From contig AP017959.1 in NCBI GenBank assembly GCA_002356215.1, forward strand, positions 2,000,195 through 2,064,194: a stretch of DNA of 64,000 bases, given 5' to 3'. Positions 1 through 64,000 of the stretch are shown in pieces (the first letter of the stretch is position 1; each line of letters starts with the position of its first letter). The notes beneath the pieces were generated by a model. The model was given only the letters and a program-made list of their open reading frames with translations, did no database searches and had not been told where the DNA came from. The DNA comes from [Synechococcus] sp. NIES-970 (GTDB lineage: Bacteria > Cyanobacteriota > Cyanobacteriia > Cyanobacteriales > MRBY01). A program made the translations under genes and the position numbers.

Positions 1-184
1 TATGTTTAAAAATTTTATGTAGAGTTGCCCTCCATTTTGCCGGAAATGGGGCGTACGCTTGTAGGCGATCGCCGTCATCACCAGATGCGGATTACCCTAC
101 CTAGAAAACGAGCCTAGCGACCAAGGCCCATCCATTACTCAGAAATTCTTCTGACAACTTCCTCCTAAGACATGGAAAGGGATA
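1..184. other. Intergenic DNA at window start
   Basis: I see no open frame with a plausible start here. The stretch contains one HIP1 octamer near position 65 and lies beyond the 3' end of the leftward desaturase gene. A gene to the left of the window may begin or end just outside. Confidence 0.4.
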
Positions 185-216
185 AAAAAAGATGCCCTTT
201 TGAAACTGGGCATCTA
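185..216 (-). terminator. Terminator of desC
   Basis: Read leftwards, the inverted repeat GATGCCC ... GGGCATC (191-197 with 208-214) is followed by a run of T (184-190). This is a standard intrinsic terminator placed about 40 bases past the desaturase stop codon. Confidence 0.8.
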
Positions 217-252
217 GACAATGATTTTCCAAGGTTTTATTCTGCGACTGTG

Positions 253-1152
253 CTACTTCGTAGGGGCAAGACGGATATTCTTTGCAAAACCGAGTAACTG
301 TAGAAAACGGATGGTCATCCAGGTCATATCAATTTCCCACCAATTCAGGCCGTGGCGGGCGGAGTATTGATAGGCATGGTGATTATTGTGCCAGCCTTCA
401 CCATAGGTGACGAGGGCAACCCACCAGCAATTTTTTGAGTGGTCGTCGGATTCATGGCTTTTGTAGCCAAACTTGTGGGTGGCACTGTTGACGAACCAAG
501 TACAGTGAAAAACTACTGCCAAGCGGAGAAAAATTCCCCAAATTACAAAAGACCAGCCGTTACCGACCCAAGCCTCACCCCAGCCATAGAGGGCCAGACC
601 CAAAGCTACCTGAATGAGTACCATGTACTTCTGGCAAAACTGGTAGAAGGGATCATCCTTAATGTCTTTGATGTAGCGGTCAATATCCTTTCGCGCCGGG
701 ATTTCAAAAAGCATCCAACCGATGTGACTCCACCAAAAACCCTTATTGGAATCATGGGGATCAGGGGTGTTATCCGAATATTTGTGGTGAATTCGGTGTA
801 GCCCAATCCAGTCGATTGGCCCCCCTTGGCAGGCGAGGGTACCGCAGAAGATCAAGAAATACTCAAGCCACTTTGGTACTTCAAAGCTGCGGTGGGAAAC
901 CAAGCGGTGGAAGCCGAGGGTAATGCCAATACCGCCGGTAATCCAGTGGAAGAGGAGGAAAACCCCAACGGCCTGCCAACTAAAGTTACCGGGCAGGAAT
1001 GCGAGCAAGGCGACGATGTGGATCAGACTGAAATAGATAATGGTTGTCCAATCTAGGGGGAGTTTTTGGGAAGTGGCAGCAGTCATGAAATATCCTTTCT
1101 GGAAATAGTACTGTGGGACATGGTATGCGGAGGTTCCGTATTTTTTTTCCAC
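253..1152 (-). CDS. desC: Acyl-lipid delta-9 fatty acid desaturase
   Basis: Membrane di-iron desaturase that places the first double bond in stearoyl chains of membrane lipids, using ferredoxin-derived electrons in cyanobacteria. The three histidine boxes are visible: HRLVSH near residue 82, HRIHH near 119 and HNNHH near 258. Hydrophobic segments lie between them (about 33-75 and 178-215). The length of 299 aa fits the acyl-CoA/acyl-lipid delta-9 family. The ATG at 1152 gives about 20 residues before the family-like TSQKLPLDW region. The gene stands alone, with a clean terminator downstream. DesC is the expected cyanobacterial delta-9 enzyme; delta-12 or omega-3 desaturases have differently spaced boxes. 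Confidence 0.9.
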   Translation of the reverse strand: MEKKYGTSAYHVPQYYFQKGYFMTAATSQKLPLDWTTIIYFSLIHIVALLAFLPGNFSWQAVGVFLLFHWITGGIGITLGFHRLVSHRSFEVPKWLEYFLIFCGTLACQGGPIDWIGLHRIHHKYSDNTPDPHDSNKGFWWSHIGWMLFEIPARKDIDRYIKDIKDDPFYQFCQKYMVLIQVALGLALYGWGEAWVGNGWSFVIWGIFLRLAVVFHCTWFVNSATHKFGYKSHESDDHSKNCWWVALVTYGEGWHNNHHAYQYSARHGLNWWEIDMTWMTIRFLQLLGFAKNIRLAPTK

Positions 1153-1493
1153 TGCCCTACATCATAAACACAAGTACGGCGCAGCAAAGGGAAAACAGAT
1201 GAACTCTGGAGGGGGAGACTTATCGCCAGGAAAAGGTTTTAAAAGTTAGGGCAAAAATCTTAGAAATTCCGAATTTTAGGCTTTAATAGCGTTGAATTGT
1301 TTTCTGGGCTTTGCTTTTAGATGCAAGCAGGGTTTTCTTTCGTTGAATTAAATCAAATTTAACATTTATTTACAAAGTTAATCGAGATTTGCTGAATTTT
1401 AGCGTGGAATTGTCAGGTACGTCCATGATATGGGCGGTGGTTCCATGGCTTGCTATGATCGGCTCGCTCTATTTTTTTCTGCTCATTTTCGCT
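1153..1493. other. Divergent promoter region between desC and the PLP enzyme
   Basis: This 341-base AT-rich spacer must hold promoters for both divergent genes. A TTG-initiated frame could extend the rightward gene back to 1389 and adds a hydrophobic stretch. That stretch is not expected in this cytosolic enzyme family, so I treat it as non-coding. No clear operator was seen. Confidence 0.4.
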
Positions 1494-2723
1494 ATGAATG
1501 CCGCTGAAATTGTCCGTCAGGCGATCGCCTCCCTTGTCCCCACCTTCCAGGAAATTGATCAACAAACCAAAGAAAATTTACGCCAGGTGTTGCATGCTTT
1601 TCAGAAATATCGGGTCGGGGTGCACCATTTCAGTAGTGTCAGCGGCTATGGCCACGGGGATTTAGGGCGAGATACCCTCGACCAGGTTTACGCCGAGGTG
1701 ATGGGGGCAGAGGCCGCCCTGGTGCGGGTGCAATTTGTTTCAGGAACCCATGCGATCGCCGCCGCCTTGTATGGGGTATTGCGCCCTGGGGATGAAATGT
1801 TAGCAGTGGCCGGAGCCCCCTACGATACCCTCGAAGAAGTAATTGGTTTACGGGAAGCGGGTCAAGGTTCCCTCGCCGAATTTGGGGTGCGCTATCGGCA
1901 ACTGGAGTTAACACCCACCGGGGAAATTGACTGGGACGCCCTCAAAGCCACAATCCGTCCTGAAACCCGTTTAGCGCTGATCCAGCGTTCCTGTGGTTAT
2001 TCCTGGCGCAAAAGCCTTTCTACAGCAGACATTCAACGCATTGTTGACATCGTCAAAGCCCAGAATCCCAACACCATCTGTTTTGTGGACAACTGCTATG
2101 GCGAATTTATCGAAACCCAAGAACCCACAGCCGTCGGCGCCGATTTGATGGCGGGCTCGTTGATCAAAAATCCCGGTGGCACCATTGTCACCGGGGGCGG
2201 CTATCTGGCAGGAAAAGCCGAGCTCGTCGAACAGGCTGCCTGTCGCCTCACTGCTCCGGGCATAGGTAGTCATGGTGGCCCCACCTATGACCAAAACCGC
2301 TTGCTCTATCAAGGTTTATTCCTGGCCCCCCAGATGGTGGCAGAGGCGATGAAGTGTACCCATCTGGTGGCGACAGTATTTGCAGAACTGGGCTATGAGG
2401 TGCAGCCCAAACCTTTAGAAAGGCGGCAGGATGTGATCCAGGCGATTAAGCTCGGCTCTCCCGAAAAATTGCAAGCCTTCTGTCGGGCTTGGCAAAAATT
2501 CTCTCCCATTGGCTCTTACCTCGACCCTGTGCCGGCCCCAATGCCCGGCTATGAAAGTGAACTGGTGATGGCCGGGGGGACTTTTATCGATGGCAGCACT
2601 TCGGAACTATCCGCGGATGGGCCACTACGGGAACCCTATCTGGTTTTCTGCCAGGGGGGGACCCATTACACCCACGCAGCGATCGCCCTCGAAGCGGTAT
2701 TAGAAACCTTTGCCACCCTCTAA
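1494..2723 (+). CDS. Methionine gamma-lyase family PLP enzyme (aluminium-resistance-like)
   Basis: Fold-type I PLP enzyme of the family once called aluminium resistance protein, related to methionine gamma-lyase and cystathionine enzymes; the true substrate in cyanobacteria is unknown. From ATG 1494 the product is 409 aa, the usual family length. Seen: RVGVHHFSSVSGYGHGD near residue 37, a cofactor-site motif SLIKNPGG near 223 holding the likely Schiff-base lysine, and the downstream GGTHYTHA motif near 389. An upstream TTG start would add 35 hydrophobic residues and is less likely. The stop codon overlaps the rodA stop on the opposite strand by four bases, so the two genes converge tightly. 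Confidence 0.8.
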   Translation: MNAAEIVRQAIASLVPTFQEIDQQTKENLRQVLHAFQKYRVGVHHFSSVSGYGHGDLGRDTLDQVYAEVMGAEAALVRVQFVSGTHAIAAALYGVLRPGDEMLAVAGAPYDTLEEVIGLREAGQGSLAEFGVRYRQLELTPTGEIDWDALKATIRPETRLALIQRSCGYSWRKSLSTADIQRIVDIVKAQNPNTICFVDNCYGEFIETQEPTAVGADLMAGSLIKNPGGTIVTGGGYLAGKAELVEQAACRLTAPGIGSHGGPTYDQNRLLYQGLFLAPQMVAEAMKCTHLVATVFAELGYEVQPKPLERRQDVIQAIKLGSPEKLQAFCRAWQKFSPIGSYLDPVPAPMPGYESELVMAGGTFIDGSTSELSADGPLREPYLVFCQGGTHYTHAAIALEAVLETFATL

Positions 2724-3982
2724 CGGGTGCGATTAGCGACCGATTGTACCAGGCCAATTGCAATAAAGTTTGTCAGGAGGGATGAGCGGCCATAGCTGAG
2801 CCACGGCAGAGGAATCCCGGTAATGGGCGCAATACCAATCGTCATCCCCACATTGACCAACACTTGAAATAAAACCATGGACAGGACACCAACGGCGATG
2901 AGCGACCCAAAATTATCTTCGGTTTTACAGGCGATTCGGATCAGCCGGAGACAAAGCAACCAAAATAAAAACACCACAGTGATCGCCCCGATAAAGCCGA
3001 GCTCTTCACCAATGACCGAAAAAATAAAATCCGTGTGTTGTTCTGGGACATAGTTCAACTGGGTTTGGGAGCCGTTGTAAAGGCCGCTGCCCCAAAGTTG
3101 ACCCGAACCAATGGCAATGCGCGATTGGATCAGGTGATAGCCGCCCCCAAGGGCATCTTGTTCAGGATTCAGAAAGAGGGTGATGCGATTTTTTTGGTAG
3201 GGCTGCAACATATTCCAAAGAATTCCGGCCCCCACCCCCGAGATCGCATTACCCAGCATTACCCCTACAGTACTCAACCACCGGTAGGGGAGAGTGAGCC
3301 AAGCCGTCAGTCCCATCAGCAGGAACCAGATGACCCACACAGGAAAAGCAACCCCAAACAGAATTGCTGAGACAATGGGGGAAACGATCAGCACAATCCA
3401 GCCAAAATTGGCGTTAGCCCAGTAGAGCATCCCCAAGGTGATTGCCCCAAAGACAAGGGAAGTCCCCAAATCTTGCAGCAAGATAAGACAGCCAGGAATG
3501 GCAGCGATGACAAAAACCTTGAACAGCATAGGCAGACGGTCAGCAGTTTCCTGGTGGAGGGTCGCCGCTAGGGACAGGATAAGACTGACCTTGGCAAATT
3601 CTGAGGGCTGTACATGGAAGCCTGCAATGTTAATCCAGCTTTGGGCACCATTGGCGGTGACCCCGATAAAGAAAACAGCAATCAGAGAAATAATACTGAG
3701 ACCATAAATTAACCAATGGCTCAGGACCAGTGTTTGGAAGCGTACACGGGCGATCGCCAAACAAATACCCAGGCCGACACCACCCGTGACCCAATGTTGC
3801 CACCAATCGGTAGAGCCGATGTTGAGTTGAGCGCTACGAATGGCCAAACCAGCCAAAATTGTGAGGCCGACGGTGACACTCATCAGCCACCAATCAATGC
3901 CCCACCAGGGGGCAATGGCATTGGTTAAGGGGTCGACAATATAGGTTTTAAAAGGGTGACGGCGTTGGGAGCGGCGAAACAT
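2720..3982 (-). CDS. rodA: Rod-shape SEDS glycosyltransferase RodA
   Basis: Polytopic inner-membrane SEDS protein that polymerises lipid II glycan strands during cell elongation together with a class B penicillin-binding protein. At 420 aa it shows about ten hydrophobic segments. The C-terminal signature GIAPITGIPLPWLSYGRSS (residues about 381-399) is typical of RodA rather than FtsW. The central loop QNRITLFLNPEQD-like stretch and GGGYHLIQSRIAIGSG (about 280-295) also fit. Arginine in SYGRSS, where many bacteria have glycine, is as far as I recall the usual cyanobacterial form. Convergent with the PLP enzyme gene. Confidence 0.9.
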   Translation of the reverse strand: MFRRSQRRHPFKTYIVDPLTNAIAPWWGIDWWLMSVTVGLTILAGLAIRSAQLNIGSTDWWQHWVTGGVGLGICLAIARVRFQTLVLSHWLIYGLSIISLIAVFFIGVTANGAQSWINIAGFHVQPSEFAKVSLILSLAATLHQETADRLPMLFKVFVIAAIPGCLILLQDLGTSLVFGAITLGMLYWANANFGWIVLIVSPIVSAILFGVAFPVWVIWFLLMGLTAWLTLPYRWLSTVGVMLGNAISGVGAGILWNMLQPYQKNRITLFLNPEQDALGGGYHLIQSRIAIGSGQLWGSGLYNGSQTQLNYVPEQHTDFIFSVIGEELGFIGAITVVFLFWLLCLRLIRIACKTEDNFGSLIAVGVLSMVLFQVLVNVGMTIGIAPITGIPLPWLSYGRSSLLTNFIAIGLVQSVANRTR

Positions 3983-4043
3983 CAGAATCTATGCCTGAAA
4001 AATCACTCCTATCTTGCCACAGACAGATGTTAAATTTGGAAAA

Positions 4044-5186
4044 TTAGTCCTTGAAGTCGAGGGCGATCGCCTCGGAAATATGACTGAGGTTATGGGCCTC
4101 TAATTTAGCCAGTAAACCCCGCAGGATATTCGGCACAATCCAAGGGCCTTCGTAGATCCAGCCGGTGTAAAGCTGTAGTAAGCTTGCCCCTGCTGTGATT
4201 TTTTCCCAGGCATGGTCGGCGGTAAAAATCCCCCCCACGCCGATAATGGGCAAACTTCCCTGGGTTTGCTCATAGATGAAACGAATGACTTCAGTTGATC
4301 GCTGGCGGACAGGCGCTCCACTGATACCTCCAGCTTCCTCGGCGACGGGATTACCGGTTTTTTCGAGCACTTTTGTTTTTAGCCCGTCCCGTTTGGTGGT
4401 GGTGTTGGTGGCGATAATCCCAGAGAGTTGATAGTCTTGGGCGATTTTAACGAGGTTGGCGATCGCCTCCCAGTCGAGATCCGGAGAAATTTTGATAAAA
4501 ATTGGCTGCTGCTTGGTATTGGCCTCCTGGAGCGCTTCGAGGATCGGTTGAATCTGTTCACCCCCCTGGAGCGATCGCAAACCCGGCGTATTCGGCGAGC
4601 TGACATTCACCACAAAATAATCTGCCACCTCCTGCAGCGCCGCAAAACTCCCCTGATAGTCCGCTGCTGCCGCTTCTAGGGGGGTAACTTTTGACTTGCA
4701 CAAATTAATGCCAATGGGGATGGTACGGGGTTCAATTTGCCAACTTTCCGCCAGGGTTTTTGCCATCACCGCTGCCCCTAGGTTATTTGCCCCCAGACGG
4801 TTGAGGGCTGCCTGGTCTGCGGGTAAACGAAATAGGCGGGGTAAAGGGTTACCGGGCTGGGCATGGAGAGTTACTGCTCCCATTTCTGCAAAACCAAAGC
4901 CAAAGCGCGACCACATCCCCGCTGCCATGGCATCCTTATCGCAGCCCGCCGAGAGGCCCACCGGATTCGGGAAATCTAAGCCCCAGAGGGTTTGGTGCAA
5001 GCGCGGATCGGTGACACAAAATTCTGCCTGCATTTCTTTTTTTGCCAAACGACTCCAGAGCAGATCGGGTGATCGCTCTAGCCAGTGCAAAGTGTTGATG
5101 AGCTGGCGGTGACCCTGTTCTGGGTTATCCCGAAAGGCGGCGAGCACAAGGGAATAACCGGGTTTTGCGAAGTTCAGTAATGCCAT
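4044..5186 (-). CDS. pyrD: Dihydroorotate dehydrogenase (quinone), class 2
   Basis: FMN enzyme of pyrimidine synthesis that oxidises dihydroorotate to orotate and passes electrons to the membrane quinone pool. The start ATG 5186 gives 380 aa; an upstream ATG at 5231 would add 15 unrelated residues. The N-terminal helix region ([13 protein letters not shown]) is the membrane-binding extension of class 2 enzymes. Other motifs are [13 protein letters not shown] (FMN site), [14 protein letters not shown] with the catalytic serine, and [13 protein letters not shown] and [29 protein letters not shown]-like phosphate-binding segments near the end. DUF2062 and ferredoxin genes follow upstream on the same strand. 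Confidence 0.93.
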
Positions 5187-5258
5187 GGAGTTGAAAAGCC
5201 AAGAGTGGGGAGAAAAGTTATGAACAATCACCGGCTGTATTTATGTCAGCCCGTGGTT

Positions 5259-5810
5259 TTATTTTTTGCAAAAATGCTCCTTTGGGGGCTGGGGGGATTG
5301 TTGTCGTTGGGCTTGGCGAGCAGCCCGGAGTGATCGCCAACGGTACATCAACCAGAGGGAGAGAAAATATGCCCCCACTGCCAAAGCGAATCCTACCACC
5401 GCACAACCGATGAACAGGGTGCTAATGAAGTTGATCCCTGCGACGCTGAGTTCTGACCACGACTCCAATTGGGTTTCATCAAAACCCGTTGCCTGACCGA
5501 GGAAAACCTCTCCCACTTGGAAGTTGAAATAAAAAATCGGTACATAGGTGAAAGGATTACTCACCCAAGTGCCCGCTGCGGCAGTGAGCTTATTGCCTTG
5601 GATAGTTGTGGCCAACAGGAGACCAATAATCGTCTGTAGGCCAAAGAGGGGGAAGCTCCCGGCAAACACTCCGCAGGCCCAGCCCCTGGCGATCGCCTCC
5701 GGGGTCCCTTCCTGGCGAATCACTTTGATATACCAATACCGCAGCCAACGGCGCCAATGGGAACGCGGATCTCTAGGATATTTGCGAAGCAAGGGTTTCA
5801 CAGTGACCAT
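5259..5810 (-). CDS. DUF2062 membrane protein
   Basis: Conserved small membrane protein of 183 aa. It opens with a basic stretch (RKYPRDPRSHWRRWLRYWYIKVIRQ) followed by the DUF2062 pattern GTPEAIARGWACGVFAGSFPLFGLQTIIGLLLA (about 35-67). Then come WVSNPFTYVPIFYFNFQVGE and a second long hydrophobic pair (about 124-155). The biochemical role of DUF2062 proteins is not established; some occur beside glycosyltransferases. It lies on the same strand as pyrD and ferredoxin with short gaps (about 70 and 60 bases), so co-transcription is possible. The charged C-terminal tail is rich in Arg and Gln. Confidence 0.75.
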   Translation of the reverse strand: MVTVKPLLRKYPRDPRSHWRRWLRYWYIKVIRQEGTPEAIARGWACGVFAGSFPLFGLQTIIGLLLATTIQGNKLTAAAGTWVSNPFTYVPIFYFNFQVGEVFLGQATGFDETQLESWSELSVAGINFISTLFIGCAVVGFALAVGAYFLSLWLMYRWRSLRAARQAQRQQSPQPPKEHFCKK

Positions 5811-5872
5811 GGAAAACTCAGCTAAAAAAAATGGGGAAAACTTCCCCGGACTGCTTGCGATTAGCGAAGGAC

Positions 5873-6193
5873 TTAGGCACTCTTACCAAACTGGCGATCG
5901 TAGACCATTTCTTCCTTATCTGATTCTAGCTTGACATCGGAGCGGGGGTAGGCGACACAAAGGAGCGCATAGCCTTCGTCTTGCAGTTCTGGCGAAAGAC
6001 CAATGCCCTCTTCTCGGCTGACACTCCCTTCGGTGATCAATGCGGCACAGGTGGTACAAACCCCAGCACTGCAGGAAGTGGGGAGATCGATATTGTTGGC
6101 GTGGGCAGCATCAAGGATCGTTTGATCGTCTGGAACGTCGATGGTGTAGGTGTTGCCACGGTGTTTAATCTCAACTTTATAGGTGGTGGTCAT
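5873..6193 (-). CDS. Plant-type [2Fe-2S] ferredoxin
   Basis: Soluble one-electron carrier. Cluster ligands are visible in CSAGVCTTC (C-x4-C-x2-C, residues about 41-49) and a fourth cysteine in YALLCVAYPRSD (about 79). The N-terminus TYKVEIKHRGNTYTIDVPDDQTILDAAHANNIDLP is the usual beta-grasp pattern. At 106 aa it is slightly longer than photosynthetic ferredoxin I, with a C-terminal tail DKEEMVYDRQFGKSA. It is therefore probably one of the minor cyanobacterial ferredoxins rather than the main PetF. It is the first gene of a possible leftward group with the DUF2062 gene and pyrD. Confidence 0.88.
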   Translation of the reverse strand: MTTTYKVEIKHRGNTYTIDVPDDQTILDAAHANNIDLPTSCSAGVCTTCAALITEGSVSREEGIGLSPELQDEGYALLCVAYPRSDVKLESDKEEMVYDRQFGKSA

Positions 6194-6400
6194 AGGGGCG
6201 TTGATCGTGATGATTGAAAAGTGATTCTGGCTAAATATTCTAAGGGATTGCTGCCCGTATTAAGAAATGTCGCTAAATCTAAACCTTAATTGCGTCGGTG
6301 CTGGTGGTCGAAAGTTCGGGTGTTAATTTGAAGGGCGAAATTCCCTTGGGAAACTTCTTTTTAAAACCCTCAAATTACACAATTCCAGGCATTAACTTTT

Positions 6401-6577
6401 ATGTATAACGGCAATACAAAAAAAGACTATATCCAAGCGGGTCTCGTGGCTGGTTTAGGGGCTGGGGTGGCGACATCCTTCGCGGTGGGCCAAGGGCAAC
6501 ATCCGGCGATCGCCCTGGCAATTACCTTAATGGCATCTGGGTTTGCGATGCTTTGTCACCGCTACGACTTGATCTAA
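6401..6577 (+). CDS. 58-aa small membrane protein
   Basis: A short frame from ATG 6401 to TAA 6577 encodes 58 residues. The N-terminus is hydrophilic (MYNGNTKKDYIQ), followed by a Gly/Ala-rich hydrophobic span (AGLVAGLGAGVATSFAVG) and a second one (AIALAITLMASGFAMLCHRYDLI). Two short membrane helices are likely. A HIP1 octamer lies inside the frame and is translated in a frame giving PAIAL, as in real cyanobacterial genes. I do not recognise the family. It sits alone between the ferredoxin gene and the MDR oxidoreductase, with no clear Shine-Dalgarno sequence. Coding is supported by composition only. Confidence 0.5.
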   Translation: MYNGNTKKDYIQAGLVAGLGAGVATSFAVGQGQHPAIALAITLMASGFAMLCHRYDLI

Positions 6578-6638
6578 TTACCTTGACTAAGACTTTATAA
6601 AATAGAGCCATAGTAATTCACAGTTTCAGAGATTAATC

Positions 6639-7640
6639 ATGCAGGCGATCGCCATGGCCGCAGCGGGAACGCCCGACGTTCTCCAACTGATTGAGGTGCC
6701 ACAACCGCAGATCACGACCCCCCAGCAAGTCTTGGTAAAGCTCCAGGCGGCGGGGGTCAATCCTATTGATACAAAAGTCCGCAGTCGGGGCACGTTTTAT
6801 GATGATCCTCTCCCGGCGATCCTCGGTTGTGATGGGGCCGGGGTGATTGAGGCGATCGGGAGTGACGTCGAAACTTTTCATGTTGGTGATGCGGTCTATT
6901 TCTGCGATGGCGGCCTCGGTAAAGCAGGCACTGGCAATTACGCCGAATATGCGGTGGTAGATGCCCGCTTTATTGCGAAAAAACCAGACAATTTATCCTT
7001 TGCAGCGGCGGCGGCAGCGCCCCTGGTGCTCCTGACGGCCTGGGAAGCATTGGGCGATCGCGCGCGGTTGCAAGCCGGCCAAACGGTGCTGATCCATGGC
7101 GGCGCTGGCGGGGTGGGTCACGTAGCGATTCAACTGGCCAAACTCTGGGGCGCGACGGTTTTTACCACGGTAAGTACCCCCGACAAAGCAGAATTAGCAA
7201 GGCAGTACGGTGCCGATGAGGTGATTTTTTACCGCGATCAAGATGTCCCAGAAGCGATCCATAATCTGACAGAGGGGGTTGGCGTGGACGTGGCCTTTGA
7301 TACCATCGGTGGCCGGATCTTTTGGGAGAGTGTGCCAGCGGTGAAAACCTATGGGGATTTAGTCACGATCCTCGAACCGGATTTTCAGCTTGGGAATTTT
7401 CAGCAAGCTAGGTTAAAGAATCTCCGGATTAGCCTAGAGCTGATGCTCACTCCTATGCTCACTGGGGATGTGGCAGCCCAAATGCACCAGGCGGAGATTC
7501 TCCGACAATGTAGCGAACTATTTGAACAAGGAAAACTCAACATTCATCTCAGTCAAACCTTGCCTTTAGCCGAAGCTAAAAAAGCGCATCAACTCATCGA
7601 GCAGGGTTCCACCACTGGCAAAATCGCCTTCACAATTTGA
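6639..7640 (+). CDS. MDR-family NAD(P)H:quinone oxidoreductase / zinc-less alcohol dehydrogenase
   Basis: Medium-chain dehydrogenase/reductase of 333 aa. The N-terminal GroES-like half (1-120) has GVNPIDTKVRSRG and LGCDGAGVIEAIG but lacks the usual zinc-binding cysteine cluster, which points to the quinone-oxidoreductase branch. The Rossmann motif is GGAGGVGHVAIQLA near residues 152-165. The likely reaction is NADPH-dependent reduction of quinones or reactive enals; the substrate cannot be told from sequence. The C-terminus QLIEQGSTTGKIAFTI is typical. The start ATG at 6639 overlaps a HIP1 site directly behind it. Convergent with the ABC exporter gene 17 bases downstream. Confidence 0.85.
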   Translation: MQAIAMAAAGTPDVLQLIEVPQPQITTPQQVLVKLQAAGVNPIDTKVRSRGTFYDDPLPAILGCDGAGVIEAIGSDVETFHVGDAVYFCDGGLGKAGTGNYAEYAVVDARFIAKKPDNLSFAAAAAAPLVLLTAWEALGDRARLQAGQTVLIHGGAGGVGHVAIQLAKLWGATVFTTVSTPDKAELARQYGADEVIFYRDQDVPEAIHNLTEGVGVDVAFDTIGGRIFWESVPAVKTYGDLVTILEPDFQLGNFQQARLKNLRISLELMLTPMLTGDVAAQMHQAEILRQCSELFEQGKLNIHLSQTLPLAEAKKAHQLIEQGSTTGKIAFTI

Positions 7641-7657
7641 CCTAACAGCGGTAAGTT

Positions 7658-9388
7658 TTAAGCAAACTGCTGGGCGTGGAATTGGGCATAGCGGCCCTGG
7701 AGGGCGATCAACTCCTCATGGCTGCCGGATTCGATAATTTCCCCTTGATCCAAAACCAGAATGCGATCGCTGCTGCGGACGGTGGCGAGACGGTGGGCAA
7801 TCACAAATACGGTGCGGTCTTTCATAATCCGCTCCAAGGCTTCCTGCACCAGGGCTTCGGATTCGGCATCGAGGGCGGAGGTCGCTTCATCGAGGATCAA
7901 AATACGCGGATTGAGCAACACCGCCCGGGCGATCGCCAACCGTTGCCGTTGGCCCCCAGACAGGTTCACCCCCCGCTCTCCCACATAGGTGTGATAGCCC
8001 TGGGAAAATTCCGAGATGAACTGGTGGGCATTGGCAATTTTCGCCGCCTTCTCCACCGCTTCAAAGTCAATATCCGTTTGACCGAAGGCAATATTTTGGG
8101 CGATCGTCCCGGAAAACAGCACCGTTTCCTGGGGGACAATGCCGATCTGTTGGCGCAGACTTTTGAGCGTGACGGTACTGGTATCAACACCATCGATGAG
8201 GATTTTGCCCGCCACCGGATTGTAAAAACGGGGCAAGAGATTCACCAGGGTTGTTTTTCCCGCCCCCGACGAACCCACCAGGGCAATCATTTCCCCCGGT
8301 TGCACCGTTAGATTGATATTTTTGAGAACGGGTTTATCTGCTTCATAGGCAAAGGAAACATTTTGATAGTCCACTTTCCCCGTGACGGCAGGCAAGATCT
8401 GAGCATCGGCGGCTTCAATAACCGTTGGTTGCACCGCCATCAGTTCAAATACCCGGTCAACGGACGCTTCCCCTTCTTTAAATTCGTTGAAATTACTGGT
8501 GGTAATTTGAATGGGGTCAATCAGTAGGGCCACCGCCGCCACATAGCTGACAAACTCTGCCGCTGTTAGATTCCCTTGGGCAATCTGCCAGCCCCCCAAG
8601 AAAAAGAGAAAGATAATCGCCATCGCCTCCAGGAAGCCTACCACCACAAATTGCAGAGCTTTGATCTGGGCGGTGCGAAACTTGGCACGGCGGTTCTGTT
8701 CGGCTTCTTCGGTGAAGCGTTGCAGTTCATATTCTTCGGCGGCAAAGGCTTGCACAAGGCGAATTCCATTAAATACTTCCGTCAACAGCGAAGAAAGATT
8801 AGAGGTGCGAGTCTGGCTGCGGCGGGAAAAATCTAAGAGCTTTTCCCCAAAGGAACCGATCAAGATGGCCATCAAGGGGCCAATGATCAGTGCTGCCATG
8901 GTGAGCTGCCAGTTGACATAAAACATATATCCCAGCACGACGATCAATTGGAGAATGCTAGGGACAAACTGCTGGAAAATCTTGTTTATGACTTCCCCGA
9001 CCCGGTCTACATCTTCTGTGAGGCGATAGGACAAATCCCCCGTTTTGGCCCCCTCAAAGTAGTTCAAACTGAGGCGATGGAGGTGGCGATAAACTTCGGT
9101 GCGCAGGCGCAGGGCGATATGTAATGCTGCTTTGGCCATGAGGGTGTCTTGGCCATATTGCACCGCACCGCGAATCAGGAAGATAATGGCCCCTTGACCG
9201 GCTAATTTCAAAATGCCTTGGATATTGCCCGCACCAATGTCATTGGCAATGTCCCCGGCAAGAATGGCGAGGATTGGCCAAAAAATCGTAAAGCCAATGG
9301 TGCAGAGGAGGGCTTGGGCGATCGTCAACCGCTGGAACTGGAGGTAGGGCAGCAGATGGAAATAGCTAGAGCGGGGGGAGGGTTTCAA
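7658..9388 (-). CDS. MsbA-like ABC exporter (fused membrane and ATPase domains)
   Basis: Homodimeric half-transporter of 576 aa. Residues about 20-310 form the six-helix type 1 exporter domain, with the coupling pattern GDLSYRLTEDVDRVGEVINK. Residues about 335-570 form the nucleotide-binding domain: Walker A GSSGAGKTT near 373, Q-loop IGIVPQETVLFSG, signature LSGGQRQRLAIARA near 475, Walker B ILILDEATSALD near 496, and the switch histidine in VIAHRLAT. Such proteins export lipids, lipopolysaccharide or amphiphilic drugs; sequence alone does not tell which. No partner gene is adjacent. Confidence 0.88.
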   Translation of the reverse strand: MKPSPRSSYFHLLPYLQFQRLTIAQALLCTIGFTIFWPILAILAGDIANDIGAGNIQGILKLAGQGAIIFLIRGAVQYGQDTLMAKAALHIALRLRTEVYRHLHRLSLNYFEGAKTGDLSYRLTEDVDRVGEVINKIFQQFVPSILQLIVVLGYMFYVNWQLTMAALIIGPLMAILIGSFGEKLLDFSRRSQTRTSNLSSLLTEVFNGIRLVQAFAAEEYELQRFTEEAEQNRRAKFRTAQIKALQFVVVGFLEAMAIIFLFFLGGWQIAQGNLTAAEFVSYVAAVALLIDPIQITTSNFNEFKEGEASVDRVFELMAVQPTVIEAADAQILPAVTGKVDYQNVSFAYEADKPVLKNINLTVQPGEMIALVGSSGAGKTTLVNLLPRFYNPVAGKILIDGVDTSTVTLKSLRQQIGIVPQETVLFSGTIAQNIAFGQTDIDFEAVEKAAKIANAHQFISEFSQGYHTYVGERGVNLSGGQRQRLAIARAVLLNPRILILDEATSALDAESEALVQEALERIMKDRTVFVIAHRLATVRSSDRILVLDQGEIIESGSHEELIALQGRYAQFHAQQFA

Positions 9389-9521
9389 AGCAGTGGGTAG
9401 CAGAGGGTGAGCAGACCTATGGTACGCGAATTCGGCGGCAATTCTTTAAGGAAAAATACATCCAAGGGACTATCGATGGGATGATGGTAGGCTATATCTT
9501 TACCTTTTTTTTCCGGCATCG

Positions 9522-10727
9522 ATGAGTGTAGATTGGATTACGAGAGCAGATCGTCTCAGTGCTTTACCGCCCTATGTGTTCGCCCGGTTAGATGAGCTCA
9601 AAGCCAGAGCGCGGGAACAGGGCATCGATTTAATTGATTTGGGCATGGGGAATCCAGACGGGTTCGCCCCCAGAGAAGCCATTGATGCGGCGATCGCCGC
9701 CTTTGAGACGGCCCAATTTCATGGTTATCCGCCCTTTGAGGGGACTGCCAGCTTTCGGAATGCGATCGCCACTTGGTACAACCGCCGCTACGGGGTTGAA
9801 TTGAATCCCGACAGTGAAGCCCTACCACTCCTCGGCTCGAAAGAAGGTCTCGCCCACCTCGCCCTCGCCTACATCAATCCGGGAGATACGGTGCTGGTAC
9901 CGAGTCCTGCCTATCCGGCCCATTTTCGCGGCCCCCTCATCGCCGGCGCAAATATCCACGAAATTATCCTCAAACCGGAACAGGATTGGGTGATTGACCT
10001 CAGCACCATCCCAGAGGATGTGGCAAAAAAGGCAAAAATTCTCTATTTCAACTACCCTAGCAACCCTACCACCGCCACCGCGCCTCGGTCTTTCTTTGAG
10101 GAAGTGGTGGAATGGGCACATAAATATCAGGTGATGCTCGTCCATGACCTGTGCTATGCCGAGCTTTCTTTTGATGGTTACAAGCCCACCAGTTTGCTCG
10201 AAATTCCTGGGGGCAACGAAATCGGCGTGGAATTTCATACCCTCTCGAAAACCTACAACATGGCCGGCTGGCGCGTTGGTTTCGTCGTCGGCAATGCGGA
10301 CATTATTCAGGGTCTGCGCACCCTCAAAACCAATCTAGACTACGGCATTTTCTCAGCGATCCAGAAGGCCGCCGAAGCAGCCCTCGGTTTGCCCGACAGT
10401 TATATCCAAGGGGTCCAGGAACGCTACCGAGAACGGCGTGATGCGCTGATCGAAGCTCTCGGGGAAATTGGCTGGAATATTAAACCGTCTAAAGCGACGA
10501 TGTATCTCTGGGTTCCCTGTCCGCCGAGCATGAACTCCACGGATTTTGCCCTCTATGTATTGCGAACCACCGGAGTTGTTGTTACCCCAGGTAGTGCCTT
10601 TGGAGCTGGTGGGGAAGGCTATGTGCGGATGAGTTTGATCGCCCCAGTTGATCGGCTCCGTTATGCGATCGGCCTCTGGAAAAAAGCAGGTATTCACTTT
10701 GATATGCCTGCCCCAGATAATCACTAG
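9522..10727 (+). CDS. AlaC-like aspartate/alanine aminotransferase (class I/II)
   Basis: PLP-dependent aminotransferase of 401 aa that follows the E. coli AlaC pattern closely: ADRLSALPPYVFARLDELKARAR at the start, DLGMGNPDG, LLGSKEGLAHLALAYINPGDTVLVPSPAYP, YFNYPSNPTTA and VHDLCYAELSFDG. The cofactor lysine lies in TLSKTYNMAGWRVGFVVGN (about 239-257). The C-terminal arginine is in GGEGYVRMSLI. The role is probably transamination linking alanine or aspartate to 2-oxo acids. Related cyanobacterial enzymes are often labelled aspartate aminotransferase or LL-diaminopimelate aminotransferase. A terminator follows at once and the HIP1-poor insert begins after it. Confidence 0.88.
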   Translation: MSVDWITRADRLSALPPYVFARLDELKARAREQGIDLIDLGMGNPDGFAPREAIDAAIAAFETAQFHGYPPFEGTASFRNAIATWYNRRYGVELNPDSEALPLLGSKEGLAHLALAYINPGDTVLVPSPAYPAHFRGPLIAGANIHEIILKPEQDWVIDLSTIPEDVAKKAKILYFNYPSNPTTATAPRSFFEEVVEWAHKYQVMLVHDLCYAELSFDGYKPTSLLEIPGGNEIGVEFHTLSKTYNMAGWRVGFVVGNADIIQGLRTLKTNLDYGIFSAIQKAAEAALGLPDSYIQGVQERYRERRDALIEALGEIGWNIKPSKATMYLWVPCPPSMNSTDFALYVLRTTGVVVTPGSAFGAGGEGYVRMSLIAPVDRLRYAIGLWKKAGIHFDMPAPDNH

Positions 10728-10751
10728 ATTCAAAATATGCTTGAGATTTGT

Positions 10752-10784
10752 CCTCAACTTTCTAAAGAAGTTGGGGATTTTTTG
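10752..10784 (+). terminator. Terminator of the AlaC-like gene
   Basis: CCTCAACTT pairs with AAGTTGGGG (one G-U pair) around a short loop and is followed by a T-rich run (about 10778-10783). Confidence 0.75.
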
Positions 10785-11171
10785 TGGTTTATAATTCAAT
10801 AAAAATACAAAATTCAGTGCAAATAAACTTTCTCCATAGCATGAATCACATGACAAGATCATGTAACATGATGTACTTCATTGAGTAGAAACGAATCTAA
10901 AGTAAAGACTTCTAAAAAATAGTTAACACCAGACTGTTGATACCAATTATCAAGTTTTGTATGCTGCTTTAACATCACCTCAAATACTTACGGTAATATT
11001 CTACGTAAATTGGATGCTTCACAGAAGCTGTGATACAGAATCCCAGTTATGAATTTTGACTAGAATTTACTGCTTTTAGCATGCGTAAACCATTAATGTT
11101 CAATCGTTTGGTTTCGAAAATGATCTCAGCAAAAAGACGTCGCTTTATATAGTAATTTTCAGGAGATTAAA
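10785..11171. other. AT-rich left flank of the dGTPase insert
   Basis: Almost 400 bases without a convincing gene or HIP1 octamer. A ribosome-binding site AGGAG lies at 11161-11165, seven bases before the dGTPase ATG. The short repeats around ATGACAAGATCATGT near 10850 look like a weak dyad. No att-like repeat matching the right flank was found by eye. Confidence 0.4.
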
Positions 11172-12515
11172 ATGTGTAATTCGACAAAAATGACAGAGAG
11201 AAGATCTAAAGAAGACAATCAACTAGGCCTATTCAATGCTTCAGAATCTAACACTGATTATCAAAGGGACAGAGCTCGGGTTATTCATTCATCTGCTTTT
11301 AGAAGATTGCAATCAAAGACTCAAGTCCTAGGATTAGGAGAGAGTGACTTCTATAGAACAAGGCTTACTCATTCATTAGAAGCAGCTCAAATAGGATCAG
11401 GTATATGCGAAACTTTAAAAGAAAAGTACAATGACAAGGAAAAATATATTAAATATATTCCATCATTACACTTAATAGAATCAATTTGTTTGTCGCATGA
11501 TATTGGTCATCCACCTTTTGGTCACGGTGGAGAAGTTGCACTGAACTATTGTATGTCAAAACATGGAGGGTTTGAGGGCAATGGTCAGACTCTTAGAATA
11601 ATATCAAAATTGGGTGAATATTCTCCAGAACATGGTTTTGATCTAACTAGAAGAGCAATGCTGGGAATTTTAAAGTATCCTGCTATCTATGAAGAGGTAG
11701 TAAAATCGAACCAATCAGATAGTGACTCTCTTGATCCTATTAGCCTAAATGATTGGAAGCCCCCTAAGTGTATATTTAAAGATGAAATAGAAGTACTTGA
11801 TTGGATCTTAGAAGCTTTTTGCGATCAGGATAAAGAACAATTCAAAAAAACAGAAACTGCTGATGGCAGTTCCCACAAAAGATCAGTCTATAATGCTTTT
11901 GATACTTCAATTATGGAATTAGCTGATGATATTGCATATGGCATTCATGACTTGGAAGATGCTTTAGCGCTGGATTTAATCAGCTTAGAGCAGTGGAATC
12001 AAGAGATTATCGAAGAGCTCAAACATGATGGATTAGATGATTGTATCCTCATCAAAAATCAAAAATTTTATGAACAAAAATTATTTTCTAAATCCAACAA
12101 AGATCGCAAGCATGCAATTAGTAAATTTGTCAGTCATTTTATTTCGAATGTAGAAATTCAAGAAAGAAATCAATTCGAGCATAAACTCTTGGACTATAAA
12201 GCCATACTTCCTGATCCAGAAGCAAAAAAGTTGAAACTAATAAAAAAATTTGTCGTCAAACATGTGATAAAAAGAACAGAAGTGCAAACACTAGAGTATA
12301 GAGGCCAGCAGATGTTAGTTAAACTTTTTAAGGCTCTTCAAGCCAATCCCAAAAGATTATTACCTAAGAATACCCTAGAAAAATATGAAAGTGCTGAAGA
12401 TCGAAAAGAAAGAACACTATCAGATTATGTGTCTGGCATGACAGATAGTTATGCGACAAAACTGTACAACAGACTTTTTAATCCAAACATGGGGTCAATA
12501 TTTGATAGGCTATAA
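11172..12515 (+). CDS. dGTPase of the anti-phage type (HD-domain dNTP triphosphohydrolase)
   Basis: HD-superfamily hydrolase that removes triphosphate from dGTP or other dNTPs. Some members deplete nucleotides to stop phage replication. The 447-aa product shows the metal-binding HD pattern: RTRLTHSLEAAQIG with His near 67, SHDIGHPPFGHGGE with His-Asp at 109-110, and the later Asp in SIMELADDIAYGIHDLEDA. The N-terminal block YQRDRARVIHSSAFRRLQSKTQVLG and the PPKC segment fit the proteobacterial group named anti-phage deoxyguanosine triphosphatase. That assignment is from memory of the family, not a search. The start has a good AGGAG. Codon use is AT-rich and the gene holds no HIP1 site, unlike its neighbours, so recent transfer is likely. 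Confidence 0.85.
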   Translation: MCNSTKMTERRSKEDNQLGLFNASESNTDYQRDRARVIHSSAFRRLQSKTQVLGLGESDFYRTRLTHSLEAAQIGSGICETLKEKYNDKEKYIKYIPSLHLIESICLSHDIGHPPFGHGGEVALNYCMSKHGGFEGNGQTLRIISKLGEYSPEHGFDLTRRAMLGILKYPAIYEEVVKSNQSDSDSLDPISLNDWKPPKCIFKDEIEVLDWILEAFCDQDKEQFKKTETADGSSHKRSVYNAFDTSIMELADDIAYGIHDLEDALALDLISLEQWNQEIIEELKHDGLDDCILIKNQKFYEQKLFSKSNKDRKHAISKFVSHFISNVEIQERNQFEHKLLDYKAILPDPEAKKLKLIKKFVVKHVIKRTEVQTLEYRGQQMLVKLFKALQANPKRLLPKNTLEKYESAEDRKERTLSDYVSGMTDSYATKLYNRLFNPNMGSIFDRL

Positions 12516-12980
12516 TAAAAACAACTTCTTCATTGTGTATCTTGTGAACTTAAGTCTAAGTATTTTAGAAAGATAATATTAAGTCTTCAAAAAACAGATC
12601 TGACTAGCTCTTGATAAATAATTTCTAGATTGTTTGGGCAGCTTGATATTTCGACGATTGGTACTCTCTCATCAAAAAATAGACAGGACAATTAGACTTG
12701 GCCGTTTAAAGTTTGACCGAGATTAATTTTAGGCGATCACCAATTATGTATTCCCTTTTTTTGATAGAGATAATGGCGATCTCCCTTCTTCCTCAGAAAC
12801 CACTAGGCGCTTTAGATCGAACTGGTATGTGTGTTCAGGACTAGGTGGACGAATCCCCAAAAAGGTTGCTCTTGCTCTAGTGGACACAACAGACGCCTCA
12901 TCCTCTTTTCCTTATTTCGGTAAGCTCAATACCATTCATAATTGAGAAAATAATAGCTATCGAAATGGATTTATTCATAT
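12516..12980. other. Degenerate region right of the dGTPase
   Basis: No intact gene. A 70-codon open stretch runs from 12733 to a TGA at 12943-12945 on the + strand without a usable start codon. It reads like protein (for example FFDRDNGDLPSSS, NWYVCSGLGGRIPKKVALALVD) but I do not recognise it, and it may be the remains of a lost gene. One damaged HIP1 site (GCGATCAC) is near 12733. Confidence 0.35.
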
Positions 12981-13178
12981 ATGTCGCTTTTACTGGAGAG
13001 AATTACGATTAATCCCCAGCAGTGTGGTGGTCACTCCTGTACCTGAGGAATGAGAATTCGAGTATCAGATGTGTTGGATCTGTTTGCAGCAGGTCTAAAT
13101 GCAGAATAAATTTTAGAAGAAATGCCTGATCTTGAGGCCGACGATCTGAAGGCAGTGCAATTGGTGGCCACTAGCTGA
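12981..13178 (+). pseudogene. Broken DUF433 antitoxin-type gene
   Basis: The frame from ATG 12981 reads MSLLLERITINPQQCGGHSCT, stop, GMRIRVSDVLDLFAAGLNAE, stop, ILEEMPDLEADDLKAVQLVATS, stop. This is plainly a DUF433 protein, the small winged-helix-like antitoxin usually paired with a PIN-like DUF5615 toxin. The pattern NP..CGG..CIRG.RI.V.DVL..LAAG....ILEE.PDLE.DDI.A is kept. At least two in-frame stops (TGA after codon 21, TAA after codon 42) break it, and the expected C-terminal end is also lost. No partner toxin gene follows, so the pair has decayed. Gene order and HIP1 sparsity place it in the same accessory patch as the dGTPase. Confidence 0.75.
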
Positions 13179-13371
13179 ACGGATTACATCAGCACATTTG
13201 TCATCCCACGATTTAACTATTGAGGATTTAATCAGGCGATAGTGAAGGGCGATCGCCCCCTGTCCCTGCCCTTCGCTGCCGCTAAAAGTCGAGCCATAGC
13301 GAAAACCCGAGGCAATGGGAGATAATCAGTAAAGAAATGTAAAAACCTCTCAGCAAAGGACAAACGCAACC

Positions 13372-14547
13372 ATGCGCGTAATTTTAATGACGGGAAAAGG
13401 AGGCGTCGGTAAAACCTCTGTCGCAGCAGCTACAGGACTCCGCTGTGCCGAGCTGGGCTACCGAACCCTTGTCCTCAGTACCGATCCGGCCCACTCCCTC
13501 GCCGATAGTTTTGATATGGAACTGGGCCACGACCCCATCGAAGTGAAGCCAAACCTCTGGGGCGCAGAACTCGATGCCCTGCGGGAGTTGGAAGGTAACT
13601 GGGGCGCAGTAAAACGCTACATTACTGAAGTCCTCCAAGCGCGTGGCCTGGACGGCGTCCAAGCCGAAGAACTGGCGATCCTACCCGGCATGGATGAAAT
13701 TTTTGGGTTGGTGCGGATGAAGCGCCACTACGACGAAGGCACCTACGATGTCCTGATTATCGACTCCGCTCCCACGGGCACGGCTTTGCGTTTACTGAGT
13801 CTGCCGGAAGTGGGCGGCTGGTATATGCGCCGTTTCTACAAACCGCTCCAGGGCATGTCTGTGGCCTTGCGTCCCCTCGTCGAACCCATTTGGAAGCCCC
13901 TCACTGGTTTTTCTTTGCCCAACAAAGAAGTGATGGATGCGCCCTATGAATTTTACGAGCAGATCGAAGCCCTCGAAAAAGTATTGACGGATAACACCGT
14001 TACTTCCGTGCGCCTCGTCACTAACCCAGAGCGAATGGTGATCAAAGAATCCCTGCGCGCCCATGCCTATCTGAGCTTGTACAACGTTTCGACGGATATG
14101 GTGGTGGCTAACCGGATTATCCCCGATAGCGTCAATGATCCGTTCTTTGCCAACTGGAAGGAAAATCAGCAGGGCTATAAACAAGAAATTTATGATAATT
14201 TCCATCCTCTCCCTGTGAAGGAAGTGCCTCTTTATCAGGAAGAATTGTGTGGTTTGGCCGCCCTGGAACGGCTCAAGGAAACCCTCTATGGCGACGAAGA
14301 TCCGACCCAGGTCTATTACAAAGAAGACACGGTACGGATGGTGCAAGGGGATGGGGGTTATAGTCTGGAACTCTATCTACCCGGCATTCCTAAAGAGCAA
14401 ATCCAGCTCAATAAAACCGGTGATGAGCTGAATATTCGCATCGGGAACCACCGCCGTAATCTGGTGCTGCCCCAAGCCTTGGCAGCCTTACAACCATCCG
14501 GTGCAAAAATGGAGGAAGATTTCCTCAAGATTAAGTTTGCAGCTTAA
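13372..14547 (+). CDS. ArsA/Get3-like ATPase with C-terminal Hsp20-like domain
   Basis: Deviant Walker A ATPase ([15 protein letters not shown], residues 8-22) of the ArsA/Get3 family. The A-loop [13 protein letters not shown] near 36 and the signalling [16 protein letters not shown] near 128 are intact. At 391 aa it is one half-length unit. The last 80 residues (about 312-391; [24 protein letters not shown]...) resemble the alpha-crystallin-type domain found at the end of many cyanobacterial and plant ArsA homologues. There are no arsenite-type cysteine triplets or ars genes nearby, so tail-anchored protein targeting or chaperone work is more likely than arsenite transport. The gene is single, with a strong terminator. 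Confidence 0.85.
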
Positions 14548-14596
14548 CGGATCTCCAATAGTCCAATAAATCTAATTAAGCATCAGTGGTCTTTGC

Positions 14597-14631
14597 GCTC
14601 CCTAGAAAAATAAACCTAGGGAGCTTTTTTG
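14597..14631 (+). terminator. Terminator of the ArsA-like gene
   Basis: GCTCCCTAG (14597-14605) pairs perfectly with CTAGGGAGC (14616-14624), followed by T6. Confidence 0.9.
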
Positions 14632-14779
14632 TGTAAGGGTCATCCCAAGGAAGATGACGGAGAGACCACCCGATTCTAGGCAGATTATTTTTGGTAAATA
14701 TTCTTGCGTAAGCCGGCCTATTCTCAAGGAGCCTAGGCACAATGAAAACAAACTGCCCCTTGCCCTAGGATCTGTTCCC

Positions 14780-16759
14780 ATGAAGTTTTGGTTTACGTTT
14801 CTACAATCCTTGCCCGAACTCAGTACCACCGACTTTGAATCCCTCAACCGAGATACCAAAGTTGAGCGCCCCGATACATCCCAAAATAGCCTCACTATCA
14901 GTTCTCTCACCGGGGCCACCGTGACGCCAGCCCAACTGCCCTTGGGGGGAGCGTTGATTTTTCCAGGGATTCTCGTCACTCTAATTTTTCTCTTTTTGAT
15001 GAGTATTTGGGCATATACGAGGGTCTATGTCATTACCCCTAATAACGAGGCCTTTGTGCGCACTGGGGGCGTCATTCGCAAGAAAAAAACAGTGATTCTC
15101 AATGGTGGCTGTGTTGTGCTGCCTGGCTTCCATGAGCTCACCCGAGTACCCCTACGGGAAATTTCCATTGACGTGGAGCGGACTGGCAATTTGGCAGTGC
15201 GGACCCAGGACTATCTCCGGGCGAATATGCGGGTCACGTTTTATGTGTGCATCAACGCCAACGAAGAGGATGTACTGGTTTCTGCCGCAAGACTGTCTAA
15301 GCAGGGACGCATTTCGGAAGTAGATATTAAAGAAGCCCTCGAAAAACGGGCCGATGATGCCATCCGAGCGGCAGCGAAACGTAAAAGCATCGCCGAAATT
15401 GACTCAGATAAATTGGGCTTTGCTGATGAGGTTTTAAACCTCATCCAACAGGACCTCAAGAAAGTGGGCTTGACCCTCAACAACATCGCCATTTCTGAAA
15501 TCGAAGAAAGCGATACCTACGATGAAAATAATTTCTTTGATGCCCAGGGGGTACGCTTGCGGACAGAAACCATTCAAAAGTCCATCAAGCAAAAATTAGA
15601 TGTGGAATTAACGGTTCTCAAGGAAAAGCGGGAACTGGAACTGAATACAAAGGTGGAAATCGAGGAACGGGAGCTGGCGGCGGAACAAAAATCTCTTAAG
15701 TTAGCCAAGGCGAAAGAGGAAGCAAAATTAACCCAAGTAAAGGAAATTGAGTTTCTCAAGGCGCAGCAAGCCCAGGAGATCAAAGCTTCTCAGGATCAAG
15801 AGCTGGCTAAAATCGAGCGGAACCGGATTCAACAGGAGCAGGCGGTCGAGGAGGAAAAAATTCTTCAGAAACTCTCGATTCAGCAGAACCAAATTACGGC
15901 TGATATTACCCTAGAGCAGCAAAATAAAGCCCTAAAAATTGCCATGGCTGGGGCAGAGGAAGAGGCACAAATCGCCCAACAACAGGCGGCGATCGCCATT
16001 GCGAATAAAGAGAAAGAACGCCTGGCCGCTGAAGCGGAGCGGATCCAAGCTGAAGAGGCTGTTGCCACTGCGAAAGCCGTCGAACAGGCCAACCGGGAAC
16101 AACGTCTGGCGATCATTGATGCAGAAAAAGATGCCAATCAGAAGCGCATCGCTGACCAAAACGTGGTGGAAATCGATGTGTTCCGGCGGCGACGTCAGGC
16201 AGAAATTGCGCGTCAAGCAGCGGAACTGGAAGCAGACTCAATCCGCACCCTCGCCGAGGCAAATCGCTATAAGGCTTTGGCGGAAGCCCAGGGAAAACAA
16301 GCTCTCATTGAGGCCGAAAATGCCCTGAGTAATGCCAACCGCACTGCCGAATTAATTAAGCTGCTATTGCCGACGATCGCCGACCAACTGCCGGAGATGA
16401 TGCAGGCCCTGGCCCCCCAACCCGGAGTCCTGGGAGATGCGAAAGTCTTTGCTTTTCCGGGGAGCAATGGCGAGGGGAGTGGCCTCGGTGAAATCAATAA
16501 ATTACTGCTGTCTACCAGTGGTTTATCTCTGATTAATGGCCTCCTGGAGGAAGGAAAACTGGGGAATTTGTTGGCCCAGGTAAAAGGTTTCTTGCAGGAT
16601 AACAGAGCGGATACTAGCCAGAATGAGATTTTGCAAAATGTCGAAACCCTGTTGGCAGATTTGCAAAAAAAAGCGACTAATCCTCAGGGAAAAACAAATA
16701 CGCCCCCCACAACCTTCGTGCCTCTCCCGAAAAATCTAGACAGTTCTGAGGGAGCTTGA
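14780..16759 (+). CDS. Flotillin-like SPFH protein
   Basis: Membrane scaffold protein of the flotillin class. From ATG 14780 it has 659 aa. An earlier ATG at 14654 would add 42 residues with no family features and lies just past a terminator, so I reject it. One membrane helix (about 56-78) is followed by the SPFH domain: YVITPNNEAFVRTGG, VLPGFHELTRVPLREISIDV, and RTQDYLRANMRVTFYV. Residues about 250-500 are long Glu/Lys/Ala/Gln-rich coiled coils (for example KREL, EEEAQIAQQQAAIAIA, EKERLAAEAERIQAEEA). The C-terminal part has the flotillin-like helix DQLPEMMQALAPQPG. Members organise membrane microdomains; here the partner is unknown. Confidence 0.85.
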   Translation: MKFWFTFLQSLPELSTTDFESLNRDTKVERPDTSQNSLTISSLTGATVTPAQLPLGGALIFPGILVTLIFLFLMSIWAYTRVYVITPNNEAFVRTGGVIRKKKTVILNGGCVVLPGFHELTRVPLREISIDVERTGNLAVRTQDYLRANMRVTFYVCINANEEDVLVSAARLSKQGRISEVDIKEALEKRADDAIRAAAKRKSIAEIDSDKLGFADEVLNLIQQDLKKVGLTLNNIAISEIEESDTYDENNFFDAQGVRLRTETIQKSIKQKLDVELTVLKEKRELELNTKVEIEERELAAEQKSLKLAKAKEEAKLTQVKEIEFLKAQQAQEIKASQDQELAKIERNRIQQEQAVEEEKILQKLSIQQNQITADITLEQQNKALKIAMAGAEEEAQIAQQQAAIAIANKEKERLAAEAERIQAEEAVATAKAVEQANREQRLAIIDAEKDANQKRIADQNVVEIDVFRRRRQAEIARQAAELEADSIRTLAEANRYKALAEAQGKQALIEAENALSNANRTAELIKLLLPTIADQLPEMMQALAPQPGVLGDAKVFAFPGSNGEGSGLGEINKLLLSTSGLSLINGLLEEGKLGNLLAQVKGFLQDNRADTSQNEILQNVETLLADLQKKATNPQGKTNTPPTTFVPLPKNLDSSEGA

Positions 16760-16864
16760 TCTCGCGCTGAACCCAAAAGGCGATCGCCAGTAGTCTGATT
16801 GCGCCAACTCCAGGAAGTAATAAGCTAGGATCACAGACGATGTGAATTTAGCGGAATACTGGGC

Positions 16865-18046
16865 GTGCAATACAGTTGGCAAAAATTGGGGCTTTTATGT
16901 GGATTACTCATTTTTCTGGGCAGTTGTGGGGGGAGCCTAGAAAACGTTTTTGCCCCAGACCCAAGCCTCGTGGAACAACAGGAACAATCAGACACCAGCG
17001 GTGACGGCGCAACGACCGCCTTGCCGACAGATTTTCCGGAGGAAATCCCCCGTTATCCCGAGGCCCAACTCCTCCAGGTAGAAGGGAACCGTACCACCTG
17101 GGCGATCGCCGACAATGTCCAGAGCCTCGAAGCCTTTTATCGCCGCGCCTTTGCCACAGAACCCTGGGAAATCATCACAGCCCCCGCTCCAAACCCCAAT
17201 GGCCTGTTGGCAATTACTGCCCGCACCCCAGACCTGGAGGTGACCCTTTCATTATCAGAAAGTGCGTCCCCAGCGACCAATGACTCTGAGCAGGCGGTGA
17301 CGGGAACAACCTTTGTACTGAGTTACCGTCGCCTCGGGGCCGAAACCCCCACCACTCCCGACCCAGCACCGCTAGATAATGCTGATCTATCTGCCCAAAT
17401 CCAAGATCTCATTGCCCTAGATATTTTTACGGCCTCAGAATTCCAGGCCAATGAAATCATCACCCGGCGTCAATTCGCCCGTTGGCTCCTCAAAGCCCAC
17501 AATGCCCTCTATGGCGATCGCCCAAACCAACAAATTCGCCTCGCCAACACCACCAGTACCCCCCTCTTTACGGATGTGTCTGCGAACAATCCAGACTTTC
17601 CCTATATCCAGGGACTCGCCGAAGCTGGAATTATTCCGTCGAATCTCACCAACGAAACGGTCACCACCTTCCGCCCCGATGCCCCCCTCACCCGGGAAAC
17701 CCTAATCACCTGGAAAGTCCCCCTCGATCGCCGCCAAGCCTTACCCCAAACAAGCCTCGAAAACATTGCCGAAACCTGGGGGTTTCAAGATGCCACCCAA
17801 ATCGATACCAGGGCCCTCCAAGCCCTCTATGTCGATTTCCAGAACGGTGACCAAGCCAATGTTCGACGGGTATTTGGCTATACCACCCTTTTTCAGCCCC
17901 AGAAAAACGTCACCCAACAGGAAGCGGCGATCGCCCTTTGGTATTTCGGCTACCAGAGTGACGGCCTATCTGCAGCGACTGTCCGACAAAATAATCAGAC
18001 CGAAAACCAAACCGAAACCACCCCCAGTGAAACCCCCCCGCCCTAA
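16865..18046 (+). CDS. SLH-domain lipoprotein
   Basis: Exported protein of 393 aa beginning at GTG 16865. A short signal peptide ends in the lipobox FLGSCGG, with Cys near residue 21, so it should be lipid-anchored. After a Ser/Thr-rich linker comes a domain of about 100 residues (EEIPRYPEAQLLQVEGNRTTWAIADNV...). Then follow S-layer-homology-like repeats (NEIITRRQFARWLLKAHNALYGD near 196, FTDVSANNPDFPYIQGLAEAGII near 233, FRPDAPLTRETLITW near 266). In cyanobacteria SLH modules tether the outer membrane to cell-wall polysaccharide. The tail is Asn/Gln/Thr/Pro-rich. Confidence 0.8.
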   Translation: MQYSWQKLGLLCGLLIFLGSCGGSLENVFAPDPSLVEQQEQSDTSGDGATTALPTDFPEEIPRYPEAQLLQVEGNRTTWAIADNVQSLEAFYRRAFATEPWEIITAPAPNPNGLLAITARTPDLEVTLSLSESASPATNDSEQAVTGTTFVLSYRRLGAETPTTPDPAPLDNADLSAQIQDLIALDIFTASEFQANEIITRRQFARWLLKAHNALYGDRPNQQIRLANTTSTPLFTDVSANNPDFPYIQGLAEAGIIPSNLTNETVTTFRPDAPLTRETLITWKVPLDRRQALPQTSLENIAETWGFQDATQIDTRALQALYVDFQNGDQANVRRVFGYTTLFQPQKNVTQQEAAIALWYFGYQSDGLSAATVRQNNQTENQTETTPSETPPP

Positions 18047-18050
18047 AAAA

Positions 18051-18093
18051 ATTCCTTGGTCTCTGCGCTTTAGAAACCAAGGAAGGTATTTTT
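18051..18093. terminator. Bidirectional terminator between the SLH gene and ho1
   Basis: TTCCTTGGT (18052-18060) pairs with ACCAAGGAA (18076-18084). A T-run follows on the + side (18089-18093) and a longer one on the - side (complement of 18044-18051), so it can stop both converging transcripts. Confidence 0.85.
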
Positions 18094-18113
18094 GAGGTTT
18101 AGATGGAAACTTA

Positions 18114-18839
18114 CTAGTTGCTGGCGGGAGACAAATCAGCGCCATCGGTGCTGCCCTTGGTGCGGCGGCGGGTCAAGGTATTGAAGAGCATTACCCCGAT
18201 CGCCTTTACAAGATTTCCTTCCAGCTCTTTGAACATATTCATGTTCATCCCAAAGGCGTCATTGGCCTCCTGGACAATCTGTTCGGCCATTTCTGCCGAC
18301 ACATCCAAGCTATTCATCGCAGCCCGGTACTTGTCCTTAAACGCTTTCTCGTCGGCAATATTGTCAAATTCGTAGAACGCTGTCCCATCCCCATCAAGGT
18401 TCATGGCGTTTTGGGCAATTTTCTTCAGAATCTGCCCCCCAGAAAGGTCCCCTAGATAGCGGGTGTAGGAGTGGCTCACCAACAGTTCTGGAGTGGTCTG
18501 GGCCACCGCATGGATGCGGTCTACATAGGCTTGACCAGCGGGGGTAATTTTTGCTTCCGTTTGCCAATTGGGGCCGAAATAGTAACGCAGATCTGTTTCC
18601 AGACTCTGTTTGCGGTTTAGCTCAGGAAAATAAATCTGGGAGACGACGGGATGATCCTTGAGACGCTCCATCTCTTCCTCCATCGCTGAGTAGACAAAAT
18701 AAAGATCGGCCACCAGCTTCCGATAGGATTTTTTCTCAACAACTCCCTTGAGGAAGCATTTCACGAAGCCGACATTTTCTGCCATCGTGTGGGAAGTCTT
18801 GGTTCCCTCTCTCAACATTGTTGCTAGGTTAGCGACCAT
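18114..18839 (-). CDS. ho1: Heme oxygenase 1
   Basis: Ferredoxin-dependent enzyme that opens heme to biliverdin IX-alpha, releasing CO and iron. This is the first step to the phycobilins of the antenna and to phytochrome chromophores. The product has 241 aa. The proximal heme ligand is His17 in REGTKTSHTMAENVGF, and the distal helix has GDLSGGQILKKIAQ near residue 138. The sequence FLKGVVEKKSYRKLVADLYFVYSAMEEEMERL is typical of the cyanobacterial HO-1. The 3' end is rich in Thr/Arg/Ser. It lies on the same strand as futA, 377 bases downstream of it and separated by a terminator, so it has its own promoter. Confidence 0.95.
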   Translation of the reverse strand: MVANLATMLREGTKTSHTMAENVGFVKCFLKGVVEKKSYRKLVADLYFVYSAMEEEMERLKDHPVVSQIYFPELNRKQSLETDLRYYFGPNWQTEAKITPAGQAYVDRIHAVAQTTPELLVSHSYTRYLGDLSGGQILKKIAQNAMNLDGDGTAFYEFDNIADEKAFKDKYRAAMNSLDVSAEMAEQIVQEANDAFGMNMNMFKELEGNLVKAIGVMLFNTLTRRRTKGSTDGADLSPASN

Positions 18840-19132
18840 AGAAATAAGTCCCTTGCTCTTACTGAAAATGAATTAGGTATTAAAAGGATTGTTAAAGAAA
18901 GTTAACAAAATTAAAAAGCTGCTCAGTTTCGTAGGTTAGCTGTTTTTTGGGGTTTGTGCTATTAAGTTTTTTTACGAGATTTTCCACAAGAAAATTCGTC
19001 GTTCGCAACGGTTCCGGGTGAGTCCCAGAGAGGTTTCGGCGTGATTCCTGGTGATTCGCCATTGATGGGTATATTTTACGAAACTTAAAGAAATCAAGGC
19101 GATCGCCAAATCCCGAAAAATTGTCAATGAAT
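18840..19132. other. ho1 upstream region
   Basis: No gene is evident; the 67-codon leftward frame here has no family look. A perfect 7-base inverted repeat TTGTTAA-AGAAAG-TTAACAA lies at 18889-18908, about 50 bases before the ho1 start. It is a candidate operator or promoter element. One HIP1 octamer is near 19100. Confidence 0.45.
18889..18908. promoter_or_regulatory. Inverted repeat upstream of ho1
   Basis: TTGTTAA and TTAACAA are exact reverse complements spaced by six bases in an AT-rich stretch 50-70 bases before the ho1 ATG. The placement suits a regulator or RNA polymerase contact site. It is not a convincing HLR1 or Fur box, so the protein that may bind is unknown. Confidence 0.4.
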
Positions 19133-19169
19133 TAAAAAAAGCCTTCCTCCAAATATCTTGAAGGAAGAC
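19133..19169 (-). terminator. Terminator of futA
   Basis: Read leftwards, CTTCCTTCAA and TTGGAGGAAG form an imperfect stem and are followed by a run of seven T (complement of 19134-19140). Confidence 0.8.
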
Positions 19170-19216
19170 AAGCAATGTACATCAAATGAGAGGAAAAAAC
19201 AAAAAGAAAGCAGAAT

Positions 19217-20302
19217 TTACTTCCAGCCAACACGGTCCATTAGCATGACCGCTGCTGCATTTTGTTCCCCAAAACTTTCAAGGGGCAACGTCGAAGCTGT
19301 CCATTCGCCAAATTCCGCGACGGTCGCATTCGGTGCAACACTCGCAACCACGGGGTATTCATTATTGTTGTTGGCGAAAATTTCTTGGGCTTCCGGCGTC
19401 ACCATGAACTCTAAAAATTCCCGGGCTGCTTCCGGATTCGGGGCATTGGCAAGCATCCCTGCGCCACTGATATTGATGTGGGTGCCACCGTCATCTTGGT
19501 TCGGGAAGAATGCACCAATATTGGCCACAATCTCTTGATCTTGCGGATCTTCAGACGCGCGGAGACGGGCTACATAGTAACTGTTCACCAAGGCTACATC
19601 ACAGACCCCGGAGGCGACAGCTTGGATTTGTGCCGTGTCATTTCCTTCTGGTTCCCGAGCAAAGTTCGCGACCAAGCCTCTGGCCCAGGCTTCTGTCGCT
19701 TCGACACCTTTTTCCACAATTTTTGCGGCGACAAGGGACTGGTTATAGGTGTTACTAGAGCTACGGACACAAACTCGACCTTGCCATTGGGGATCGGCAA
19801 GATTTTCATAGGTAGACAATTCGGAGGGTTGGACTGTTTCGGTGTTGTATACAATCACCCGCGCCCGCTTCGTCAAACCAAACCAAGTGTTATCACTACT
19901 GCGCAGTTCAGCCGGAATAGCACTGGTGAGCACTTCTGATTCTGTGGGCTGGAGAAGACCATCTGCTTGGGCCCGCCAAAGCCGCGCCACATCGACGGTA
20001 ATCAGTACATCTGCTGGACTGTTTTGGCCCTCTGTTCTGACCCGTTCTAGCAGCTCATCGTCACTCCCTTCGATGAGGTTGACCTCGATGCCTGTGGCTT
20101 CGGTAAAAGCTTCATATAGTTCAGCATCACTGTCGTAATGGCGTGAAGAATAGAGGTTAATTTCACCAGTTGCTTCGGTGCTGGGGGTTTCTGGGGTCGC
20201 ACCAGAATCGGTGGCTCCATTGTTTTCGGTGGCGGGTGTACAACCAGTAGCCAAGGTTAGGCCTAAAAAGAGGCCACACAGGGTTAGGGAGCGGGATTTC
20301 AT
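19217..20302 (-). CDS. futA: Ferric-iron ABC transporter binding lipoprotein (IdiA/FutA)
   Basis: Periplasmic or thylakoid-associated Fe3+-binding protein of the transferrin-like class. The 361-aa precursor has a signal peptide with lipobox LATGC (Cys near 21) and a Thr/Glu-rich linker. The fold begins at GEINLYSSRHYDSDAELYEAFTEATGIEVNLIEGS. Iron-binding tyrosines are expected in NSYYVARL near residue 243 and in the SSRHY segment. Other markers are SPADVLITVDVARLWRAQADGLLQ and AREFLEFMVTPEAQEIFANNNNEYPV. FutA2/IdiA proteins also protect photosystem II under low iron. Permease and ATPase genes are not in the window. It lies upstream of ho1, which frees iron from heme, but a terminator separates them. 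Confidence 0.9.
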   Translation of the reverse strand: MKSRSLTLCGLFLGLTLATGCTPATENNGATDSGATPETPSTEATGEINLYSSRHYDSDAELYEAFTEATGIEVNLIEGSDDELLERVRTEGQNSPADVLITVDVARLWRAQADGLLQPTESEVLTSAIPAELRSSDNTWFGLTKRARVIVYNTETVQPSELSTYENLADPQWQGRVCVRSSSNTYNQSLVAAKIVEKGVEATEAWARGLVANFAREPEGNDTAQIQAVASGVCDVALVNSYYVARLRASEDPQDQEIVANIGAFFPNQDDGGTHINISGAGMLANAPNPEAAREFLEFMVTPEAQEIFANNNNEYPVVASVAPNATVAEFGEWTASTLPLESFGEQNAAAVMLMDRVGWK

Positions 20303-20415
20303 AAGACGTTATGTCCGAAAGATGATGTTATGGTTTCCAAAGTAATGGTGATTGTAGCAGTAGTTGCAACTCCTTCTCAATACCTTTTGTTTTTTTAAGT
20401 AATTTAGTCATTAAG

Positions 20416-21561
20416 ATGGAACGGCATTATTGGGTGGCTTGGTCACAGATCAAGGGGGTAGGGCCAAATCGTCTTAAAAAAATTTGGCAGCATTTTGGTT
20501 CTATGGAAACAGCTTGGTCTGCTTCTGGTAAGGCTTTAGGGGAGGTCGAGGGGCTCGGAGATAAGCTAATTCAGCAAATTATCACTGGGCGATCGCCCCT
20601 AAATCCGGCCCAATTGTATGGACAGCACCTGGAAAAAAATCCACAATTCTGGACACCGAGCGACCCAGACTATCCGCAGCTATTGTTAGAAATTCCTAGT
20701 CCACCGCCGCTACTCTACTACCGAGGACAGGTCAATCTCTTGGAAAATCAAGGCCAAATTCCGGCGATCGCCATGGTCGGCACGCGGCATCCTTCAGAGC
20801 ATGGTAAACGCTGGACGGGGCGCATTAGCCGAGCCCTCGCCCAGGTGGGATTTACGATTGTCTCTGGTCTGGCCCAGGGGGTTGATGGTGTGGCCCATCG
20901 TGCCTGTTTGGAGGTGGGGAAGCGAACGATCGCGGTGCTGGGCACAGGGCTTGATCAAATTTACCCAGCTAGTCACCATACCCTTTACAGTGACATCGCA
21001 ACACAGGGGTTAATTGTGAGTGAATACCCGGCAGGTACCCGGCCCGATCGCAGTCATTTTCCGGCCCGCAATCGCATTATTGCCGGGTTAGCCCGGGCGA
21101 CCCTTGTGATGGAAGCGCCTAGCCGCTCAGGATCTTTAATTACGGCCCACTACGCGATGGAATTTAATCGTGAAGTTTATGCGCTGCCCAATTCTCCCGA
21201 GCACCAGCCAGCCACAGGTTGCTTAGATTTGATTCGCCGTGGTGCGGGGATGATCCTTGGGGAGGCGGCATTGATCGAAGAATTGGGAGGGTTACCGCAG
21301 CTGGATGAACCCACGGCCCAACTGAGCTTACCCCTAGCCGATCCAGGATCACCTGCTGCCCCTAGTGCACCGCCCGACTATGCCCAAATTCCCCAGGGAT
21401 TGTTGGTACTCTGGCAGGCGATCGCCCCGGAGCCAACTCCCTTTGATTTGATTGTCGTCCAGTCGGGGCTGGGGGCAGACCAAGTTTCGGCGACTCTGTT
21501 GCAGTGGGAATTAGAAGGACTAATCACCCAACTGCCAGGGATGCGTTACCGTCGTCTTTAG
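20416..21561 (+). CDS. dprA: DNA processing protein DprA (Smf)
   Basis: Loads RecA onto incoming single-stranded DNA during natural transformation. At 381 aa it has the N-terminal helix-hairpin-helix-like part (WVAWSQIKGVGPNRLKKIWQHFG). The Rossmann-like core follows: AMVGTRHPSEHGKRW near 125, VSGLAQGVDGVAHRACLE near 150, TIAVLGTGLDQIYPASH near 176, VSEYPAGTRPDRSHFPARNRIIAGL near 200, and SRSGSLITAHYAMEFNREVYALP near 234. A C-terminal winged-helix (QIPQGLLVLWQAIAPEPTPFDLIVVQSGL...) closes it. It fits a naturally competent cyanobacterium. Divergent from futA, convergent with carA. Confidence 0.95.
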   Translation: MERHYWVAWSQIKGVGPNRLKKIWQHFGSMETAWSASGKALGEVEGLGDKLIQQIITGRSPLNPAQLYGQHLEKNPQFWTPSDPDYPQLLLEIPSPPPLLYYRGQVNLLENQGQIPAIAMVGTRHPSEHGKRWTGRISRALAQVGFTIVSGLAQGVDGVAHRACLEVGKRTIAVLGTGLDQIYPASHHTLYSDIATQGLIVSEYPAGTRPDRSHFPARNRIIAGLARATLVMEAPSRSGSLITAHYAMEFNREVYALPNSPEHQPATGCLDLIRRGAGMILGEAALIEELGGLPQLDEPTAQLSLPLADPGSPAAPSAPPDYAQIPQGLLVLWQAIAPEPTPFDLIVVQSGLGADQVSATLLQWELEGLITQLPGMRYRRL

Positions 21562-21670
21562 AAAAATTCGCCCCCCAAAAGTCTCCCAGGAATCAGCCCT
21601 AGGGAAATCACGGGTTTTGCATCCCCAAAAATTCTCCTTGCAGAAAGGGATTTTTTGAAGACGAGCTTGA

Positions 21671-21682
21671 CTGAGCGCTCAG
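21671..21682. repeat. 12-base perfect palindrome between dprA and carA
   Basis: CTGAGCGCTCAG is its own reverse complement and sits 6 bases past the carA stop in the convergent intergenic space. It is too short for a terminator alone. Confidence 0.5.
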
Positions 21683-21687
21683 ATTAT

Positions 21688-22827
21688 CTAGGCTTTGTGG
21701 GCTTTCATCGACTGCACAAATTTTTCAAACAGGTAGTCAGCATCGTGGGGGCCGGGGCTAGCTTCAGGGTGGTATTGCACAGAGAAAAAGGGCAGCGTTT
21801 TGTGTTCTAACCCAGCGATGGTGCGATCATTGAGATTCAGGTGAGTCACTTCTACATCGTCACCCAAGGATTTTTCGGCGATCGCAAAACCATGGTTTTG
21901 GCTAGTGATTTCGATTTGCTTTTGCTCAAGGCCCGCTGGCTGGTTGAGACCCCGGTGGCCAAATTTTAGCTTGAAGGTTTCTGCCCCTAAGGAAAGCCCC
22001 AAAATTTGGTGGCCCATGCAAATGCCAAAGGTGGGTTTTTCGGCCTTTAAAATTTCGGTGACAGTGGCGATGCCTTCGGTGACGGCAGCCGGGTCCCCAG
22101 GGCCATTGGACAGAAAAATACCGTCGGGATTGTAGGCCAGAATCTTTTCAGCGGGGGTGTTGGCGGGGACAACAATGACCCGACAGCCGTAGCTAGCAAG
22201 GCGTCGGAGAATATTTCGCTTCACACCAAAGTCAATGGCAACCACGGTTAAATCTTGGGTGTCAGTGGCGCCACTGCTAAATTCCCAGTGGCGATCAGTG
22301 GCTTCTGTCCATTCATAGATGCTGGTGGTGGTGACGTCTTTCACCAAGTTCTGTCCTTCCATGGACGGGATTTCTCGCAATTGGCGCAGGAGCTCTTCGG
22401 CATCGAGAATTTCGCTAGAAATCGCACCGTTCATCGCCCCAGAGACCCGTAGTCGCCGGGTGAGATCGCGGGTATCAATGCTATAGATGCCCACCACCTG
22501 ATGTTCTTTGAGGTAGTCGGGCAGGGCTTGGGTAGAGCGCCAGTTACTGGGACGGGCGGCAATGTTGCGGGCGATCGCCCCCTTGACCTGGGGCCGACTA
22601 GATTCTTCATCTTCGGGGGTGACCCCTGTGTTGCCCAGCTCCGGATAGGTAAAGGTCACAATTTGGCCCCGGTAGCTAGGATCAGTCAAAACTTCTTGGT
22701 AACCCGTCATGCCCGTATTGAAAACGACTTCCCCAAAGGTAGTCCCCGTCGCCCCAAAGGACCGTCCGTGGTAGGTGGTGCCATCGGCGAGGACGAGGAG
22801 AGCGGGTTTTGCTTTCACAAGAAACAT
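21688..22827 (-). CDS. carA: Carbamoyl-phosphate synthase small subunit
   Basis: Glutamine amidotransferase subunit that hydrolyses glutamine and feeds ammonia to CarB for carbamoyl phosphate, the precursor of arginine and pyrimidines. The 379 aa from ATG 22827 match family length; an upstream ATG at 22872 adds 15 atypical residues. The class I amidotransferase triad is visible: Cys in [14 protein letters not shown] near 254 and His/Glu in [16 protein letters not shown] near 339. The N-terminal half has [34 protein letters not shown]. carB is not adjacent, as is common in cyanobacteria. Confidence 0.95.
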
Positions 22828-22957
22828 GGGCGGCTTGACCTTCGATATATTTACGTAACTTCTGCTGCTCAATCTTACTCGATTCGTTCCCTTCTCTCGC
22901 GTTTGATTGGCGATCGCCGTTAATTTTTCTTGACTTGATAGGTTACATCATCGCTAG

Positions 22958-25900
22958 CTAAGCCTCTAGGGGAATTGTGACGACAAATTGGCTGCCCCGG
23001 CCAAGTTGACTACTGAAGTTGATTGTCCCGCCATGGAGCAGCACATATTCTTTGACAATGTTTAGGCCCAAACCTGTACCGGGGATATTTTGGGTATTGC
23101 TGGCCCGATAGAAAGAGCCAAAAAGATGGGGCCAATCTTCGGCGGGGATACCGATGCCTTGGTCGGTGATTGTCAAGGTGAGTTGAGCTTCGTCTCCGAT
23201 GACTTGGAGGGTGATGGTGGTGCCGGGGGCGGAGTATTTACAAGCATTACTCAGGAGATTACTGAGAATATGTTGGATCAAGTTCGGATCGAGATTGAGG
23301 GGGGAGGCGATCGCCCCGGCTGTTTCAAATACAATGTGATGCTGTTTACCCAGGCCCACCTTAAATTCTGTGAGGAGATCTTGGCAGAGAACAATGATAT
23401 CAATCGGCTGCCGTTGACAGCGTAGTTTTCCTGCTTCCAGGCGACTCATGGTCAACACATCGTCGATTAGTTGGCGCAGGCGGATCACGCTGTCCTGGAT
23501 ATTGCGGAGGTACTGCGATCGCCTTTCCGGTGAGAGATGTTCTGAATAGGCATCAAGCATCTGTGCCGCCCCCAAAATCACCGTTAGGGGGGTGCGAAAT
23601 TCGTGGGAAGCTGTGTCAATGAAGCGGGTTTTTAGATAATTTAGCTCCCGCTCCTGGTTGAGGGCATTTTCTAGCTCTTGCTTGGCGCGCCGCTGTTGGG
23701 TCATTTCTGAGGCGACCCCAAGGATGCGGCAGGGGGTGCGATCGCCAGGCAATTGGAGGGGAACTTTCACCGTCCGGAAATAATGAACAGTCCCGTGGAT
23801 ATCCGTAAGCTGCTCCTCATCTACCACGACCATCGCTTGGGTTTCGATGACCTGTCGGTCAGCCCGGTCAAACTGCTCCACCTCTTGGTGACGGGGGTTT
23901 AGGTCACAATCTCGTTTGCCGATCAACTCCGCCACTGTCTTGCCGTAGATATCTGCTAGGGCCTGGTTGGCCAAGAGAAAATGCCCCTGGTGGTCCTTCA
24001 CAAAAATCAAATTCGGGTCATTATCGATCACTTGGCGCAGAAAGATTTGACTCTGCTGTAACTCCCGTTCCGCTTGTTTGCGTTGGGTTAAATCCTGGAT
24101 ATGCACCATCACCAAATCTGGATCGATGTAAATATAGGTGACGAGAAAATAGCGCAAAACATCATTGGGATCATTGGGGGCAGTGGTTTGGAGCTCTGCG
24201 TCGAAGGTGCTTTTAAACTCGAAGCAATGGTAGATATTTTGGTGAATGGCGTGGTCTGAGCCGTAGATTTCGTGGCTTGGGCAATGGCGAAAATCCTTGA
24301 GACGGTAGTTATTCGCGGCTTCAGCAGCACTGTTGTAATTGATCAAATAGAAATTTCCCTCCCGGTGTTGCCAGGTGTAGGTGGGAATTGGGAAATTGAG
24401 GTACTGGGAGCGCAACCGAGCTTCGGTGCTACGAATTTTGAGATCGGCCTCATTGCGGGCGGTGATGTCTCGGCAGACACAGATGAGGTCGTCGTCACTG
24501 GTGATCGTCAGGGAAATTTCAGCGGTGAACAGTTGAGTGTCTTGCCGCTGGGCGATCGCCTGACCTTGCCAAGATTTTGTTTTCTCGAGGTTGGGCAAAA
24601 TATCCGCTTGGAAACGGGCTTGTTCTGCGGGGGCAAATAGCACTTCATGCCAGGGGTGGCCCTGTAAACTCAAGAGATGAGGGTAGCCAAACAATGCTAA
24701 AAAAGCTGGGTTTACTGAGATAAATTCCCCCTGTTGCAAAATGGCGATCGCATCCACCGCCGCATCCACCGCCGCCAACTGTCGCCGGAGATTTTTTTCG
24801 ATGTGCTCTAGGACTTGAGTCCGCTGCTCTACCCGGGATTCGAGCTCCTGGTTGAGGGTCTTGAGGGTTGTTTCGAAGGCTTGGCGATCGCTCATGTCTA
24901 GCCCCGTGGCGATTACATAACGCACCTGTCCCCATGGATCCAATACGACCCCACTAGACCACCGCAGATGATAGATTTGCCCCGATTTAGCGCGCCAGTC
25001 TACTTCGTAGGTCAGGGGTTGTTTATGCTGCAGGAGGGTATGGAAAAGGTGGGTCACCCGCTCCACATCTCGATCGCTGCGCAAAAACAGATCCCAGACA
25101 TATTGTTGGGCCACTTCTAGCCATTGATATCCGGTCAACTGTTCACAGGCGGGGTTAAAGCGAACAATCCGACCCGTGTGATCAAGGACGATAAATAAGG
25201 CGGGGGTGAGGTTAAACAGGGTTTCTAGAAAATCTTGCCCCTGGCGGAGTTCCTGTTCGATGCCTTTGCGTTGCTGAATTTCGGCGTTGAGCGTGCCATT
25301 GAGCGCCCGGAGTTCTTGGGTCCGTTCTTGCACCATGGCGGCGAGACTTTCTTGGTCGCTCAAGAGTTGCTGCTGGGAATTTTTTAAGGGCGTAATATCA
25401 TGGGCCGCCCAGAGCACCTGGGTTTCGTCGATCGCCGCCAGCTTAGCCACAAACCACTGGGGGGCCGCCTGGGGCGTGAGCTTGAGGGAATATTCATACT
25501 GGAGCAATTCGTTGGCGGCGGTTGCGGTTTCTGGGGAGGCGATCGCCTTTTGTAAGTAAGGCATTAGGGCAGTCCGGTGCTGCAATAGAAACTGATGGGT
25601 TGCTTGGCAGAGATTTGGGTTGCCTTGGCAGCGACCCTGGTGGGGCCGAGTCACCTGTTTGATCTCCCAGGTGTGGGGATTGATCACAAACACGATGTCT
25701 GTAATGGCCTCAAATAAAACTTTTAATTGGGCATCGGTGGTTTCGAGCTGTTGGGCGATCGCCCCCTTCGCGATGATTTCTGCTTCGAGCTGTTGATCCC
25801 GTTGCTGGAGGCGATTTTTTACCCCCTGGGTTTCGAGGGCATAGCGCACCGAACGCATCAAAACTTCCCGTTCTGTTTGAGATTCCCCCATACAGAGACT

Positions 25901-27193
25901 CCGGAGGAGATAGTCTTGGGCGCCTAATTCGACACATTGCTGGGCGAGGGCGATCTGGTCTGCTTGGTCATTGCTCAACAATAAAATAGGCCTTTGGGGA
26001 CAAGCTTTTTGTAGCGTGCGAAAGCCCTCTAGCTTGCCCTTGGGCAGTAGGTCTAAGTCAAAAATAATCAGCTCATAGGTCGCCGTTGTCAGTTGGGCGA
26101 TCGCCTGGGGGAGACTATCAACCTGGGTCACCTGAAACGTCAACCCACTCCCCAAGGGGGGCTGGAGTAAATGCTGGAGAATCTTTGACTCCATCGCCAG
26201 GTCTTCCATGAGCAAAACACGGTAGGGCGATCGCCCAGGGCGGGGCTCTGTTTGGGCGAGTTGAGAGGTTAAAATCTCGGTGCGCTGGGTGACTTTATCC
26301 AATCGCCGCTGGAGTTGGAGCGTTTGCCAATGGAGAGCGATCGGATCCACCGCCGCTAAAATTTCTGGCCAAGTAATTCGGCCGAGGAGCTCCCCCTCCG
26401 GGCCAAGCACCACCGCCCCGCTGCCATGGATTTCTCCCAACTGAGTCACCACAGACCAGAGGGAATCTGTCGGCCGCACCTGACAAAAAGACTGGGTTTG
26501 ATCGCCCTGGTACAAGAGGTTATCGTCATTACTCAGGCGATCGCCGTCATAGCACCGAAACAGATCCCACAGGGTCAACATCTGTAAACTAGCGGCCCAG
26601 GCAGTTGTCGTTGGGCTAATTTTTTCTGGGGTCAAAAAGAGGGGCGGCGGGGTCTGTAAAAGGCGATGGGCCGCTGCCAACAGCGGGGTTGTAGTCGAGA
26701 GCAAGGGCAACTCTGTCACCATGACCTCCTGGACTTGTCGCACCTGGAGTAGTGGTTCTGAGGCAAGGAGCCGTTGGAGAGCGAGGCAAGACAAGAAGCC
26801 CAACCAATGGCCCTGGTCATCATGAATTGGCAAAAGCTCCTGCTGTCCTTGGTGCATCCGGTCAAGGCAGGCCCACAAATTTGTGAGTTCCCTAAGGGCG
26901 ATCGCCGCCGGAGCTGGGGCCATAATATCCTGGGCCAGTACCTGTCGGAGGTCCACCCCCTCAGCAATCAATTGCAGCACCGTTTGGGGCAACACCAAGC
27001 CCTGGAGTTGATGTTCGGTGCAAATAACCACGCAGGGAGCCACCCCATACATCCCCGCACATTGAGGAACCATCCAGGGTTGAAATGCTTGTAATAAATC
27101 GGCGATCGCCGCCGTCGGCCCAAAGCAAGGCAAACGCTTTGCATCAATAATCTGGGCCTTGAGAGCAGCAACATTTACAGGAAAATCAACCAT
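22958..27193 (-). CDS. Large multi-sensor histidine kinase with internal receiver and PAS repeats
   Basis: Soluble hybrid sensor kinase of about 1411 aa (ATG 27193; a GTG five codons earlier is possible). Residues 1-320 look like divergent CBS-type sensory modules (VRQVQEVMVTELPLLSTTTPL; GELLGRITWPEILAAV). A receiver domain follows at about 325-460 (YRVLLMEDLAMESKIL; phospho-acceptor Asp near 380 in IIFDLDLLP). Then come about five PAS/PAC segments linked by coiled coils to about 1160. Next is the HisKA box TASHEFRTPLTVILG near 1190 with the phosphorylated His, and the ATPase domain: N box NLLSNACKYS, DQGIGIP, GTGLGLNIVKE. No membrane helix is seen, so it should sense an internal signal. The receiver sits before the kinase core, unlike most hybrid kinases. 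No cognate regulator gene is adjacent. Confidence 0.85.
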   Translation of the reverse strand: MVDFPVNVAALKAQIIDAKRLPCFGPTAAIADLLQAFQPWMVPQCAGMYGVAPCVVICTEHQLQGLVLPQTVLQLIAEGVDLRQVLAQDIMAPAPAAIALRELTNLWACLDRMHQGQQELLPIHDDQGHWLGFLSCLALQRLLASEPLLQVRQVQEVMVTELPLLSTTTPLLAAAHRLLQTPPPLFLTPEKISPTTTAWAASLQMLTLWDLFRCYDGDRLSNDDNLLYQGDQTQSFCQVRPTDSLWSVVTQLGEIHGSGAVVLGPEGELLGRITWPEILAAVDPIALHWQTLQLQRRLDKVTQRTEILTSQLAQTEPRPGRSPYRVLLMEDLAMESKILQHLLQPPLGSGLTFQVTQVDSLPQAIAQLTTATYELIIFDLDLLPKGKLEGFRTLQKACPQRPILLLSNDQADQIALAQQCVELGAQDYLLRSLCMGESQTEREVLMRSVRYALETQGVKNRLQQRDQQLEAEIIAKGAIAQQLETTDAQLKVLFEAITDIVFVINPHTWEIKQVTRPHQGRCQGNPNLCQATHQFLLQHRTALMPYLQKAIASPETATAANELLQYEYSLKLTPQAAPQWFVAKLAAIDETQVLWAAHDITPLKNSQQQLLSDQESLAAMVQERTQELRALNGTLNAEIQQRKGIEQELRQGQDFLETLFNLTPALFIVLDHTGRIVRFNPACEQLTGYQWLEVAQQYVWDLFLRSDRDVERVTHLFHTLLQHKQPLTYEVDWRAKSGQIYHLRWSSGVVLDPWGQVRYVIATGLDMSDRQAFETTLKTLNQELESRVEQRTQVLEHIEKNLRRQLAAVDAAVDAIAILQQGEFISVNPAFLALFGYPHLLSLQGHPWHEVLFAPAEQARFQADILPNLEKTKSWQGQAIAQRQDTQLFTAEISLTITSDDDLICVCRDITARNEADLKIRSTEARLRSQYLNFPIPTYTWQHREGNFYLINYNSAAEAANNYRLKDFRHCPSHEIYGSDHAIHQNIYHCFEFKSTFDAELQTTAPNDPNDVLRYFLVTYIYIDPDLVMVHIQDLTQRKQAERELQQSQIFLRQVIDNDPNLIFVKDHQGHFLLANQALADIYGKTVAELIGKRDCDLNPRHQEVEQFDRADRQVIETQAMVVVDEEQLTDIHGTVHYFRTVKVPLQLPGDRTPCRILGVASEMTQQRRAKQELENALNQERELNYLKTRFIDTASHEFRTPLTVILGAAQMLDAYSEHLSPERRSQYLRNIQDSVIRLRQLIDDVLTMSRLEAGKLRCQRQPIDIIVLCQDLLTEFKVGLGKQHHIVFETAGAIASPLNLDPNLIQHILSNLLSNACKYSAPGTTITLQVIGDEAQLTLTITDQGIGIPAEDWPHLFGSFYRASNTQNIPGTGLGLNIVKEYVLLHGGTINFSSQLGRGSQFVVTIPLEA

Positions 27194-27208
27194 GGCATCG
27201 GGGCTCAC

Positions 27209-27659
27209 GGTAACAGAGGAAAGACAGCTAAGCGCTTAAGGATGTTCAGCCAATTCTGATGAATACTCCGGTGCTTTGCCGAGCTTGCGCTACTACCCAT
27301 TAAAAAAAGTCAATTCTGATCGTACCCCGTCCCCGGAGGCTGGTTCCTGAAGCATCATGGAAGTTAGCAATTGACGTGGCACCATCCGGACGCTCACCTT
27401 GCGGACCGATCGCCCCCTAAGTCCCCTATCAATTGGACCAAGAAAAAATCAACTGAACCAAAGCTTGTCTCATGCTGAGATTATCAAAAAATTTTCAGTA
27501 GCAGAGTCCGAATCCCTGACAAAAAGTCGGTTTTCTATCGTTAGAAGTAATGAGCATAGAAATCATTTTGAATGTTTAAGAGTCCGGGCTAACCCAGAAT
27601 TTTTGTCACAGAATAAAAACAACCCTGATTAGAAACATCTTTTGTTTCCCAGCAAAACC
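27209..27659. other. Region between the kinase and the RsbQ-like gene
   Basis: About 450 bases with promoters for the two divergent genes. A start-less open stretch is noted separately. There is a repeated CAATTCTGAT (27251-27260 and 27311-27320). A damaged HIP1-like CGATCGCC is near 27408. No RNA gene is recognised. Confidence 0.35.
27300..27416 (-). pseudogene. Possible gene remnant (38 codons, no start)
   Basis: Read leftwards from 27416 the frame is open for 38 codons, ending with TAA at 27300-27302. It reads GAIGPQGERPDGATSIANFH then DASGTSLRGRGTIRIDFF. It has a protein-like mix and no start codon, with a stop directly before it. It may be the 3' end of a lost gene upstream of the kinase. 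I cannot name a family, and chance is possible. Confidence 0.3.
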
Positions 27660-28463
27660 ATGACATCTGATGTCCTCGCCAATCACAACGTACAAATTTT
27701 AGGCAATCAGAATTCGCCGAAGACGTTACTGTTTGCCCATGGTTTTGGGAGTGACCAAACAAGTTGGCGTCTTGTGACGCCAGCGTTTGCCGCTGAATAT
27801 CGCCTCGTTTTATTTGATTTACCCGGCTGCGGTGGCTCAAAAATAAACGAAAGTGAAAGACTGCACCACGCCAAGCTCGAAAATTATGCCCAAGATATTC
27901 TCAGCATTTGTGATGCCCTAGACCTCGAAGAAATACAACTCATTGCCCATTCTGTGAGTAGTATGACCGCCACCCTCGTGGCTCTCAAGCACCCAAATTT
28001 GATTAGTCGCCTTGTTTTTATCAGTGCCTGTGCTCGCTATATCCAGGACCAAGACTATGACGGGAGTTTTGAGCAGCTAGCGGCAGACCGCATACTTAAT
28101 GCCATGGCCGAAAATTATTCCCTATGGGTGCGTCAGTATGCCCCCTCGATCATCAATACTCCCAATCAACCTCTACTCTCTGAGGAGTTTTCAAGAACGC
28201 TGCTGCGTCTGCGGCCAGACTATGCTTTTTTAACGTTCTCGATGATTATCCAGTCTGATTATCGGCGCGAAGTGAGTCAGTTGAAGGTGCCTACCTTAAT
28301 CTTGCAGGCCTACCAAGATCCTTTTGTTTCAGAGGCGGCGAGCGAGTACCTGCATCAGGTGATTCGAGGCAGTCAATTGCAATGGATCGAAGCCAAGGGG
28401 CATTTTCCTCAACTGAGTAACCCAAAGGCTGTGATTGAGGCGATCCGGGGTTTTATTTTTTGA
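27660..28463 (+). CDS. RsbQ-like alpha/beta hydrolase
   Basis: Hydrolase of 267 aa from ATG 27660 (a TTG at 27642 is less likely). It follows the RsbQ/strigolactone-receptor-like branch. Oxyanion part LLFAHGFGSDQTSWRLVTPAF, FDLPGCGGS, and nucleophile Ser in IAHSVSSMTATLVAL (near 101) instead of the usual G-x-S-x-G. The acid and base are expected in QAYQDPFVSEAAS (near 220) and KGHFPQLSNP (near 251). RsbQ works with RsbP in energy-stress signalling in Bacillus; here the next-door partner is the large PAS kinase, transcribed away from it, so any link is inference. The stop abuts that of the copper ATPase gene with no spacer. Confidence 0.75.
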   Translation: MTSDVLANHNVQILGNQNSPKTLLFAHGFGSDQTSWRLVTPAFAAEYRLVLFDLPGCGGSKINESERLHHAKLENYAQDILSICDALDLEEIQLIAHSVSSMTATLVALKHPNLISRLVFISACARYIQDQDYDGSFEQLAADRILNAMAENYSLWVRQYAPSIINTPNQPLLSEEFSRTLLRLRPDYAFLTFSMIIQSDYRREVSQLKVPTLILQAYQDPFVSEAASEYLHQVIRGSQLQWIEAKGHFPQLSNPKAVIEAIRGFIF

Positions 28464-30695
28464 TCATAAATTGCGAGTCACTCCCTTGAGACGGAGGGCG
28501 TTGGTCACTACGGAAACGGAACTAAAGGCCATGGCGGCTCCGGCAATCATGGGGTTCAGAAAAATCCCCCAGGTGCTGAGAATACCTGCGGCAATGGGAA
28601 TGCTTGCAACGTTGTAGACAAAAGCAAAGAAGAGATTTTGTTTGATATTGCGTAGGGTGGCGCGGCTGAGTTTGATCGCGCTGAGGATGCCTGTTAAATC
28701 GCCGGAAATAAGGGTTAGGTCACTGGCGGCGATCGCCACATCGGTTCCTGTGCCAATGGCAATCCCAACATTGGCCTGGGCCAGGGCTGGGGCGTCATTG
28801 ATGCCATCTCCCACCATGGCGACCATTTCTCCGGCGGTTTGTAGGTTTTGGACAACGGCGGATTTTTGGTCGGGGTGCACTTCGGCCTGGACTTGGGTGA
28901 TGCCCACTTGGTTGGCGATCGCCTCGGCGGTGCGGGGGTTATCCCCGGTGAGCAAAATTACCTTGAGGCCCAATTTTTGTAGCCGTTTCACCACCTGGGG
29001 ACTGGTGGGCTTGAGCTGATCTGCCAGGGCAATCAGACCGGCTAACTGCCCCTCGATCGCCACCCAGATCACCGTTTTCGCCTCGTTTTGCCAGGCGATC
29101 GCCTGGGCCTGTAGGGGGGTGGTGTCGATGCCGAGGGTCGTCAGCCACTGGGCTGTGCCAATGTGAATCGTTTGGTGGTTGATTTGGGCTTGGACACCTT
29201 TGCCTGTAAAGGATTGGAAATCTGCGAGGGGTAAAATTGAATAGCCCTTATCGGTGGCATGGCGAAAAATAGCTTCTCCCAGGGGATGCTCGGAAGACTG
29301 CTCAACGCTGCCTGCCCAGGCCCATAGTTGTGCTTCATCGATGAGACTCAGACAGTTGGTAACGCTGGGTTTGCCTTGGGTAAGGGTTCCTGTTTTATCG
29401 AGGACAATGGTCGTCAGGTGGGCGGCTAATTCTAAACTTTCGGCATCTTTAATTAAGATGCCATGGCGGGCACCGATGCCCGTACCCACCATGATCGATG
29501 TGGGGGTCGCCAAACCTAGGGCGCAGGGACAGGCGATGACCAGCACGCTGACGGTGGTGGCGATCGCCCTGGGTAAATCGCCGGCGATCGCCCAAAAGCT
29601 AAAGGTCACCAATGCAATCACCAAGACCGCTGGTACAAACCAAGCCGTCACCTGATCGGCCACCTTTTGGATGGGCGCTTTACTCCCCTGGGCCTCCTGG
29701 ACAAGGCGGATAATATTAGCTAGGACGGTATCTTCCCCCACATGGGTCGCCTTGAGAATTAACCGGCCTGTTTTGTTGAGGGTCGAACCAATGAGGCGAT
29801 CGCCCACGGTTTTTTCTACGGGCAATGATTCCCCCGTCACCAAAGATTCATCCAGGGTAGAAGTGCCTTCAATAATTTCCCCATCCACCGGAATTTTCTC
29901 CCCGGGCCGGATCAGCAGGCGATCGCCCACCTGAACCTGTTCAACGGGAATATCCACCGTTTCTTCCCCCCGAAAAACCCGTGCCATTTTCACCTGGAGT
30001 CCGACCAATTGGCGAATTGCTGCCGCCATGCCTTTTTTGGCCCTGGCCTCTAGCGATCGCCCCAATAGAATCAGGGTAATAATCACCGCCGCCACCTCAA
30101 AATACACATCGGTGGGGATGCCCCAGGCAATAAATTGGGCCCTAAAAAGGGTCACAAAAATCGAGTAACCATAGGCTACCCCTGTTCCTAGGGCCACCAA
30201 TGTATTCATGTCGGCCCGGCGACGACGCAGACTTTTCCAAGCACTGACGAAAAAATATTGCCCCGACCAGAACATAATCGGTGTGGTCAAAGCCCATTGC
30301 AGCCAAGGACTATGCCACCAGTGGGCAATGAAGGGAATATCAACCCCCAACATCATGGGTAAACTGCCGATCACCAAAACCCCACTCAGGACTCCCGCCA
30401 GCCATACCTGGTGGCTCAGGGTGCGGAGGGCTTGGGCTTCTTCTCGTTCTTGGGCTTGGAGCTGGGCTTGGCGATCGCTCCCCATGAGGGGAATTGCTTC
30501 ATATCCCGCTGTTGCCACCACCTGCTGGAGGGCTTCCGGGTTAATCTGGCTGCCATCAAACTCTACCCGCAACTGGGCAGCAGCATAGTTGACCTGGGCC
30601 GTTTGAATTCCGGCGGTTTTTTGGAGGGCCGTTTCAATAGTGGTGGCACAGGCCGCACAACCCATGCCTTTGATCTGGAACTGGCGGGTTTCCAT
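28464..30695 (-). CDS. copA: Copper-exporting P1B-type ATPase
   Basis: Integral membrane Cu(I) pump of 743 aa. One N-terminal metal-binding domain has [15 protein letters not shown] (Cys pair near 13 and 16). The transmembrane metal site is CPC in [14 protein letters not shown] near 398. The phosphorylation site is DKTGTLTQG near 443, with the SEHPL motif near 477 and the hinge [24 protein letters not shown] near 643. About eight helices fit the family. In cyanobacteria the copper pumps are CtaA, PacS and CopA-like; the sequence does not say which, though the strongly regulated promoter and the MCO neighbour favour detoxifying export. Its promoter at 30732-30763 is of MerR type. Confidence 0.9.
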
Positions 30696-30731
30696 GGGTG
30701 AATTCCCCTAATTTTCCGAAAGGTTATTCCT

Positions 30732-30763
30732 AGGGTAAAAGCTCCAGCACAATGGAGAGTCAA
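30732..30763 (-). promoter_or_regulatory. MerR-type operator-promoter of copA
   Basis: Read leftwards: -35 TTGACT (complement of 30758-30763), a 20-base spacer holding the dyad CTCC-N8-GGAG, then -10-like TACCCT (complement of 30732-30737), followed by the copA ATG about 37 bases on. A long spacer with a centred dyad is the hallmark of MerR-family activated promoters such as those bound by CueR. The same layout recurs before the DUF411 gene. Confidence 0.75.
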
Positions 30764-30776
30764 GGCTTTGTGAAGT

Positions 30777-32210
30777 TTATGCAGGGGGCAAAATTTCGAG
30801 CTGACCCATCATGCCCAAATCCTCATGGTCGAGAATATGGCAGTGGTAGACCGTGGTGCCGACAAAGTCTCGAAAAGCAACTCTGATTTTGACTGTTTCT
30901 CCCACTCTTACCAATACCGTATCTGCCCAAACGAGGGGGACTTCAGGCACTCCATTGCGGCTCAAAACTTGGAAGCTATTGACATGGAGATGAAATGGGT
31001 GATCCATTGTCCCCAGATTGACCAGCTCCCAGTCCTCAATTTCATTTAGACGGACGGTGGTTTGGGGGCGGTCTTGGTAGGCTTCCCCATTGATCAAAAA
31101 AGCCATGCCCTGGCCGGGAACCATCCCATGGCTGAGGGTAAAACGACGTGTGCGGCTGGGTTCAGGGAGAGGCTCAACGGCAATTAAATCCTGGGGCAGC
31201 CTACGGGGTGTAAAGGGCACTTCTTTGGGGGTAAAGTCGGCGATCGCCTGGGTTATCCCGCTAAATTGACGTCCCATCATCCCCATTTGGGCCCGTTGGT
31301 AGGGAAGACTGAGCAGATGGATGGGCGTCTTCGGTAGCCCATGGGCTTGGATGAGCACTTCTGCCCGTTGCCCTGGGGTCAGCAGGAGTTCATCCCGCTC
31401 TAGGGGTTGGGAAAAAGCGCCATTATCCCCGGCAATTTGCGTTAGTCGCTGGCCGAAGAGTTGCAGGCGATAGAAACGGGAAGGGGAAGCATTCAAAAGC
31501 CGGAGCCGCACCAGATCTTTCGTCACCGCGATTTCTGGGTGAAAGAGGCCATTGACGGTAATTAGACTGCCTTCGCGCCCCATCATCAAGTTCATATGGG
31601 CCGCCATCATCCCCTGCCCTGGGCCGTCGAGGGCGAAATCCTGTAAAACAAAGAATTCCTCCTGGGCTGCTCTAATTTCGGGGAGATCATCTAGGTCGCC
31701 CCGGACAACAATCAAGCCCGCTAACCCCTGAAAAAGTTGCTCGGCAGCGTGGCCGTGGTGGTGGGGGTGATACCAGTAAGTCCCCGCCCGTTGTTGGGGA
31801 TGGATCTGGAGTTCGTACCGGAAGGTTTCTCCTGGGTTGAGATGGAGAAAAACATTGTCTTGATTGCCACTGGGGGAGAGGTGCAGGCCGTGGAAGTGCA
31901 AGTTTGTGGGCTGGTCGAGGGCATTTTTAAAGTTAATAATCAGGCGATCGCCTGGTTTGACCTCCAGCCTCGGGCCAGGTATTTGGCCATTGTAGGTCAT
32001 CCTCCGGGGGGCCAATTCTCCCCCAAGAATGACATCGCCATAACGAGCCTCCAGGGTCAGCTCCAAGAGGCCTGCTTCGCTCCGATATATTTCTGACACC
32101 GTAGTAGGGAGAGGGGCTGGGCCTTGGAGGAGTGATCGCCCCTGCCACACTAACGCTCCCGTCGCGCCGAGGGCTGCTAACCCAAGGAACTGTCGTCGCC
32201 TTAAGCTCAC
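30777..32210 (-). CDS. Multicopper oxidase (laccase/CueO-like), Tat-exported
   Basis: Periplasmic copper oxidase of 477 aa. The start is set at GTG 32210: a strong AAGGAG lies nine bases before it. The N-terminus then begins with the twin-arginine signal SLRRRQFLGLAALGATGALV. Longer ATG starts inside the DUF411 gene would bury this signal. The four copper-binding motifs are present: HFHGLHLSP, WYHPHHHGHAAEQ, HPFHLHVNSF and YHCHILDHEDLGMMG. A Met-rich stretch (GMMAAHMNLMMG) suggests Cu(I) handling as in CueO. It follows the DUF411 gene by 14 bases, so the two form an operon. The likely job is oxidising toxic Cu(I) outside the membrane. Confidence 0.88.
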   Translation of the reverse strand: MSLRRRQFLGLAALGATGALVWQGRSLLQGPAPLPTTVSEIYRSEAGLLELTLEARYGDVILGGELAPRRMTYNGQIPGPRLEVKPGDRLIINFKNALDQPTNLHFHGLHLSPSGNQDNVFLHLNPGETFRYELQIHPQQRAGTYWYHPHHHGHAAEQLFQGLAGLIVVRGDLDDLPEIRAAQEEFFVLQDFALDGPGQGMMAAHMNLMMGREGSLITVNGLFHPEIAVTKDLVRLRLLNASPSRFYRLQLFGQRLTQIAGDNGAFSQPLERDELLLTPGQRAEVLIQAHGLPKTPIHLLSLPYQRAQMGMMGRQFSGITQAIADFTPKEVPFTPRRLPQDLIAVEPLPEPSRTRRFTLSHGMVPGQGMAFLINGEAYQDRPQTTVRLNEIEDWELVNLGTMDHPFHLHVNSFQVLSRNGVPEVPLVWADTVLVRVGETVKIRVAFRDFVGTTVYHCHILDHEDLGMMGQLEILPPA

Positions 32211-32223
32211 GTGCCCAAACTCC

Positions 32224-32742
32224 TTAATCGCCAGGATATTCTTGGAAAATAGAGGTACTACCATCCCCATGGATCGCCAAAACTTCATAGGCCTGCTGGC
32301 GATCGCCCACTTCCATTCCCGGTGAGCCGATCGGCATCCCCGGCACCGTTAGGCCGACCACCCCAGCGGGGGGCTGTGCTAAAAATCGTCGAATATCCGC
32401 GGCAGGGATATGTCCTTCAAAAACATAACCAGCAACAATCGTCGTGTGACAAGAAGCCAACTCAGGAGTAATGCCAAACTGTTCTTTGATTGCGGTAATA
32501 TCCGGTTGAATCTGGTCAACGAACGTAAAACCATTGGCTGTAGCATGGTCGATCCAGGCCCCACAACACCCACAAGTCGGTGTGCGGTATACTTCAGCGG
32601 CGATGGTCGGTGGGACCTCGATTTCTTGGGCCACCGATCGCCCCTGACTTCCCCGGAGCTGAAATCCTGTAAAAGCGCCAATGCCACCGAGGCCGATCAA
32701 ACAGCCGATCGCCCCGATGATCAACCAAGATTTTTTCACCAT
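32224..32742 (-). CDS. DUF411 copper-associated protein
   Basis: Exported or membrane-anchored protein of 172 aa from ATG 32742, with AGG eight bases before. An N-terminal hydrophobic helix (SWLIIGAIGCLIGLGGIGAFTGF) precedes the DUF411 domain. Key features are YRTPTCGCCGAWIDHA with three cysteines, a candidate copper site, and CHTTIVAGYVFEGHIPA and VPGMPIGSPGMEVG, which add His and Met ligands. DUF411 proteins are commonly found in metal-resistance operons, and the next gene is a multicopper oxidase. Probable role: periplasmic copper binding or transfer. The gene has its own MerR-type promoter. Confidence 0.85.
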   Translation of the reverse strand: MVKKSWLIIGAIGCLIGLGGIGAFTGFQLRGSQGRSVAQEIEVPPTIAAEVYRTPTCGCCGAWIDHATANGFTFVDQIQPDITAIKEQFGITPELASCHTTIVAGYVFEGHIPAADIRRFLAQPPAGVVGLTVPGMPIGSPGMEVGDRQQAYEVLAIHGDGSTSIFQEYPGD

Positions 32743-32771
32743 TACTGACACCTAAAAATCAATGCACCCCT

Positions 32772-32803
32772 ATCGTAAACTCTCCACACCAATGGAGGGT
32801 CAA
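32772..32803 (-). promoter_or_regulatory. MerR-type operator-promoter of the DUF411-MCO operon
   Basis: Read leftwards: TTGACC (complement of 32798-32803), a 20-base spacer with CTCC-N8-GGAG, and TACGAT (complement of 32772-32777). It matches the copA promoter in spacing and in most bases, which points to one regulator for both units. Confidence 0.75.
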
Positions 32804-32946
32804 GGGCAACCATCACCCCAAAACACTGGAGATATTGCAGAAAACATCAAAAATCTCCGGCTGGGGGCATTTTTCGACCGGACATCTCTGGGGCGATTAA
32901 AAAATATTTCTCCGGGGCGATCGCCCACCCACAAGCAGCTAAATTT

Positions 32947-33498
32947 TTAGTTAATCCAATGGATTTCCGATGGATCAGTTTGCTTTGCGCTGGTAATGTC
33001 CATTTCACTTGGTTGGGTCAGCTTGGCATCAAGGGGGCGATCAACCAAAGAAACTTTGCTACTTTGGGTTGTGCGCCAAAATTGGCGATCGCCATTAACT
33101 TGGCTCAAGATATTTTTCAAGAAAAAATTCAAAGTTTGCTGCTTAATATAACCTTTCAAGACTGCTAAACTACCAAACATCATATGATTGACTTTCTGTT
33201 CATCTAAAATCATCACCAGCTGCTCTGGAGTGAGCAGATCTGCGTCGATTAAGTAGTCACCAAGCCGCTTATTTTCAAGAATAATTAATTCTTGCCGATT
33301 ATACTTCACAAAAAAATCAGCCGTATGCTGACTCACCCAGCCCCTAAGGGCTAAAATTTCACCAAATTTTAAATCACTATAGATTTGCTGGTCAAACAGC
33401 GCTGTTTGTAGCTGCGCTTCAGAGATCAAACCAGCATTTTCTAAAAGCTCCCCAAGACGATAAATCTTAGGACTTTTATCGGTAGAATCAGTGCTCAT
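32947..33498 (-). CDS. Two-module helical protein of cyanobacterial type (unknown function)
   Basis: The product from ATG 33498 has 183 aa; a frame reaching 33606 adds residues without family look. Two similar modules are visible: RLGELLENAGLISEAQLQTAL...FGEILALRGWVSQHTADFFV, then RLGDYLIDADLLTPEQLVMIL...FGSLAVLKGYIKQQTLNFFLKNI. Each resembles half of the N-terminal MshEN-type domain of secretion ATPases, which in other proteins binds c-di-GMP. The RLGxxLxxxxLLxxxQL pattern is clear, but whether a nucleotide is bound is unknown. It ends in a polar tail with no further domain. No operon partner. Confidence 0.6.
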   Translation of the reverse strand: MSTDSTDKSPKIYRLGELLENAGLISEAQLQTALFDQQIYSDLKFGEILALRGWVSQHTADFFVKYNRQELIILENKRLGDYLIDADLLTPEQLVMILDEQKVNHMMFGSLAVLKGYIKQQTLNFFLKNILSQVNGDRQFWRTTQSSKVSLVDRPLDAKLTQPSEMDITSAKQTDPSEIHWIN

Positions 33499-33915
33499 AT
33501 CAGCTATTTTTTGTTTAATTGAACTATATTCACCGTCAGAACAGAAATGATTCGACACAGCAAGATAGCCATTTCTTTTTGTATCGATTGATGAGAATAT
33601 AGTCAAAAACTTTTTAGCTATATTCTTGAGGTTTGCTAGAAAATAAAGCTAGAGAACTAGCATATCCTTAAAAATATCCCACAGAAAACCAAATGTCATC
33701 CGTCAAATAGCACAGAGTTTTTTGTGGTTTTTCCTACTCAAAAAAAATCTTAAGATAAAGTCACCAATAGTCAATGTTGCCTTAGAATTGATCGGCCAAA
33801 CATAAAAGACAAGCGGGGGCAACAGGAAAGATCTTTTAGAAGGCGTCCTCCACTGACTATTTCAAAGAACCTTGACATCATAAAAACCCAGATTCATCAC
33901 ATTCAAAACCATGGA
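33499..33915. other. Intergenic region left of the universal stress gene
   Basis: About 400 AT-rich bases with no HIP1 octamer and no convincing gene. It contains the promoter of the leftward two-module gene. No clear terminator for the universal stress gene was found. Confidence 0.4.
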
Positions 33916-34320
33916 TTAGGGGACAATCAGTACAGGGCAAGGGGAAAGGTTGATTACTTTACTGGTAACACTTTCGGCGACACCCTCCTGGGTGAGTCCC
34001 ATACCCCGACAACCCATCACGATTAAATCTGCCTCAATTTCGTCAGCTACATCACAAATGGTGAATGACGGCATTCCTTCCCGCTCGATGGTATCTGCTT
34101 CGATACCTTCTTTGGCGAAGAGGTCATGGGCTCCCTGGAGTAGTTTGGCGACAGCTTCTTCGGAGTTCATCACGCCCTCTTGGGTTTCTGGGAGTGCGGG
34201 TTCAACGACGGATAGTAAGACCAAACGACTTTGAAAAGATTTCACGAGCTTGACCACCGTTTCGGCGGCTTCACGGGCTTCACGGCTTTTATCAACGGGA
34301 AAAAGAATGGTTTTAAACAT
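33916..34320 (-). CDS. Universal stress protein (UspA family)
   Basis: Cytosolic stress protein of 134 aa, one Usp domain. It starts with FKTILFPVDKSREAREAAETVVKL and ends with IVMGCRGMGLTQEGVAESVTSKVINLSPCPVLIVP. The ATP-binding signature G-x2-G-x9-G-S/T is imperfect: the second half reads ES in place of GS/T, so nucleotide binding is uncertain. The gene is divergent from pgk, with a 158-base shared spacer. Confidence 0.88.
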   Translation of the reverse strand: MFKTILFPVDKSREAREAAETVVKLVKSFQSRLVLLSVVEPALPETQEGVMNSEEAVAKLLQGAHDLFAKEGIEADTIEREGMPSFTICDVADEIEADLIVMGCRGMGLTQEGVAESVTSKVINLSPCPVLIVP

Positions 34321-34478
34321 AGTTGCTCTACCTCCTAGACACAGGCTCCGGTAAAATCTGCATGGAGATATTTTTCTGGATCTGGAACTTCTAGTTCAAT
34401 TTTCCCGGAAAAATGCGCTTCTTCTGAAGACAAAATGACAGAACTTTATAAAAAGCAAGCATTTGGAGGATTTTTATC

Positions 34479-35675
34479 GTGGCTAAGAAATCAGTCGCCA
34501 ATTTAACAGAGGCCGATTTAAGCGGAAAACGGGTATTTGTTCGGGTTGATTTTAATGTACCCCTCAATGAAAGTGGTGCAATCACTGACGATACACGGAT
34601 TCGGGCGGCTCTCCCCACTATTCAGTATCTGACAGGCAAAGGGGCAAAGGTGATTCTCGGTAGCCACATGGGTCGTCCGAAGGGTCAAGTGGTGGATTCG
34701 ATGCGCTTAACGCCTGTGGCTGCCCGTCTATCTGAATTACTCGGTCAGGCAGTTGTTAAGTGTGATGATTGTATTGGGGAAGGGGTGGCCCAGGCGATCG
34801 CCGGCTTGGCTAATGGTCAAGTTGCCCTTCTCGAAAATCTCCGCTTTCATGCTGGGGAAGAAAAGAACGACCCTGAGTTTGCGAAGCAATTAGCTGCCAA
34901 CGCAGATCTTTATGTTAATGATGCTTTTGGGACAGCCCACCGCGCCCATGGCTCCACTGAAGGGGTGACCCACTACCTCAGCCCCAATGTTGCGGGTTTG
35001 TTGATCGAGAAGGAATTGCAATTTCTCCAGGGGGCGATCGAAGCACCCAAGCGTCCTTTGGTTGCCATTGTTGGTGGTTCCAAGGTTTCTAGCAAAATCG
35101 GCGTGATCGAAACCCTCCTTGAGAAGTGCGACAAGCTCCTCATCGGTGGTGGGATGATCTTTACGTTCTACAAAGCCCAGGGCAAGGCTGTGGGTGCTTC
35201 CCTTGTAGAAGATGACAAGGTTGAATTGGCCAAGAGCTTGATGGAAAAGGCCCAGGGCAAGATTCTACTTCCTACGGATGTGGTTGTTGCGGATAAGTTT
35301 GCCCCCGATGCGGCAGCAAAGACCGTCAGCGTTGATGAGATTCCCGAGGGCTGGATGGGTCTCGATATTGGTGCGGACTCTGTAAAGGTGTTCCAAGATG
35401 CTCTCAACGGTTGTGGCACGGCAATCTGGAATGGCCCTATGGGGGTATTTGAGTTTGATAAATTTGCGGTGGGGACTGAGGCGATCGCCCATTCTCTCGC
35501 AGGTTTAACGGCAACGGGGACCGTCACCATTATTGGCGGTGGAGATTCCGTTGCTGCCGTAGAAAAAGTCGGTGTGGCAGAGAAAATGAGCCATATTTCC
35601 ACTGGTGGTGGGGCTAGCCTTGAGCTGCTCGAAGGCAAGGAACTTCCTGGGATTGTTGCCCTCGACAATGCCTAG
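34479..35675 (+). CDS. pgk: Phosphoglycerate kinase
   Basis: Converts 3-phosphoglycerate and ATP to 1,3-bisphosphoglycerate in the Calvin cycle, and the reverse in glycolysis. The 398-aa product starts at GTG 34479, with a strong GGAGG at 34466-34470. Visible motifs: [17 protein letters not shown] near 18, [10 protein letters not shown] near 61, [75 protein letters not shown], and [39 protein letters not shown]-like C-terminal signature. Confidence 0.97.
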
Positions 35676-35720
35676 AACGCAATGGGGTTCTACCTAAAAA
35701 TTTATATTTTGAAATGACTC

Positions 35721-35752
35721 ATCTCTCCAGCAATCTGGGGAGATTTTTCTTT
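35721..35752 (+). terminator. Terminator of pgk
   Basis: ATCTCTCC pairs with GGGGAGAT (one G-U pair) and is followed by TTTTTCTTT. Confidence 0.75.
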
Positions 35753-35884
35753 GTTAGTCCGCTTTTAGCATTGCCTAGACAAGCACCGCTGTTTTTTGCT
35801 GATGGGGGAGTCTACCAATCACAAAAAAGTAGTTTCAAGGCAGAGAATCGTAGCTACTATTAAAGCAATTTCAAGAAAAACCCC

Positions 35885-36199
35885 ATGAATTTACCGATAC
35901 TGAGTCTAATAGCCCTTCTCGGTTTAGCAACGCCCATCGTGACAGCAGGTGATGGGTTGCTCCCCCAGGCGACGATCGCCCAAAGCACCTTAGAGGGTGA
36001 TTTTATCAATGACCATTGGTTCGTCAGTGTGTGGTACGAAGGAGGCAGTTATCGCTATTAGGGAGTCGATCGCCGCGGTGGTCATTCCCTTCAATTGGCC
36101 GGCGTCACAGAATCAGGCGATCGTTACCAAATCAGTTGACGCCTCAACGCTCCGGAGCTCGTCTGTCTCCAGGTTTCTCACCCTGATGGATGCGAGTGA
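35885..36199 (+). pseudogene. Secreted-protein gene broken by two nonsense codons
   Basis: ATG 35885 begins a signal peptide (MNLPILSLIALLGLATPIVTAG) followed by TLEGDFINDHWFVSVWYEGGSYRY and then a TAG. The same frame goes on as GVDRRGGHSLQLAGVTESGDRYQIS, a TGA, RLNAPELVCLQVSHPDGCE, and a final TGA at 36197. Each early stop is one base from a sensible codon (CAG and TGG). HIP1-like sites inside the frame suggest a resident gene that died recently. The family is not recognised. Sequencing error is possible but two separate substitutions make it less likely. Confidence 0.6.
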
Positions 36200-36261
36200 G
36201 CCAATAATTTTTGAGCTGCGTTTCTTGATCACCATAGTAAAAAATATTTAAGCTAATTGTA

Positions 36262-37305
36262 ATGTTTAATAAAAATCTCTCTTTATTTATTTTTTGCCTC
36301 GTTTTGATTGGGGTTACTGATTTTTTCAGGGGGGCAACCGCTGAAGACGCGCCAATTTTACATGACTCTGATGTGGACTTTTTCGACCTCGATGAATCAC
36401 AAGATCTCAGCACTGAGTCTAATTTCGATATCGAAGAAACTTCTGCAATAATTGAGTCCTATCCTGAGGCAATCAAGCTCACACAAAATTTGCCCACAGA
36501 AATACAAGCACTATCAGAACCAAACAAGTGGCATTTCCTCATTCAACCTTCTCTATACGTTCCTTTGACTATCTATGGAGATGCGACTGTAGGTCGACTC
36601 AATGGTGATTTTGCCATTGGTGCCGCTCAAATCCGTAAAAGTATTAAAGATGACTTGAATCTTGCTTTTTTTGGTAGGGCACAGGCCTGGAGACCTGACT
36701 ATCGCCTTGGCGTTTTTACTGAGTTCGATTACCTTTCTCTGACCAGTGAAAGAAGTATTACTCGTCCCATACTATTTCCTAATACACCAGGCCCAATTCC
36801 TGTGACCTTAAATGCAGCAGTAGACAGTAAAATATGGTCTTTTTCATTGGGGGGTGCTTATCGCTTTTATGATAGAACAAAGATAAATCCCACAGAAGTT
36901 AAGACAGAATACGATTTGGGGCCATTGGTTTTTGATGTTTTTGGTGGCCTTAATGTTACAGGAATTGACTTGGACTTTAATTTAAATACAAACATTGGCC
37001 AAAGGGCTGGTTTGGATGCGAGTAAAACCATTACTTCTCCGATTTTGGGCGGCCGTTTTCGTTATAATTTTTCTCCTCAGATCGCCTGGGTCACCAGTGG
37101 TTCAGTTTCTGGGTTTGGTATTGAAGGCCTCACTCAATGGAATCTAAACACTGGGGTGGACTGGTTGTTTTCTGATAAAACATCCTTAGGAGCTGGATAT
37201 CGCTTTGGCTACACAGGTTACAATTCCAATCTTAGAAATAACGCGGATTTTGGGCTTAACGTTAATCAAAATGGCCCCTATGTAAATTTATCCTTCCGAT
37301 TCTAA
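36262..37305 (+). CDS. Exported beta-barrel-like protein (unknown)
   Basis: A 347-aa precursor. The signal peptide is NKNLSLFIFCLVLIGVTDFFRGATA, followed by an acidic stretch (EDAPILHDSDVDFFDLDESQD). From about residue 90 there are many alternating aromatic/hydrophobic strands (WHFLIQPSLYVPLTIYGDATVG, NLAFFGRAQAWRPDYRLGVFTEFDYLSL, FGGLNVTGIDLDFNLNTN, GAGYRFGYTGY). The chain ends in YVNLSFRF with a terminal Phe, the usual Bam-recognised outer-membrane signal. A porin-like or surface barrel is likely. AT-rich relative to pgk. Confidence 0.65.
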   Translation: MFNKNLSLFIFCLVLIGVTDFFRGATAEDAPILHDSDVDFFDLDESQDLSTESNFDIEETSAIIESYPEAIKLTQNLPTEIQALSEPNKWHFLIQPSLYVPLTIYGDATVGRLNGDFAIGAAQIRKSIKDDLNLAFFGRAQAWRPDYRLGVFTEFDYLSLTSERSITRPILFPNTPGPIPVTLNAAVDSKIWSFSLGGAYRFYDRTKINPTEVKTEYDLGPLVFDVFGGLNVTGIDLDFNLNTNIGQRAGLDASKTITSPILGGRFRYNFSPQIAWVTSGSVSGFGIEGLTQWNLNTGVDWLFSDKTSLGAGYRFGYTGYNSNLRNNADFGLNVNQNGPYVNLSFRF

Positions 37306-37413
37306 GCACTTTATTTCTTAACCAGTGGAATGAGTAAAAAGCTCGCTTTTTTATTGTCAAAAAACTCTATGCTAGTTAAGCATCTCTTATTTCGCGGCTC
37401 GATTACAACAAAA

Positions 37414-37461
37414 AGGACGTATATTGGCGTCTTTTTTGCTAGGAAAGAGAATATACGTCCT
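37414..37461 (-). terminator. Long-loop inverted repeat, probable terminator of the amidohydrolase gene
   Basis: AGGACGTATATT (37414-37425) and AATATACGTCCT (37450-37461) are perfect 12-base complements with a 24-base loop. On the minus strand the stem is followed by TTTTGTTG, so it can end the leftward transcript. On the plus strand a smaller hairpin followed by T6 (37431-37437) may end the barrel-protein gene. Confidence 0.55.
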
Positions 37462-37536
37462 GGATTGATTTAATTGCGGTTTTGCCTTAGGGATTGATAA
37501 CGACTGCTATCGGATTTTCAGGAAAGGGACAAGGAG

Positions 37537-38916
37537 TTAACTCAATGTATTTTTATAAATCTTGCCATCCTTAACGATCACTTTAAAGTTGTTGGTGTAA
37601 TCTTCTACAACTGATAGATCTTGTAGAGGATTGCCTTGGACTAAAAGTAGATCTGCATATGCGCCTTCTTCAATAACACCTAACTTGCCAGGGTAAGGGT
37701 TACGTTCTCCTGAGAGAGTTAACAACTGGGCATTATCGTGGGTGACAATTTTTAATGCTTCAGCAGGCGTAAACCACTGCTGTAGTTTAGTGATGTATTG
37801 ATTTTGAATTCTGTTACGTTCAGGGTCAAATAAAAAGTCTGTTCCCCAAGCTAGCTTGACATTGTATTGTTTTGCCCAGTTAAAAGCATTTGAGACACCT
37901 TGGACAACCAGCGCTCGCTTGGCTAGTTGCTCTTCGGTAAAACCAGGGGTCACTCGGTCTTCGAAAACCTGCGCACTGAGCCAAACATCTTTATCTGCCA
38001 GCATTCTAATGGTCGCTTCGTCTAGCAATTGACCATGTTCTACACATTTCACACCCGCTTGAATGGCTCTTTGTACGGCTCTCGGTGTGTAGGCATGGAC
38101 AGTGACATAGGTTCCCCAATCAGCAGCCGCCTCGACGGCAGCAGACATTTCATCTAGGGTGTACTGGGTCACATCAATGGGATCGTAGAGAGAAGAAACC
38201 CCGCCGCCTGCCATGAGTTTAATTTGGGAAGCACCATGGCGGAGATTTTCCCGAGTTGCAGTGAGAACCTCATCTCGTCCATCTGCAATAAAGGCTGCTC
38301 CCATCATTTCTGCACGGGATAAAGTGCCGCCAAACCGACGAGATCGCTCTGTTAAGGCCCGAAAATCACCATGGCCTGATGTCTGGGAAATCATCGCACC
38401 ACTAGGATAAATCCTGGGACCTGGACTTTCGCCGCGGTCAATCATTTTTTTTAACTCGAAAGTGGGGCCACCCACGTCTCGTACCGTGGTAAAACCACGC
38501 AGCAGCATCGCCTCAGCTTCCTGCTTAGCTTTGAGTTGAAGCGATTCTTCCGTAATATTTGGGTTTAAAAGCTCAGGTAATGAGCTTGCCGTCATGACTA
38601 TATGCACGTGGTTATCAATGAGACCAGGCATTAAAACACGGCCATTACCATTAATTTTCGTCAGATTGGCATTAGATGATGGATTGATGGGATTTTTGTC
38701 AATTCTTTGGATTTTATTATTAACAACTAAGACATTAGATGGTTCAGAGAGTTGCGGCGACTTTCCATCAAAAATGCGTACATTTTCAAAAAGAATACTA
38801 TTTAGTTGTTGGGTTTGATTATTCGGTGAATTTTGAGCAAAGGCCAATTGGACCGTAAATGTGAGAATTAGAGCACATATCACCCCCAAAATTAGTTTGT
38901 AGCGCGATCGCATCAT
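37537..38916 (-). CDS. Exported metal-dependent amidohydrolase (imidazolonepropionase/prolidase-like)
   Basis: Amidohydrolase-superfamily enzyme of 459 aa from ATG 38916, which has GAGG ten bases upstream; a TTG five codons earlier is less likely. A signal peptide (YKLILGVICALILTFTVQLAFA) indicates export. Metal-binding HxH is in GLIDNHVHIVMTA near 100. A likely carboxylated Lys is in ASQIKLMAGGGVSS near 235, later His in VTVHAYTP and VEHGQLLD, and the catalytic Asp in LAWGTDFLFDPERN. Related proteins hydrolyse dipeptides or cyclic amides; the substrate is unknown. Base composition is more AT-rich than ddl next door. Confidence 0.8.
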   Translation of the reverse strand: MMRSRYKLILGVICALILTFTVQLAFAQNSPNNQTQQLNSILFENVRIFDGKSPQLSEPSNVLVVNNKIQRIDKNPINPSSNANLTKINGNGRVLMPGLIDNHVHIVMTASSLPELLNPNITEESLQLKAKQEAEAMLLRGFTTVRDVGGPTFELKKMIDRGESPGPRIYPSGAMISQTSGHGDFRALTERSRRFGGTLSRAEMMGAAFIADGRDEVLTATRENLRHGASQIKLMAGGGVSSLYDPIDVTQYTLDEMSAAVEAAADWGTYVTVHAYTPRAVQRAIQAGVKCVEHGQLLDEATIRMLADKDVWLSAQVFEDRVTPGFTEEQLAKRALVVQGVSNAFNWAKQYNVKLAWGTDFLFDPERNRIQNQYITKLQQWFTPAEALKIVTHDNAQLLTLSGERNPYPGKLGVIEEGAYADLLLVQGNPLQDLSVVEDYTNNFKVIVKDGKIYKNTLS

Positions 38917-39091
38917 TATGGATTTCCTCAATTTCTCGGGCTAAGGCCATCAGAATGCTGATATTCTAGCCTGGTTGAGAAAAAGACATTCTGAAATTTT
39001 CATAATCTTTAGCCAGCGATCGCAACCCAAACAGCTAGCCGATATTTATGCGGTAGTAGTGATAGTAACTTAATGAAAATTCAATGACATT

Positions 39092-40144
39092 TTAGGCATC
39101 TTCTAGGGCAAGTTGCACCAGGCGATCAACCAGTTGGGCAAAGGGAATACCGCTGGCCCGCCAGAGCTCTGGGTACATACTAAAGGCCGTAAAGCCGGGT
39201 AGGGTATTAATTTCGTTAATTAAAACTTGCTGGGTTGTTTCTTCGTAGAAAAAGTCCACCCGGGCTAGGCCGCGACAATCGAGGGCTTGGAAGGCCTTGA
39301 TGGCTAAATCTTGAATTTGCTGGGCGATCGCCTCCGGGATCGCGGCGGGAATTTGCATACTCGATTTCCCGTCGGTGTACTTGGTTTCGTAGTCATAAAA
39401 ATCACTGTCAAAGTGGATTTCACCAACCACAGAAGCCTTGGGCTGATCATTGCCCAGGACAGCACATTCCACCTCCCGGGCCGTTACCCCGGCTTCGACA
39501 ATGATCCGGCGGTCATATTCAGCAGCCAGATCCAGGGCTTTTTCCAGTTCATCCCTAGTGCGGACTTTACTAATGCCCACGGAGGAGCCGAGATTTGCAG
39601 GCTTCACAAACATCGGATAGTCGAGCTGCGTTTCAATCTTGTCGCAAACCTTAGGGAATACGCACGGCCCCGACCATACTTCCGAACGCAGGACACCCAC
39701 ATAATTCACCTGGGCCAAACCCGCCTGGGCAAAGACCATTTTCATCGCCAGTTTGTCCATCCCTGCCGCCGAGCCGAGCACCGTACTGCCCACAAAGGGT
39801 TTTTCCATCAGGGTGAGCAAACCCTGGAGAGTGCCATCTTCCCCATTGGGGCCATGGATAATCGGAAACCACACATCGACGCTGGCGGCAGCGGCGGGAA
39901 ATTGCCAGCGACTGGCTGGATCAACGCTTTCTACGGGGAGCGCTTTTGTGGCAGTCAGCACCTGTTGGGAAATTTCTGGGTCATGCCAAATGCCATTGCG
40001 ATCGATGTAAAACGGCAGCAATTCATATTTTTCGGGATTTGTCTCTAAACTAAAAGCCTTGGCGATCGCCCCAGCCGAGACAATAGAAACGTCATGTTCC
40101 CCTGATTTACCCCCAAACAATAAGCCAACCCGTTGCCGCGCCAT
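39092..40144 (-). CDS. ddl: D-alanine--D-alanine ligase
   Basis: ATP-grasp ligase making the D-Ala-D-Ala dipeptide for peptidoglycan. The 350 aa show [25 protein letters not shown] at the N-terminus, [34 protein letters not shown], and [17 protein letters not shown] near 177. The metal- and substrate-binding C-terminal block is [39 protein letters not shown]-like. The tail ends [14 protein letters not shown]. It is 29 bases from glcF upstream on the same strand. Confidence 0.95.
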
Positions 40145-40173
40145 AGATTCTCCGCCGTAAACATCGGCATATA

Positions 40174-41499
40174 TTATAGGGGTAAGGGTACGCCACGAAT
40201 GGCAAAGTCAAGCAGTTCCATGGGATGCCAGAGGGGAATCGTTTGTCCCTGGGCCTGCAAATGCTGTTGAATTTGTAGACTACAGCCGGGATTGGCGGAG
40301 GCGATCGCCTTGGCCCCGGTATTCACCAGATTGCGAGCTTTCCGTTCCCCGAGTTCGGCCGCGATTTCGGGTTGGAGCAGGTTAAACACCCCCGCACTAC
40401 CACAGCAGAGATTGTGCTCTACAGGTTCACGGAGTTCGAGGTTGGGGATTTTTTGTAATAGCTCTCGGGGTTGGGCTGCAATTTTTTGGCCATGGAGTAG
40501 GTGGCAAGCGTCTTGATAAACCAAGGGGAATGGCTCCGACGTTAAAGGATGGAGGGGGGTTGTTAAACCCACTGTGGCGAGAAATTCCTGAGCGTCCCGC
40601 ACCTTGGCCGAAAATTCCTGGGCTTTTTGAGCATATGCTGGGTCATCCTGCAAAATTCGCCCATATTCCTTTAGGGTATGACCGCAACCAGCGGCATTGA
40701 TAATGATGTAATCCAGGTCTTGATCCCCAAAGCGATCGATCATTTGCCGGGCCAATTCCTGGGCCTGGGTCGTTTGTCCCTGGTGGGCCGGGAGCGCTGC
40801 ACAACACCCTTGCCCCTGGGGGATCACCACCTCACAGCCATTGGCCGTCAAAACCCGTGCCGTCGCCTCGTTCACCGGCGAAAAAAAGAGTCTCTGGACG
40901 CAGCCGAGCACCATGCCAACGCGGTACCGTTTTTCTCCCTGGGCTGGAATGAGGGTGGGAAGAGATTGCTTACTGGTTTGCAAATTGACCTTGGGCAAGA
41001 TCAATTCCATCGCCGCGAGCCGCGGAATGGGTTTGAGTAGTCCTAATTTTCGCACCAGCCATTGGAGGCCAAAATTTTGGTAAAACCACAGCAGGGGCAG
41101 GAAAATTTTTAGTCGCCCAGGATAAGGGAATAGGTTGAAAATAAGCCAACGAAACAGGCGATCGCCCAAACTGCGGGTGTAGTTTCGTTCAATTTGGGCC
41201 CGCATCGAGGCCAGTAGCTCGTCATAGCGCACCCCCGACGGACAGGCGGAGGTACAGGCCAAACAGCCCAAGCAACTATCAAAATGTTGCACCGTTGCGC
41301 TATTAATTTCTGCTTCCCCCTTGGCGATTGCCTCCATCAGATAAATGCGCCCCCGGGGAGAATCCATCTCTGAGCCCAGCACCCGGTAACTGGGGCAAGT
41401 GTCCAAACAAAAGCCGCAATGGACACAACTATCAATTACCCCCTGCTCCGGGGGATGCTGCGGGTCAAACCCACTAGATTTCGCTTCAGAAAGGGTCAT
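40174..41499 (-). CDS. glcF: Glycolate oxidase iron-sulfur subunit
   Basis: Fe-S subunit of the glycolate dehydrogenase complex GlcDEF, used in photorespiration. The 441 aa carry two [4Fe-4S] motifs: [15 protein letters not shown] near 25 and [14 protein letters not shown] near 76. Two CCG-type domains follow: [34 protein letters not shown], and [11 protein letters not shown]...[18 protein letters not shown]. The order and spacing match GlcF of cyanobacteria. GlcD is not in the window. It may be co-transcribed with ddl. Confidence 0.9.
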
Positions 41500-41632
41500 T
41501 GCTTATCCAAAAACTGCCTCAGTTCACTATAGAAGTTTGCGGCCCCCAGAAAAAACCTCCCTGGGGAGGGAGGCAAAAAAATCACACAATTTTTAACGGG
41601 TTGAACGGGCGCATTTTGACGATCAGGCTTGA

Positions 41633-42157
41633 TTAGCGACTGTGGGGAATTGCATAACCGACCCCAAGGGTTAGCCCCACATCCGTGCGATCGCCAAACC
41701 CGACATTAGTGCCGATGTTGCCGACAAAATCCCGAGAGAAACGGTAGTCAAGGCCACCAGTGGCGAGGAAATCAGTGTCACCATCTCCTGTGACAATCCC
41801 GGCACCGATATAGGGGGTAACGCGGCCATCGCGGGTGCTGAAGTCATAGGTGACGGGTAGGGTAACAACGGTATCACCGCCAAAATTTACCCCAGGCCGG
41901 AAGGAGACGTTGTCAGTAAGCGCAATTTTACTAATTGCGGCAACACCATCATCAGCGACACCCCGGTCTCGGTTACTCAAACCCACGTTCCCAGCGACGC
42001 CAATGTAGCTATATCTTTCTGTGGGGACAATCGTTGTGCCGCCACTTTGAGCGAGGAGGAAAGGCTCGTTTGGGGTGTTTTGGGAAGTTTGAGCCTGAAC
42101 AGCACCGGCACTAAGGGCAATGCCTGTAATGCCAAGGAGGGCAATAATTTTTTTCAT
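41633..42157 (-). CDS. Small outer-membrane beta-barrel protein
   Basis: Exported protein of 174 aa from ATG 42157. The signal peptide KKIIALLGITGIALSAGAVQA ends in AQA. The rest is Gly-rich with alternating strands: YSYIGVAGNVGLSNRD, NVSFRPGVNFGGDTVVTLPVTYDFSTRDGRVTPYIGAGIVTG, LATGGLDYRFSRDFVGNIGTNVGFGDRTDVGLTLGVGYAI. It resembles eight-strand porin/OmpA-like barrels common in cyanobacteria. Function unknown. Confidence 0.65.
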   Translation of the reverse strand: MKKIIALLGITGIALSAGAVQAQTSQNTPNEPFLLAQSGGTTIVPTERYSYIGVAGNVGLSNRDRGVADDGVAAISKIALTDNVSFRPGVNFGGDTVVTLPVTYDFSTRDGRVTPYIGAGIVTGDGDTDFLATGGLDYRFSRDFVGNIGTNVGFGDRTDVGLTLGVGYAIPHSR

Positions 42158-42283
42158 AGTTTTGAACTCCACAAAACAACTAAAACTTGCCTTCTATAAG
42201 GTTCTGGAATAGAACAAAATGAAAAGCTTGACAAGTTTATCTACACCCCCATTGTAGAGTTTTAATTTTAAAGTTGGGGTTTC

Positions 42284-42595
42284 CTAGGATTTTTCATCCA
42301 TATCTAGTGTGTTCTGCTCCCGCTGCCAGGGGCCATAGCGTTGATGATAAAAGTCTAAAATCGCTTCGATACGTTGGCGGCCGCCTGGGGATAAATTTTG
42401 GGGATAGCTGATGATCATCGCCCCAATTTGACTGTGAAAATAATTAAAATCGCCCAGGAGTCTAGGCTCCAATTGCACCTGCACCTGGGGCACCTGTTGG
42501 AGATGGGCTGCCACTTCCCGATAGACCGCTAAAGGGAGGTCATCGCGAATGAGTCGTTCTGTGGTTAATTGGGCCAAAGTACTCGGAGTTGTCAC
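42284..42595 (-). CDS. Conserved 103-aa protein of cyanobacterial type
   Basis: Small cytosolic protein without signal or membrane span. It opens with TLAQLTTERLIRDDLPLAVYREVAAHLQQVPQVQVQLEPR and closes with LDFYHQRYGPWQRE. The central DFNYFHSQIGAMIISYPQNLSPGGRQRIEAIL looks folded and well conserved in style. I do not know its function. It lies upstream of the barrel gene on the same strand, 126 bases from it. HIP1 density nearby is normal. Confidence 0.6.
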   Translation of the reverse strand: MTTPSTLAQLTTERLIRDDLPLAVYREVAAHLQQVPQVQVQLEPRLLGDFNYFHSQIGAMIISYPQNLSPGGRQRIEAILDFYHQRYGPWQREQNTLDMDEKS

Positions 42596-42657
42596 GCTTT
42601 TATACCTTTACACACACCAGTAAATAAAGGCATTCTAGCGCTTTTCTAGGGGGCACT

Positions 42658-42701
42658 GCGGGGGGCGATCGCCCACTCGAATCTAGGGAGTGGCCCCCCA
42701 A
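42658..42701. repeat. GC-rich hairpin downstream of the PilP-like gene
   Basis: CCACTC pairs with GAGTGG around an 8-base loop, and outer G and C runs extend the stem, with a HIP1 octamer in one arm. It lies 20 bases past the stop of the leftward lipoprotein gene. No T-run follows, so it may protect a 3' end or be a weak terminator. Confidence 0.45.
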
Positions 42702-42719
42702 GTTCAATCATCTCGATGA

Positions 42720-43436
42720 TTAGCTTAGAGCAAGGGAGGTTTCATTGACTTTTTTCTCAACCCGCATTCCATATTGCTCAAGGACGACGACAGGATTGCC
42801 TCGATTAAAAATAATTTCTTTTACGAGCACTTGACCATTAGCCACATAATCACCCACTCGCACATAGCGGCTAAAGGGTTCGTCTTCTGACTTCACCATC
42901 ACATAGTCGGTCCCATTCATCTGAACAACGCCGGTGACCGCCGTATTTTGTGCCGCCGTCGGTTCCGGCAAGGTCGGTAAAATGGGCGTAAAGTCGATGG
43001 GCGCCGGTGGTGGAACCATCGCCGTAGAACCAGAAGAAGGTGCCCCAGGGGCAGGTAATGTGCCATTTGCAGTCGTCCCCGGAGCACCATTGCCTCCCGG
43101 CGTGTCAGGTTGTGCTGCGGGGGGGGCAGGGGCTGGCGGCGGCTCTAGGATCACCTGAGGCACCAGTGGTAAATCGGCAAAGGGATCTGGGCGACCTTCG
43201 GTGGTGGTGCGGCGACGGGCATCTGGATCGGTAGAAGGAATAAAAACAGAGGCAAATTCACCTACGGTCGGTGAAGTAAATAGTTCTTCTGAGGGGGCGG
43301 TATCTGGCGTTGGTGTGACAACCTGGGAGGTATCTGGGCTGGGGGTATCACCACCACCGCCACCGGGCAGGAGAGAACAGCTACCGAGGGATAAACTCAA
43401 GGCAGTAATGGGCAGCAACAAATACACTTGACGCAT
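42720..43436 (-). CDS. Pro-rich lipoprotein with PilP/GspC-like C-terminal module
   Basis: A 238-aa lipoprotein with signal and lipobox LSLGSCSLLPGGGGG (Cys near 20). A long Pro/Thr/Ala/Gly-rich linker (about 25-165) follows. The C-terminal 65-residue domain is TGVVQMNGTDYVMVKSEDEP, RYVRVGDYVANGQVLVKEI and PVVVLEQYGMRVEKKV. The small beta domain with VKSEDEPFSRYVRVGDYV resembles PilP and the HR domain of GspC, which contact the secretin of type IV pili or type II secretion. A second protein with a similar layout is at 46087. Genes for the rest of the pilus are not in the window. Function inferred, not certain. Confidence 0.6.
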   Translation of the reverse strand: MRQVYLLLPITALSLSLGSCSLLPGGGGGDTPSPDTSQVVTPTPDTAPSEELFTSPTVGEFASVFIPSTDPDARRRTTTEGRPDPFADLPLVPQVILEPPPAPAPPAAQPDTPGGNGAPGTTANGTLPAPGAPSSGSTAMVPPPAPIDFTPILPTLPEPTAAQNTAVTGVVQMNGTDYVMVKSEDEPFSRYVRVGDYVANGQVLVKEIIFNRGNPVVVLEQYGMRVEKKVNETSLALS

Positions 43437-43847
43437 GGCAGGAACCTCAACACAAAATGCCAGGGAAGATCTTAGATTAGGAACAAGTTTTGGGGGAGCA
43501 ACTCCAGTTTAAAGGAAACCACAGGATTGGTTCTGTCTGGGGGAAATTTTTTAATGGTTGTCTGAAAATAATTTCTTTTTGGTGATGACAAGTCGGCAGA
43601 TCCAAAACATCATCTGTCACGATACCTTGTGGCGATCGCCCAGATTTTTCCCTTTGGGCAGACGTTTACGAAAGACAGAAACAGTAACCACCTATTTTCT
43701 GGGCCATACTGAATATTGCGGGGATAGAGAAATATTGCGTCCCATGGTTATGTTCCGATTCCCTAGGGCTTGGGGGACAAGGTTCCTCAGCGATGCTTTG
43801 ATGATATTCTCGTTAATCGTGCTGATTTTTATTGGGTTTTTCTATTG
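43437..43847. other. Intergenic region before the tRNA nucleotidyltransferase gene
   Basis: A 411-base stretch with promoters for the two divergent genes and one HIP1 octamer near 43635. A 96-codon frame (43558-43848) starts with TTG and has no family look. Its end overlaps the next start as TGATG and encodes only a hydrophobic tail (IFSLIVLIFIGFFY), which might act as a leader but is unproven. Confidence 0.4.
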
Positions 43848-45077
43848 ATGATTTTGGCATCCCCTAAGGAGCGTCTGGCTGAGTTTCTGCAATCATTGCC
43901 ATTTTCTGTGGCGGAGTTGCCAGACGAGGCTTGTTTGGTGGGGGGCGCGGTGCGGGATGCACTTTTGCAGCGACAAAGTGATTATATTGATTTCGATTTT
44001 GTGCTACCAGAAAAGGCAGTGGAAACAGCCCGGGACATTGCCAAAAAATATCACGCGGGCTTCGTGGTACTCGATGAAGCCCGTCAGATTGCGCGGGTGG
44101 TGTTTCGCCAGGGAACGTTAGATTTTGCCCTCCAGGAGGGGGGGAGTTTAGAGCGGGATTTACGGCGACGGGATTATTGCGCCAATGCGATCGCCTACCA
44201 TATCCGCTCAAATTCCTTGGTAGACCCCCTCAACGGGCTGGCAGATTTAGAAAATCGAGTGTTGCGGATGGTGACCCCCGAAAATCTGGCCGATGATCCC
44301 TTGCGTTTGTTGCGGGCTTATCGCCAGGCGGCCCAATTGGGTTTTCGGCTCGATGGGGCCACAAGGCACCAAATTCAACGGTTAGCGCCATTAATTAAAA
44401 ATATTGCCGCTGAACGCGTCCAGCATGAATTGAACTATCTGCTACGCCACCGGGATGGCGATCGCTGGCTGGCCCTTGCCTTTCAGGATGGCCTTTTTTC
44501 CCATTGGCTCCCCGGCGCGGATCAGATCAGCTTAGAGCGGGCCCAGGGATTAACGAACATTTGCGCCACCTTTGCCCAGGTCTATCCCCAATTTACCAAG
44601 GAATCGGATTGGCTGGCCCTCGCAAAACTAGCTTGTTTGGTGGGAACCGACCCAGAAAAGGCACACCAGGCGATCGCCTGTCTTAAATACTCCCGCCATG
44701 AATTACGCACCATCGGTTTAGTGCTGGAAATGTTGCCCCAGTTACTCCGCGCTGCGGATCAGCCCCTCAACCTGCGGGAGCAATATTTTTTCTTCCAGAG
44801 CACGAAGGACACCTTCCCGACTTTGGCTTTGGTCGCCCAAGGGTTTGGTTTGCCCTCGGGTACAATTGAACCATTACTAAAGCGTTATTTTACTCCCCAA
44901 GATCCCGTGGCCCATCCTGTCCCTTTACTATCGGGCAAAGATTTAATCCGCGAACTGCATCTTTCTCCCAGTCCCCAGATTGGGCAGTTACTCACGGAAA
45001 TTCAAATTGCTCACATCGAGGGAAAAGTGCGTAATAAAGCTGAGGCGATCGCCTGGGGCCGAGATTATCTCTGCTAA
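43848..45077 (+). CDS. tRNA nucleotidyltransferase, CCA-adding or A/CC-adding type
   Basis: Adds or repairs the CCA end of tRNA. The product from ATG 43848 has 409 aa; an upstream ATG at 43770 adds 26 atypical residues. Class II features: CLVGGAVRDALL near 32, the catalytic pair in DYIDFDFVLPE near 48, ERDLRRRDYCANAIAYHI near 107, and DDPLRLLRAYRQAAQLGFRLD near 155. The C-terminal helical part ends with HIEGKVRNKAEAIAWGRDYL. Some bacteria split the work between CC- and A-adding enzymes, so substrate range is not fixed by sequence. Confidence 0.88.
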   Translation: MILASPKERLAEFLQSLPFSVAELPDEACLVGGAVRDALLQRQSDYIDFDFVLPEKAVETARDIAKKYHAGFVVLDEARQIARVVFRQGTLDFALQEGGSLERDLRRRDYCANAIAYHIRSNSLVDPLNGLADLENRVLRMVTPENLADDPLRLLRAYRQAAQLGFRLDGATRHQIQRLAPLIKNIAAERVQHELNYLLRHRDGDRWLALAFQDGLFSHWLPGADQISLERAQGLTNICATFAQVYPQFTKESDWLALAKLACLVGTDPEKAHQAIACLKYSRHELRTIGLVLEMLPQLLRAADQPLNLREQYFFFQSTKDTFPTLALVAQGFGLPSGTIEPLLKRYFTPQDPVAHPVPLLSGKDLIRELHLSPSPQIGQLLTEIQIAHIEGKVRNKAEAIAWGRDYLC

Positions 45078-45085
45078 TAATAGGC

Positions 45086-45124
45086 ACAAAAAAACGCAGC
45101 CCAGAAATTAATCCATGCTGCGTC
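45086..45124 (-). terminator. Hairpin between cca and cysC
   Basis: ACGCAGC and GCTGCGT (about 45093-45099 and 45116-45122) form a stem. On the minus strand it is followed by T7, fitting a terminator for the leftward cysC transcript. Confidence 0.7.
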
Positions 45125-45229
45125 TTAAACTGTGTAGTGCCCTAGTTATTGCGAGCCAGCCTGGCGGGAGCCCAAATCTACCGTTTTTACCAATCGATTT
45201 GGTATGGGCTCTCCCCCATTGCCGTCACA

Positions 45230-45763
45230 TTAAGGGGTGATGTAGCCCAATTCGGTGAGCTTGGCCATTACTTTCTCGATGCTTTCGTCGAGCTCTTCAA
45301 GGTCAGTGCGACATTCTACTTCTGGGTTGAGGGGCGCTTCATAGGGATCATCGATGCCTGTAAAGCCCTTGATCTCACCCGCTCTGGCCCGTTGATAAAG
45401 CCCTTTTACATCCCGTCGCTCACATTCTTCGAGGGGGGCATTTACAAAAATTTCTACAAAATCCCCAATACGGTGGCGCACTTCTTCGCGGATTGCCCGG
45501 TAGGGGGAAATAGCCGAAACAAAGACAATCACGCCATTACGGGTCAGCAGATGGGAGACAAAACCGATCCGACGAATATTTTCATCACGATCTTCTTTAC
45601 TAAAGCCAAGACCCTTAGTTAGATTTGTCCGGACAATATCCCCATCAAGAATCTCTAGTTTGCACCCAGCTTCTTTTAAGCGTTCAGCCAGGGCATGGCT
45701 AATGGTTGTTTTTCCTGCCCCGCTGAGGCCGGTAAACCAAACTGTGACACCACGATGCTCCAT
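45230..45763 (-). CDS. cysC: Adenylylsulfate (APS) kinase
   Basis: Phosphorylates APS to PAPS for sulfate assimilation and sulfation. The start ATG 45763 gives 177 aa, the common length; an earlier ATG at 45832 adds 23 unrelated residues. P-loop GLSGAGKTTISHAL near 11, DGDIVRTNLTKGLGFSKEDRDENIRRIGFVSHLL, FVSAISPYRAIREEVR, FVEIFVNAPLEECERRDVKGLYQRARAGEIKGFTGIDDPYE are the standard blocks. Separate from other sulfate genes. Confidence 0.95.
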   Translation of the reverse strand: MEHRGVTVWFTGLSGAGKTTISHALAERLKEAGCKLEILDGDIVRTNLTKGLGFSKEDRDENIRRIGFVSHLLTRNGVIVFVSAISPYRAIREEVRHRIGDFVEIFVNAPLEECERRDVKGLYQRARAGEIKGFTGIDDPYEAPLNPEVECRTDLEELDESIEKVMAKLTELGYITP

Positions 45764-46086
45764 GTGATTTTTTTCCCTCAGAAAATCAAAACATAAACAG
45801 TGTAATGGGAGAGGGGTCTTTTTGAAATTCAAAATCTGACCAACAGGACAATCAAGGGTGTGCCAATTTTCGCCGCTGAGACAGAGTTTTAGGGGTAAAT
45901 TGTGAAAAAAAACACTTCTGGGGTTGCGTCCTGGCCGAAGGGCATTAGGATTGTAAAAAGATATTCTGCCTTTGCAATGGTGTGAATACTTGGCGGCCTT
46001 TCTTTGGCTAATAATTAGTCAAGCTCGGCACGATTGGCGAATCGTAGACCCACTATAATGACGGCATTCTGCCCCTCCTTAGCGAT
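45764..46086. other. Divergent promoter region of cysC and the GspC-like gene
   Basis: A 323-base spacer without a gene that I can support. Both flanking promoters must lie here. Nothing else was recognised. Confidence 0.4.
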
Positions 46087-47091
46087 ATGAACGAACTGCG
46101 CGCAACTTCCTTGGATTCCCTCGAACCTGATTCTTGGTCTGCTGAAGCGGCCGCCAATCGTCTCATGGATGATGTATTTGCGGATATTGATCAACTGCTG
46201 GGCGATCGCCCCCCCGCCCAAGGTGCATCTTTTGGGCGATCGCCTGGGGCAGAATCTCCCCCACTACAATCTGTCCTCGTGGCCCAAGGGGACCTGATCA
46301 GCCCCCCCTACGAGCCCCCATTCCCTCCCGAAGCGATGGAAGCGGAACTGATCACAAAACGGGGTTGGAGTTATTACACAGAGCGATTATTGTTAATCTG
46401 TGCCTGCGCCTCTGTGCTGGGCGGCGTTTTGTGGTTAGTTGCCAATGATCAATTCAAAAAGCCTCAATTTCTCAATGGCCCCGTCACACCAGCCAATGAC
46501 GCTGCCGCCCCAGATGACAGTGTAGCCACCTCTGATTTTGCAAACTATATCCAGCGGGCCTTAGACAATATCGATCGCCGGGCTAATGGCACAGAGGATG
46601 CCACTACAACTGGCGCTGGGAACCAAGATCCTCAAGTGATTGAGCGCATTTACATCCCTATCTATTCGCCCAATATGGCAGCTGATAATGGGGCGGCGAC
46701 GTCCCAAGGGCCAGTGATCTTACCACCACCGCCTAACCCGGCTCCCATGCTTGTGCCGCCCCCACCGCCCATAAGTATGGCTCCCACTGCGATTGTCCCT
46801 CCCCCCGCCCCTCGTCCAGCAACACCGACTTTGGATAATGGCAGTATCCCGACCCCGACCTCTGTTGCTGCTGCTCCTACAACGATGTATGCCCTGGTGG
46901 GAATTTTGGAAGCAGGCGATCGCTCGGAAGCCCTGTTTCGGATCAATGGCACAACCCAACGGTTCGGCCTTGGGGAAGAGTTGGGTCGTGGGAGCTGGAA
47001 GTTAATCGCTGCCCAAAATAATCAGGTGATTCTTGAACGAGCTGGTCAAACACGTACGGTTTATGTTGGCCAAGAATTCCCCAGCAACTAA
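46087..47091 (+). CDS. Bitopic Pro-rich membrane protein with GspC/PilP-like C-terminal module
   Basis: A 334-aa protein. The first 95 residues are polar with two HIP1-coded GDRP-type segments. One membrane helix (LLLICACASVLGGVLWLVA, about 103-121) follows, then a Pro-rich linker (about 135-270, PPPPN, VPPPPP) and a C-terminal 65-residue domain: YALVGILEAGDRSEALFRIN, TQRFGLGEELGRGSWKLIAA, NQVILERAGQTRTVYVGQEF. The plan of inner-membrane anchor, Pro-rich spacer and small HR-like domain matches GspC of type II secretion and, with a helix in place of a lipid anchor, PilP. It stands 41 bases before the phosphohexomutase gene, perhaps in one transcript. Confidence 0.6.
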   Translation: MNELRATSLDSLEPDSWSAEAAANRLMDDVFADIDQLLGDRPPAQGASFGRSPGAESPPLQSVLVAQGDLISPPYEPPFPPEAMEAELITKRGWSYYTERLLLICACASVLGGVLWLVANDQFKKPQFLNGPVTPANDAAAPDDSVATSDFANYIQRALDNIDRRANGTEDATTTGAGNQDPQVIERIYIPIYSPNMAADNGAATSQGPVILPPPPNPAPMLVPPPPPISMAPTAIVPPPAPRPATPTLDNGSIPTPTSVAAAPTTMYALVGILEAGDRSEALFRINGTTQRFGLGEELGRGSWKLIAAQNNQVILERAGQTRTVYVGQEFPSN

Positions 47092-47131
47092 ACTGCTAAG
47101 GAATATTGTTTAAGTTTGTGAGGCAGATCGA

Positions 47132-48586
47132 GTGTTGGCGTTTGGAAGTAATCAGCCGATTCGGTTCGGTACAGATGGTTGGCGGGGTATTATCGCGGCG
47201 GACTTCACCTTTGAGCGGGTGCAACGGGTGGCGATCGCCTCGGCCCAGATTTTGCAGAAAAATTTTGCTGACCAAGCGGTAGATAACACTATTATCGTGG
47301 GCTATGACCGCCGTTTTCTCGCCGATGAATTTGCCCTAGCCGCCGCCGAGGCGATCCAGAAAGCGGGATTCCGGGTATTGTTGGCCAATAGCTTTGCGCC
47401 AACGCCAGCCCTGAGCTATGCCGCCCATTACCAGAAAGCCCTGGGGGCGATCGCCTTAACCGCTAGCCATAACCCAGCGGGTTATCTGGGCCTCAAGGTC
47501 AAGGGTGCTTTTGGGGGGTCGGTTTCGGAGGCGATCACGGCTCAGATTGAAGCCCTTTTAGACGCCAATGAAACACTAACCGCGTCAAATTCCGGCAGCT
47601 TAGAATACTTTGACCCTTGGCAAGATTATTGTGCGGGCCTGCAACAATTGGTGGATCTAGAAAAAATTCGTCAGGCGATCGCCCAGGGCAGATTGCAAGT
47701 TTTTGCCGATGTGATGTATGGCACGGCAGCGGGGGGACTCACCCAGTTACTCAATGAAACGGTCCAAGAAATTCACTGTGAGCCGGATCCCCTCTTTGGT
47801 GGTCGGCCTCCGGAACCTTTAGAAAAGCATCTATCTCAATTACAACGGACGATCCGCGCCGCCCATCACAAAAATCCAAGGGCAATCCAGGTGGGTTTTG
47901 TGTTCGATGGGGACAGCGATCGCATTGCGGCAGTATCTGGGGATGGCCAGTTCCTCAGCTCCCAGAAGCTGATCCCGATTCTTTTGGCGCACTTGTCCCA
48001 AAATCGCCATTACCCAGGGGAAGTGGTGAAAACGGTCAGCGGTTCTGATTTGATCCCCCGCTTGAGTGAAGTTTATGGTTTGCCCGTCTTTGAAACCCCT
48101 ATCGGCTACAAATACATTGCCGAACGGATGCAAGCGACCCAGGTGCTCCTCGGTGGGGAAGAATCTGGGGGCATTGGCTATGGCCACCATATTCCGGAGC
48201 GGGACGCGTTGCTGGCAGCGTTGTATCTCCTGGAGGCGATCGCCACTTTCGATCAGGATTTGGGAGATCTGTATCAAACTCTCCAAAACAAGGCCAATTT
48301 TTACGCTGCCTACGACCGCATCGATCTGCATCTACGGGATTTTTCCAGCCGCGATCGCCTATTAAAGATCTTGGCGACGGAACCGCCCCAGGCGATCGCC
48401 AACCGAGAGGTCATCCACTGCGATACGAAGGACGGTTATAAGTTCCGCTTGGCAGATCAAAGTTGGCTCCTGGTTCGCTTTAGTGGCACTGAACCAGTTC
48501 TACGCCTTTATTGTGAAGCCAAAAATTTAGAGGCCGTGCAGGAAATTCTTACCTGGGCCGCAACCTGGGCCGAAGCCGCCAACTAA
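47132..48586 (+). CDS. Phosphoglucomutase/phosphomannomutase family enzyme
   Basis: Alpha-D-phosphohexomutase of 484 aa beginning at GTG 47132. RFGTDGWRGIIAADF near 10, the phosphoserine loop ALTASHNPAGYLGLKVKG near 109, the metal loop FDGDSDRIAAVSG near 257, the sugar loop GGEESGGIGYG near 344, and the phosphate-binding FSGTEPVLRLYCEA near the end. It interconverts hexose 1- and 6-phosphates for glycogen, nucleotide sugars or polysaccharide. The exact substrate is not told by sequence. Confidence 0.88.
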   Translation: MLAFGSNQPIRFGTDGWRGIIAADFTFERVQRVAIASAQILQKNFADQAVDNTIIVGYDRRFLADEFALAAAEAIQKAGFRVLLANSFAPTPALSYAAHYQKALGAIALTASHNPAGYLGLKVKGAFGGSVSEAITAQIEALLDANETLTASNSGSLEYFDPWQDYCAGLQQLVDLEKIRQAIAQGRLQVFADVMYGTAAGGLTQLLNETVQEIHCEPDPLFGGRPPEPLEKHLSQLQRTIRAAHHKNPRAIQVGFVFDGDSDRIAAVSGDGQFLSSQKLIPILLAHLSQNRHYPGEVVKTVSGSDLIPRLSEVYGLPVFETPIGYKYIAERMQATQVLLGGEESGGIGYGHHIPERDALLAALYLLEAIATFDQDLGDLYQTLQNKANFYAAYDRIDLHLRDFSSRDRLLKILATEPPQAIANREVIHCDTKDGYKFRLADQSWLLVRFSGTEPVLRLYCEAKNLEAVQEILTWAATWAEAAN

Positions 48587-48592
48587 AAAACT

Positions 48593-48621
48593 GGGGAGTC
48601 GGCAGCGGCTCCCCTTTCTGG
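48593..48621 (+). terminator. Weak terminator after the phosphohexomutase gene
   Basis: GGGGAG pairs with CTCCCC, followed by TTTCTGG. The T-run is short. Confidence 0.5.
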
Positions 48622-48664
48622 TTCGCCTTCCTTGGTAGACTGAAACAAATTCCCCCAGATTTCC

Positions 48665-49177
48665 ATGAAGCGCTGTTTTTTCGCTATTTTGTTGGCTACT
48701 TTTAGCCTTGGGCAAACCCAGGCGATCGCCCTGCCTGCCTGTGATGCCGAATTGCCCGAAATTACAGCACAACTCCTCGAAGATTTACCCAGCTATGGTA
48801 ACCGGGTGATCCAGCGAGCTCGCAACCTCAACCGCAGTGAAGACAGCTGGAGTTATATCATTACTGCCAGCATGGGTGACTTGCGCCCCTTACCCTTGCG
48901 TAACCGCCAATTTACCGCCGCGACCACCGACACCACTGAACAAATCTTCTTCACCACCCTCGAAAATCAGTATGCCCGTACCCGCCGGATTAGTTTTGAA
49001 AACTACTACTGGCTTTTTCTCACCCCGACAAAAAATGGTTGGGCGATCGCTCAGGTGCTTTCTAGTCTCGCCAATACCGATCCAAATGAACCGGCTAACC
49101 CCCCCCGGGACGCCTCCCAAGGTTCTATCGGTCAGGCCGTCAGACTCTGGCTCCGGGACTTTAATGCTCAGTGTTAA
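48665..49177 (+). CDS. Exported 170-aa protein (cyanobacterial, unknown function)
   Basis: Signal peptide KRCFFAILLATFSLGQTQAIA followed by a mature part with two cysteines (ALPACDAEL and the last residues NAQC), which could form a disulfide. The segment LLEDLPSYGNRVIQRARNLNRSEDSWSYIITASMGDLRPLPLRNRQ and EQIFFTTLENQYARTRRISFENYYWLFLTPTKNGWAIAQVLSS looks like a conserved compact domain. No enzyme motif is visible. It follows the phosphohexomutase by 78 bases and may be independent. Confidence 0.6.
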   Translation: MKRCFFAILLATFSLGQTQAIALPACDAELPEITAQLLEDLPSYGNRVIQRARNLNRSEDSWSYIITASMGDLRPLPLRNRQFTAATTDTTEQIFFTTLENQYARTRRISFENYYWLFLTPTKNGWAIAQVLSSLANTDPNEPANPPRDASQGSIGQAVRLWLRDFNAQC

Positions 49178-49480
49178 GCATCACTATCAAATTTGAGTAG
49201 AGCAGTTCAAAACAATACCCAACATTAACTTTGAGCTGTTTAAAACCGCTAAAGGTAAGCAGAAATACAAAAAGATTTACTAAAATAGTAATCATATAAA
49301 AATGATAATATCACCCTTCAACTTTAACAAAATTTCATATTTTTCTTTTTCATATTTCTAGAAAATCTGTTAATATTCCGGGGAATCTAGCGCAAAACAC
49401 ACTGATTAGCTTCAATACTCTAATCTATTTGTTCGCTCCATCAGCCTAGATTTATTCACCCATCATCAATACATTCCCCA
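49178..49480. other. AT-rich region before the exported 325-aa gene
   Basis: No gene seen. The 303 bases are much richer in A and T than the left side and hold no HIP1 octamer; they mark the start of the second AT-rich patch. The promoter of the next gene should be here. Confidence 0.4.
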
Positions 49481-50458
49481 ATGAAAAAACTTGTATTTCA
49501 ACTCCTAGGTTGTACTACAACAATTGCCACGGCTTCCCTCCTAGTAAACAACCCAGCTGTTGCTGATACCGTTTCCGGTGCCGCAGTTTTTGTTTCTGGT
49601 GGTGATGCAATCTCTGCCTATGCCTTAGAACTAGATAGCCCTGGCAGTCGATTTAACTCTGCTGAGCTTAACTTGGGCTATCGTCCACTAGATGTTGGCC
49701 AACTGTTTAATGTTGGTAATGCTCTGTATGGCAACATTCTCAATCCAGGAACGACAACAGGATTAGTCCCCCCCCCAGAAGTACCTGGTGCCACTGGTAT
49801 TGGTAGTTTAGCTGCCTTTCTTGCGCAAAATAATCTCACTGTTGTTGGTGGTGCCCCTAAAATTCAAGAAACTATTGCTCAGCTCAACCAATTAAATGAT
49901 GGTACTGGTGTAAATCTTGATGAAATTCAGTGGACATTAGCTACAGCTAACAGTATCTGTGCAGGAGATTTAACTTCTCTGACACCAGCAGAAAATCCTG
50001 TTTGTTTGGATATTGCAGCGGTTGCACCAATCACTGTGACAAATGATGGTTTTGTCGTTGCAAATGTTGAGTTGACTGGTTCCTTTGATCCGACCGTTAT
50101 TCTCTCTGATTTCCTCGAATATGCAGAGTTTGTCTCCCAAGACGTGAGAAATTCTTCCATCGTCCTGGCTAATGGTGTTACCGCAGCAGAACTTGCTCCT
50201 TATATTGATGGTATTCTCCAATATGCCATCCTGGAGGCGACCCAGGGGGGAGCTTCTTTAGAGCAGGTTATCGCTACCGTTTTTGATAATCCCAACCTAA
50301 CTACCGACACGAAGAACGCTATATTCCAGGCTTTATCTGAAGGTGGATATCTTGAAGGCTTGTCTGCTAATGGCAATATCACAGATATCGAAGCGCTTTT
50401 AGGCTTTGATATCAATGATGTCAATATTGCTGCTGGCCTCCTCAGCGCAATTCCATAG
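49481..50458 (+). CDS. Exported 325-aa protein of unknown family
   Basis: ATG 49481 starts a signal peptide (KKLVFQLLGCTTTIATASLLVNNPAVA, cleavage near ADT). The mature part is acidic and rich in Asn, Gly, Ala and Leu. It includes SGAAVFVSGGDAISAYALELDSPG, NLGYRPLDVGQLFNVGNALYGNIL, and pairs of helix-like segments late in the chain (ILQYAILEATQGGASLEQVI; NITDIEALLGFDINDVNIAAGLLSAI). It may bind or fold at the cell surface; no known motif is seen. Codon use is AT-rich. Convergent with the large outer-membrane gene, sharing a terminator region. Confidence 0.6.
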   Translation: MKKLVFQLLGCTTTIATASLLVNNPAVADTVSGAAVFVSGGDAISAYALELDSPGSRFNSAELNLGYRPLDVGQLFNVGNALYGNILNPGTTTGLVPPPEVPGATGIGSLAAFLAQNNLTVVGGAPKIQETIAQLNQLNDGTGVNLDEIQWTLATANSICAGDLTSLTPAENPVCLDIAAVAPITVTNDGFVVANVELTGSFDPTVILSDFLEYAEFVSQDVRNSSIVLANGVTAAELAPYIDGILQYAILEATQGGASLEQVIATVFDNPNLTTDTKNAIFQALSEGGYLEGLSANGNITDIEALLGFDINDVNIAAGLLSAIP

Positions 50459-50520
50459 GAAACCTTCCTAGATATTTGGAGGTAATTCTTACCTTCTAAA
50501 AGCTCAATATTCAAGAGACA

Positions 50521-50556
50521 AAGAGACATAATTTTAAATTAATGTCTCTTTTTTAT
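50521..50556 (+). terminator. Terminator of the exported 325-aa gene
   Basis: AAGAGACAT (50521-50529) pairs perfectly with ATGTCTCTT (50542-50550), then T-rich sequence follows. Confidence 0.85.
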
Positions 50557-50561
50557 TTTAA

Positions 50562-53500
50562 TTAAAAAACAAATCGACTGCGAAATTCAAAATTCAAACC
50601 AGTATCACTTGTTCCAATTCTACCCTCATAAAATGAGGTTCTATTTCTTGTCGAATCGTAACGTAAAATAAGCCCTAATGAGGATTCATCTGTACGCTGA
50701 CCTAGACCGGAGATTCTATTGCTAAAATTTTGCGCATAAATACCCGCTGAAATATTTTGAGTGAGCCTTTGTCTTGCCACTAAGCTCGTAAAAATCTGCT
50801 CACCGATTTCCAAACGATTGATAATACTTAAACCTGACCGCCAACCAATCTGCCCATCTAATAGCCCCACCCAATTTTGTAAATTCCTATTTTCGTCAGT
50901 GCTGCGATCGCCTTGGGAATAGAATAATGTTGGCCGCAAAGTCCAGCCCACCCTAGATCGTTGCTCACTATACTCATAACCTAGAGTTACATTAAAGCGT
51001 CTTTGGGTGTCTGTATTAAAGCGTAACGTCGGCCCATAGTTTTTTACTCCTACTGTCATAGAGCTTTCATTAATGATTGGTTTTTCCTGGATCGCATTAG
51101 CAAAACCTCTTAGATAACCACCAATTGTCGGCTCATTATTCTCAATGATTTTTTCTCTGATACCAGGGGCTGTTTGATTATTGAATGTAGCCCAAATACC
51201 GGCATTTAAGTTGTAGTACCAGAGACCAGAAGAAGCGGCATAAGCTAGCTCTATTGTCGGAACATAAGTGGTACCTTCGTAAATAGAGGTTAGAGATTCA
51301 ATTCGATCTATTTGAGCAATATTAATCCGATCAAAAGCGATGTCAGACGTTTTAATTGCGCTTGGCAAACTACTAAATTGAGTGGAGTCTGTCGTCAAGC
51401 TTTGTACAAATTGTTGCCCACTGGGTGTTGTTAAGATAATCTGAGTCCCAAATGTTGTGCGCGGCGTATCAGAAATAATGCTAGAAGCTACTCCTGTTTG
51501 CTCCATTTCTCCTGGTGTTTCAAACAAGCGATCTTCTGGTGAGGGAATACTAATAAAAGTGAGTTTTCCAAATTGCGAGATATCAACTTCGGAAAAAAAA
51601 GGTTGTCCTGGCGTTGAGCTTAATTGCTGCTCTTGCGTAACTTGTATTCGTCGCGGATAAAGGCCAGTGCGGATCTGCCATAACCCAGAGCTCTGGGGTG
51701 TTGTGTGGCTATTGAAGGTTAATCGTCCTGATGTTTGTGCGATATTTGTATTAAAATCAGCATACAAAAGACTTTTATCCAAGCGTAAACCAAGTTCTCG
51801 TAATTCTTGAGGCGTAGCTTTTGTATTTAGACCAGCAGGAAGCCCTCCTTGATCAAAAATATCTTTTGCTGTGTTTAATGAATCTCGAACACCATTATCA
51901 TCAATTATTTCAAAAACTCCTCCCAAAAGTAGGCCAGTTGTCATATTTAAAGACTGAATGTCATCGAGTTCATCTCCCCAATCGCCTACCGCAAAAGCAA
52001 AACCAGGATTAGCAAAGATTTCGGTAAAGGTAGCGGCAGGTTCTTCTGGATGATAGGTAATGGCAGCACGCTTATGAGGACGACTAACATACCCTTGATA
52101 CCAATTTGTAAACTCCCTAAAAATTCTTGAATTTTCAAGACGCGGACTACGTCGTACCCCATTCCATAATAAAGAGTTTAAATAGCGACGTTCATATTCT
52201 TTGCCAGTTAAATCTGGATTCACTAAAACATTAAGCAGATCAAGATTTTCAAAGTCATCGAAGGGACGAGCAAACTTCACCCCTGGTACAGAAGTGAATT
52301 CTAAGTTAATGGTAGTGCTCTCTCCTGTAAGCAGATCACCAAAGACAATCCCTGTATTTGTTAAATTTTCTCGGGGAATGAATGCACCTTCTCGTAAATC
52401 AACATCTCCATCCAATAATTTACTGAGATTACTCGTGGGAAAGCCTTGTAAAATAATTGGTGTTCGTTCATCTTCTAAGCCTTCAAATAAATTCTTTCCG
52501 CCTTGTGTAGAGTTAGTGGATGTTTCTCCTAATCCTGGTGGAGAATTTAGAATTTCACTAATATCAATGACATTAGGGCTGTTGAAATCAATGCCACTAT
52601 TAATAATGACTTGACCCGAAAGGCCTTCATTAGATGTCACCTGAGCAGCAAATGCTGCAATATCTGCTTGACGTAATTCTTCAATTGGCAGCACGTCTGC
52701 TGTGCTAGATCCATCCTCGCGAATTCTTGGGATATTCCAAACCGCTTGTAAGCCAAAAAATGAAATTTCTTGGCGAAAATCACGGGTTTCTCTAATATCA
52801 GTTGTCTGCCCCTGATACTGAATTCCCCCAACCCAACCTTTAGTTTCAAATATAATTCTATTATTAGGAAGAGTCCAATAAAATTGACTTTCTTGTGGAA
52901 AGAAGCCATAGGTGGCTTTATCTATAATAAAGTCACTTTCATCGCTCCGAATATCAAGCTGTCCATAGTTCTCTAAATTAAAAGGATTAAATTGAGTGGG
53001 TTCGAAGGTGATATTATCGGTAGGGTCAATTAAAAATGGATATCTTTGAGAGCTAATATCTAGAGAACGCAACATAAATCGTTGCAATAGTTCTTTTCTT
53101 CGACTAATATTTTCAGATTCTGCAACTGCTTCTCGAATATCTTGCCCTAGGGCTTCTGTATCTTGTTCTTCCGAATTTTGTTGAATTGGCAGATCAGGAA
53201 CAAGCCCATCCCTAAATTTTATTTGCTCTGGACTTATTTGACTATCATTAAACAAGACTGAATCCAGGATTACTTGGGAAATAAATTCGGATTTTTCATG
53301 ATTAGGTATTTTTTTCTCCAATTCATGGGGTTCAGAATACCCCAAAAAAAATATTCTCTGGGGAAATACCCCGTAGTCTGAAGTTTCACGTAAAAAATTT
53401 TGCTTTAGTTCATTATTGTTTTGTGGACTTTCAATAATTGATGATTGCTGTTGTGAAGATCTTGATTGAGTACCTTGATATGAAACGCTAGTCTTTGGAG

Positions 53501-53594
53501 GATAAACTGCCGCTATACTTATGGTTTTTTTGACCCCTGAATATCCCAGAAAAAAGACCATTAAAAATAATGTGATTGACTTTTTGGCCGCCAT
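50562..53594 (-). CDS. Large probable outer-membrane protein (about 1010 aa)
   Basis: From ATG 53594 the product has about 1010 aa; a TTG 15 codons earlier is weaker. An N-terminal hydrophobic signal (KKSITLFLMVFFLGYSGV) is followed by a Gln/Asn/Ser-rich low-complexity part (about 30-150) and a long central region of unknown fold (for example GKNLFEGLEDERTPIILQGFPTSNLSKLLDGDVDLREGAFIPRENL). The last 250 residues have alternating strands (VGVKNYGPTLRFNTDTQRRFNVTLGYEYSEQR, WVGLLDGQIGWRSGLSII, ISAGIYAQNFSNRISG). The chain ends LNFEFRSRFVF with the terminal Phe of outer-membrane barrels. AT-rich; only one HIP1 octamer is obvious, near 50905. Family not recognised. Confidence 0.6.
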   Translation of the reverse strand: MAAKKSITLFLMVFFLGYSGVKKTISIAAVYPPKTSVSYQGTQSRSSQQQSSIIESPQNNNELKQNFLRETSDYGVFPQRIFFLGYSEPHELEKKIPNHEKSEFISQVILDSVLFNDSQISPEQIKFRDGLVPDLPIQQNSEEQDTEALGQDIREAVAESENISRRKELLQRFMLRSLDISSQRYPFLIDPTDNITFEPTQFNPFNLENYGQLDIRSDESDFIIDKATYGFFPQESQFYWTLPNNRIIFETKGWVGGIQYQGQTTDIRETRDFRQEISFFGLQAVWNIPRIREDGSSTADVLPIEELRQADIAAFAAQVTSNEGLSGQVIINSGIDFNSPNVIDISEILNSPPGLGETSTNSTQGGKNLFEGLEDERTPIILQGFPTSNLSKLLDGDVDLREGAFIPRENLTNTGIVFGDLLTGESTTINLEFTSVPGVKFARPFDDFENLDLLNVLVNPDLTGKEYERRYLNSLLWNGVRRSPRLENSRIFREFTNWYQGYVSRPHKRAAITYHPEEPAATFTEIFANPGFAFAVGDWGDELDDIQSLNMTTGLLLGGVFEIIDDNGVRDSLNTAKDIFDQGGLPAGLNTKATPQELRELGLRLDKSLLYADFNTNIAQTSGRLTFNSHTTPQSSGLWQIRTGLYPRRIQVTQEQQLSSTPGQPFFSEVDISQFGKLTFISIPSPEDRLFETPGEMEQTGVASSIISDTPRTTFGTQIILTTPSGQQFVQSLTTDSTQFSSLPSAIKTSDIAFDRINIAQIDRIESLTSIYEGTTYVPTIELAYAASSGLWYYNLNAGIWATFNNQTAPGIREKIIENNEPTIGGYLRGFANAIQEKPIINESSMTVGVKNYGPTLRFNTDTQRRFNVTLGYEYSEQRSRVGWTLRPTLFYSQGDRSTDENRNLQNWVGLLDGQIGWRSGLSIINRLEIGEQIFTSLVARQRLTQNISAGIYAQNFSNRISGLGQRTDESSLGLILRYDSTRNRTSFYEGRIGTSDTGLNFEFRSRFVF

Positions 53595-54109
53595 GCTTAT
53601 GTAATTTGGATTACCTTGTTGATAGACAACTTTAGACAAATAATCTTACTTTCTATCATCTTTTTTATATTTATACTGTACATATCAACAATTGTTACGA
53701 ACACAAGTATTTTTATGGATGGATCATTCGATTTTGCTTTCCTAAGAAATCAATTGTTTTAAGTGAATTTAAAATAAGCTTTCTAAATAAGATTGATTAG
53801 AATCCAAAATACCCCGAGGGTTTAGGAATACAGCCTTTGTCTAACAGAGAATTTCTCATCTAGGACTATTCATATTGAATCCCTTCATTTTTTGGAGAAT
53901 CAACTTTATGGGCTATTGTTTACGAAAGATTGAGGATTGCTATCAAGATTTATCGGTTTATTATGTGGAGCTGGCTTTATCGTTGTGAGCTTCCGGAACC
54001 TCTGACAAGGAAATATTCATGAATAAACATTAATTTTCTTTCTACACTGCTCGATGGGAGGATAATTTTCCTTTATCTTGTGGCCATTGGCTTTATAAGA
54101 AAGTGAAAT
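53595..54109. other. AT-rich intergenic region before the cupin gene
   Basis: More than 500 bases without an assured gene and without HIP1 octamers. A 26-codon frame (53908-53988) has a fair GGAG seven bases upstream but no other support. No tRNA-like fold was recognised. Confidence 0.4.
53908..53988 (+). CDS. Possible 26-aa small protein
   Basis: ATG 53908 with GGAG at 53894-53897 opens a frame encoding MGYCLRKIEDCYQDLSVYY and seven more residues, to a TGA at 53986. Nothing else supports it; it may be chance. Confidence 0.15.
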   Translation: MGYCLRKIEDCYQDLSVYYVELALSL

Positions 54110-54595
54110 ATGATGCTCAACCTTCGTTTTCATGTTTTAGCTAGCTGCACCCTGGCGATCGCCAGTACGATCTCGCAACCAACAGTCCTCAGCGCCCATC
54201 CTGTTGATCATGGGGGGCACGAGCATGAAATAGCCCAGCAAACTACGATGCCAACGCTTCCCCCTGGGCCAAACACAATGTTAAGGGCTCCAGTGACGAT
54301 CGCCGATGGTTTAGAGGTTATTATTTCCGATGTAATCATTCCCCCAGGGAGCAGCTTGCCCCTCCATTACCATCCTGGTGAAGAATTTATTTATCTGCTC
54401 GAAGGCTCCGTAATCCATATCGAAACTGGAAAACCAGACCAACTGCTCCAAGCCGGGGATACCCTAGTGATTCCCCCCTATGCGCCCCATGCACCCGAAG
54501 GAGGGCCAGAGGGCGGACGAGCCATCGTTTTTCGTGTTCATGTTGCAGGAGAACCAGAGCGTATTTTTGTAGAAGAAGAATCAGCACAAGATTAG
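54110..54595 (+). CDS. Exported cupin-domain protein
   Basis: A 161-aa precursor whose signal region LRFHVLASCTLAIASTISQPTVLSA ends before HPVDHGGHEHE, a His-rich segment. The cupin fold is plain: motif 1 GSSLPLHYHPGEEFIYLLEGSVIHIETG (about 83-110) with two His and a Glu as metal ligands, and motif 2 LVIPPYAPHAPEGGPEGG (about 122-139) with the last His. Small single-domain cupins bind Mn, Fe or Ni, but enzyme or binding role is unknown. It begins a run of three rightward genes with short gaps. Confidence 0.8.
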   Translation: MMLNLRFHVLASCTLAIASTISQPTVLSAHPVDHGGHEHEIAQQTTMPTLPPGPNTMLRAPVTIADGLEVIISDVIIPPGSSLPLHYHPGEEFIYLLEGSVIHIETGKPDQLLQAGDTLVIPPYAPHAPEGGPEGGRAIVFRVHVAGEPERIFVEEESAQD

Positions 54596-54645
54596 GGCAA
54601 CATTCTACATCATGACCCAGGGGATTAACATTTCGTTCTAAAAAT

Positions 54646-55782
54646 ATGAAATTTTGCCAGCAACTCATTGGGAGTGTGGGATGTATTTTTCTTCTTGGGG
54701 GGAGTCGGGCCGAGGCTTTTATGACTCATCTCATCCCCGGTCATGAATACCTCACCCTCTTCGCTTTAGAGCAGCTTCAGAATAATGATGATCCATTGAT
54801 TCGCCATTTCTATGGCACACCATTGGGCAATATTGATTATCTGGCGCATCCTTTGTTCGAGGGGAATACCTTAGTAGATTTCCCGGGGCTAAATCGGGCC
54901 TTTGGGGAACAACTACTGCAAATTTTGCTCGGGGAAGCGTGGGATCAACTTCCTAGGGTAGAACAGGAGGCAATATTTCTTGGGATGGTACGTCATGACG
55001 ATAACTATACCCAAGTAATGAATTTCACCCGTAATTATCTGGGAATAGGTAAAGAGGAAGCTGTGAGTGCTTACACTTCTTGCACCCTGTCTCAAAATTT
55101 TATTAAAGGGGCGGTTCTAGAAGCAGTTAGGGCTATGACCGCAGAGTCCAGCCCATTGCCTGAATCGATGATTTCTGAGCGTCGTCAACGTAAACAGACA
55201 GGACTGAAATTTGTCGGGGCAGCCCTCCATACTTTGCAGGATTCTTTTTCTAAAGCTCACACCAAGCGGCATTCAGAAACGTGGTTAATTGAAGATGTCT
55301 GTAGTTATCGCTTGGCTTATTTGGGTCGTAACCTTGAAACCGGTTTGACGGTGGGCTGTGTCCATACCCATTTTCCATTTGAGAAAGATTTTGGCGGCGG
55401 TTCTCTAGTGGTGGATGATCAAATCTGGAACCGGGGTCAAGCGGACTGTGAAATCCACGAAAATGGCCGCTTAGTCAAAAGTTTTGCCTGCTTAAAGGAT
55501 GAAACCCAAATGGCTGTCGTTGTCACCCGGGATTTTCTCGTGTTTTTAGTGCCGATTTTGAATGAGGCGCTCTGGCAACGACCAATCGATTATGACAATC
55601 TTGAAACTGCATTGACTAACTTTTTACGGACTTATCACCCAGACCCTGCGCTAATGGCAGCTGGTCAAGGAATTATGGGTTGCGATCGCCTGGCAGATTT
55701 TTCGCCCCATACCCACTTCGATCCCCGCTCTCCAGAAGTTCAACCCGTTACAATCGACGTTGAACCGGTTCCTTTCCCGTAG
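54646..55782 (+). CDS. Exported phospholipase C/P1-nuclease-like protein
   Basis: A 378-aa precursor with signal sequence CQQLIGSVGCIFLLGGSRAEA. The mature protein has the helical zinc-enzyme pattern of the phospholipase C/S1-P1 nuclease superfamily: GHEYLTLFALEQL near the start, DDNYTQVMNF, and FVGAALHTLQDSFSKAHTKRHSETW near 200 with the expected H-x4-D-x4-H arrangement. Two further His in CVHTHFPFEKDF may add ligands. The substrate could be a phospholipid or a nucleic acid; the family assignment is by motif only. It lies 50 bases after the cupin gene and just before the dehydrogenase start, so an operon is likely. Confidence 0.65.
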   Translation: MKFCQQLIGSVGCIFLLGGSRAEAFMTHLIPGHEYLTLFALEQLQNNDDPLIRHFYGTPLGNIDYLAHPLFEGNTLVDFPGLNRAFGEQLLQILLGEAWDQLPRVEQEAIFLGMVRHDDNYTQVMNFTRNYLGIGKEEAVSAYTSCTLSQNFIKGAVLEAVRAMTAESSPLPESMISERRQRKQTGLKFVGAALHTLQDSFSKAHTKRHSETWLIEDVCSYRLAYLGRNLETGLTVGCVHTHFPFEKDFGGGSLVVDDQIWNRGQADCEIHENGRLVKSFACLKDETQMAVVVTRDFLVFLVPILNEALWQRPIDYDNLETALTNFLRTYHPDPALMAAGQGIMGCDRLADFSPHTHFDPRSPEVQPVTIDVEPVPFP

Positions 55783-55804
55783 AACTTCATGGAGATATTT
55801 TTGG

Positions 55805-56716
55805 ATGACCTTTGACCTCAGCACCATGCCGTCCCAAAGTGGCAAAAAGGCGATCGTGACTGGTGCCAACACCGGTTTGGGTTTCGAAACAGCTCTCGGT
55901 TTAGCAAAAACGGGTTGCACCGTGATTTTGGCCTGCCGTGACGACGCCAAAGCCAACACTGCCAAAACGCAAATCTTGGCGCAAGTGCCCACTGCAACCT
56001 TGGAAACAATGCCCTTGGATTTGAGTCAGTTGGCTTCAGTGAGAGCTTTTGCGGCCAGCTACCGCCAGCACCATCAAACCCTAGATCTACTCATTAACAA
56101 TGCCGGGATCATGTTTCCGCCCTATAGCCAAACGGTGGATGGCTTCGAGAGTCAATTGGGTGTGAATTATCTTGGACATTTTTTACTAACAGGTCTTTTG
56201 CTAGATCTCATGCCCGATCGCCCAGAATCACGGGTAGTTTCCCTCAGCAGCAACGCCCACAAATTCGGCCAGATCAATTTTCAAGATTTGCAATCGGAAC
56301 AAAGTTACTCAGCGACGGCAGCCTATGGTCAGAGTAAGCTAGCCTGTTTGATTTTTGCCCTGGAGCTACAGCGACGCCTCACCGCCCAAGGAAAACAGAT
56401 TCTGTCAGTAGCGGCACACCCAGGTCTTGCACCAACGGAGCTAGGACGCTATATGCCAGCATTCTTAACGAACATACTGCGTTTTACTCTCTTACCCTTG
56501 ATGGCCCATTCTGTGCCCCAGGGAGCTTTGCCCACCTTGATGGCCGCCTTAGAACCCACAGCCCAAGGGGGAGATTATTACGGGCCCCAGGGATTCGGGG
56601 AAACATCTGGCCCGCCGGGGAAAGCGTCTATGACTAGCCAAGCGCAAGATGAGGCGATCGCCCAACAGCTCTGGAAAATTTCTGAACAATTAACAGACTT
56701 TACGTTTCAAATTTAA
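55805..56716 (+). CDS. Short-chain dehydrogenase/reductase
   Basis: NADP-dependent SDR of 303 aa from ATG 55805; a start at 55760 would overlap the previous gene by 23 bases and adds atypical residues. AIVTGANTGLGFETALGLAKTGC near 15 is the cofactor motif, LLINNAGIMFPPYSQTVDGFESQLGVNYLGHFLLT the core strand, and SLSSNAH plus AYGQSKLACLIFAL (Tyr and Lys) the catalytic residues near 156. The pattern resembles retinol dehydrogenase and light-dependent protochlorophyllide reductase relatives, but the conserved Cys of that reductase is not evident. Substrate unknown. Confidence 0.85.
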   Translation: MTFDLSTMPSQSGKKAIVTGANTGLGFETALGLAKTGCTVILACRDDAKANTAKTQILAQVPTATLETMPLDLSQLASVRAFAASYRQHHQTLDLLINNAGIMFPPYSQTVDGFESQLGVNYLGHFLLTGLLLDLMPDRPESRVVSLSSNAHKFGQINFQDLQSEQSYSATAAYGQSKLACLIFALELQRRLTAQGKQILSVAAHPGLAPTELGRYMPAFLTNILRFTLLPLMAHSVPQGALPTLMAALEPTAQGGDYYGPQGFGETSGPPGKASMTSQAQDEAIAQQLWKISEQLTDFTFQI

Positions 56717-56722
56717 TAAAAA

Positions 56723-56757
56723 ACCCTAAAACTCCATCCCACCAGAGTTTTAGGGTC
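56723..56757. terminator. Bidirectional terminator after the dehydrogenase
   Basis: ACCCTAAAACTC (56723-56734) is exactly complementary to GAGTTTTAGGGT (56745-56756). The stem closes the rightward run and can also close the leftward hli cluster. Confidence 0.85.
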
Positions 56758-56805
56758 GATATTTACGATTGTTTGTAGAGAAGAGATAAAGCTGATGGAA
56801 AATGA

Positions 56806-57018
56806 CTAGAAGGTATTCCAGGCGATCGCCCCGACTGTACCCGCTCCTGAGAAACAGAGAATTCTAAGGAACCAGTTACCAAGACTTGCCCCCTGCTGGG
56901 AACGCCCTTTAAGAAAACTGTAGATGTGGGGCGCTCCTGCCAGGAAAAAGAGGATGGCAAAGATGTCCGTATCTTTGGATGTCGAAGTTTGGTTTTGGAC
57001 AATGGTTGGATTGGACAT
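56806..57018 (-). CDS. Small membrane protein of the hli cluster
   Basis: From ATG 57018 this encodes 70 aa; a start three codons earlier is possible. It holds two hydrophobic segments, DIFAILFFLAGAPHIYSFL and GNWFLRILCFSGAGTVGAIAWNTF, so it should be membrane-bound. It follows the 65-aa gene and hli on the same strand with short gaps (28 bases), so it is probably co-transcribed under light control. I know of no assigned function. Confidence 0.6.
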   Translation of the reverse strand: MSNPTIVQNQTSTSKDTDIFAILFFLAGAPHIYSFLKGRSQQGASLGNWFLRILCFSGAGTVGAIAWNTF

Positions 57019-57046
57019 GGTTTGCATACCTAGCGTGCGACAGAAA

Positions 57047-57244
57047 TTAGGCCATAAATCCGAGGCGCTGACCGTTGGATTTTGCGAGACGAATTAAGCC
57101 CTGTCGGGTCTTTGCGTCGAGGCCGATAGTATTGCAGAAATTGGTGATCGTCTTGCAGTGCAGGCCGATCGCTTTGCCACGGGTTTTATTAAAGCGAGCT
57201 GTACCCATAAATTTGCGAATCAAGATAACAAGGGAACCAAACAT
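57047..57244 (-). CDS. Conserved 65-aa basic protein of the hli cluster
   Basis: A short, strongly basic protein: FGSLVILIRKFMGTARFNKT, RGKAIGLHCKTITNFCNTIG, LDAKTRQGLIRLAKSNGQRL. It has two cysteines, a partly hydrophobic start and no membrane segment. I recall similar proteins in many cyanobacteria, sometimes mislabelled as electron transporters, often near hli genes. Placed 45 bases after the hli gene, it is probably in the same transcript. Function unknown. Confidence 0.65.
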   Translation of the reverse strand: MFGSLVILIRKFMGTARFNKTRGKAIGLHCKTITNFCNTIGLDAKTRQGLIRLAKSNGQRLGFMA

Positions 57245-57289
57245 TGCAATAAGCCTCGTGAAACAACAAATAACCGAAGGAAAGACTGA

Positions 57290-57499
57290 TTAGAGTTGGA
57301 ACAACAGATTGATGAGGGTATCGCCACCGATGATTTCGGTTGCAATCAGGGCAACAAAACCGATCATCGCAAGGCGGCCATTTAGCTTTTCGGCGTAGGC
57401 AGTCCAGCCGGCGGTGTTTTCTGCATCTACATAAACTTCAGGCTCAACAGCGAAGGTATTGAGTTGACCGAATTCGTTGGAAGTATAACCAGTAGCCAT
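57290..57499 (-). CDS. hli: High-light-inducible chlorophyll-binding protein (Hlip/Scp)
   Basis: A 69-aa one-helix protein of the light-harvesting-like family. The chlorophyll-binding helix is [23 protein letters not shown] (about 38-60) with the key Glu, Asn and Arg. The N-terminal half [22 protein letters not shown] is typical. Hlips protect photosystem II assembly and delivery of chlorophyll under strong light. An HLR1 box lies directly upstream. It heads a cluster of three small genes read leftwards. Confidence 0.92.
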
Positions 57500-57530
57500 G
57501 GAGAGAACCTCTTGCTTGCTTACATTACAA

Positions 57531-57548
57531 AATATAACAGATTGTAAA
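57531..57548 (-). promoter_or_regulatory. HLR1 box (RpaB site) before hli
   Basis: Read leftwards the sequence TTTACAATCTGTTATATT matches the RpaB consensus of two K-TTACA-WW units spaced by two bases, with one mismatch (T for C in the second unit). It sits 32-49 bases before the hli start codon. RpaB binding at HLR1 boxes controls high-light genes in cyanobacteria. Confidence 0.75.
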
Positions 57549-57712
57549 CAAATATTGCAAGAAATTGACGGAAGAAAGTTTTTCTGGATTCAAATAACAG
57601 AGACGTCAAGTAGTCCCAACAGCAGTCTTGCCAATCCTTTCAGGGGATCGGCGTCGAAAATTTTGGGAATATTTTTATGTCAAGAGTTTTCTCAAAATTG
57701 TTACAAAAGCCG

Positions 57713-60235
57713 TTACAAACCGACCACAATCTGGGCGATCGCCCAACCTAGACCGAGGCTGGTGAGGTGCTGGGGCCAAAGCGATCGCCAGGGTTGTTTG
57801 CTGATTTTTTTCGTGAGGATGAGGGTGCAGAGGGTCGCAAAAATAAGGGTTACACCCTGGAGAAAGGCAATCACAGCGGGATGGGCCACCACAATCGGTA
57901 ATGCAGCGCCTTGGAGACCAAAGGTGGCCATGGTCACGGGCAAAATGCGGCCCGCTTCCCCCAAACCGAGGCGCAGATAATGGGCAAGACTCCCCCCAAG
58001 TACCAGTGGTAAATAGCCGTAAGTCAGTTGGAGAAAGGATTTGGACTTAGGCAATGCGCCGAAGTATTGCACAGTTGCCCCCGTGAGTAAAACGACACCG
58101 GCGGGAACCAAGAGGGCGGCGATCGCCAAACCGCAGTGAGGCCAAAATTGGGTGAGGTCCACATTTAAGTCCAGTACTTGATTAATTTCTGGCAGACGGT
58201 GGAGAAAAATCCCCCCCAGCAGGAGCAGTAAAAGAGCCACTTCATAGGTGCGGGGTTGGTGGGTCGTCCACAGTTCAATGGCCGGGGGCCGCAAATTTAC
58301 CGCCACCGATCGATGGGGGCAAGCTTTCAGACAGGTCATGCACAGGACACAATCGCGGTTATCCTCCAATTGGGCCGGATGGGAATAGAGGGGGCAACCG
58401 TTCGTTTCTAAGCCTTCACCCTTTTGGGGGCCACCTTTATAACATTGGTAGGTGCTGCATTCAGCAGAACAAGTGCCCTGTTGTGCCCGTAATTCTGTGA
58501 TCGCCAGTTTCGCAAAGAGGCCATTCATGCCGCCGATGGGACAAAGATAGCGGCACCAGAAGCGCCGTTCAAAGATCGCCGAGCAGATCATTGCCCCGGC
58601 GGTAATGATAATGAGTAGCCAAGCCGAGAGGTAGGCGGTATTTTCCAGCTCCCACAGTTCTTCCCAGAGAAAAATTAGGGTAAACAGGCCAAACAGGAAC
58701 CAGCCGCCCCATTTTTCCGCCTGCTGGCGGGGCCAAGGCTTGAGGTCCCGTTTGAGAAATTCAGTAGTGATTTTTTGGGTGATTTCCCCGTAGATCATAA
58801 ACGGACAGACCGCACACCAGAGACGACCCACAAAGGGAAAGGCGAGGAGCACTAATGGCCACCACCAGGCCCAAAAGAAATTCAAGGCAAAGTTTTGGTC
58901 ACGGGTCTGGGGGGCGAGGAAGAGGATGGCAATAATTAACGGAAAGGCGATCGCCGTAAAACCATAATTGAGGCGATCGGGCCACCAGGCGCTACGCAGG
59001 AACGAGCGGAGGGCTGGGTAAGCGTTAAGCAGATTGAAGCGAAAGCGTTTTTGTTTACCCTGGGCAGACCAAAAAATCTCTTCAGTCAGATCGGCCCCCT
59101 GATCCGATTGGACGATCGCCCGTTCCACCAAATTTTTCAGCTCGCGGATATTGTTGGGAAAATCGTAGGACTGGAGCCGTCGCAGGGCTTCGGGGGTTAG
59201 TTTGGGTTTCGGCAGACCCTTCGCCCGACAATAAAGGCTGGTGTAATAATCCACTTGGGCGGCAAGGTCGGCTTTTCGGACCCTGAGCGGCGGCACTTTG
59301 ATCGTTTCAGAAAAATGACGTGCTAGGGCCGGCAGTTGTTTTTCGGCGATCGCCACCAATTTTGCCGCAGTTTGCTGGGGGACAGGGTCCGGATCACCAG
59401 GGCGACTGATGGGGGTATAGGTTTGGGTTTGAATCAGAGTTGCAACCTTATCAATTAATTCTGGCGGCAGTTCTTCGATTTTGTTCAGGATCAACGTTCC
59501 CTCCTCAAGCCAAGCCAGCAGCCCTTTTTTGCCATCGGTGCGGCCAAACAGTTCCGCACCACTTTTTTGGAGGAGGTTGCAGTCAAGTTTAATGATCGGC
59601 TGCCGTCGCCGGGGGGAGCCATAGTGAATCAGCGCTGCCAAGTTGTCTTTTTCTAAACCCGGTTCCCCAAAGATATAGACAGAACGGCCATGGGTGCCCG
59701 CCTCACGAATTTGCTGCCTGAGTCGCTGGGCATAACGACTTTTACCGACGACTCCCCGTTTTGCCTTGGCCACAAAGTAGGGCCGGAGCACTTCCTGTTG
59801 TTGTTGTTCCTGCTGGAGGGCATTGGTGACGGTGGCTAACTCCTGGGCCAAATCTTGGGAAAAAGTCTGGGCAATTTCGGGATATTGTTGCACCAGTTTT
59901 TGCCATTGGTGACGGGGCATAAACCAGACTTGCGCCTCGGTGACGGTGGCGATCGCCTCTGGAGAAACTTGAGCAAGGAGCAGTTCCCGGAGGTTAAATA
60001 TCGTCCCTTGGGTAGCGGCATTCGTCTCGGGTGTATTCGTTGCCGTCTGGGTTGCAACTTTCCCGGTAATCAGGAGATAAAAACCCTTGGGAACTTGGCC
60101 CATTTCACTAATGGGGATCCCCGGTGGCAGGGTTTGTGGTTCGAGGACGGCGGCGATCGCCCCCAAAACCGCATCCGGCAAACAGCCGAGGGTGGTGCGT
60201 TCCCGGAGCCAAATGAGTCGTTCTTGGGCAGTCAT
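57713..60235 (-). CDS. Fusion of CAP-like sensor, defunct sigma-54-type AAA domain and NosR/NapH-like Fe-S membrane domain
   Basis: From ATG 60235 the protein has 840 aa (a TTG five codons earlier is possible). Residues about 20-130 look like a cyclic-nucleotide-binding domain (FYLLITGKVATQT). About 160-385 follow sigma-54 activators but are damaged: the P-loop reads GEPGLEKD, the GAFTGA loop is missing after ELFG, and Walker B reads LILNKIEELP with Lys for Glu. After the NNIRELKNLVERAI helix comes a membrane part with about eight helices. The Cys motifs are CAVCP, CRYLCP, and CVLCMTCLKACP (near 629-640). This resembles NosR/NapH/CcoG electron carriers. Cyanobacteria lack sigma-54, so a transcription role is unlikely; membrane redox sensing is an inference. 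Confidence 0.75.
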   Translation of the reverse strand: MTAQERLIWLRERTTLGCLPDAVLGAIAAVLEPQTLPPGIPISEMGQVPKGFYLLITGKVATQTATNTPETNAATQGTIFNLRELLLAQVSPEAIATVTEAQVWFMPRHQWQKLVQQYPEIAQTFSQDLAQELATVTNALQQEQQQQEVLRPYFVAKAKRGVVGKSRYAQRLRQQIREAGTHGRSVYIFGEPGLEKDNLAALIHYGSPRRRQPIIKLDCNLLQKSGAELFGRTDGKKGLLAWLEEGTLILNKIEELPPELIDKVATLIQTQTYTPISRPGDPDPVPQQTAAKLVAIAEKQLPALARHFSETIKVPPLRVRKADLAAQVDYYTSLYCRAKGLPKPKLTPEALRRLQSYDFPNNIRELKNLVERAIVQSDQGADLTEEIFWSAQGKQKRFRFNLLNAYPALRSFLRSAWWPDRLNYGFTAIAFPLIIAILFLAPQTRDQNFALNFFWAWWWPLVLLAFPFVGRLWCAVCPFMIYGEITQKITTEFLKRDLKPWPRQQAEKWGGWFLFGLFTLIFLWEELWELENTAYLSAWLLIIITAGAMICSAIFERRFWCRYLCPIGGMNGLFAKLAITELRAQQGTCSAECSTYQCYKGGPQKGEGLETNGCPLYSHPAQLEDNRDCVLCMTCLKACPHRSVAVNLRPPAIELWTTHQPRTYEVALLLLLLGGIFLHRLPEINQVLDLNVDLTQFWPHCGLAIAALLVPAGVVLLTGATVQYFGALPKSKSFLQLTYGYLPLVLGGSLAHYLRLGLGEAGRILPVTMATFGLQGAALPIVVAHPAVIAFLQGVTLIFATLCTLILTKKISKQPWRSLWPQHLTSLGLGWAIAQIVVGL

Positions 60236-60346
60236 GGTGATTTTCCTCAAACCCTACTTTTTTTAGCTTAAGCCGCTTAGATTTTTAGCACCGATTTTCC
60301 ACAGAAAAAGCTACATTGATGTCAGTGGCTGGCGAAAAATTAGACG

Positions 60347-61309
60347 ATGGAAACAAGACAACTGGGTAAAAGCGCGGTGCAGATTACGCCGATTATCCTC
60401 GGCACTTGGCAGGCGGGTAAACGCAACTGGACTGACATCAACGACCAAGAGATTGTGGCCGGGATCCGGGCCGCCGTTGATGCGGGGATGACGACCATTG
60501 ACACCGCTGAAATCTATGGTGATGGGGATGCAGAACGGCGGGTGGCCGAGGCGATCGCCCCCCAGCGAGATCAGGTGACATTACTGACGAAGGTTTTTGC
60601 CAACCATCTCCACCATGACCAAGTGATCACAGCCTGTGAAAATTCCCTCAAACGCCTGCAAACGGACTATATCGATCTGTACCAAATCCATTGGCCAGCC
60701 GGTTCTTGGAATTCTGACCTGGTGCCCATTGAAGAAACCATGGCAGCCCTGAATCAACTAAAAGAGCAAGGGAAAATTCGGGCGATCGGTGTGTCTAATT
60801 TTTCCCTCGCGCAACTCCAGGAGGCGATGGAACATGGCCAAATCGACAGTATTCAACCGCCCTATTCTCTGTTTTGGCGCACCATCGAACGAGATATCCA
60901 GCCCTTTTGTGCCGCCCAGCAGATTTCAATCTTGGCTTATTCTTCCCTCGCTCAAGGTTTTCTCACGGGGAAATTTGGCCCAGAGCATCAATTTGCTGAA
61001 GGGGATCACCGCTCCCATAACCGCCTCTACGCCGATCCAGAAAATTACCAACGGGTACAAACTGCCCTCGGGCAACTCCAGCCGATCGCCGAGGCGAAAA
61101 ATTGTTCTTTAGGGCAACTGGCGATCTCCTGGCTCATTCGCCAACCCCAAACCCAAGCCATCGTTGGCGCCAGAAATCCCCAACAGGCGATCGCCAATGC
61201 CCAGGCAATCAACGTGCAATTGAACCAAACTGAACTCGGGGCGATCGACCAGATCGGGCGCATTGTCACCGACAATTTAGATGCAGATCCTTTGTTGTGG
61301 AATTGGTGA
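60347..61309 (+). CDS. Aldo/keto reductase
   Basis: NADPH-dependent TIM-barrel reductase of 320 aa. The pattern VQITPIILGTWQAGKRNW starts it. DTAEIYGDGDAERRVAEAI near 54 has the catalytic Asp and Tyr, LLTKVFANHLHHD the Lys, and YIDLYQIHWP the His near 104. GKIRAIGVSNFS is the family signature, and the cofactor-binding end is AIVGARNPQQAIANAQAI. Typical substrates are aldehydes, ketones or sugars. It is divergent from the fusion-protein gene, so the two promoters share about 110 bases. Confidence 0.9.
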   Translation: METRQLGKSAVQITPIILGTWQAGKRNWTDINDQEIVAGIRAAVDAGMTTIDTAEIYGDGDAERRVAEAIAPQRDQVTLLTKVFANHLHHDQVITACENSLKRLQTDYIDLYQIHWPAGSWNSDLVPIEETMAALNQLKEQGKIRAIGVSNFSLAQLQEAMEHGQIDSIQPPYSLFWRTIERDIQPFCAAQQISILAYSSLAQGFLTGKFGPEHQFAEGDHRSHNRLYADPENYQRVQTALGQLQPIAEAKNCSLGQLAISWLIRQPQTQAIVGARNPQQAIANAQAINVQLNQTELGAIDQIGRIVTDNLDADPLLWNW

Positions 61310-61447
61310 CCCTGTGACATCATCCCGAGGCTCACCCTATCGGGTAGGACGCGGGACTGATCGCCCCCCGGAACCTCCATCAGTTAACCGAAGCAACAAA
61401 TTTTTTTGGCTATACTGAAAACAGATCTAAGCGCCCCGGATAAACCA

Positions 61448-61870
61448 ATGAAAGCGTTAATTTTGGCCTTGGGAATTGCGAGCGTCGCCCTACCTGTCGT
61501 AGCCCAGGGAAATTGTTCCCAAGGGAATCGTTTTTACTCAACTTGTACCGACTATTACGGCAACCAATATAGCGTCCAGACCTTTGGCCCGACGACCTTT
61601 GTCAATGGCATTAATGTCCATTACTCCCGGCGGTTTGATAATCGCCCCGGCTATCATACCCGCGATCGCCACCATAAGTATTCTTTTGGGAATTATCAAG
61701 ACCAGAAAAACACGTCTTGGCCTTATCTACGTTACATTTCGCAGCCCGTAGAGGCCCAATCCCAGCTCACTACGGCAATCCCGCTGAGTAGCTTTAGCAC
61801 CTATTGGGAACGCAACCCCTGGGAACGGCCCAGCCATCACCAACCCAATATTTATCTCCGCCGCAACTAG
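61448..61870 (+). CDS. Small exported protein with His/Tyr/Arg-rich body
   Basis: From ATG 61448 it encodes 140 aa; an earlier ATG at 61406 is less fitting. The signal peptide is KALILALGIASVALPVVA. The mature chain has two Cys (GNCSQGNRFYSTCTDYYGNQY), probably a disulfide, and many Tyr, Arg and His (VHYSRRFDNRPGYHTRDRHHKY). No known domain is seen. Function unknown. Confidence 0.55.
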   Translation: MKALILALGIASVALPVVAQGNCSQGNRFYSTCTDYYGNQYSVQTFGPTTFVNGINVHYSRRFDNRPGYHTRDRHHKYSFGNYQDQKNTSWPYLRYISQPVEAQSQLTTAIPLSSFSTYWERNPWERPSHHQPNIYLRRN

Positions 61871-61912
61871 TCTAGTCGCCCCCTAAGGGGTGCTGGGGAT
61901 GGCTACGCTCGG

Positions 61913-61938
61913 GGGAAGGAGGCGATCGCCTCCTTCCC
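61913..61938. terminator. 26-base HIP1-centred palindrome, possible terminator
   Basis: GGGAAGGA, GGCGATCGCC and TCCTTCCC together form a perfect 26-base palindrome with a HIP1 octamer at its centre. A short T run (ATTTTT) follows six bases on. It may fold as a cruciform or an RNA hairpin that ends the upstream gene. Confidence 0.55.
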
Positions 61939-62016
61939 ACAATTTTTCAGTATTTATTAAACAATTGGTTCCAAAAAATCCAGTACGATAAGGCAGTCCC
62001 ACCCGTCTCTGTTGCC

Positions 62017-63210
62017 ATGGCTTGGCCTTCTGCCTTTTCCGTCGCCCTACGCCGCTGGTTTCCCCTCAGTTTTCTGATTACGCTTACATCCCTTGGTATC
62101 TTCGGCTTTCGCCATTATCACGTCCGGCAACGAGCAGCGAGCCCTAGTCCCCTAGTAGCCATTAGCGATAATACCTCGCTTGATCTAACGCTAGATGCGG
62201 CCCAGCTAGCCCCAGAGCCCCAAACCAAGACCACTGTCATCACTATCAAAGCAGTTGGTGACATGGCCCCCGGTACTCGGTATTCTAAAACGCCCCAGAT
62301 TGACAAAAAAATGCAGATGTTTGCAGGCGTTGAAGGGCAACTCAAGTGGAGCGATCTGCTCATTGGCAATCTCGAAACGACCCTGACTAACTATCCCCAT
62401 CCAGCCAAAGATATCAGTCGCCCGAATGTTTTTGCTTTTCGCACGGCTCCCAGCTATACGAATCTCCTCAGAGACGCCGGTTTTCAGATCCTCAGCATCG
62501 CCAATAACCACACCTTCGACTATGGCCAACAGGGTTTTCAAGATACAAAAACGAACCTTGAGGCCGCCGGTATTGCTCCCATTGGCATCAAAAACCAAAT
62601 TCACTACCACCAGCATAAAGATCTCACCATCGCCCTGATTGGTTTCAGTACCTATGACTATCACAACAACATCAATAACCTTGAAGCAGCCGTAACACTC
62701 GTCAAACAGGCCAACGAGCAAGCTGACATTACCATCATTTCTGTCCACGCGGGAGCAGAAGGGACAGGGGCGAATCGCGTTCGTCCTGGTACAGAATGGT
62801 TTTTCAGGGAAAATCGCGGCGATCTCCACAAGTTTTCCCGGGCAGTAATTGATGCCGGGGCTGATTTGATCCTTGGCCATGGCCCCCATGTCCTCCGGGC
62901 CGTGGAACTTTACCAAGGCCGCCTCATTGCTTATTCTCTGGCCAATTTTGTGGCTGACGGTGCTCTATCTGTGGCAGGAACCTTATCGGAAAGTGTGATT
63001 TTAGAAGCAACCCTCTCCAGTGAAGGAGCTTTTCTTCAGGGAAGACTTCATCCTGTTCGCATCAACTACCAAGGTTTTCCGTTCTATGACGCCAGTGGGA
63101 CGGCGATTCAGCGGCTGCGATCGCTTACCCAACAGAATTTTCCAGATACTTCCCTGACCATTCAAGAGGATGGGCAAATGTTTCCCAAAATCCTATCGGG
63201 AGGGAATTGA
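62017..63210 (+). CDS. CapA-family metallophosphatase-like protein
   Basis: A 397-aa protein with an N-terminal membrane anchor or signal (FPLSFLITLTSLGIFGF). The CapA fold follows: AVGDMAPGTRYSK near 88, NLETTLT near 118, ILSIANNHTFDYGQQGFQDT near 155, IISVHAGAEGTG near 237, and LGHGPHVLRAVELYQGRLIAYSLANFV near 291. The Asp, Asn and His residues fit the calcineurin-like metal site. CapA proteins take part in making poly-gamma-glutamate or other surface polymers, though many cyanobacterial members have no known role. No pgs genes are adjacent. Confidence 0.85.
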   Translation: MAWPSAFSVALRRWFPLSFLITLTSLGIFGFRHYHVRQRAASPSPLVAISDNTSLDLTLDAAQLAPEPQTKTTVITIKAVGDMAPGTRYSKTPQIDKKMQMFAGVEGQLKWSDLLIGNLETTLTNYPHPAKDISRPNVFAFRTAPSYTNLLRDAGFQILSIANNHTFDYGQQGFQDTKTNLEAAGIAPIGIKNQIHYHQHKDLTIALIGFSTYDYHNNINNLEAAVTLVKQANEQADITIISVHAGAEGTGANRVRPGTEWFFRENRGDLHKFSRAVIDAGADLILGHGPHVLRAVELYQGRLIAYSLANFVADGALSVAGTLSESVILEATLSSEGAFLQGRLHPVRINYQGFPFYDASGTAIQRLRSLTQQNFPDTSLTIQEDGQMFPKILSGGN

Positions 63211-63306
63211 GAACAAAATTTTTCAGGACAAGATAAACTGCATAAGCCAAAAATTGGGGTCACTATCACCTGGCAACACACATCCAATCAAACAGGTAAC
63301 TGACCC

Positions 63307-63786
63307 ATGATTCTTTCCCTCTCCTCCCGTTCCCAATCTTTCAAGCTCGCCACTGCTGGTGCTTTTCTCGCCCTCAGTGTTCTCAGCCTCGCCCAACCTG
63401 CTAAAGCCGACAACTCCTCTGTCAGCACGATGGTTTCAGAACAAACCAGTGCTGCCGTTGGCGTGGGCAACTCCACCTCTAACGTCATGGGCCAATCCAG
63501 CTTCCAGAACCAGAGCGGCTTCTTTAGTGGTGGTAACAACGGCGCTCAATCCACAATCATCGGTTCCCAAACCGCTGTTGCTGATGGTCTTTTCAATAAT
63601 GTCAACAATACCCTCGGTCAATCCACTACCCAACAGCAATCTGATGCCTTCGGGTTTGGGAACAATGGCAGCGTGGCCGACGTGGAAGCTCACCAAACTG
63701 GCGCAGGGATTGGTTTTGGGAACAATGTTGACAACAGCAGTTTCCAGAACAGCTTCCAGAACCAAAACTCTATCTTTTCTTTCTAA
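63307..63786 (+). CDS. Exported Asn/Gln-rich repeat protein
   Basis: A 159-aa precursor with signal FKLATAGAFLALSVLSLAQPAKA. The mature 125 residues are Asn/Gln/Ser/Gly-rich with loose repeats of about 20 residues built on SxxQNQSGFFSGGNNGAQST, FGFGNNGS and IGFGNNVDNSSFQNS. The style recalls curli-like or other amyloid-forming surface proteins, but the repeat is not a clean curlin repeat. No Cys. It may build a surface fibre or adhesive layer; this is inference. Confidence 0.65.
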   Translation: MILSLSSRSQSFKLATAGAFLALSVLSLAQPAKADNSSVSTMVSEQTSAAVGVGNSTSNVMGQSSFQNQSGFFSGGNNGAQSTIIGSQTAVADGLFNNVNNTLGQSTTQQQSDAFGFGNNGSVADVEAHQTGAGIGFGNNVDNSSFQNSFQNQNSIFSF

Positions 63787-63860
63787 GTCCCTTGGGACAG
63801 TGGCCGAATTTTTAGACAAACCATTGTCCCTGTCTCCTCCCTTCTGCTGAGGCCCAAGCC

Positions 63861-64000
63861 ATGAAAATCATCTTCCCCGGATCCCCGTTTTGGATCATCT
63901 TTACCCCTTCTCTGCTCGTGCCGGTTACGTCCATCCAGATGCCTGCCCAGGCGGCCTGCGTGATGACTGATGTTTCTCTCCAGGTGGCGATCCACGGTTC
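63861..64000 (+). CDS. Start of an exported protein, cut by the window edge
   Basis: ATG 63861 begins a frame that stays open to the window end (about 46 codons). It reads KIIFPGSPFWIIFTPSLLVP then VTSIQMPAQAACVMTDVSLQ. The start looks like a signal peptide ending near AQA-AC. It lies 75 bases after the Asn/Gln-rich gene on the same strand, so the two may be related or co-transcribed. The rest is outside the window. Confidence 0.5.
   Translation, partial: MKIIFPGSPFWIIFTPSLLVPVTSIQMPAQAACVMTDVSLQVAIHG

What the first reader, a model, noticed from the sequence alone, without database searches (positions are those of the whole stretch)
57713..60235. Three-part fusion with a disabled sigma-54-activator AAA domain and an Fe-S membrane domain
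Seen: a cNMP-binding-like start, an AAA region aligned to sigma-54 activators but lacking the GAFTGA loop, with GEPGLEKD at the P-loop and LNK at Walker B, then about eight helices with CxxC, CxxxCP and CxxCxxCxxxCP motifs. Known: cyanobacteria have no RpoN, and GAFTGA contacts sigma-54. Inference: the AAA part has become a structural or sensing module that couples an intracellular signal to a NosR/NapH-like electron-transfer domain.
Basis: partly seen in the sequence, partly recalled or inferred. Interest (0 to 1): 0.75.

Follow-up and report, generated by a model that had tools for sequence, protein, structure and literature searches.

The report
Disabled gene-activator fused to electron-transfer protein
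Many cyanobacteria carry one protein in which a worn-out gene-switch motor, no longer able to burn ATP or touch its usual partner, is joined to a membrane iron-sulfur electron-transfer unit, which suggests that a transcription regulator was recycled to control electron flow.

Summary
Window 57713-60235 (-) is one intact 840-aa gene: a cNMP-binding-like domain, a sigma-54-activator AAA+ domain with lid, and about nine transmembrane helices with 12 cysteines in CxxCP, CxxxCP, an unusual C-x3-C-x4-C-x15-CP and CxxCxxCxxxCP motifs. It is no joining artefact: the fusion occurs in about 72 of 292 sampled genomes of the phylum, all in the window's class. None of about 130 homologues has GAFTGA. Walker B acids are replaced, the arginine-finger segment is deleted, no DNA-binding domain follows, and the genome has no rpoN. 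The 12 cysteines are invariant and the Fe-S segment averages 89% identity, so the membrane module is probably the output. Corrections: a sister subfamily (about 40% identical) keeps a good P-loop, and the cNMP pocket has also lost its arginine. CysK lies beside the sister gene in 16 of 24 loci (main group 1 of 83), often with sulfide/persulfide genes, pointing to sulfur redox. The membrane module has free-standing relatives in Deinococcus and haloarchaea and resembles NapH and FtrD. The same genome holds a second Fe-S-membrane/cNMP-like fusion. Most likely: a membrane redox protein under a pseudo-NtrC regulatory cap; partner and signal unknown.

The parts
57713..60235 (-). whole fusion gene, 840 aa from ATG at 60235 (the longest frame starts at TTG 60250)
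   Evidence: GAGG Shine-Dalgarno sequence before the ATG; homologues start at the same place
59882..60136 (-). cNMP-binding-like domain (residues 39-123), phosphate-binding Arg absent
   Evidence: Pfam PF00027 1.3e-8; PDB CNBD hits; column survey
59777..59878 (-). long linker helix (residues 125-158) between CNBD and AAA
   Evidence: AlphaFold model
59333..59749 (-). pseudo sigma-54-activator AAA+ core (residues 168-306)
   Evidence: Pfam PF00158 9.6e-14; PDB phmmer VpsR/NifA/PspF; Foldseek to PspF/NtrC1
59642..59668 (-). altered P-loop GEPGLEKDN (residues 195-203)
   Evidence: K and D invariant in 91/91; second Gly is E in 67, G in 13, D in 8
59522..59551 (-). place where GAFTGA should be: LFGRTDGKKG, loop deleted (residues 234-243)
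   Evidence: alignment with PspF, NifA, VpsR; absent from all homologues
59480..59497 (-). Walker B remnant TLILNK (residues 252-257), DE replaced by NK
   Evidence: N in 89/91 and N/K/D at the Glu position
59096..59284 (-). AAA+ lid (residues 323-385), ends without a Fis/HTH domain
   Evidence: Pfam AAA_lid_14 3.3e-13; no HTH family found
58574..58987 (-). transmembrane helices 1-4 (residues 422-559), NapH/NosR/FtrD-like core
   Evidence: models; TIGR02163 napH_ 2.5e-12; 75% mean identity
58802..58816 (-). CxxCP (Cys479, Cys482), cytosolic end of helix 2
   Evidence: invariant 95/95 and 14/14
58538..58555 (-). CxxxCP (Cys566, Cys570) after helix 4
   Evidence: invariant 94/94 and 14/14
58316..58471 (-). 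cytosolic Fe-S segment: C-x3-C-x4-C-x15-CP (594,598,603,619) and CxxCxxCxxxCP (634,637,640,644)
   Evidence: all eight invariant; residues 561-660 average 89% pairwise identity
57725..58249 (-). transmembrane helices 5-9 (residues 668-842)
   Evidence: models; alignable in Deinococcus, haloarchaeal and Sulfurovum proteins

Best explanation
A cyanobacterial membrane redox protein with a regulatory cap made from a retired enhancer-binding protein. Output (inferred from motif conservation): a nine-helix NapH/FtrD/NosR-like module carrying cytosolic four-cysteine sets, most likely two [4Fe-4S] clusters plus the CxxCP/CxxxCP pair, which moves electrons between a cytosolic carrier and the quinone pool or a partner at the other face. 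Cap: the cNMP-binding-like domain and pseudo-AAA+ domain very probably no longer bind DNA (no HTH), touch sigma-54 (no GAFTGA) or hydrolyse ATP (no Walker B acids, arginine-finger segment deleted). They keep the NtrC-type fold and their own conserved signature (RGxxGxSRYA...GEPGLxKDN...LFGR...GTLxLNN...VPPLRVRKAD), and probably act as an oligomerisation, ligand-sensing or partner-docking scaffold that gates the membrane module. In the sister subfamily the cap may still bind nucleotide, and the output probably serves sulfide/persulfide metabolism next to cysteine synthase. Shown: architecture, motif losses, conservation, distribution, gene linkage. Inferred: cluster content, direction of electron flow, gating, the partner.
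For: Domains. Fold of the AAA part: Foldseek TM 0.82 to ATP-bound NtrC1, 0.78 to PspF. GAFTGA absent in all homologues; Walker B DE replaced in 91/91; arginine-finger segment deleted. No rpoN in the genome, no convincing one in 390 genomes of the class, and sigma-54 and its activators were reported absent from 29 cyanobacteria (PMC3162934). Twelve invariant cysteines; conservation falls from 89% in the Fe-S segment and 75% in TM1-4 to 58% in the AAA core and 43% in the CNBD. CNBD absent in Pseudanabaena, Cyanobiaceae and two further lineages while AAA and Fe-S stay together. The membrane module stands alone in Deinococcus and haloarchaea. Sister subfamily beside cysK in 16/24 loci against 1/83, with rhodanese, persulfide-dioxygenase-like, SQR-like, cydAB or Hdr genes in several.
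Against: No biochemical data were found for any member. The main subfamily has no conserved neighbours, so its partner is unknown and the sulfur link may not carry over. No solved structure matches the membrane module by sequence or by Foldseek, and the model is poor in the Fe-S loops (block pLDDT 36-57), so cluster geometry is unverified. Whether the cap gates anything is not tested; it could be passive.
Confidence: 0.6

Rival explanations
1. Reverse direction: the membrane Fe-S module is the sensor (quinone pool, oxygen or sulfide redox state) and the pseudo-AAA/CNBD cap is the output, signalling to a cytosolic partner such as a sigma-70-type factor or an enzyme (CysK in the sister group).
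For: bEBP-derived proteins without a working GAFTGA can still act on transcription through sigma-70 (TyrR, DhaR, HupR; PMC3162934). VpsR is the best PDB match of the AAA part and also lacks GAFTGA. The sister gene is paired with cysK, and CysK is known to bind partners (own knowledge).
Against: No HTH or other DNA-binding domain, unlike TyrR, DhaR, HupR or VpsR. Conservation is by far highest in the Fe-S/TM part, and the cap is the part that lineages trim.
Confidence: 0.22
2. The cap is a vestige: a neutral fusion of a decaying bEBP to a membrane polyferredoxin, tolerated but without function.
For: P-loop glycine, Walker B, GAFTGA, arginine finger and cNMP arginine are all lost; the CNBD was dropped in several lineages and the GAFTGA/LFGR region was deleted outright in some Cyanobiaceae.
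Against: The AAA and lid regions still average 58-65% identity, and GEPGL-KDN is kept across lineages that share only about 45% identity overall. No cyanobacterial homologue was seen with an intact membrane module but no AAA part.
Confidence: 0.1
3. Metal-linked function: the membrane module works like FtrD in ferrous-iron uptake (or in zinc/iron homeostasis), accepting electrons during metal permeation.
For: FtrD of rhizobial ftrABCD loci is a recognisable relative of the TM1-4/Fe-S part (28-32% over about 200 aa in the search with the Deinococcus relative). In marine Cyanobiaceae the gene lies between an SDR and a Fur-family gene, with zinc ABC transporter genes (identified by eye) next to one more (L122).
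Against: No Zur-like boxes above chance upstream. No FTR1 or cupredoxin neighbours were seen among the neighbours that I read. FtrD lacks the C-x3-C-x4-C-x15-C set and aligns poorly over TM5-9.
Confidence: 0.15
4. Two genes joined by sequencing or assembly error.
For: Some draft genomes show split ORFs (L089, L097, L098, L114, L138).
Against: Dozens of independent assemblies, including complete genomes, encode it in one frame.
Confidence: 0.01

Closest known systems
Sigma-70-dependent relatives of bacterial enhancer-binding proteins (VpsR, TyrR, HupR, DhaR)
   Same: NtrC-type AAA+ fold with GAFTGA lost; VpsR also has a changed Walker B (LLND)
   Different: those are DNA-binding transcription regulators, with an intact P-loop in VpsR; here there is no HTH, the P-loop is altered in most members and the C-terminus is a membrane Fe-S module
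NapH / MauN family (TIGR02163), NosR C-terminal part, RdhC/PceC
   Same: four-helix core with two Cys-x2/3-Cys-Pro motifs, and a cytosolic Fe-S segment as in NapH/NosR
   Different: score far below family cut-off (46.9 against 213 bits); five more helices, unusual first cluster spacing, N-terminal CNBD-AAA cap, no FMN domain
FtrD, polyferredoxin of FtrABCD ferrous-iron transporters
   Same: recognisable similarity over TM1-4 and the Fe-S segment in BLAST matches
   Different: operon with FTR1/cupredoxin; lacks several of the cysteines; no cap
Free-standing '4Fe-4S binding proteins' of Deinococcus ficus and haloarchaea
   Same: align over the nine-helix module; the Deinococcus protein keeps the 12-cysteine layout and the CYKG motif
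   Different: no CNBD, no AAA; function unknown; haloarchaeal ones lack most of the first cluster
Second fusion in the same genome (G000:C1:2561123-2563882, 920 aa)
   Same: Fer4_5 membrane module plus a cNMP-binding-like domain in one cyanobacterial protein
   Different: opposite order (CNBD at the C-terminus), no AAA domain, only local similarity

Membership tests
Sigma-54 enhancer-binding proteins | NtrC-type AAA+ domain with lid | tested here: met
Sigma-54 enhancer-binding proteins | GAFTGA loop | tested here: not met
   absent in all homologues, present in controls
Sigma-54 enhancer-binding proteins | Walker A GxxGxGK and Walker B DE, arginine finger | tested here: not met
   GEPGLEKD, NK, finger segment deleted; Walker A is retained in a minority and in the sister group
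Sigma-54 enhancer-binding proteins | C-terminal Fis-type HTH | tested here: not met
   replaced by membrane helices
Sigma-54 enhancer-binding proteins | rpoN in the same genome | tested here: not met
   class survey
cNMP-binding domain proteins | domain fold | tested here: met
cNMP-binding domain proteins | phosphate-binding cassette with Arg | tested here: not met
   column survey
NapH/MauN family (TIGR02163) | curated score cut-off 213 bits | tested here: not met
   46.9 bits
NapH/NosR-like membrane Fe-S superfamily (Fer4_5) | two Fer4_5 motifs at TM ends on the cytosolic side, plus a ferredoxin-like Cys set | tested here: met
   (the side of the membrane is a prediction)
NapH/NosR-like membrane Fe-S superfamily (Fer4_5) | actual Fe-S clusters and quinol oxidation | not testable with these tools
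   needs EPR/Moessbauer and redox assay

The most novel reading that the evidence does not exclude
In cyanobacteria, which lack sigma-54, an enhancer-binding protein was converted into a catalytically dead AAA+ cap that directly regulates a membrane iron-sulfur electron-transfer protein, with a sister branch that still binds ATP and serves sulfide/persulfide metabolism: post-translational control of electron flow by a former transcription activator.
Probability: 0.45. Interest if true: 0.75.

Novelty: new variant of a known kind. Interest (0 to 1): 0.6.

Why it matters
It is a widespread, highly conserved and, as far as the searched literature shows, undescribed cyanobacterial redox protein. 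Its architecture is a clear candidate for a DNA-level regulator reused as a protein-level one in organisms without its sigma factor. The sister subfamily gives a concrete handle (cysK and sulfide genes), so the function can be tested. It also explains why sigma-54-activator annotations such as 'nitrogen assimilation regulatory protein' appear in organisms without sigma-54.

Tried and rejected
Assembly artefact: rejected. Canonical cNMP sensing: the cassette Arg is missing. Zur, NtcA, CRP, LexA or RpaB control: upstream matches do not exceed shuffles. Conserved neighbourhood for the main group: none; the SDR near the window gene is 46% identical to the SDR next to the marine Cyanobiaceae gene but is not seen near the gene in Picosynechococcus PCC 7117 (L037), so taken as chance. 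rpoN in the class: two hits over the cut-off in 390 genomes; L117 is a 202-aa fragment with only an RpoN-box-like part, and L118 (94 aa) was not followed. Fold search of the membrane module: nothing below E 0.29. Literature: ten searches found no paper on this architecture. Cyclase co-occurrence with the CNBD was considered and not run, because the cNMP pocket is lost. Homologues of the fusion outside the phylum could be sought only in the plasmid collection, where the only full-length hits were two cyanobacterial plasmids.

Full report
Observation. The frame 57713-60250 (-) is open for 845 codons from TTG. Residue numbers below count from the TTG. Pfam places cNMP_binding at 39-123, Sigma54_activat at 168-306, AAA_lid_14 at 323-385 and Fer4_5 twice (best stretch 543-582), all above their curated cut-offs. 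The AAA part matches VpsR, NifA and PspF in the PDB at 1e-21 to 1e-19. An AlphaFold model (mean pLDDT 81) has a CNBD, a long linker helix, an AAA+ fold that superposes on PspF/NtrC1 (TM up to 0.82 by target length) and nine membrane helices. A second model of the membrane half reaches pTM 0.84, but the Fe-S loops are poorly modelled.

Is it one gene? Yes. A search of 292 genomes of the phylum and of genome contigs returned many homologues. By my count of the listed matches, about 72 of the 292 genomes encode the AAA plus Fe-S fusion, nearly always in one frame, and all lie in the window's class. Genomes of other classes of the phylum match only the AAA, the CNBD or the membrane part. The window's genome is Picosynechococcus-like: L008, from a genome of the same genus, is identical over the compared region to L037 (Picosynechococcus sp. 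PCC 7117).

What has been lost. In 91 main-group sequences the P-loop reads GEPGL[E/G/D]KDN with few exceptions. Lys and Asp are invariant; the glycine before Lys is Glu in 67, Gly in 13 and Asp in 8. On a tree the Glu label needs 12 changes, 9 of them forced by well-supported branches, so the position is not held as a nucleotide-binding glycine. Walker B Asp is Asn in 89 of 91 and the catalytic Glu is Asn, Lys or Asp. The segment with the arginine finger is deleted relative to PspF and NifA. No GAFTGA-like string exists in any homologue, while the PspF and NifA controls have it. No HTH follows the lid. The CNBD lacks the phosphate-cassette Arg in nearly all sequences. It is absent altogether in Pseudanabaena, in Cyanobiaceae and in two further lineages.

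Sigma-54. The genome has no Sigma54_DBD match. Among 390 genomes of the class only two small ORFs pass the cut-off; the better one is a 202-aa fragment. The published survey also found sigma-54 and its activators absent from 29 cyanobacteria, and it lists TyrR, DhaR and HupR as sigma-70-dependent proteins with defective GAFTGA (PMC3162934).

What has been kept. Twelve cysteines (479, 482, 566, 570, 594, 598, 603, 619, 634, 637, 640, 644) are invariant in the main group and in the sister group. Mean pairwise identity is 89% in residues 561-660, 75% in TM1-4, 57% in TM5-9, 58% in the AAA core, 65% in the lid and 43% in the CNBD. The order of constraint points to the Fe-S module as the functional core. 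By the positive-inside rule and the cytosolic cap, all 12 cysteines face the cytosol (inference).

The membrane module. It scores 46.9 bits against TIGR02163 NapH/MauN, far under that family's cut-off. Free-standing relatives covering the whole module occur in Deinococcus ficus and haloarchaea, and a more distant one in Sulfurovum. FtrD of rhizobial ftrABCD-type ferrous-iron loci is a relative of the first half. The first cluster motif, C-x3-C-x4-C-x15-CP with a YKGG/GEG/SHPAQL surround, is shared in full only with the Deinococcus protein, with altered spacing, among those aligned. For NosR and NapH, published work reports two 4Fe-4S centres, an unassigned role of the CX3CP motifs, and quinol-to-partner electron transfer (PMC5928378). 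No solved structure matches this module by sequence or by Foldseek.

The sister subfamily. About 40% identical, with an intact P-loop of the GxGKT kind in nearly all members, Walker B mostly [D/S]N, no GAFTGA and a stronger CNBD score. CysK lies in the flanks of 16 of 24 such loci against 1 of 83 main-group loci (Fisher p 2.6e-12; loci are related, so this is not a true probability), usually directly downstream on the same strand. Rhodanese, a metallo-beta-lactamase/rhodanese fusion of persulfide-dioxygenase type, ArsR, an SQR-like flavoprotein and cydAB occur in several. Hdr-like genes occur in two, and on two plasmids a Rieske gene and a psbA lie nearby. This places the sister group in sulfur redox metabolism. 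For the main group no neighbour is conserved.

A second fusion. The window's own genome encodes another protein (920 aa, C1:2561123-2563882) with a Fer4_5 membrane module at the N-terminus and a cNMP-binding-like domain at the C-terminus. It is found in a minority of the 117 genomes sampled. The pairing of a CNBD-like domain with a membrane Fe-S module has thus probably arisen twice, in different order, which favours a regulatory meaning (inference).

Interpretation. The best reading is a membrane electron-transfer protein whose cytosolic cap is a retired enhancer-binding protein. The motif losses are shown. That the cap senses or gates is inferred from its continued conservation. Electron donor, acceptor and signal are unknown.

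Scores. The architecture is unusual and widespread and I found no description of it in the papers searched, but every module belongs to a known kind and no function is shown: interest 0.6, new variant of a known kind.

Noticed in passing
G000:C1:2561123-2563882 (L156:2624-5386): Second Fe-S-membrane plus cNMP-binding-like fusion in the same genome, domains in opposite order, no AAA; its CNBD also appears to lack the cassette Arg.
   Followed up: partly
L123, L124, L155 (marine Cyanobiaceae): Gene order SDR - fusion gene (CNBD-less) - Fur-family regulator - putative metal-dependent hydrolase on one strand; possible operon and metal link.
   Followed up: partly
L153, L154: Sister-subfamily gene next to HdrB/HdrC/HdrA-like genes, a small membrane protein that looks like a cytochrome b, and rhodanese (L153).
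   Followed up: partly
L148:1752-3731 (G106, same phylum, other class): 660-aa ORF with two tandem sigma-54-activator AAA domains, GAYTGA in the first and GSFTNA in the second.
   Followed up: no
L117:1459-2067 (G125): Isolated RpoN-box-like DNA-binding fragment of 202 aa in a cyanobacterium in which no other Sigma54_DBD match was seen.
   Followed up: partly
L073:5892-8000 (Moorena bouillonii): A transposase-like gene lies between a free CNBD ORF and the AAA-Fe-S ORF, apparently an insertion that split the fusion gene.
   Followed up: no
L130, L131 (second copies in G054, G066): Divergent extra copies of the main-group gene with altered motifs (P-loop GEPSSGKDN in L130) but all cysteines aligned in the Fe-S segment; a possible third paralogue.
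   Followed up: no
L155:8877-10857 and L127 (G257): The fusion gene appears frameshifted in one marine genome, in the stretch where the others have the first cluster motif.
   Followed up: no
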